Shown: positions 1-22,470 of the stretch, piece by piece | Layout of the letters: every line of letters starts with the position of its first letter | Position numbering within the stretch: the stretch's first letter is position 1 | IMG/VR virus record: IMGVR_UViG_3300017706_001853 | Coordinates: 1-22,470 of that record | Strand: one strand, 5' to 3' | Length of the DNA stretch: 22,470 bases | From: a virus | Made by a program: the position numbers and the translations under genes | The notes under the pieces: model-generated | Databases searched by the model: none | What the model saw: the letters and a program-made list of their open reading frames with translations, nothing else | Told to the model about the DNA's origin: nothing

Positions 1-2
1 AT

Positions 3-542
3 ACATTTAAATTTTATTATACAGAAGTAGATGATTTAGAAGATTTAAAACATGAAGTAATTTGTTTTCTTTTAGAAAAATTAGATTATTTTAAACCAGA
101 AAAGGGCTCAAAAGCTTTTAGTTATTTTTCAATTGTAGGAAAAAATTATCTTATATTATATAATAATAACAATTATAAGAAGAAAAAAGCTAAAGTAGAC
201 GTCTTAAAAGCAGATGAAGATGAGGGAGTTTTACATCAATTAGGTAGGGATGGACGTAAACAAGAAATAAAAGATTTTATAGATTACCTCACAGAATATA
301 TTGATAAATATATGTTTACTATGTTTAAAAAAGATAAAGATAGAAAAGTTTGTGATGCTATAAATGTACTTTTTAAACGTAGAGAAAATTTAGAAATTTT
401 TAATAAAAAAGCTCTTTATATCTATATTAGAGAAATGACTCAAGTAGATACTCCTGTTATAACCAAAGTAACTAAAATATTAAAGAAAAAATATAAAGAA
501 CTATATTCTGAATATAATGAAACAGGATATGTAAAAATCTAA
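3..542 (+). CDS. 55: Late-transcription sigma factor, gp55-like (5' truncated)
   Basis: The reading frame is open from the left edge to a TAA stop, giving 179 visible residues; the true start lies outside the window. The first ATG in view (312) is internal, because the reading frame upstream of it is clearly coding. The N-terminal part resembles sigma-70 region 2: an acidic helix (EDLKHEVICFLLEKLDYF) followed by KPEKGSKAFSYFSIVGKNY (codons 31-49), the equivalent of the 'F-x-P-x-K-G-x-x-F-x-x-Y' core-binding and promoter-melting segment. The C-terminal half is highly basic. T4 gp55 is about 185 residues, so little is missing. In T4, gp55 directs host RNA polymerase to late promoters of TATAAATA type; here the late structural genes follow immediately. 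Assignment rests on motif recognition and context, not on a search. A more general phage sigma-like factor is the alternative. Confidence 0.72.
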   Translation, partial: TFKFYYTEVDDLEDLKHEVICFLLEKLDYFKPEKGSKAFSYFSIVGKNYLILYNNNNYKKKKAKVDVLKADEDEGVLHQLGRDGRKQEIKDFIDYLTEYIDKYMFTMFKKDKDRKVCDAINVLFKRRENLEIFNKKALYIYIREMTQVDTPVITKVTKILKKKYKELYSEYNETGYVKI

Positions 543-550
543 ATTTTTCC

Positions 551-563
551 ATATTTATAACAA
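551..563 (+). promoter_or_regulatory. Candidate late promoter motif, copy 1
   Basis: ATATTTATAACAA lies in the 27-base gap after the sigma-factor gene, 9 bases before the ATG at 570 when measured from the end of the ATATTTATAA core. The same 10-base core occurs before 3961 and 16373, each time at the start of a gene block. The core contains TATTTATA, whose reverse complement is the T4 late consensus TATAAATA. Promoter function is inferred. Confidence 0.5.
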
Positions 564-569
564 AACAAT

Positions 570-944
570 ATGGATCCATTAAACCAAGTATTATTTGACG
601 ATAAATCTTTCTCAGATTTATTAAAAGAAATTCACGGTAATCAAAAGAAAAAAGCTAAACAACTTGCATCTTTAATTGCTGAATTACGTCCTTTAGTTCA
701 ATCTTTAGGAGATGCTACTGTAGTAGTTCCTTTAATTAAGGAATATATGGAAATTAGTGTCAAAAACGACGACCAATTAATAAAAATGGCGGCTATTGTT
801 CAACGTCTATCAACAAGTACATCCCAAAGTGGGGATGGTGGTCTATTAACAGATGAAGAAATGAGTCAATTAATGGATGTTGCAGAAGAAATATCTAAAA
901 CAGTAGAAGAACCAAAACAATTACCAGATGTTCACAAATATTAA
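570..944 (+). CDS. Small helical protein, conserved T4-like phage type, function unknown
   Basis: This 124-residue acidic protein has no signal peptide or membrane segment. It looks mostly alpha-helical: a basic patch (NQKKKAKQ, about residues 24-31), an amphipathic stretch to about residue 75 (LRPLVQSLGDATVVVPLIKEYM), a Ser/Thr/Gly linker near 82-92, and an acidic C-terminal helix. It is the first gene after a candidate late promoter and precedes the baseplate-spike genes, so an assembly or baseplate-hub role is plausible. I recognise it only as resembling small proteins next to tail genes in other T4-like phages and cannot assign a T4 gene number. Its end overlaps the longest reading of the next gene by 17 bases. 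Confidence 0.8.
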   Translation: MDPLNQVLFDDKSFSDLLKEIHGNQKKKAKQLASLIAELRPLVQSLGDATVVVPLIKEYMEISVKNDDQLIKMAAIVQRLSTSTSQSGDGGLLTDEEMSQLMDVAEEISKTVEEPKQLPDVHKY

Positions 945-1641
945 AGCAGTAAGAGTTCTAGAAGTAATAATGCAGTCTGTAGATCAGGCCCAGTCGGGAT
1001 CGGCTAATGTTATTGGTAATATTAGATATAATGATTTAAATGCACCTAAACCTCGTTCTACAAAACAACTTCCTTTTGCTAGACCTTTATTTAATAATAT
1101 TTCTCAATATCCTGTAGTTAATGAAATAGTATATATATTAGGAGGACCTAGAGATGATCACCCTACAACAGGAGGTTTAGGTGGTTATTATTTTCCCCCA
1201 CTTAATATTAATGGTTCGCCCCAACATAATGCACAACCAAGCGAATTTACCCCTGAAGAAATAGAAGCAGGAGTAGAAACAGGTTTAGATTATTTTAAAG
1301 AAGTAGAAAATGTAAGACCTTTACAACCTTATTTAGGGGATATAATGTTAGAAGGAAGATATGGACAGTCAATAAGATTTGGATCAACTATAAACCTAAA
1401 CGCTCCTGAAAAACCGGTACCTAATAATTGGAGTAATGAGGGAGAAATAGGAAACCCTATTACTATTATAAGAAATGGCCAAGTAGGAAAGGAACAAGGA
1501 AATTCCTTTGAACATATATTAGAAGATATAGATGGAGATGATTCAAGTATTTATTTATGTTCAAATCAACAAATAACTAATTTCCAAAAAGCAGGAGTAT
1601 ACCCTGAAAACCACCCTATGTCTTACAAACATATGTTATAA
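928..1641 (+). CDS. Baseplate hub protein, gp5 N-terminal OB-fold-like
   Basis: The protein has 237 residues from the first ATG. An in-frame ATG at 970 would give 223 residues and remove the 17-base overlap with the upstream gene; I cannot decide between them, as neither has a Shine-Dalgarno sequence. Recognisable blocks are YPVVNEIVYILGGPRDD (residues 61-77), a YYFPPLNINGSPQHNA block (87-102), LEGRYGQSIRFGST (141-154), GNPITIIRNGQ (175-185) and a DDSSIYLCSNQQI block (204-216). This series resembles the OB-fold hub part of gp5-type central spike proteins in marine T4-like phages. There is no lysozyme domain and no beta-helix in this chain; those roles may fall to the next two genes. The name is based on recalled family pattern and gene order, not on alignment. 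Confidence 0.55.
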   Translation: MFTNIKAVRVLEVIMQSVDQAQSGSANVIGNIRYNDLNAPKPRSTKQLPFARPLFNNISQYPVVNEIVYILGGPRDDHPTTGGLGGYYFPPLNINGSPQHNAQPSEFTPEEIEAGVETGLDYFKEVENVRPLQPYLGDIMLEGRYGQSIRFGSTINLNAPEKPVPNNWSNEGEIGNPITIIRNGQVGKEQGNSFEHILEDIDGDDSSIYLCSNQQITNFQKAGVYPENHPMSYKHML

Positions 1642-2492
1642 TGAGTAAAAGAGAATTAAACATATCAGATAAAAAATTACATAGAGATACTAAAGAGGAT
1701 ATTATACTTAAATCCCCCCTTAGAATTCCCCCTAAGGAACTTCAAGACCTAAAAAACTTAAAAAGATTAAATATAACGGATTATGCTTATTATGACATAG
1801 CTAAATCAGAATACCAAAAAATTGATCAGTTATCAATACCCCCACAAACACATTATGGGGGAAATGATGGTTTTTCAAGAGGGGAAGGGGGTATGAAATT
1901 GGGAGAAGAAGAAAACCCACCTTTTAAATATAGACAAGCCCTTCATTCTAATATAGCACATGAAAATGAAATAGATAATATCCCAGGGTCTGATTATAGA
2001 AATTATAATGATCCTAAATTAATTAAATCTAACATAATAAACAATTTACATGAATTATTTCAACATTGTATAAATCCTATATTCAATAAATTTGGAGAAG
2101 ACCTAGCATTAACCTCAGTTTATAGAAATAAAAAAGTAAACAAATTATTGGGAGGAGTAGAAAATAGTCAACATATATATGGTTATGCAGCAGATATAGT
2201 TCTCTTAAATAATACCCCCTCATCTACCTTATTTAATTGGTGTGTGTTTAATATACCCCAATACCATCAATTAATATGGGAATATCCAGAAAGAGGTAAT
2301 TATTCTGACTATCATCCTTCTTTTTCTTGGGTCCATATTTCTTATATAAAGGGGGATAACTATAAAATAAACTCAGTATCTTCAAAAGATCCCAAAGTCC
2401 ATATTACTTATCAAGATGAAGATACTTTTTATTTAGATAATTTTACTCACAGAATTGCATTAGCGAATCCAAAACTATTGAAAAATCAATAA
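1641..2492 (+). CDS. M15-type metallopeptidase (DD-carboxypeptidase/L-alanyl-D-glutamate endopeptidase fold), tail-associated
   Basis: A 283-residue protein whose start overlaps the previous stop by one base (TAATG). Residues 157-233 carry the M15/hedgehog-type zinc-site pattern: LTSVYR (157-162), the S-x-H-x-x-G-x-A-x-D motif as SQHIYGYAAD (176-185, ligands H178 and D185), and WVHIS (230-234, third ligand H232). Such enzymes cleave peptide cross-links or stem peptides of peptidoglycan. The N-terminal ~120 residues are charged and unrecognised, and about 50 residues follow the catalytic core. There is no signal peptide and no holin gene next to it. Its position between an OB-fold-like hub gene and a beta-helix-like spike gene points to a virion-associated enzyme that opens the cell wall during infection. 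A lysis endolysin is the alternative. Confidence 0.75.
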   Translation: MSKRELNISDKKLHRDTKEDIILKSPLRIPPKELQDLKNLKRLNITDYAYYDIAKSEYQKIDQLSIPPQTHYGGNDGFSRGEGGMKLGEEENPPFKYRQALHSNIAHENEIDNIPGSDYRNYNDPKLIKSNIINNLHELFQHCINPIFNKFGEDLALTSVYRNKKVNKLLGGVENSQHIYGYAADIVLLNNTPSSTLFNWCVFNIPQYHQLIWEYPERGNYSDYHPSFSWVHISYIKGDNYKINSVSSKDPKVHITYQDEDTFYLDNFTHRIALANPKLLKNQ

Positions 2493-2493
2493 A

Positions 2494-2964
2494 ATGAAAT
2501 TTATACCAGAATCCCCAAAAACATATCAAGGAAACCAAGTAATAATAAACTCGGATAGATTAGTCTTTAATGCTAAAGAAGATGCAATACTTTTATACTC
2601 AGATAAAGCTATAGGTTTTTCAACAAATGGAAATTTTCATTTTGACACTGACAATTTAGGAGATGCTAAATTTATAGTAAATGCCCCTAACATATATTTA
2701 GGAATAAACAATTCAGGAGAATTACCAACAGAACCTGCAGTTTTAGGACATGAATTAAAAGAATTATTAACTCAAATATTAGATTTATTTGATATGATGT
2801 CAATAGATGTATGTTATAATATAGCTCATTTAACAACAGCAGCAGGAACCCCTACAGGAATGAACCCAGCTAATGGATCTATTTATATATGCTTACAAGA
2901 AGAAATTGATGCTGTAAGAAATAATATAGATGATATAATGAGTCAAAACACAAAATTAGTATAA
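2494..2964 (+). CDS. Central spike protein, beta-helix-like, gp5 C-terminal type
   Basis: A 156-residue protein starting one base after the peptidase stop. Residues 16-51 alternate hydrophobic and polar positions in short strands (VIINSDRLVFNAK, AILLYSDKAIGFSTNG, NFHFDT), followed by FIVNAPNIYLG (60-70) and EPAVLGHELKELL (80-92). This resembles the N-A-K/L-x-S-x-x-x-I-x-x-x-T pattern I associate with the triple-stranded beta-helix of T4 gp5-type and VgrG-type spikes, with the N-A-P-x-I-x-L-G exit segment. The last third (about 95-156) appears helical. The protein would form the membrane-puncturing needle as a trimer. Confidence is moderate, because beta-helix calls from strand rhythm alone are easily wrong. 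Confidence 0.55.
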   Translation: MKFIPESPKTYQGNQVIINSDRLVFNAKEDAILLYSDKAIGFSTNGNFHFDTDNLGDAKFIVNAPNIYLGINNSGELPTEPAVLGHELKELLTQILDLFDMMSIDVCYNIAHLTTAAGTPTGMNPANGSIYICLQEEIDAVRNNIDDIMSQNTKLV

Positions 2965-2965
2965 T

Positions 2966-3919
2966 ATGTCATCACAAGCTGTAAGAAATAATATAACAAC
3001 TAGTATACGTAGAGTAATAACTGATGTTAAACGAAAAGTAATATCTGAAGGAAAGAAGAAAATAATGGAACTTAAAGACGAACTTCTTACCCCTGAGCAA
3101 ATCATACGAATGCTGTCTTCAGATATAAATCAAGATTCTTGTAGTATAGCAGGTAGAAATAAAATGAAAGAAAAGGCTATAGAGCTAACAAACCAATTAA
3201 ACCAAATAGACGAAGTAGCCCAAGGAGCATTAACAGTAATGACTGGTTTAGAAGATAAAATAGGCTCAATTTCAATAAAAGCAAAACTAGAAATGCCTAA
3301 TCCTCCTACGATACCTGATCCTATAGAAGGAATAAAAAAAATAACAGACGCCATAAAACCTATAACAAATATATTACAAAAAGTTATCATGGCTTCGCCT
3401 GCTATTTTAGCAGCTAATGTATCAGCACCAGGAACAGGAGGACCTGTTAATGGTTTAGCAATTGCCCAAACAAACAATAAAGTAAATTTAGCTAAAGCAA
3501 AAATAGCAGAATTTACAAATTTATTTCAAGCTTTACCAAGATTATTAGATAAATATACATCTATGGCAGATAATATTTTTGCAAAAATTACTTTAATAAA
3601 AAGTAATATCCAAATAATAGTAGATGAGATAAATAAATTAAAAGCATTTATTATATATTTAGAAATGGATTTTGAAGATAAATGTAATGAATTCCAGTTA
3701 GCTGAAAACCCTCCAGTTCTTGACCCCCCTAATACTGGAGTTAATATTGATCAATCTCTTACTTTAGATGATATAATAGCTCAAGCTGAAGAACTTTATG
3801 GAAATTTATTAGAAAGTTTAATAGCTCAAGGACAAAATAGAGCAATAAGAAGAGTATATGCTTTAGGAACACAACTTCAAAGAATTAAAAATACTAAAGT
3901 CGAACAAATAAACATATAA
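2966..3919 (+). CDS. Helical predicted virion protein, function unknown
   Basis: A 317-residue protein, one base after the spike gene stop. It is largely helical and lysine/glutamate-rich: a basic N-terminal helix (SIRRVITDVKRKVISEGKKK), an aliphatic region, a proline linker (PNPPTIPDP, about 111-119), a small-residue hydrophobic patch (about 140-156, IMASPAILAANVSAPG) too polar to be a convincing membrane helix, then long helices and a second proline linker near 248-258. The C-terminus is a basic amphipathic helix. The architecture would fit a baseplate-hub or tail-tube-initiation component (the place of T4 gp27/gp29/gp48/gp54), but I see no family signature and do not choose between these. 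It is the last gene before the next candidate late promoter. Confidence 0.8.
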   Translation: MSSQAVRNNITTSIRRVITDVKRKVISEGKKKIMELKDELLTPEQIIRMLSSDINQDSCSIAGRNKMKEKAIELTNQLNQIDEVAQGALTVMTGLEDKIGSISIKAKLEMPNPPTIPDPIEGIKKITDAIKPITNILQKVIMASPAILAANVSAPGTGGPVNGLAIAQTNNKVNLAKAKIAEFTNLFQALPRLLDKYTSMADNIFAKITLIKSNIQIIVDEINKLKAFIIYLEMDFEDKCNEFQLAENPPVLDPPNTGVNIDQSLTLDDIIAQAEELYGNLLESLIAQGQNRAIRRVYALGTQLQRIKNTKVEQINI

Positions 3920-3935
3920 GAAACAAACAAATTTT

Positions 3936-3948
3936 ATATTTATAATAA
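3936..3948 (+). promoter_or_regulatory. Candidate late promoter motif, copy 2
   Basis: ATATTTATAATAA lies in the 41-base gap before the gene at 3961, 15 bases from the core to the ATG. It shares the 10-base core with the copies at 551 and 16348. The leader that follows (AAACACAAACAAAC) is purine/C-rich, lacks a Shine-Dalgarno sequence, and resembles the leader at 16358. Confidence 0.5.
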
Positions 3949-3960
3949 ACACAAACAAAC

Positions 3961-4371
3961 ATGAAAGCAAAAACTTTTGAAAATTTAATTAGAAAAGTAG
4001 TTAGAGAAGAAATAGACTACTCTTTACGCAGAGAAATAAAATCACTTAAAGAAGATTTACGTAGTGAACTTAAACCAACAATAGTAGAACACACTGAAAG
4101 ACAGGTTGAAGTTCCTGAAGCAACAAAACAATCATTAAGAGATCAAATTATGGGTACAACACCAGTAAAACAACGCCCAAAACAAAATTTTACATCTAAT
4201 AGTTCATTAAATGATTTATTAAATGAAACAGCACAAGGAGACACTAACACACAAACAGCCATGGCTCCTAGTATAATGGAAACGGCAAATATGCCAGCAC
4301 CAGTAGCAGAAGCAGTAACAAGAGACTATAGTGATTTAATGAAAGCAATAGCTAAGAAAAAAGGAAACTAA
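3961..4371 (+). CDS. Small charged helical protein, function unknown
   Basis: A 136-residue protein, first in the baseplate operon. The first ~50 residues form a strongly charged helix (FENLIRKVVREEIDYSLRRE and onward), suitable for coiled-coil contacts. Residues about 65-115 are rich in Ser, Thr, Asn, Gln and Pro and look disordered. The C-terminus ends in a short conserved-looking helix (YSDLMKAIAKKKGN). No catalytic motif or membrane segment is visible. It is followed after three bases by gp25. An assembly chaperone or a small wedge-associated protein are possible roles, but neither can be shown from the sequence. Confidence 0.78.
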   Translation: MKAKTFENLIRKVVREEIDYSLRREIKSLKEDLRSELKPTIVEHTERQVEVPEATKQSLRDQIMGTTPVKQRPKQNFTSNSSLNDLLNETAQGDTNTQTAMAPSIMETANMPAPVAEAVTRDYSDLMKAIAKKKGN

Positions 4372-4374
4372 CAA

Positions 4375-4782
4375 ATGCCTATAATTAATTCAAGGAGAAG
4401 AATAAACCCATTAGATCTTAATAAAAACGTTAAGATAGGGGTAGCTTTTCCTTTGGATGAAACAAATATGTTTTCAGGAACTGAAACTGTTAAAGAACAA
4501 GTAAAGGCTAATTTATTAAATCTTTTATTAACTTATCCGGGTGAAAGAATAAATTTACCTAATTATGGAATAGGTATGAAAAATCTTTTATTTGAACAAA
4601 ATATAGATCTAGAAACATTAAAAGAAAAAATTCAAACCCAAATATCCACTTATATACCTTCTATACAACTAAGAAATATATCAACAAACCAATCAGAAGA
4701 TAAACATGCATTATTTATTAGCTTATCATATGTTTATCTTTTAGATGGTAGTAGTAATTCAATACAATTAAATTTTAACTAA
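4375..4782 (+). CDS. 25: Baseplate wedge protein gp25 (GPW/gp25 family)
   Basis: A 135-residue protein (T4 gp25 is 132). The family core is plain: VAFPLDETNMFSGTETV (23-39), then a helix leading to LLLTYPGERINLPNYGIGM (50-68), the signature Y-P-G-E-R...P-x-Y-G segment, and a helix LETLKEKIQTQI. gp25 forms part of the inner baseplate wedge that locks onto gp6 and the sheath end and is conserved in all contractile injection systems (P2 gpW, T6SS TssE). The next gene starts on the last base of its stop codon (TAATG) and encodes its partner gp6, the usual W-J order. Confidence 0.93.
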   Translation: MPIINSRRRINPLDLNKNVKIGVAFPLDETNMFSGTETVKEQVKANLLNLLLTYPGERINLPNYGIGMKNLLFEQNIDLETLKEKIQTQISTYIPSIQLRNISTNQSEDKHALFISLSYVYLLDGSSNSIQLNFN

Positions 4783-6671
4783 TGGCATATAATAAAGTAT
4801 CAAATAAAAGTCAAGATAAAGATGTAAAATATTTAAGTAAAGATTATAATGGTTTTAAAAACCAACTAATAAATTTTACCCAAACATATTTTCCTGATAA
4901 TTTTAATGATTTTAGTGAAGGTAATCCAGGAATGATGTTTTTAGAAATGGCAGCTTATGTAGGAGATGTTTTATCTTTTTATACTGATACACAATTAAGG
5001 GAATCATTTCTAAATTTAACCCAAGATAAAAAAAACTTATACAACTTAGCTTATTCTATGGGTTATAAACCTAAAACAACATCAGCAGCAAGTGTAAATT
5101 TAGATATATCTCAATTAGTACCTTCAGATTCAAGTAACAATTATGAACCGGATTATGATTATGCTTTAACTATAAACCAAAATTCTACATTTTTCTCTTC
5201 AGAAGGACCCTCTTTTTATACAACTAAAGACGCAAGATTTGGATTTTCATCATCATTTGAACCTACAGAAATAAGTATATATCAATATGATGTTTCAAAT
5301 AATCCCGAATATTATTTACTTAAAAAAACAGTACCTGCGGTTTCTGGGGAAATAAAAACCCAAACATTTACAATAGGACCAGCAGAAAAATTCAAAACAA
5401 TTAATTTATTTGATTCAAATATTATTTCTATAGAATCAATAACAGATTCAGATGGTAATAAATGGTCAGAAGTACCTTATATGGCTCAAGATACTATATT
5501 TGAAGAAGTAGAAAATTTAGGAACTAATGATCCTACCTTACAACAATATAATAACCAAACACCTTATCTTTTAAAATTAAAAAGAACATCAAAAAGGTTT
5601 ATAAGTAGAGTAAGATCAGATAACAGTATAGATATTCAATTTGGAGCAGGTACAAGTGATAAAGCAGACGAACAAATTATACCAAACCCAGATAATATTG
5701 GTTTAGGAATTAAAGATGGAAGAAGTAAATTAGATGTAGCTTATGACCCTTCAAACTTTTTATATACTCGAGCATATGGAGAAGTACCCTCAAACACAAC
5801 TATAACAGTTACTTATCTTGTAGGAGGGGGATTATCATCTAATGTAAATTCAAACACAATAACACAAATTGGGACTTTATCAACTATTAATAAACCTGGA
5901 GGGAATGTTTCTATGATGAACTTTGCAAAATCCTCTGTAACATGTACAAATGTTCAAGCAGCAAGAGGAGGGGGAGCAGGAGAAACACTAGAAGAAATAA
6001 GAATGAATACAATGGCTCATTTTTCTAGTCAACAAAGAACAGTTACAAAAGAAGACTATTTAATAAGAACTTTATCTATGCCCTCCCAACTTGGTAGAGT
6101 AGCTAAAGCTCATATAACACAAGATGATCAAATTTCTCCACTAACAAATGAACCTAACCGTATCCCAAACCCACTAGCTTTAAATTTATATACTTTAGGA
6201 TATGATTCAGATAAGTATTTAGTAACATTAAACAATGCTACTAAGAATAACTTAGCAACTTATTTAGAACAATATAGAATGCTAACAGATGCAATTAATA
6301 TTAAAGACGCATTTGTGATTAATTTCCAAATAGAGTTTGAAATAACAACATTTAAAAATTTTAATAATCAATTAGTATTATTAGAATGTATATCAGAATT
6401 AAAAAATTATTTTGTCATAGATAAATGGCAAATAAACCAACCTATTATTATATCAGAAATAATGAATTTAATTGGGGGGGTAGATGGAGTACAAACAATA
6501 AACAGTCTTACATTTAATAATGTAAGTGGAGAAGCTCAAGGTTATTCTCAATATAAATATGGTTTTACTAAAGCAACAAGAGATGGGGTAATTTATCCTT
6601 CAATGGATCCAAGTATTTTCGAATTAAAATTCCCTAACACAGATATTAACGGACGTGTAACAACATATTAA
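4782..6671 (+). CDS. 6: Baseplate wedge protein gp6 (baseplate J-like)
   Basis: A 629-residue protein (T4 gp6 is 660). The N-terminus has the T4-type gp6 opening: YLSKDYNGFKNQLINF (18-33), DFSEGNPGMMFLEMAAYVGD and LSFYTDTQLRESFL. A later block, ARGGGAGETLEEIRMN, then VTKEDYLIR, is the baseplate J core found in gp6, P2 gpJ and T6SS TssF-type wedge proteins. The C-terminal part ends with a short region after LIGGVDGVQTINSLTF. gp6 dimers form the inner iris ring of the baseplate that opens on contraction. It overlaps gp25 by one base. The start codon is followed by GCA TAT, a Met-Ala-Tyr opening shared with three other genes here. Confidence 0.93.
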   Translation: MAYNKVSNKSQDKDVKYLSKDYNGFKNQLINFTQTYFPDNFNDFSEGNPGMMFLEMAAYVGDVLSFYTDTQLRESFLNLTQDKKNLYNLAYSMGYKPKTTSAASVNLDISQLVPSDSSNNYEPDYDYALTINQNSTFFSSEGPSFYTTKDARFGFSSSFEPTEISIYQYDVSNNPEYYLLKKTVPAVSGEIKTQTFTIGPAEKFKTINLFDSNIISIESITDSDGNKWSEVPYMAQDTIFEEVENLGTNDPTLQQYNNQTPYLLKLKRTSKRFISRVRSDNSIDIQFGAGTSDKADEQIIPNPDNIGLGIKDGRSKLDVAYDPSNFLYTRAYGEVPSNTTITVTYLVGGGLSSNVNSNTITQIGTLSTINKPGGNVSMMNFAKSSVTCTNVQAARGGGAGETLEEIRMNTMAHFSSQQRTVTKEDYLIRTLSMPSQLGRVAKAHITQDDQISPLTNEPNRIPNPLALNLYTLGYDSDKYLVTLNNATKNNLATYLEQYRMLTDAINIKDAFVINFQIEFEITTFKNFNNQLVLLECISELKNYFVIDKWQINQPIIISEIMNLIGGVDGVQTINSLTFNNVSGEAQGYSQYKYGFTKATRDGVIYPSMDPSIFELKFPNTDINGRVTTY

Positions 6672-6672
6672 A

Positions 6673-7857
6673 ATGGCATATCACTTTATTTTTCCTGAAT
6701 TAGACACAACATTATACAGCCATCCTGATAGAAAAACAATGAATGCAGGACAAGATGAACTTCTTGAACTTGTAAAAGAACCAGGATCTACTGACCAATA
6801 TCACCATCCTTCAAGGATTTTAATTAAATTCAAAAATGAAGATATTATAAATGCAATCTCTTTAATGGGGGAAGGTGATTTTACATCTTCATTATCTTCA
6901 TCAGTTAACTTACAACTATCAGTAGCAGAAGCAAAAAATATAGTATCAACACATGTTTTAAATGCATACGCTGTATCTCAATCATGGGATGAAGGAACAG
7001 GAAGATACTTAAATACACCAACAGCTTCTAATGGTACATCTTGGACATATAGAGATAATTCAACAACAGCAACAGAATGGCCAGGAGTAACCGATGTTAC
7101 AGATAATTTTGGAAGCAATGGAGGTACAGGATCTGTAAGCTCTTCTGTATTAACACCAGGAGGAGGAACTTGGTATACAGGAAGTAATTTTAATGGTACT
7201 CAACAATTTATAAAAGGAGAAAGCCTAGACACAAACATAGATGTAAAAGAAATAGTACATAGATGGAGTGCAAGTCTAAGTGCAGGACAATTATATCCAG
7301 ATGGAATAGTTAATAATGGTTTTTTAATTAAAACTTTAGATAGTGTTGAATCAAACGCATCTAGTAGTTTTGGCGAAATCCAATATTTCTCATCAGATAC
7401 TCATACAATATACCCACCTAAATTAGCCTTTATGTGGGATGATCAATCCTATCTTTCAAATCTCTTTTCAACTAATCAAATCAAAACAAGTGGTGAATTA
7501 CAAGTTTCGTTTTTTGGTAATAAAAAAGAATATAACCAAAACGAAATAGCTAAATTTAGAATTCATATAAGAGATAAATATCCTGAAAGATCATTTGACA
7601 ATGAATCAAATTATTTAAATGCAGGATATTTTAAATCTAACGCAAATTACAGTATAAGAGACGCTCATACAGAAAGAGAAGTCATCCCCTTCCATGACGA
7701 TTTTACAAAACTAAGTGCAGATGGAACAAGCCCTTATTTTGATCTTAATATGAAGGGTTTACAACCAGAAAGATATTACCGCATATTATTAAAACATATA
7801 AATCTTGATGGTACAACAATTTATGACGATAAATATTTCTTTAAAGTAGTAAGATAA
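6673..7857 (+). CDS. Baseplate/tail protein with DNRLRE-like domain
   Basis: A 394-residue protein, one base after gp6. From about residue 75 to 265 it shows the features of a DNRLRE-type beta-sandwich: hydrophobic strands with AVSQSWDEGTGRY (about 99-111), a Trp/Gly segment GGGTWYTG, then VKEIVHRW, a NNGFLIKTLDS strand, and FSSDTHTIYPPKLAFMWDD. The C-terminal third has another beta domain with EIAKFRIHIRDKYPERSF and a closing GLQPERYYRILLKH strand. The domain type is known from cell-surface and carbohydrate-associated proteins. Here, directly after gp6, it is probably a wedge-attached structural protein. It does not resemble T4 gp7 by inspection. It overlaps the next gene by one base (TAATG). 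Confidence 0.65.
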   Translation: MAYHFIFPELDTTLYSHPDRKTMNAGQDELLELVKEPGSTDQYHHPSRILIKFKNEDIINAISLMGEGDFTSSLSSSVNLQLSVAEAKNIVSTHVLNAYAVSQSWDEGTGRYLNTPTASNGTSWTYRDNSTTATEWPGVTDVTDNFGSNGGTGSVSSSVLTPGGGTWYTGSNFNGTQQFIKGESLDTNIDVKEIVHRWSASLSAGQLYPDGIVNNGFLIKTLDSVESNASSSFGEIQYFSSDTHTIYPPKLAFMWDDQSYLSNLFSTNQIKTSGELQVSFFGNKKEYNQNEIAKFRIHIRDKYPERSFDNESNYLNAGYFKSNANYSIRDAHTEREVIPFHDDFTKLSADGTSPYFDLNMKGLQPERYYRILLKHINLDGTTIYDDKYFFKVVR

Positions 7858-9794
7858 TGGAAAATAGTTTATGTCATCCTATTCCTACTCCAGGATGCCC
7901 CAATTGGGAAGCCATAATGTATGGGATGTCTCAATCTGAAATTGAAATTTACTTATCAACCCCTTATAAAGGAGGGAATAAAGAACATTTCCCTTTATTA
8001 AAAAACGTAATTAGTAACCAATCAGCAAAAGAAAAAATATCAGATTCTTTTAAGGAAGTTGCAATATCGGAAGAAAAATTTGATAGTGAAAAAATTAAAG
8101 GAATATATAATGATTTATTTTTTCAAATTCCTAAAAAAGGTAAACAATCACACACAACTATAATAGAACAAAGCACAGATTTTGTTTTTCCTGAAATAAA
8201 TGAGAATTTAGAAAACTCAATAGCAGAAAAAGAAGAAACTCTATTAGAATTAAATAACACTTATTTATCAGGATCTATCCCCCGAATGGAACCTACACAT
8301 CCTATTTACGATAATGGGACTTTGGTACAACAAGGAACAACCTATCCAGATGAACCAAATTCAGATATATGGTATATCCAACAAGGATTTAAAAGAAAAT
8401 TAGGAAGAAACTCAGATGGAGATGTAGGGGGATATTGGCATAGATTATTAAGACAAGCAAAAGGAGAAGAAGTTTATACAGGAGAAGAATATAATAAATT
8501 AGATGAATCTCCAAATTTTAGATATCTCACCCCAACAGAATTAAACGGTATAAAGAATGGAGAAGATATAAATAGTGGGGATGATTTAAATATAAAAACA
8601 ATCACAGATCAAGGAGATGATTTCATATATTCAGAAATAAGAATAGAACTTACATGTGAAGGAAGAGAAAGATTTTACAAATATAAATATGGTGAAGAGG
8701 GTTATGATTATGATCTTTCAGAGTATGAACATGGTGGTATAATGGGGGGATATTGGTATCTTGACCCTGGGGGGAGTTGTAAAGTAAAAACACAACGAGA
8801 TATAGATCCATCAGCTGATTTTGAATCAATAACTGGTTATACTACAATTCAGGGGGGAAAATCTAAAACTATAACTATTTCAAGAGATGAAAAGTTTTAT
8901 ACCGACAATTTTATTAATGGTACCAATGATCCTTTAGACTCTAATTTTTATAAACCTTCAGCTGATGAAATAATAATAGAAGAAACAAGACAGGGATATG
9001 GTCATAGTTTACCTACTCTGGGGGTATGGAAAACATGGGGGGAAGGAAAATTATTTCCCTCAATAATTGATGTAGAACCAGGAAGTAGACTAAATTATAG
9101 ACTAAAGTCCCCTTATAATCAATTTGGGGGAATAATAGATGGAAATGGGAGTTCACATAAACTTTATGCCATAATAGACGGAGGAGCTCCTAATCAGGAA
9201 GCAATTACACAAGGTTATCCAAAACAAAAACATATCTTAACTTCACGTTATGATTCAGATTCTAATTATGGAACTAGAATGATACATAAGGAGTGTGTTG
9301 GTCCTTTAAATGTCCAAGGGAATTGTTATGGAGCATTAGAACAAAGTTCTACTTTACAAAACCATTTTAATAATCCTGATTTTGTTTATTATAAAACAAA
9401 GGTAACGGGGGGTTCTAGTGGTATTTCGATGTATGGTCAACCAATTTTAAAAATTAATGGAAAATATTGTGTATTTTTGTATGGTGAGAGGGAAGGGGGA
9501 CTATTTAGCACCACATATTGGAATGTATTTATAAATTTACACTCTGGTACACAATTTTATAAAAAAAATAAATATCTAGATGATGATGTTTATGGATATA
9601 CACGAGATTCTAAAAAAGATTTTGATTGGTTTATTGATGGAAAACCTAACCCCTCAATATATTATCCAGGACTACAAGGTGTAAAATTAAACCAATACCT
9701 TGCAGATTATAATAAAAATGATAACCCTTTTAATCCTAAAAATGGAGGTAATAACTATGATGCATCATTAATTACACCTAATTACAATTGGTAA
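7857..9794 (+). CDS. Large predicted baseplate/tail protein, unrecognised
   Basis: A 645-residue protein starting on the last base of the previous stop. I recognise no domain. The first ~150 residues are charged and helical with scattered prolines (CHPIPTPGCPNWEAIMYGMS at the start). From about 165 onward it is Gly-, Tyr-, Trp- and Asp-rich and looks all-beta, with several cysteines and Trp-Tyr pairs (GGYWHRLL, GGYWYLDPGG) typical of receptor-facing proteins. A short segment WYIQQGFKRKLG (172-183) recurs as YYIQSGKRRKIIG in the next protein. G homopolymer runs are frequent. Position between the wedge genes suggests a baseplate-peripheral or fibre-attachment protein. Confidence 0.75.
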   Translation: MENSLCHPIPTPGCPNWEAIMYGMSQSEIEIYLSTPYKGGNKEHFPLLKNVISNQSAKEKISDSFKEVAISEEKFDSEKIKGIYNDLFFQIPKKGKQSHTTIIEQSTDFVFPEINENLENSIAEKEETLLELNNTYLSGSIPRMEPTHPIYDNGTLVQQGTTYPDEPNSDIWYIQQGFKRKLGRNSDGDVGGYWHRLLRQAKGEEVYTGEEYNKLDESPNFRYLTPTELNGIKNGEDINSGDDLNIKTITDQGDDFIYSEIRIELTCEGRERFYKYKYGEEGYDYDLSEYEHGGIMGGYWYLDPGGSCKVKTQRDIDPSADFESITGYTTIQGGKSKTITISRDEKFYTDNFINGTNDPLDSNFYKPSADEIIIEETRQGYGHSLPTLGVWKTWGEGKLFPSIIDVEPGSRLNYRLKSPYNQFGGIIDGNGSSHKLYAIIDGGAPNQEAITQGYPKQKHILTSRYDSDSNYGTRMIHKECVGPLNVQGNCYGALEQSSTLQNHFNNPDFVYYKTKVTGGSSGISMYGQPILKINGKYCVFLYGEREGGLFSTTYWNVFINLHSGTQFYKKNKYLDDDVYGYTRDSKKDFDWFIDGKPNPSIYYPGLQGVKLNQYLADYNKNDNPFNPKNGGNNYDASLITPNYNW

Positions 9795-9810
9795 AAAATA
9801 TAATAATAAA

Positions 9811-10386
9811 ATGATTAATTCAAAACTAAAAAGAACAATATATGAATCTAAAAAAGCAAGAGATATTTTAGATGAGGAATTTGTTGAATTTGGACCAATA
9901 AAAAGAAACATAAATGAGTTTTTTAACATATATAATACTAAATTTTATAACATTCTAAAAATAGTCCATAAATTTTTTGCAGAACAAAGTTTACAATATG
10001 TAATAGATTATATTAACCCTAAAAAACTAACAGAAATGGGTTTACAGGAAGAAATAGAAAGAACTCAAATAGAAATAGATTCTATTGAGAAATTCCATCC
10101 TATTTTTCAAAATAACACAGTTTTAAATATGTATGGAACTGAAAATTATTATTACATACAATCAGGAAAAAGAAGAAAAATAATAGGAGAGGAGTTGATA
10201 CAAAAAGTAAAAGATAGTCTTAGAAAAACTAACAAATCAAAAAAAAATTGGTCAATAAACGTACCTTCAGCTACAATAAATGGTATCCCTAGAGGACCTC
10301 GAATTGAAAAAGAAGAAGACATAAATATATCTACTTATACAACTAACACGGGAAAAGTCCTACCCTTTAATACTTATACCGGATAA
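9811..10386 (+). CDS. Helical predicted virion protein, unrecognised
   Basis: A 191-residue basic protein, 16 bases after the previous gene. Residues 1-95 look helical (LKRTIYESKKARDILDEEF, then a long amphipathic helix with FYNILKIVHKFFAE). Residues 108-130 contain the YYYIQSGKRRKIIGEELIQK segment that matches a stretch in the upstream 645-residue protein. The C-terminal ~50 residues are Pro/Gly/Asn/Thr-rich and probably extended. The lone gene-order clue is that it sits between two large baseplate proteins. No enzyme motif is seen. Confidence 0.75.
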   Translation: MINSKLKRTIYESKKARDILDEEFVEFGPIKRNINEFFNIYNTKFYNILKIVHKFFAEQSLQYVIDYINPKKLTEMGLQEEIERTQIEIDSIEKFHPIFQNNTVLNMYGTENYYYIQSGKRRKIIGEELIQKVKDSLRKTNKSKKNWSINVPSATINGIPRGPRIEKEEDINISTYTTNTGKVLPFNTYTG

Positions 10387-10396
10387 ATAACATATA

Positions 10397-13300
10397 ATGG
10401 CATATTCTTCAACAAATACTTCAACAAATACTAATAAAACAGTATCCGAATATTCTTCAACAAATATTTCAACAAATGATCGTGAAACTACTTATGATGA
10501 TTCAGTTAGTTTAGGACCAGAAGTATCTTCAAAAACCATACAAACAACTTTTGGTAGAGAAGAAGATTATATAGAACTTCACATACAAAACACAGCGGGA
10601 CAATTAATATACTCAGAAACAAATTTTCAAGATTATGAATTAAATGAGGATAAAAACGAGATATCATTTAACCCAGAAAAAATACTAACAGATAGAGGAT
10701 ATATTTCGGGACAATATATTTTAAAAGTACATCTTCATAGAAATAAAATATTCCATTCATCACATTTTCCTTTTTCTATTAAAGAAATATCTACCTCTCG
10801 TAGAGAAATAAAATCAATAGCTGAAGGTACTAATAATGATTTATTTGATGAAGCTATACTTAATTTTATTTTAGAAGTAGAAAGTGCATCTTATTTTAAA
10901 GAATTTCTTTTAAACTTTAGTGGGGGAGTATTAGTATCAGGAATCAATTTAATGTTAAATAAGGATACATTAAAACATGAATTAATATTAAAAACACTAG
11001 AACCTCTACCTACAGATATAAATAAAACCTCTACCTTTAAAATTGTAGAAGAAATATCAGATCCCATTTCTGTGGATATTGATTTAGGGGGACAGGAGAT
11101 AATAGATGATAGTATTGAACTGAGGGGTCCTAATTTCCAAATAAATACAAGACAAAAAAGCTCTATTCCCTCTGCATTTAAGACTTATAATGATATATTA
11201 AGCTATAATATAACTTCTTCTTATAACCATTTATTAAATAAATTAGAAAACCCAGACACAGTAAATATACAATATGATCATATAAGAAATGTATCTTCAA
11301 GTATGGAAGAACTTGATAGACCTTACCATTTTGAAAACTTTACTCATTTTAGTAGTGCTGTAGAAAGACTAAAGAATTTTAAATTTAAATTAAAATCAAT
11401 AGAATCACTTGAATCACAAATAATAGAAACAGAATTAATACAAGGAACACTTACAGATTCTAATACTTATAAAAATATTATAGGAAATTTTAAAACTAAA
11501 AAAAGAAATTTAATAAAAGAATTTGATGGATATGAGCATTTTTTATATTTTAACTCAGGTAGTCTTTATGATTGGCCTAAACAAAATACAACAACCCCTT
11601 ATAAATTATATTCAATAACCTCTTCCCAAGCAATAACATGGTTAGGAAATGAAGAGAGTGTATTTAATAATTATGGGGGTCAATTATTATCAGCTTCCCT
11701 ATATGATAGAGAAAACCCACATAATTTACTAAAAATAACACCAGAACATATATTAGATAACTCTAATAATAGTTTATATATTAAATTTGTAAACATGATG
11801 GGTCAACATTTTGATCATATATGGACATATATAAAACACCTAACAGAAATACACAATGCAGATAATAAATTTGGTATTTCAAAAGAATTAGTTTATTATC
11901 AACTTAAAAACTTAGGTATAGATACTTTTGACCAATTTGAAAATACAGATTTATTAGAATACATTTTAGGAGAAGGTTTATATGATAATACAATAGGAAA
12001 CGCAGTAATTGGTCAATGGGTTATAGGAAGTAATACAAATACTTTTTATAATGTTGAAAGAGGAATAAAAACATATGTCACAGCTTCAAACCAAGGGTCA
12101 ATTCCTAAAGGACAAATTACAAAAGAAATTTGGAAACGTTTATACCATAACGCTCCTTATCTTTTAAAAACTAAAGGAACAGAAAGAGGATTAAATGCAT
12201 TAATGAATTGTTATGGTGTACCTCGAACTATTTTAAATGTTAAAGAATATGGGGGAAATACACTTTTAAGTGGACCTTTAAAAGATTTAGATACTTCTGG
12301 TACTTATAAAACTTTTAGTTATGAAAAATCAGGATTAGCATTAAAAGGAGAATCAGGCCCAACAGGAAGTTTTGTCACAACAAAATGGTCTTCTTCTCTA
12401 ACAGATGCTCTTTCTGCTTCAGCTAAAACAGTTGAATTTAGAATTAAACCTATTAGATTAATTGATGATTCTCATCAACATTTATTTACATTATCAGGAA
12501 GTGATGCAACTAAAGACCCAACATTAAGATTAACAACTTATGTAGGATCAGACATATCAGCATCTAATGACGCATCTCAACATGGTCAAATAGATTTAAT
12601 TATTAATGACACAGTAGTTAAATCAACCTCACCTTTCCCAGTATACAACGGAGATTTTTGGAATATTTATATAGGAGTATCAGGAAGTACAGCAGCAACT
12701 AACGATATAACATTTGGGGCATATCAAGCTAATTGGCTAAAACATGTATCTGCATATACAGAAAGTGTAGCACAAACAAAAGCAGATAGACAAGTAACCT
12801 TTGGAGATCCTTTTAACGGGGGTAATAATATAGGAGGAGCTTTAAACGCCCATTTTGGGGGTATACCTACAAATTTACACGCAGCTTATAATGCTAGTAG
12901 TACACATAAAATAGGTGCATTACGTTTTTCAGGTTCAATTCAAGAAATTAAATATCATTTTGGAGAATTATTGTCACATGAAACTCTTAAAAAACATGCA
13001 CTTGAACCTTTTATGTATAGTGGTAATACACCTTCTTCTTCTTTAGAAACTGTAGTATTAAGATTACCTTTAGGATCAAATGATCAAGAAGATAGTGGAA
13101 GTTTTCATCCTAATATAGAAAATAACCATTTAGAATTTTCAGGAGTAAATTATTCACCTATTCAAAATGGTTTTATAATTGGAAATTATAATAGAAGAGT
13201 TTCAAGTAGTTTAGCTTCTCAAGAATGGGAAGAAGTAATAGAAACACACCATTTACCTACACCAGACACAGTAGGTGCTTCTATGACTAGTGAAAAAGTA

Positions 13301-14461
13301 AGAATAGACACAGGAACAATCCCCTCAGACAATATATTATCAGTAGATCATAAAACAGAAACATCTACATTAGACAGACAACCACAAGATTTTGAAGATT
13401 TAGGTATATATTTTTCACCTACAACTGAAATAAATGAAGATATAATTTATACTTTAGGATCTTTTAGATTAGATGATTATATAGGTAATCCTCTACCTTC
13501 AGCTCAATCTGCTTCCCTTTATGAAAGCTTAAAAGATATTCAAAAAGTTTATAATAAAAAATTAAGAGGAAGATATAATTATTGGGATTATATTAGATTA
13601 ATACAAGATTATGATCATACTCTTTTTAAAATAATAGAAAATTTTGTCCCTTTTAAAGCAAATACAAAAACAGGCTTATTAATAGAACCAACATACCTTG
13701 AAAGATCAAAATTCCAAAGAGAAGTACCTATAAGAAGTGATGGTCAGACAATGACCACAGGTTCACATCAAACTTTTGAAGCTCAAATAGAAACTTATAA
13801 TGCAAAAAATAAAGCATTTGCTTTTGCCCCTACAAATTTATATAAAAAAGATGGAACAGGTTCACTTATAAACACAGAAGATCCTTTTGCAACATCATCA
13901 AATATCCTTTCTACAATAGGACAGTGGGAACCAGGAAGTTATGTTGTTAGTAATAATAATTTAACTTTTGTAACTTCAAGTAAATATAGTGATAGATTAG
14001 AACAAGGAACCAATGGAACCATAGAAATATATGATGATTATATGGATCCTTTTAAAAGATTAAAAAATCATTTTGGAGCTATCCATTCAAATAATGGTCA
14101 ATCATGTCAAGCACCAATAAGACCTGTAAGACCAAACAGAAGACATTATGGAATAGGTGCTGCAGCTGTAGGAGGTGGTTTTGTTATAGGAAATTATTAC
14201 TTATATGGGGGAGGAAATTTAAGAGGAGTAGGTCATTCAACTATAGAAAGTGGCTTTATAGTTGAGGATTATATACCTACTGTACAACCAGGTGTGGGAT
14301 CAGCAGTAATTGGAAGTAATTTTATAGTTGGTTTTACCCAAACAGTTAATCCATCAGACCCAAAACAATATAAAACCCACACATCAAATACATTATTAGG
14401 AAATATTACAGTAGGTAGAAAATCTAAAAAATATTTTAAATATACAACTTATTCATTATAA
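10397..14461 (+). CDS. Giant baseplate wedge/fibre-base protein with gpI-like core and lectin-like domain
   Basis: A 1354-residue protein with Met-Ala-Tyr start. Order seen: a Ser/Thr/Asn-rich N-terminus with a 16-residue tandem duplication; a beta region (about 55-240); helical stretches (about 260-380); a core at 574-620 with ITKEIWKRLYHNAPYLLKTKGTERG split over WKRLYHNAPYLLKTKGT and LNALMNCYGVP, resembling the 'NAPxLxxxKGTxxGL' segment of P2 tail protein I; a concanavalin/LamG-like beta sandwich (about 677-875); helices near 1085-1130 (YNKKLRGRYNYWDYIRL); and a C-terminus ending NTLLGNITVG...KYFKYTTYSL. The gpW-gpJ-gpI order of contractile phages suggests it does the job of T4 gp7 (1032 residues) or P2 gpI. 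Motif copies of the GFVIGNY type occur near 536, 919, 1255, 1280 and 1301. Confidence 0.7.
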   Translation: MAYSSTNTSTNTNKTVSEYSSTNISTNDRETTYDDSVSLGPEVSSKTIQTTFGREEDYIELHIQNTAGQLIYSETNFQDYELNEDKNEISFNPEKILTDRGYISGQYILKVHLHRNKIFHSSHFPFSIKEISTSRREIKSIAEGTNNDLFDEAILNFILEVESASYFKEFLLNFSGGVLVSGINLMLNKDTLKHELILKTLEPLPTDINKTSTFKIVEEISDPISVDIDLGGQEIIDDSIELRGPNFQINTRQKSSIPSAFKTYNDILSYNITSSYNHLLNKLENPDTVNIQYDHIRNVSSSMEELDRPYHFENFTHFSSAVERLKNFKFKLKSIESLESQIIETELIQGTLTDSNTYKNIIGNFKTKKRNLIKEFDGYEHFLYFNSGSLYDWPKQNTTTPYKLYSITSSQAITWLGNEESVFNNYGGQLLSASLYDRENPHNLLKITPEHILDNSNNSLYIKFVNMMGQHFDHIWTYIKHLTEIHNADNKFGISKELVYYQLKNLGIDTFDQFENTDLLEYILGEGLYDNTIGNAVIGQWVIGSNTNTFYNVERGIKTYVTASNQGSIPKGQITKEIWKRLYHNAPYLLKTKGTERGLNALMNCYGVPRTILNVKEYGGNTLLSGPLKDLDTSGTYKTFSYEKSGLALKGESGPTGSFVTTKWSSSLTDALSASAKTVEFRIKPIRLIDDSHQHLFTLSGSDATKDPTLRLTTYVGSDISASNDASQHGQIDLIINDTVVKSTSPFPVYNGDFWNIYIGVSGSTAATNDITFGAYQANWLKHVSAYTESVAQTKADRQVTFGDPFNGGNNIGGALNAHFGGIPTNLHAAYNASSTHKIGALRFSGSIQEIKYHFGELLSHETLKKHALEPFMYSGNTPSSSLETVVLRLPLGSNDQEDSGSFHPNIENNHLEFSGVNYSPIQNGFIIGNYNRRVSSSLASQEWEEVIETHHLPTPDTVGASMTSEKVRIDTGTIPSDNILSVDHKTETSTLDRQPQDFEDLGIYFSPTTEINEDIIYTLGSFRLDDYIGNPLPSAQSASLYESLKDIQKVYNKKLRGRYNYWDYIRLIQDYDHTLFKIIENFVPFKANTKTGLLIEPTYLERSKFQREVPIRSDGQTMTTGSHQTFEAQIETYNAKNKAFAFAPTNLYKKDGTGSLINTEDPFATSSNILSTIGQWEPGSYVVSNNNLTFVTSSKYSDRLEQGTNGTIEIYDDYMDPFKRLKNHFGAIHSNNGQSCQAPIRPVRPNRRHYGIGAAAVGGGFVIGNYYLYGGGNLRGVGHSTIESGFIVEDYIPTVQPGVGSAVIGSNFIVGFTQTVNPSDPKQYKTHTSNTLLGNITVGRKSKKYFKYTTYSL
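10402..10477 (+). repeat. Tandem duplication of 48 bases encoding a Ser/Thr/Asn-rich N-terminus
   Basis: Two 28-base copies beginning ATATTCTTCAACAAATA, at 10402-10429 and 10450-10477, differ at one base and are 48 bases apart. In frame they give YSSTNTSTNTNKTVSE and YSSTNISTNDRETTYD, so the repeat unit is 16 codons with the second half diverged. The segment is probably a flexible tether. Confidence 0.85.
11999..12034 (+). repeat. GFVIGNY-type motif, divergent copy (G)
   Basis: Encodes N-A-V-I-G-Q-W-V-I-G-S-N just upstream of the gpI-like core of the 1354-residue protein. It matches the later copy at 14300 (S-A-V-I-G-S-N-F-I-V-G) in its first five positions but lacks the F and Y anchors, so membership is uncertain. 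Confidence 0.35.
13151..13192 (+). repeat. GFVIGNY motif, copy C
   Basis: Encodes Y-S-P-I-Q-N-G-F-I-I-G-N-Y-N at residues 919-932 of the 1354-residue protein, in a stretch downstream of the lectin-like domain. Its codons match copy B (19605) closely across ATT-xAA-AAT-GGT-TTT-xTA-ATT-GGA-AAT-TAT. Confidence 0.7.
14141..14338 (+). repeat. Three tandem GFVIGNY-type motifs (copies D, E, F)
   Basis: Within ~66 residues near the C-terminus of the 1354-residue protein lie A-A-V-G-G-G-F-V-I-G-N-Y (14159-14200), H-S-T-I-E-S-G-F-I-V-E-D-Y (14234-14275) and S-A-V-I-G-S-N-F-I-V-G-F (14297-14338), each preceded by a G-[IV]-G or G-V-G element. The flanks (PIRPVRPNRRHY before, VNPSDPKQYKTHTSNTLLG after) read as if they should be contiguous, so this looks like an inserted array. 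Confidence 0.65.
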
Positions 14462-14463
14462 AA

Positions 14464-16314
14464 ATGCCGTTATATATACAACAACAACCATCTAAAAGCT
14501 TAGCAGACAGATTATTTACTGCTGAATTTGACGATGCCTTAGTAGACCAAATACATTGGAAAAATTCAAGATATGATGGGTGTAAAGTTAGAACAAAAGA
14601 AATAAACAAATATACTCCTCAACAAACAACACCAGGGGGAATAGGAGTATCTTCAATAGTACAAAGAGGTCTAAGCTTAGGAGAGATGATAATAGGAAAT
14701 ACTAGTACTCCTTTTGTAATAGGTGTAGGTGAAGATCAAGAAATAGAACACGGTGCCTCTCCTCTGGGAATGCCTGGTGGTTTTCAAGTAGGATTATATC
14801 CAGATAAAATAGATTATATTGGGGACACTATAAACCCATCAGGATTAAACGCTAATTTAAAAAATGAAACAACAACCCTTTACATATCTAATACAGTTAT
14901 TGGGGGGACAGAAGATCCTCAATTTACTAAAATACAAAATCATTCTTATATAAACATACACCAAATACTACTTATAAACCCAGTCACAGATGAAGTTCAA
15001 CTAATAGATAAACAAACAGAAAATTTTGATTCATTTCATACTTTTATTACAAATGATTTACCTACCCAAAATAGTTTTAGTATTAAGTTAATAGATGAGT
15101 CTATAGCTAATAATTTAAAAGGAGCAAACGCATATAAAGTTAAAATGAATAAAGGTTTTTTATTAAAAACTTTTGATTATACATTTCATCCTTCTGATAG
15201 ACATTTAACTGAAAATAATTCAATATATTTATATAAAAAAGGATCTACACAATCTAATACTTTTGAAGAAGGAATATCATTAGTTCCTCCCCCTATTGGA
15301 GTAGATAATAGAGAAATAGTAAGATTTAGATATGGTACAGTAGAAATGATAGGAGGAGGAGGATTAGGGGAGGGACATGGTTTTGCTTTAGATAGAATAG
15401 GTCCCTCATTTGAATCCGCTTCTATTATTGAAAATAAATTCACACAAATATACTATACAGGAAGTTACGGAACTATAAATGAACCTTCACAACCAGGAAC
15501 AGCAACATCTAATGAGGATGTTTTAAAATCATCAGGATTAGGCTCTGCAAGTAAATTTATTGGAATACAAACTCTAGATTATTTAAGAGCCAACCAAGAA
15601 GATACAGAATTACATTTAACTTTATTTAGCGGTGTTAAAGATTTTAGTTTAAGTGAAACAAATACAAGTAGTGCTCATGATGAAAGAAGTATAGGCACAT
15701 TTGAAGTAGATAGTAATCAAACACAATTAGATATAGGGGGACCATGTAATGATTATTTACCTAAAACCCACGAAATTAGACTTAAGGGAATAAATGATAA
15801 TAGATTTGAACCTTTAGGAGAAACATTTCTTGATGACTTCCAAACAGCTTATATAACGGGATCTACTACTTTAGGAGGTTGTGTACCTTATGGTACTAAT
15901 CAACCTTTTCAAGTAGGAAATAAATTACAACTTGGTATTAATATAGATAAAGTAACAACAGCAAGTGTATTTGTACAAGGGGGACATATAGGAGTAGTAG
16001 GGTATAAAAATGTTCAATCAGCAAGCGCAGGAATTTCTTATGGGCAATCTTTATCAAGCTCTATGTCTGCTAGTAATTATTATTCAGGTTCATTTGATTA
16101 CCAATTATCTTTTTTAGATAAAGATCACACATTAATAACCAATTTAAACAAAGACGCAGAATTATTTAATGGTATTGGGACAAAAGGGATAGTAATTATC
16201 CCTAAAGATACAATTCCTAAAATAAAAAACAATATAAATTTTTATCTACAACAAGCAGGAATAATACCTTCTTCTCCAAACACTCAAGTACAATTATCAG
16301 ATGATATAAATTAA
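14464..16314 (+). CDS. Predicted virion (tail/baseplate) structural protein
   Basis: A 616-residue protein, two bases after the previous gene. It has the opening LADRLFTAEFDDALVDQIHW, a SRYDGCKVRTKEINKYT segment (about 34-51), a LYISNTVIGGTEDPQF block (about 139-154), an IIRFRYGTVEMIGG-like block (read here as IVRFRYGTVEMIGGGG) and GPSFESASIIENKFTQIYY. I recall this block series from T4-like phages of marine Bacteroidota-type genomes, where it is only called structural. Between INKYT and NETTTLYI there are about 85 Gly-rich residues that contain motif copies, apparently an insertion. The rest looks all-beta. No enzyme motif is seen. It is the last gene before the third candidate late promoter. 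Confidence 0.72.
   Translation: MPLYIQQQPSKSLADRLFTAEFDDALVDQIHWKNSRYDGCKVRTKEINKYTPQQTTPGGIGVSSIVQRGLSLGEMIIGNTSTPFVIGVGEDQEIEHGASPLGMPGGFQVGLYPDKIDYIGDTINPSGLNANLKNETTTLYISNTVIGGTEDPQFTKIQNHSYINIHQILLINPVTDEVQLIDKQTENFDSFHTFITNDLPTQNSFSIKLIDESIANNLKGANAYKVKMNKGFLLKTFDYTFHPSDRHLTENNSIYLYKKGSTQSNTFEEGISLVPPPIGVDNREIVRFRYGTVEMIGGGGLGEGHGFALDRIGPSFESASIIENKFTQIYYTGSYGTINEPSQPGTATSNEDVLKSSGLGSASKFIGIQTLDYLRANQEDTELHLTLFSGVKDFSLSETNTSSAHDERSIGTFEVDSNQTQLDIGGPCNDYLPKTHEIRLKGINDNRFEPLGETFLDDFQTAYITGSTTLGGCVPYGTNQPFQVGNKLQLGINIDKVTTASVFVQGGHIGVVGYKNVQSASAGISYGQSLSSSMSASNYYSGSFDYQLSFLDKDHTLITNLNKDAELFNGIGTKGIVIIPKDTIPKIKNNINFYLQQAGIIPSSPNTQVQLSDDIN
14638..14733 (+). repeat. GFVIGNY-type motif region, copy H (divergent, double)
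   Basis: Encodes G-I-G-V-S-S-I-V-Q-R-G-L-S-L-G-E-M-I-I-G-N followed by T-S-T-P-F-V-I-G-V-G. The opening G-I-G-x-S-S-I and the I-I-G-N and F-V-I-G ends match the consensus, with extra residues between. It lies in a Gly-rich stretch of about 85 residues near the start of the 616-residue protein. Confidence 0.45.
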
Positions 16315-16347
16315 TTAAACAAAAAATCATATTTCTTAAAAAATATT

Positions 16348-16360
16348 ATATTTATAACAA
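16348..16360 (+). promoter_or_regulatory. Candidate late promoter motif, copy 3
   Basis: ATATTTATAACAA lies in the 58-base gap before the gene at 16373, 15 bases from the core to the ATG. It is identical over 13 bases to the copy at 551. The leader AATAACAAAAACA lacks a Shine-Dalgarno sequence. Confidence 0.5.
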
Positions 16361-16372
16361 ATAACAAAAACA

Positions 16373-17041
16373 ATGGGATACTTAGACAACAGCAGCATCA
16401 CAGTAGATGCAATTTTAACAAAAAGAGGACGTGAACTTCTTTCCAGAAATGATGGCAGTTTTAGAATTACACAATTCGCTTTAGGTGATGATGAGATTGA
16501 TTATACTTTATTTAATGAAAATCACCCTAATGGAACACAATATGCAGCAGAAGCAATCGAAAATATGCCTTTAATTGAGGCTATTCCTGATGGTTCTAAT
16601 ATGATGAAATCACAATTAATTACTTTAAGTAGAGGAAAATCACTTCTACCTTTTATATCAGTTCCAGGAATTACAAATAATACTATTACATTAACAAAAG
16701 GAGGAATAGGAGATTCTATCTCCCCACAAACACACAATATGACAAATATTGCTTCGGGGGCAGGAGTAGAAGGAGCAGGATATAAATTCACAGTAGTAAA
16801 CTTTAATTATTTAACTTCTATGAATTCAGATTCTTCTGCAGGTTCCCCATCAGAATTAGATACTTATGGTGGTACAGAAGCAATAGCAGAACACGTAAGT
16901 GGTAATGTACTTACTATAGTACCTACTAATGAGGACGCTTTATTCCCATCAGGTACAGATTCTATAACAACAACATTAATAATTGAAGGTAGATCAACAG
17001 GGGCAAGAAAAACTCTTCAAATAATAGTTAACAAATCTTAA
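16373..17041 (+). CDS. Conserved phage virion protein
   Basis: A 222-residue protein. The first half carries a pattern I recall from many T4-like and flavobacterial phage genomes: ITVDAILTKRGRELLSRNDG (9-28), then SFRITQFALGDDEIDYTLF, ENHPNGTQY and ENMPLIEAIPDGSNMMKSQL. The second half is beta-rich and Thr/Ile-rich and ends LIIEGRSTGARKTLQIIVNKS, possibly an Ig-like strand set. The family is described only as structural to my knowledge. It is first in the block of three genes that follows a candidate late promoter, so it is probably made late and assembled into the tail or its fibres. Confidence 0.75.
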   Translation: MGYLDNSSITVDAILTKRGRELLSRNDGSFRITQFALGDDEIDYTLFNENHPNGTQYAAEAIENMPLIEAIPDGSNMMKSQLITLSRGKSLLPFISVPGITNNTITLTKGGIGDSISPQTHNMTNIASGAGVEGAGYKFTVVNFNYLTSMNSDSSAGSPSELDTYGGTEAIAEHVSGNVLTIVPTNEDALFPSGTDSITTTLIIEGRSTGARKTLQIIVNKS

Positions 17042-17051
17042 AAATTAAAAA

Positions 17052-18164
17052 ATGAGCTTATCACCTTTCAATCAAGCTAACGATATAGTAGATTTAGGAC
17101 CAACATCCTTAATAACATCAACTTGGACAAACAACACAAACGATTTAAACGTACTAACAGGATATACTTCTTCAATTCAAGGAGGGGATTCAGGAATGAC
17201 TTCGCCAACAAGTTCAGGAATGTTTTACATAGATGTATATAACGCAGTAACAGGTTCTACAATAGCTGAAGTCCAAATGGCTGTAGCTTATGGAAACCAT
17301 TTAGGATCAGGATCTCCTGATTTTACAAATGACACAGGTTCTTTAGGTGTAGGGGCTTCTAGAGTAGTATATGGACAATATAGAAATTTAGTATTTGATA
17401 ATGAAACAGACAAATTTACTTTTGGGAACCATACACCAGAAAGTATTTATGTAATTAATGTAAACAGATCAAGATATAAACAAAAATTATCTGCAGGTTC
17501 TTTAAATTTACACATATCAGGATCTCCAGTAGAAGGAACAGGAAGTGGTGGAGGTGCTAATGATATAATCCACTTAACAGATGATAGTGTTACTCGTGGG
17601 GCAACAGTTACTAATCCTAATTATGTAGGTGCTAATTTAGGGGGATATTATCATGTAGTGTCAGGATCAAACGGATCAATGCAAGGTTCTTCAGCAAACC
17701 AATTAACAATTAATACTAGTGCTTCTTGTTTTGGTTATTTTTACCCACATGCAGGTCTTATAATCTTAAATGGAGATGCATTTAGTGCTTCTTTTGGTAC
17801 AGCAGGAACAAGTAATGCTGTTAATAATGGTAATCAAACAACTTATGATAAACCACATCAAAGATTTTTTGACGCTATAGTAGGTGGAGGTACTTTTATA
17901 GTAGATACAGAAGAACAAATCAACAGTAAATATTATTTTGTTAGAGCAAGAAATTCAGAATTTAATTATACAAACAATGAATCATTTACAGATAGTGATA
18001 ATAGAATATTACATAGTACTATGCAATTTAATCCTAGAGTATTTATAACTACTGTTGGTTTATATAACAATGCAGCAGAATTAGTTGCTGTTGCAAAATT
18101 AAGTCAACCAGTAGCAAAAGATTTTACAAAAGAAGCCCTTATAAGAGTTAAATTAGACTACTAA
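17052..18164 (+). CDS. Predicted virion protein sharing a C-terminal domain with the 18177 gene product
   Basis: A 370-residue protein, 10 bases after its neighbour, Gly/Ser/Asn-rich and apparently all-beta. Recognisable blocks: VVYGQYRNLVFDNETDKFTFG (split as VVYGQYRNL and TDKFTFG, about 106-126), INVNRSRYKQKLSAGSLNLH (about 134-153), ASCFGYFYPHAGLIILNG (about 226-243), and a C-terminal FITTVGLYNNAAELVAVAKL (331-350) then SQPV. The last block matches HVTTVGLYDDNMELLVVGKL near the end of the 674-residue protein encoded next, so the two share a domain and probably a place in the virion. I know the pattern from phage structural proteins of unknown role; no T4 gene number can be given. Confidence 0.75.
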   Translation: MSLSPFNQANDIVDLGPTSLITSTWTNNTNDLNVLTGYTSSIQGGDSGMTSPTSSGMFYIDVYNAVTGSTIAEVQMAVAYGNHLGSGSPDFTNDTGSLGVGASRVVYGQYRNLVFDNETDKFTFGNHTPESIYVINVNRSRYKQKLSAGSLNLHISGSPVEGTGSGGGANDIIHLTDDSVTRGATVTNPNYVGANLGGYYHVVSGSNGSMQGSSANQLTINTSASCFGYFYPHAGLIILNGDAFSASFGTAGTSNAVNNGNQTTYDKPHQRFFDAIVGGGTFIVDTEEQINSKYYFVRARNSEFNYTNNESFTDSDNRILHSTMQFNPRVFITTVGLYNNAAELVAVAKLSQPVAKDFTKEALIRVKLDY

Positions 18165-18176
18165 AATGTTAATTAA

Positions 18177-20201
18177 ATGGCATACGTCTACAAACAATTT
18201 ACAGCTCAAGATCAAGCAATAATACCCTTTAACGCTCACAAACAGTATAATTTTACTTCTGCTTCGGCATCAACAAATTCCGTTTCTTTTTATAATGCAA
18301 GATGGACTTCTGAGTCTTATGACATTTATAGTAGTGGAAGTGCTTCAGCTGATTCTATTAATATACTTAAATATAATCAAGTAGATAAACTTTATTATAG
18401 AAATTATCATTCTCAAATTCATGATAAATTAGGACCTATAGAATATATAAAACAACCTAGAAATTTATATGAAAAATTAAATATACTTTCCATTCCTATG
18501 GGGTTATATGGTAATGAAATAAAACCAGGTTCTTTTTATTTATCATCAAGTGAATATAGTATAATAGATGATAAATTTGGTAATTTATTACTTAGTGGAA
18601 GTGGAATTCAATATGATACAACCCTTTATCCTGATAATCCTCAACAAAATGTATTTAGATTAGATCCTATAAAAGGTTTTGAAAGATATGACTTAGGAGT
18701 ACATGAAGGATATGCTACAATTTCTGAAGAAGCTTTCACCACCACAAAAGATCAAATTGAAGAAGGAATTATAGGAGCAGCACCAAAATCCAACCATCAA
18801 AAAGTTTATCATAAAAATAAATGGAGAAGAGGAACTAGGATAGATACTAATGAACCTACAACTTACACAACAGGTCAAAGAAAACCAATACTATTTTATG
18901 GTTTAGATAAGGATGATAGTTATTTTATGAATAACATACATTATAATAATGTAACTTTTAACACTTCTTCATTAGGAAGCACTTCTCATAAATTCCCAAA
19001 AATATCCTTTAACAGCACAACAGGATCTTTAATATCATCATCCCACTCAGAAAAATTTAATTTTAATGGAGATGAAGATTTCTCAATATCTTTTTGGATA
19101 AAACCAAAACATGTAACAACAAGTGGAAGTATAGGATCATCAACAATAGAAAATGGTTTTGTAATAGAAAATTATGTTAAACAATTAGTAGATAATAAAA
19201 AAAGATACATTTTATCTAAAAGCAACACAAAAAACATCCACTCTCATTATTATAAAGATCCTACAAACCCCACAAACCTTAATCTTAAAGATATTTCTAA
19301 AGTAGTAAAAGCAGAAAATAGATTCCCTTATGAAATATATATGCAAAGTAGTTCCTTATATTTTAATATGTCAGACGGGAACAAAATAATATCAATTACC
19401 ACCGAAATAACAGGAGTATATAACAATAATTTTAATCCTATACATATTTTTTGCCAAAATTCAGCATCCAAAATGGAGATTTGGAGAGATGCAGTCAAAA
19501 TATCTACTACTCCTGTATCTTTTAAAGACCAAACAAGAAATACCGCTGATCTTTATATAGGATCTAGTGGTGATATAACTATCGATAAAAGTGGGGGAGT
19601 ACAATCTTCAAGTATTGAAAATGGTTTTGTAATTGGAAATTATGTAAATAGTTCAAGTAACTTTCATAGGGGATTTAATGGGGATATAAGTAATATTAAT
19701 ATATGGTCTAGAGGATATCATACGAGCATGATTAATAATATATCAGAAAGTATAAATGGATCTCCTTATATAGGAAATATATTTTATCAAAATGGGTTTG
19801 CAACAATAACTCATCCTAAATATCACCATATTTTAAACACTGCTGGAGTAGGAACTGCTTCTATAGGAGGTACAAATTTCCAAAGTATATTCCAAGTAGG
19901 AAATAGAGGAATAAATACACTACAATTTCAAGGAACACATTTAATGTATGAACATGAATATCAATGTACAGTAGGAGAACATGAATTTAATGATACACAA
20001 AATATTTCAGCAAAGAAATCAAAATCAAATAATACTCATAAGTTAGCTGATTTTACAACAAGCTCATTATTTAAACCTCACGTTACAACAGTTGGACTTT
20101 ATGATGATAATATGGAACTGTTAGTAGTAGGTAAATTAGGACAACCAGTAAGAATGTCAGATGAAACAGATACAACTTTTGTGCTAAGATGGGACACATA
20201 A
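18177..20201 (+). CDS. Predicted tail protein with LamG-like domain and inserted peptide motifs
   Basis: A 674-residue protein with Met-Ala-Tyr start, 12 bases after its neighbour. Residues 85-140 contain IPMGLYGNEIKPGSFYL and SIIDDKFGNLLLSG, a block also seen in weaker form in the upstream protein. A LamG/pentraxin-like domain spans about 290-515: NFNGDEDFSISFWIKPK (296-311), KMEIWRDAVKI (432-442), LYIGSSG (459-465) and FNGDISNINIWSR (500-512). Two near-identical inserts carrying IENGFVI[EG]NYV (321-334 and 477-490) interrupt loops of this domain, and a third related stretch lies at 556-576. The C-terminus has FQGTHLMYEHEYQCTVGEHEFND and VTTVGLYDDNMELLVVGKL. LamG-like folds commonly bind glycans, so a host-surface role is reasonable but inferred. 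Confidence 0.78.
   Translation: MAYVYKQFTAQDQAIIPFNAHKQYNFTSASASTNSVSFYNARWTSESYDIYSSGSASADSINILKYNQVDKLYYRNYHSQIHDKLGPIEYIKQPRNLYEKLNILSIPMGLYGNEIKPGSFYLSSSEYSIIDDKFGNLLLSGSGIQYDTTLYPDNPQQNVFRLDPIKGFERYDLGVHEGYATISEEAFTTTKDQIEEGIIGAAPKSNHQKVYHKNKWRRGTRIDTNEPTTYTTGQRKPILFYGLDKDDSYFMNNIHYNNVTFNTSSLGSTSHKFPKISFNSTTGSLISSSHSEKFNFNGDEDFSISFWIKPKHVTTSGSIGSSTIENGFVIENYVKQLVDNKKRYILSKSNTKNIHSHYYKDPTNPTNLNLKDISKVVKAENRFPYEIYMQSSSLYFNMSDGNKIISITTEITGVYNNNFNPIHIFCQNSASKMEIWRDAVKISTTPVSFKDQTRNTADLYIGSSGDITIDKSGGVQSSSIENGFVIGNYVNSSSNFHRGFNGDISNINIWSRGYHTSMINNISESINGSPYIGNIFYQNGFATITHPKYHHILNTAGVGTASIGGTNFQSIFQVGNRGINTLQFQGTHLMYEHEYQCTVGEHEFNDTQNISAKKSKSNNTHKLADFTTSSLFKPHVTTVGLYDDNMELLVVGKLGQPVRMSDETDTTFVLRWDT
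19137..19178 (+). repeat. GFVIGNY motif, copy A, inside the LamG-like domain
   Basis: Encodes S-S-T-I-E-N-G-F-V-I-E-N-Y-V (residues 321-334), preceded by G-S-I-G. It lies between the strands ending FWIKPKHVTTSG and beginning KKRYILSKS, a place where LamG-like domains usually have a short turn. Confidence 0.75.
19605..19646 (+). repeat. GFVIGNY motif, copy B, inside the LamG-like domain
   Basis: Encodes S-S-S-I-E-N-G-F-V-I-G-N-Y-V (residues 477-490), identical to copy A at 12 of 14 residues but with several synonymous codon differences. It lies between LYIGSSG and NFHRGFNGDISNI, again a loop position in the fold. Confidence 0.75.
19842..19910 (+). repeat. GFVIGNY-type motif, divergent copy I
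   Basis: Encodes A-G-V-G-T-A-S-I-G-G-T-N-F-Q-S-I-F-Q-V-G-N-R-G (residues 556-578). It shares G-V-G-x-A-x-I-G and a late V-G-N with the copy at 14297, with extra residues in the middle. It lies between the segments THPKYHHIL and NTLQFQGTHL. Confidence 0.45.
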
Positions 20202-20250
20202 AATTGCGTCTTCTAAAAAAACCATATACGTATAATTGAAAATTTAAGTT

Positions 20251-20260
20251 ATATTAATAA
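20251..20260 (+). promoter_or_regulatory. Possible variant of the late promoter motif
   Basis: ATATTAATAA in the 81-base gap before the gene at 20283 differs by one base from the ATATTTATAA core. It is 22 bases from the ATG, farther than the other three copies. A TATAAT also occurs at 20231-20236 but lacks a well-spaced -35 element. In such AT-rich DNA either could be chance. Confidence 0.25.
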
Positions 20261-20282
20261 AAAATAAAAAGCAAATTACACT

Positions 20283-20777
20283 ATGGCAAAATTAAATTCA
20301 GAACTAGCAGCATTTTTTGAAACAGGAGACCAACCTTCAGAAGCAGAATTCGGTCACTTAATAGATTCAATGTTACCAATACCGATAGTATTACCAGACG
20401 GATCAACAGCTTTAACAAAAGCAACATATCAAGGTCACACACTTATAGTGCCTGATCAAACAACAGCCTCAACTTTTACTATGGAACAACCAGCAGCAGC
20501 AGGAGAACGATATAAATTTATTTATGGAGGAGCAGCTGTAGATGCACAAGATCATATATTTACAATGACTACAGCACTTTATAAAGGAGCAGTACAGTGG
20601 ATTAATAATACTGATGGTGTTGATAATGGAGAAGCTGTATTAGCAGATGCTTCGAATGATGTTATTTTAACATTAAACACTCCAGGAGCATATGAAGTAA
20701 ACTTCCTAGCACTTTCCACAACAGTAGTATATGTGTGGGGATTTGTTGGAGCAGACAACACACCAGTATTTAGTTAA
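20283..20777 (+). CDS. Small virion protein, first of a tandem paralogous pair
   Basis: A 164-residue protein. The N-terminal segment LAAFFETGDQPSEAEFGHLID (split as FFETGDQPSEAEF and HLIDS, about 11-29) is a motif I associate with the start of phage structural and fibre proteins, especially in flavobacterial phages. The remainder is beta-rich, Ala/Thr/Val-rich and hydrophobic, with strands such as RYKFIYGGAAV and YEVNFLALSTTVVYVWGF. The latter is polar-flanked and more like a beta sandwich than a membrane helix. The next gene begins with the same motif, so this is a duplication or domain-shuffled pair. A decoration, short fibre or fibre-tip protein is likely; the sequence does not decide which. 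Confidence 0.75.
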   Translation: MAKLNSELAAFFETGDQPSEAEFGHLIDSMLPIPIVLPDGSTALTKATYQGHTLIVPDQTTASTFTMEQPAAAGERYKFIYGGAAVDAQDHIFTMTTALYKGAVQWINNTDGVDNGEAVLADASNDVILTLNTPGAYEVNFLALSTTVVYVWGFVGADNTPVFS

Positions 20778-20779
20778 AA

Positions 20780-20807
20780 TAAAAAATAAAAAATAAAAAA
20801 TAAAAAA
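20780..20807 (+). repeat. Four perfect tandem copies of TAAAAAA in the leader of the second paralogue
   Basis: The 7-mer TAAAAAA is repeated at 20780-20786, 20787-20793, 20794-20800 and 20801-20807, beginning just after the stop at 20775-20777. The last A is the first base of the ATG. It provides an A-rich, unstructured leader without a Shine-Dalgarno sequence. Because the unit is 7 bases, the TAA triplets fall in all three frames. Confidence 0.9.
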
Positions 20808-21385
20808 TGGCATTAACAACAAACTCAACATTAAAAGGATACTTCAATGCAGGTGACGAACCTACAGAAGCAAACTTTGCAGATTTAATTGATACTTCAA
20901 ATAAATTTATCACAGCAGAAGCAACATCAGCAACAATTGCAGTTACAGACGATACAGATTATGCAGTTCCAGCAATTTCACAACCAGCAGGAACATATCT
21001 TTGGAATGTAACTTTTATTCCAGCTGGAAATATTGTAACAGGAGGATCAAGTGGTAATGACTTTGATTTCGAAATAGGTACAGCAGCATCAGGAGGACAA
21101 ATAGTAGCATTAACAGCTTTACTAGATGATGGTGGTGCAGCATTAACATGGACTGCAAATTTCCCAATATCACCAATATTAAATGGAGAAGGAAGAGATG
21201 CAAATTACTTATCAGGAACAGGTGGTGCAGCAGCTGGTATAGCAACTTCTGAAGCAGTAGCATTTGCAGCTACTGGGTATTCATCAGCAGCTAGAGATCT
21301 TCATGTTAATTTTAGAGCTCAAGGTGCTGATTTAGGAACAGCAGCAACAACTATTAAAGTTTACATGACATTCATGGTAGCTTAA
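20807..21385 (+). CDS. Small virion protein, second of a tandem paralogous pair
   Basis: A 192-residue protein preceded only by the TAAAAAA repeat leader. Its start, LKGYFNAGDEPTEANFADLID (split as YFNAGDEPTEANF and ADLIDTS, about 9-31), matches the start of the preceding gene product (FFETGDQPSEAEF...LIDS). The rest is very rich in Ala, Gly and Thr with beta-strand rhythm (TYLWNVTFIPAGN, INFRAQ-like HVNFRAQGADLG, IKVYMTFMVA at the end). The composition differs from the Asn/Lys/Ile-rich neighbours, which may reflect high expression or outside origin. The gene is followed by a strong terminator, so it ends the structural block. Confidence 0.75.
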   Translation: MALTTNSTLKGYFNAGDEPTEANFADLIDTSNKFITAEATSATIAVTDDTDYAVPAISQPAGTYLWNVTFIPAGNIVTGGSSGNDFDFEIGTAASGGQIVALTALLDDGGAALTWTANFPISPILNGEGRDANYLSGTGGAAAGIATSEAVAFAATGYSSAARDLHVNFRAQGADLGTAATTIKVYMTFMVA

Positions 21386-21407
21386 TATTATAACAAAAAT
21401 ATTTTTT

Positions 21408-21440
21408 AAAAAGACCTTGGTTTTCCAGGGTCTTTTTTTT
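21408..21440 (+). terminator. Intrinsic terminator closing the structural block
   Basis: AAAAAGACCTTGG, a TTTT loop and CCAGGGTCTTTTT form a stem of 13 pairs with one G-U wobble, followed by a run of T to 21440. It lies 22 bases after the stop at 21385. On the opposite strand the U-tract is short and broken, so efficient termination is expected only in the + direction. Confidence 0.92.
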
Positions 21441-21444
21441 ACAT

Positions 21445-21466
21445 TGGTACTATGCAATGGTACTAT
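21445..21466 (+). repeat. Short direct repeat TGGTACTAT across the nuclease start codon
   Basis: TGGTACTAT occurs at 21445-21453 and 21458-21466, 13 bases apart. The first copy overlaps the ATG at 21452 and the second encodes Trp-Tyr-Tyr at codons 3-5. It may be a small duplication or chance. Confidence 0.5.
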
Positions 21467-21880
21467 CAAGACAAAATTATACAAGAAATCAGTGATCTCC
21501 CAGAGAACGCATTTGGTTTCATCTATCAAACAACCCATCTTCCAACTGGAAAAAGGTACATTGGTAAAAAATCTTTAATTTACAATTTAAAGAAAAAATT
21601 AGGTAAAAAAGAAAAAGCCCTATATGAAGGTAAAGGTCGCCCACCAACATTCAAAAGAGTGTTAAAAGAAAGCGATTGGAAAACTTACTATGGTTCTCAT
21701 GCATTTATTAAAGATGCAAATGATGATGATTTAGAAAGAAAAATCTTACAAATAGCTTACAATAAAAAAGAACTTACATATTTAGAATGTAAATATCAAT
21801 TTGTGTTAGAGGTGTTAGAAGACAAGTTATACCTTAATGATAACATATTAGGTAAGTTTTACGACAGAGATTTTAAATGA
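21452..21880 (+). CDS. GIY-YIG-like endonuclease
   Basis: A 142-residue protein. FGFIYQTTHLPTGKRYIGKK (21-40) holds the two halves of a GIY-YIG motif, G-F-I-Y and R-Y-I-G, spaced as expected. It is followed by a basic helix, K-G-R-P-P-T-F, a SDWKTYYGS block (74-82), and LTYLECKYQF (108-117), in which E112 is a good candidate for the metal-binding glutamate. T4 seg genes and I-TevI use the same fold, but no DNA-binding module follows here, so it may be a stand-alone nuclease of repair or recombination type rather than a homing enzyme. It begins 11 bases after the terminator U-tract, with no room for a normal promoter, and its stop overlaps the next gene (ATGA). It is the only complete gene here ending in TGA. 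Confidence 0.75.
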   Translation: MQWYYQDKIIQEISDLPENAFGFIYQTTHLPTGKRYIGKKSLIYNLKKKLGKKEKALYEGKGRPPTFKRVLKESDWKTYYGSHAFIKDANDDDLERKILQIAYNKKELTYLECKYQFVLEVLEDKLYLNDNILGKFYDRDFK

Positions 21881-22470
21881 AAGAAGATTTATTAAAACGA
21901 TTATTAGAATCAATTTTAGGTGGAAGTAAATCTGCTCGTGGAGGAGATGAAGCTGTTTTTACATGTCCTTCTTGTAACCACCATAAGAAAAAATTAACGT
22001 TTAATTTATCATCTCAAAAATTTCAATGTTGGGTTTGTAATTATAAAGGTCATAGAGCTTTTCAGTTACTTAAAAAAGCTAACGCTCCAGGTGCCGCATT
22101 TAGTGCTTTAAAAGAAATTGACAAACAATACAACTTCAAATCAAAAGTCAAACAAAAAATTGATGCTAACACTTTACAATTACCTAAAGAAGTTACACCT
22201 ATAATTTCAAGTTCTGCAGTTTTATCAAAACACGCATTACATTATTTAGATCAAAGAGGAATTACTCAACAAGACGTAGTTAAATATGATTTACATTACT
22301 GTGAACAAGGACCATTAAAAAATATGGTTGTAATTCCTTCATATGATGCCGATGGGTTTTTAAATTATTACGTAGGTCGTTCGTTCGATAAAAACGCGTA
22401 TATTAAACATAAGTTGGCTTCCAGTACTAAGGACATAATTGGGTTTGAAATGTATATAAACTGGGATTTA
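21877..22470 (+). CDS. DNA primase, DnaG/gp61-type (3' truncated)
   Basis: The frame opens with ATG overlapping the nuclease stop (ATGA) and runs to the window edge, 198 residues. A zinc-binding domain is clear: C30-P-S-C33 and C51-W-V-C54, with H35-H36 nearby and the strand LTFNLSSQKFQC between, as in CHC2-type primases. After a linker comes LDQRGITQQDVVKYDLHYC (124-142), then NMVVIPSYDADGFLNYYVGR (149-168), the start of the polymerase domain. The visible end, DIIGFEMYINWDL, precedes the expected TOPRIM 'E-G' motif, which lies outside the window. The enzyme would lay RNA primers on the lagging strand. The T4 counterpart is gp61, but without the rest I leave the symbol blank. Confidence 0.88.
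   Translation, partial: MKEDLLKRLLESILGGSKSARGGDEAVFTCPSCNHHKKKLTFNLSSQKFQCWVCNYKGHRAFQLLKKANAPGAAFSALKEIDKQYNFKSKVKQKIDANTLQLPKEVTPIISSSAVLSKHALHYLDQRGITQQDVVKYDLHYCEQGPLKNMVVIPSYDADGFLNYYVGRSFDKNAYIKHKLASSTKDIIGFEMYINWDL

Follow-up and report, generated by a model that had tools for sequence, protein, structure and literature searches.

The question raised by this locus is whether a T4-like phage can carry the cell-puncturing spike of its tail as separate gene products, with a peptidase at the place where T4 gp5 has its lysozyme. The window, by which we mean the whole stretch of DNA analysed, is a 22,470-base fragment from an uncultured virus. A preliminary description had recognized in it three consecutive genes, read as an OB-fold-like hub, a zinc peptidase and a protein with a beta-helix-like strand rhythm, that is, as T4 gp5 split into its modules. 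The order and layout of these ORFs are as described (Table 1), with a 1-base overlap at position 1641 (TAATG) and a single base (2493) between the second and the third. Together they probably encode the central spike, consisting of hub, peptidoglycan peptidase and needle, of a marine, as yet uncultured contractile phage of the T4-like type.

Table 1. Predicted features of the spike cluster and the adjoining baseplate genes in the window.
Feature	Position	Strand	Remarks
Hub protein	928..1641	+	237 aa; N-terminal half of spike; gp5-N-like by position
Middle ORF (small adaptor domain and M15)	1641..2492	+	283 aa
Small adaptor domain, approx. 92 residues	1641..1916	+	Fused N-terminally to the peptidase in the window
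M15 zinc peptidase domain	1917..2492	+	Pfam PF08291, 8.3e-10
Needle (spike tip) protein	2494..2964	+	156 aa; extended segment 1-84, helical hairpin 85-148
Conserved 124-aa ORF, function not assigned	570..944	+	Directly 5' of hub gene; related loci examined
Conserved 317-aa ORF, function not assigned	2966..3919	+	Downstream, same cluster
gp25-like baseplate wedge gene	4375..4782	+	Pfam PF04965, 1.3e-13; phrog_261
gp6-like baseplate wedge gene	4782..6671	+	phrog_219, 7.8e-21

The adjoining genes for gp25-like and gp6-like wedge proteins anchor the spike genes in a T4-like baseplate cluster. The corresponding wedge proteins of Flavobacterium phage immuto and Microcystis phage Mel-JY01 are 45-47% identical to the gp6-like protein. 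The hub has relatives at 57-67% identity on seven IMG/VR contigs, all of which follow the gene order of the window up to the point where they end; the order of the hub, M15 and needle proteins is kept across independent contigs, so the arrangement is not due to chance. Directly upstream of the cluster, positions 1-542 encode the C-terminal part of a conserved ORF which we take to be a gp55-like late sigma factor; the fragment gave no family match in Pfam or PHROG. Elsewhere in the window, a motif of about 20 residues with the consensus S-T-I-E-N-G-F-V-I-x-N-Y occurs at positions 13135, 14143, 14218, 19121 and 19589, the sites being divided between two tail genes, ORF 10397-14461 and ORF 18177-20201. 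Its copies are 60-78% identical in DNA, and it may serve for docking or be a mobile peptide element.

The product of the middle ORF matches the Pfam M15_3 family (PF08291) above the curated cut-off and, among the PHROG families, an endolysin family (phrog_894, 1.1e-16). The zinc-peptidase pattern reported for this gene (SQHIYGYAAD...WVH) is present and occurs once in the forward frames. The putative zinc ligands H178, D185 and H232 (numbering of the 283-aa ORF) are invariant in 71/71 distinct M15 domains, and W230 and E217 are equally invariant. The protein is thus a genuine M15 peptidase, and the conservation fits an active metallopeptidase. Judged by its family the enzyme would cut a peptide bond, in agreement with the earlier proposal of a peptide-bond rather than a glycan-bond enzyme, M15 being a peptidase family and not a glycosidase family. 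What had been overlooked is that the middle gene is not a single unit: besides the M15 domain it encodes a small N-terminal domain. Close relatives divide the 283-aa ORF: an ORF of about 93 aa (range 92-116) matches the N terminus of the window protein, and a second ORF, of about 200 aa, encodes M15. The small adaptor domain is thus a separate gene product in close relatives, while in other relatives it forms the C terminus of the hub; its fusion to M15 as in the window is the sole case among the 95 distinct loci surveyed below.

The hub belongs to a family of which profile-guided searches found more than 500 related stretches in IMG/VR, and its product carries the family signature EGRYGQSIRFGS. 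Profiles of this family had no match in Pfam, PHROG or PDB sequences, and a comparison by hhalign with nine T4-type gp5 proteins gave nothing (probability about 0.1 %), so that the profiles lend no support to homology with T4 gp5. The structure model built from 7 close sequences, with a pLDDT of 36.6, is a failed prediction. The OB fold is therefore inferred from the N-terminal position of the hub in the spike and from the impression recorded in the preliminary description.

For the needle protein a model based on 57 sequences was obtained with a pLDDT of 76.6. Residues 1-84 are extended and form no intramolecular strands, whereas helices are predicted at residues 85-110 and 127-148, giving a hairpin. 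A beta-helix-like character, as had been proposed for the third protein, would thus apply at most to residues 1 to about 84. An extended segment that lacks internal pairing is the expected look of one chain in an intertwined trimer, as we infer from the model. The VXGXXXXX repeats of T4 gp5 are absent from the 156-aa protein when its sequence is read by eye, and profile comparison of the needle with T4 gp5 gave no link; a short beta-prism of another type is possible. DUF2345, the domain of the VgrG spike, matched the start of the needle segment weakly in 5/10 relatives with a fused hub and needle, the best value being 0.0065 and all below the curated cut-off, and members of the needle family have weak PHROG matches to baseplate proteins. 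Searches of the model against the PDB with Foldseek and VIA-align returned only helical hairpins and noise, and are uninformative because the hairpin dominates. The best match in BFVD (E 0.011) is a 327-aa protein, probably p063 of Rhodothermus phage RM378, which has the same length and is also matched by the fused-spike profile (E 4e-6).

The hub/needle junction was then compared among relatives. Besides the hub-related stretches, profile-guided searches found nearly 500 needle-related ones; the best 80 of each were fetched, and the hub-to-needle interval was classified in 95 distinct loci, which were chosen by similarity to the window so that the counts are not population frequencies. An M15 domain lies at the junction in 65/95 loci, 12 times fused to the hub with a separate needle gene and 53 times on a gene of its own. 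The latter comprise 25 loci with the order hub plus small domain, M15, needle; 16 with hub, M15, needle; 11 with hub, small domain, M15, needle; and the window itself (hub, small domain plus M15, needle). M15 joined to the needle in one ORF was found nowhere in the surveyed sample. The M15-to-needle junction is -1 or +1 base in 37/53 cases, which fits coupled translation.

A further 12/95 loci encode hub and needle as one ORF with no enzyme between, and in 18/95 the needle is separate and no M15 is present. Among these 18, Amidase_2 is fused to the hub in seven loci (L028, L034, L035, L059, L063, L074 and L082) and, as identified by PHROG, in L159; an amidase-like protein is encoded by a separate gene in L068 and L081, and an M23 domain is fused to the hub in L038. 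The hub bears an unidentified C-terminal domain in L044, L061, L062 and L078, and L030 and L086 have a separate needle gene but no enzyme (L058, also of the group with a separate needle and no M15, was left out of the domain scan). The hub-fused domains at the enzyme slot of L044 (2593-5007), L061 (3081-5477) and L159 (2086-3948) have no Pfam match and could be an undescribed wall enzyme; those of L044 and L159 share the pattern ..H.....NSIHIP.....WAE..H.AD. L159 contains tandem hub genes (2086-3948 and 3962-5998), one with this domain and one with an amidase, followed by a single needle gene, possibly an intermediate of enzyme exchange.

The 12 one-ORF loci include those of Flavobacterium phage immuto and Microcystis phage Mel-JY01 and that of a phage of 484 kb, in which the hub leads directly into the needle within an ORF of 378-503 aa. 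Immuto and Mel-JY01 have homologous hub, needle, gp25 and gp6 in the same order as the window, but unlike the window they lack M15. These one-gene versions in distant relatives indicate that hub and needle are parts of one spike-like protein elsewhere. In Mel-JY01 an endolysin/chitinase-like ORF (9361-10392; phrog_181, 9.9e-33) directly follows the one-ORF spike.

In an unrooted tree of 65 hub domains, with M15, amidase, M23 and none as states, the enzyme at the junction must have changed at least 7 times; being unrooted, the tree does not tell gain from loss. M23 is nested in an M15 clade, where its row has an M15 row as sister (support 99/93), and one of the rows in an amidase group has no enzyme (100/99). 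In a quick tree the M15 domain requires 4 changes between fused and separate forms. As far as can be judged from sequences, the wall enzyme is repeatedly exchanged, fused, detached or lost among relatives. Since the slot may be fused, separate, replaced or empty, the locus does not represent a fixed three-gene split. The one-ORF form is confined to more distant rows of the hub tree, and the locus is better described as a spike of two domains that has received a slot for an enzyme. Because this form is phylogenetically clustered and L086 has a split spike with no enzyme, the correlation between the presence of an enzyme and a separate needle is not independent proof that the two are connected. 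The claim that the gp5 modules are split, with a peptide-bond enzyme in the place of the lysozyme, is thus largely supported as a statement about architecture, by the gene order, the position at the junction and the one-ORF relatives; homology to gp5, an OB fold and a long beta-helix of the gp5C type are the parts that did not find support, and the split is not a fixed one.

The position of the M15 gene might be misleading if its product were a late-made endolysin that is merely located among baseplate genes, with hub and needle forming an enzyme-free spike. The closest phage family matches of the enzyme are indeed annotated endolysins (phrog_894), and the longest related contigs, all of which are incomplete, yielded no second wall enzyme among the families tested (the search for GH108 is uninformative, since it matched no control genome). 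Against this stand the 12 distinct loci in which M15 and the hub form one covalent chain, as one would expect of a component of the virion and not of a lysis gene, the replacement of M15 by a hub-fused Amidase_2 or M23 at exactly that place, and the interleaving of M15 genes with the spike genes, mostly by -1/+1 base junctions. We regard the endolysin explanation as unlikely; that relatives carry M15, amidase or M23 on the hub itself speaks most strongly for a role of the separate M15 protein on the spike and not in lysis. Dual use, in which a single M15 product would act in the particle during entry and again at lysis, is less probable still. The separate-gene form would permit an excess of free enzyme, and among the families tested the related fragments revealed no further lysis enzyme, but hub-fused versions are hard to reconcile with such a double role unless they are processed.

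Most loci are single metagenomic contigs and L117 has a broken M15, so one may also ask whether the gene splits are assembly artefacts, in which frameshifts or false stops have broken up what is really one fused gp5-like gene. Dozens of contigs that differ widely in sequence nevertheless have these boundaries at the same places, the start regions are conserved (MKFIPExPxTYQGNQ) and the -1/+1 spacing is consistent, and we give this explanation hardly any weight.

A spike in which hub, peptidase and needle act together resembles T4 gp5 in the order hub domain, wall enzyme, needle and in the baseplate gene context. T4 gp5 is a single polypeptide with a lysozyme, which is cleaved during maturation between lysozyme and beta-helix at Ser351/Ala352; its lysozyme stays inhibited for as long as the beta-helix is in place (PMC3004832). 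The window has three ORFs and an M15 peptidase, which in relatives is often a separate gene product; the needle is short and has a helical hairpin, and it comes to lie on a separate chain by a gene boundary instead of proteolysis. An M15 domain of the same subfamily is found on the tail-tip protein EST35_0245 of Pseudomonas jumbo phage PA5oct, with the difference that it is carried there by a PAAR tip of a single chain and not by a hub/needle junction. The record of this protein lists ESI-MS/MS detection, but metabolic enzymes detected by MS are listed as well, so it is not clean evidence for the virion. CBB_240, a protein with a gp5 OB domain and a possible M23 peptidase, was detected in virions (PMC5259590, where the names CBB_240 and CBB_250 are used inconsistently). 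The CBB/RaK2-like gp5-type proteins share with the window an unusual wall-enzyme content; unlike the window they consist of a single large chain that ends in a lysozyme. The 'OB domain protein' of Klebsiella phage Roth76 was considered as a split gp5 and rejected, being one intact ORF of 1731 bases.

How would such a spike function? The separate M15 protein may dock on the hub, perhaps via the small domain of about 92 residues. Upon sheath contraction the needle would pierce the outer membrane and detach, after which the enzyme could cut stem peptides or cross-links of the peptidoglycan and allow the tube to reach the inner membrane. By analogy with T4, the gene boundary before the needle might replace the proteolytic maturation of gp5 and give the same mechanical freedom, leaving the needle free to dissociate and the enzyme exposed. 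A wider proposal for this large, uncultured clade of marine T4-like phages, which we put forward tentatively and hold to be somewhat less probable than its opposite, is that the wall enzyme, whether M15, amidase, M23 or another, is an exchangeable cartridge docked non-covalently via a mobile adaptor. Wherever the spike has an enzyme, the needle would be kept as a separate chain, able to drop off and thereby arm the enzyme, and gene splitting would take the place of the T4 proteolysis.

In the literature searched we found no match for an M15 tail lysozyme at the hub/needle position and no description of an exchangeable, often detached enzyme slot between hub and needle; nor did we find proteomics of phages from this clade. 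A peptide-cutting enzyme on the tip of a large contractile phage is not unheard of, given the M15 domain of PA5oct and the possible M23 of CBB. Each of its parts resembles something known, yet the spike as a whole clearly exemplifies a modular machine for puncturing cells. According to a review, phages of Gram-positive hosts are almost the only source of virion-associated endopeptidases (PMC6116005); an M15/M23 slot, if common in T4-like phages such as these, whose nearest cultured relatives infect Flavobacterium and Microcystis, would revise this view.

The building and arming of a cell-puncturing needle have been studied mainly in T4. The relatives of the window, with no enzyme, a hub-fused enzyme, an enzyme on a separate gene or different enzymes at the same place, provide a natural series for asking how such a needle is built and armed.
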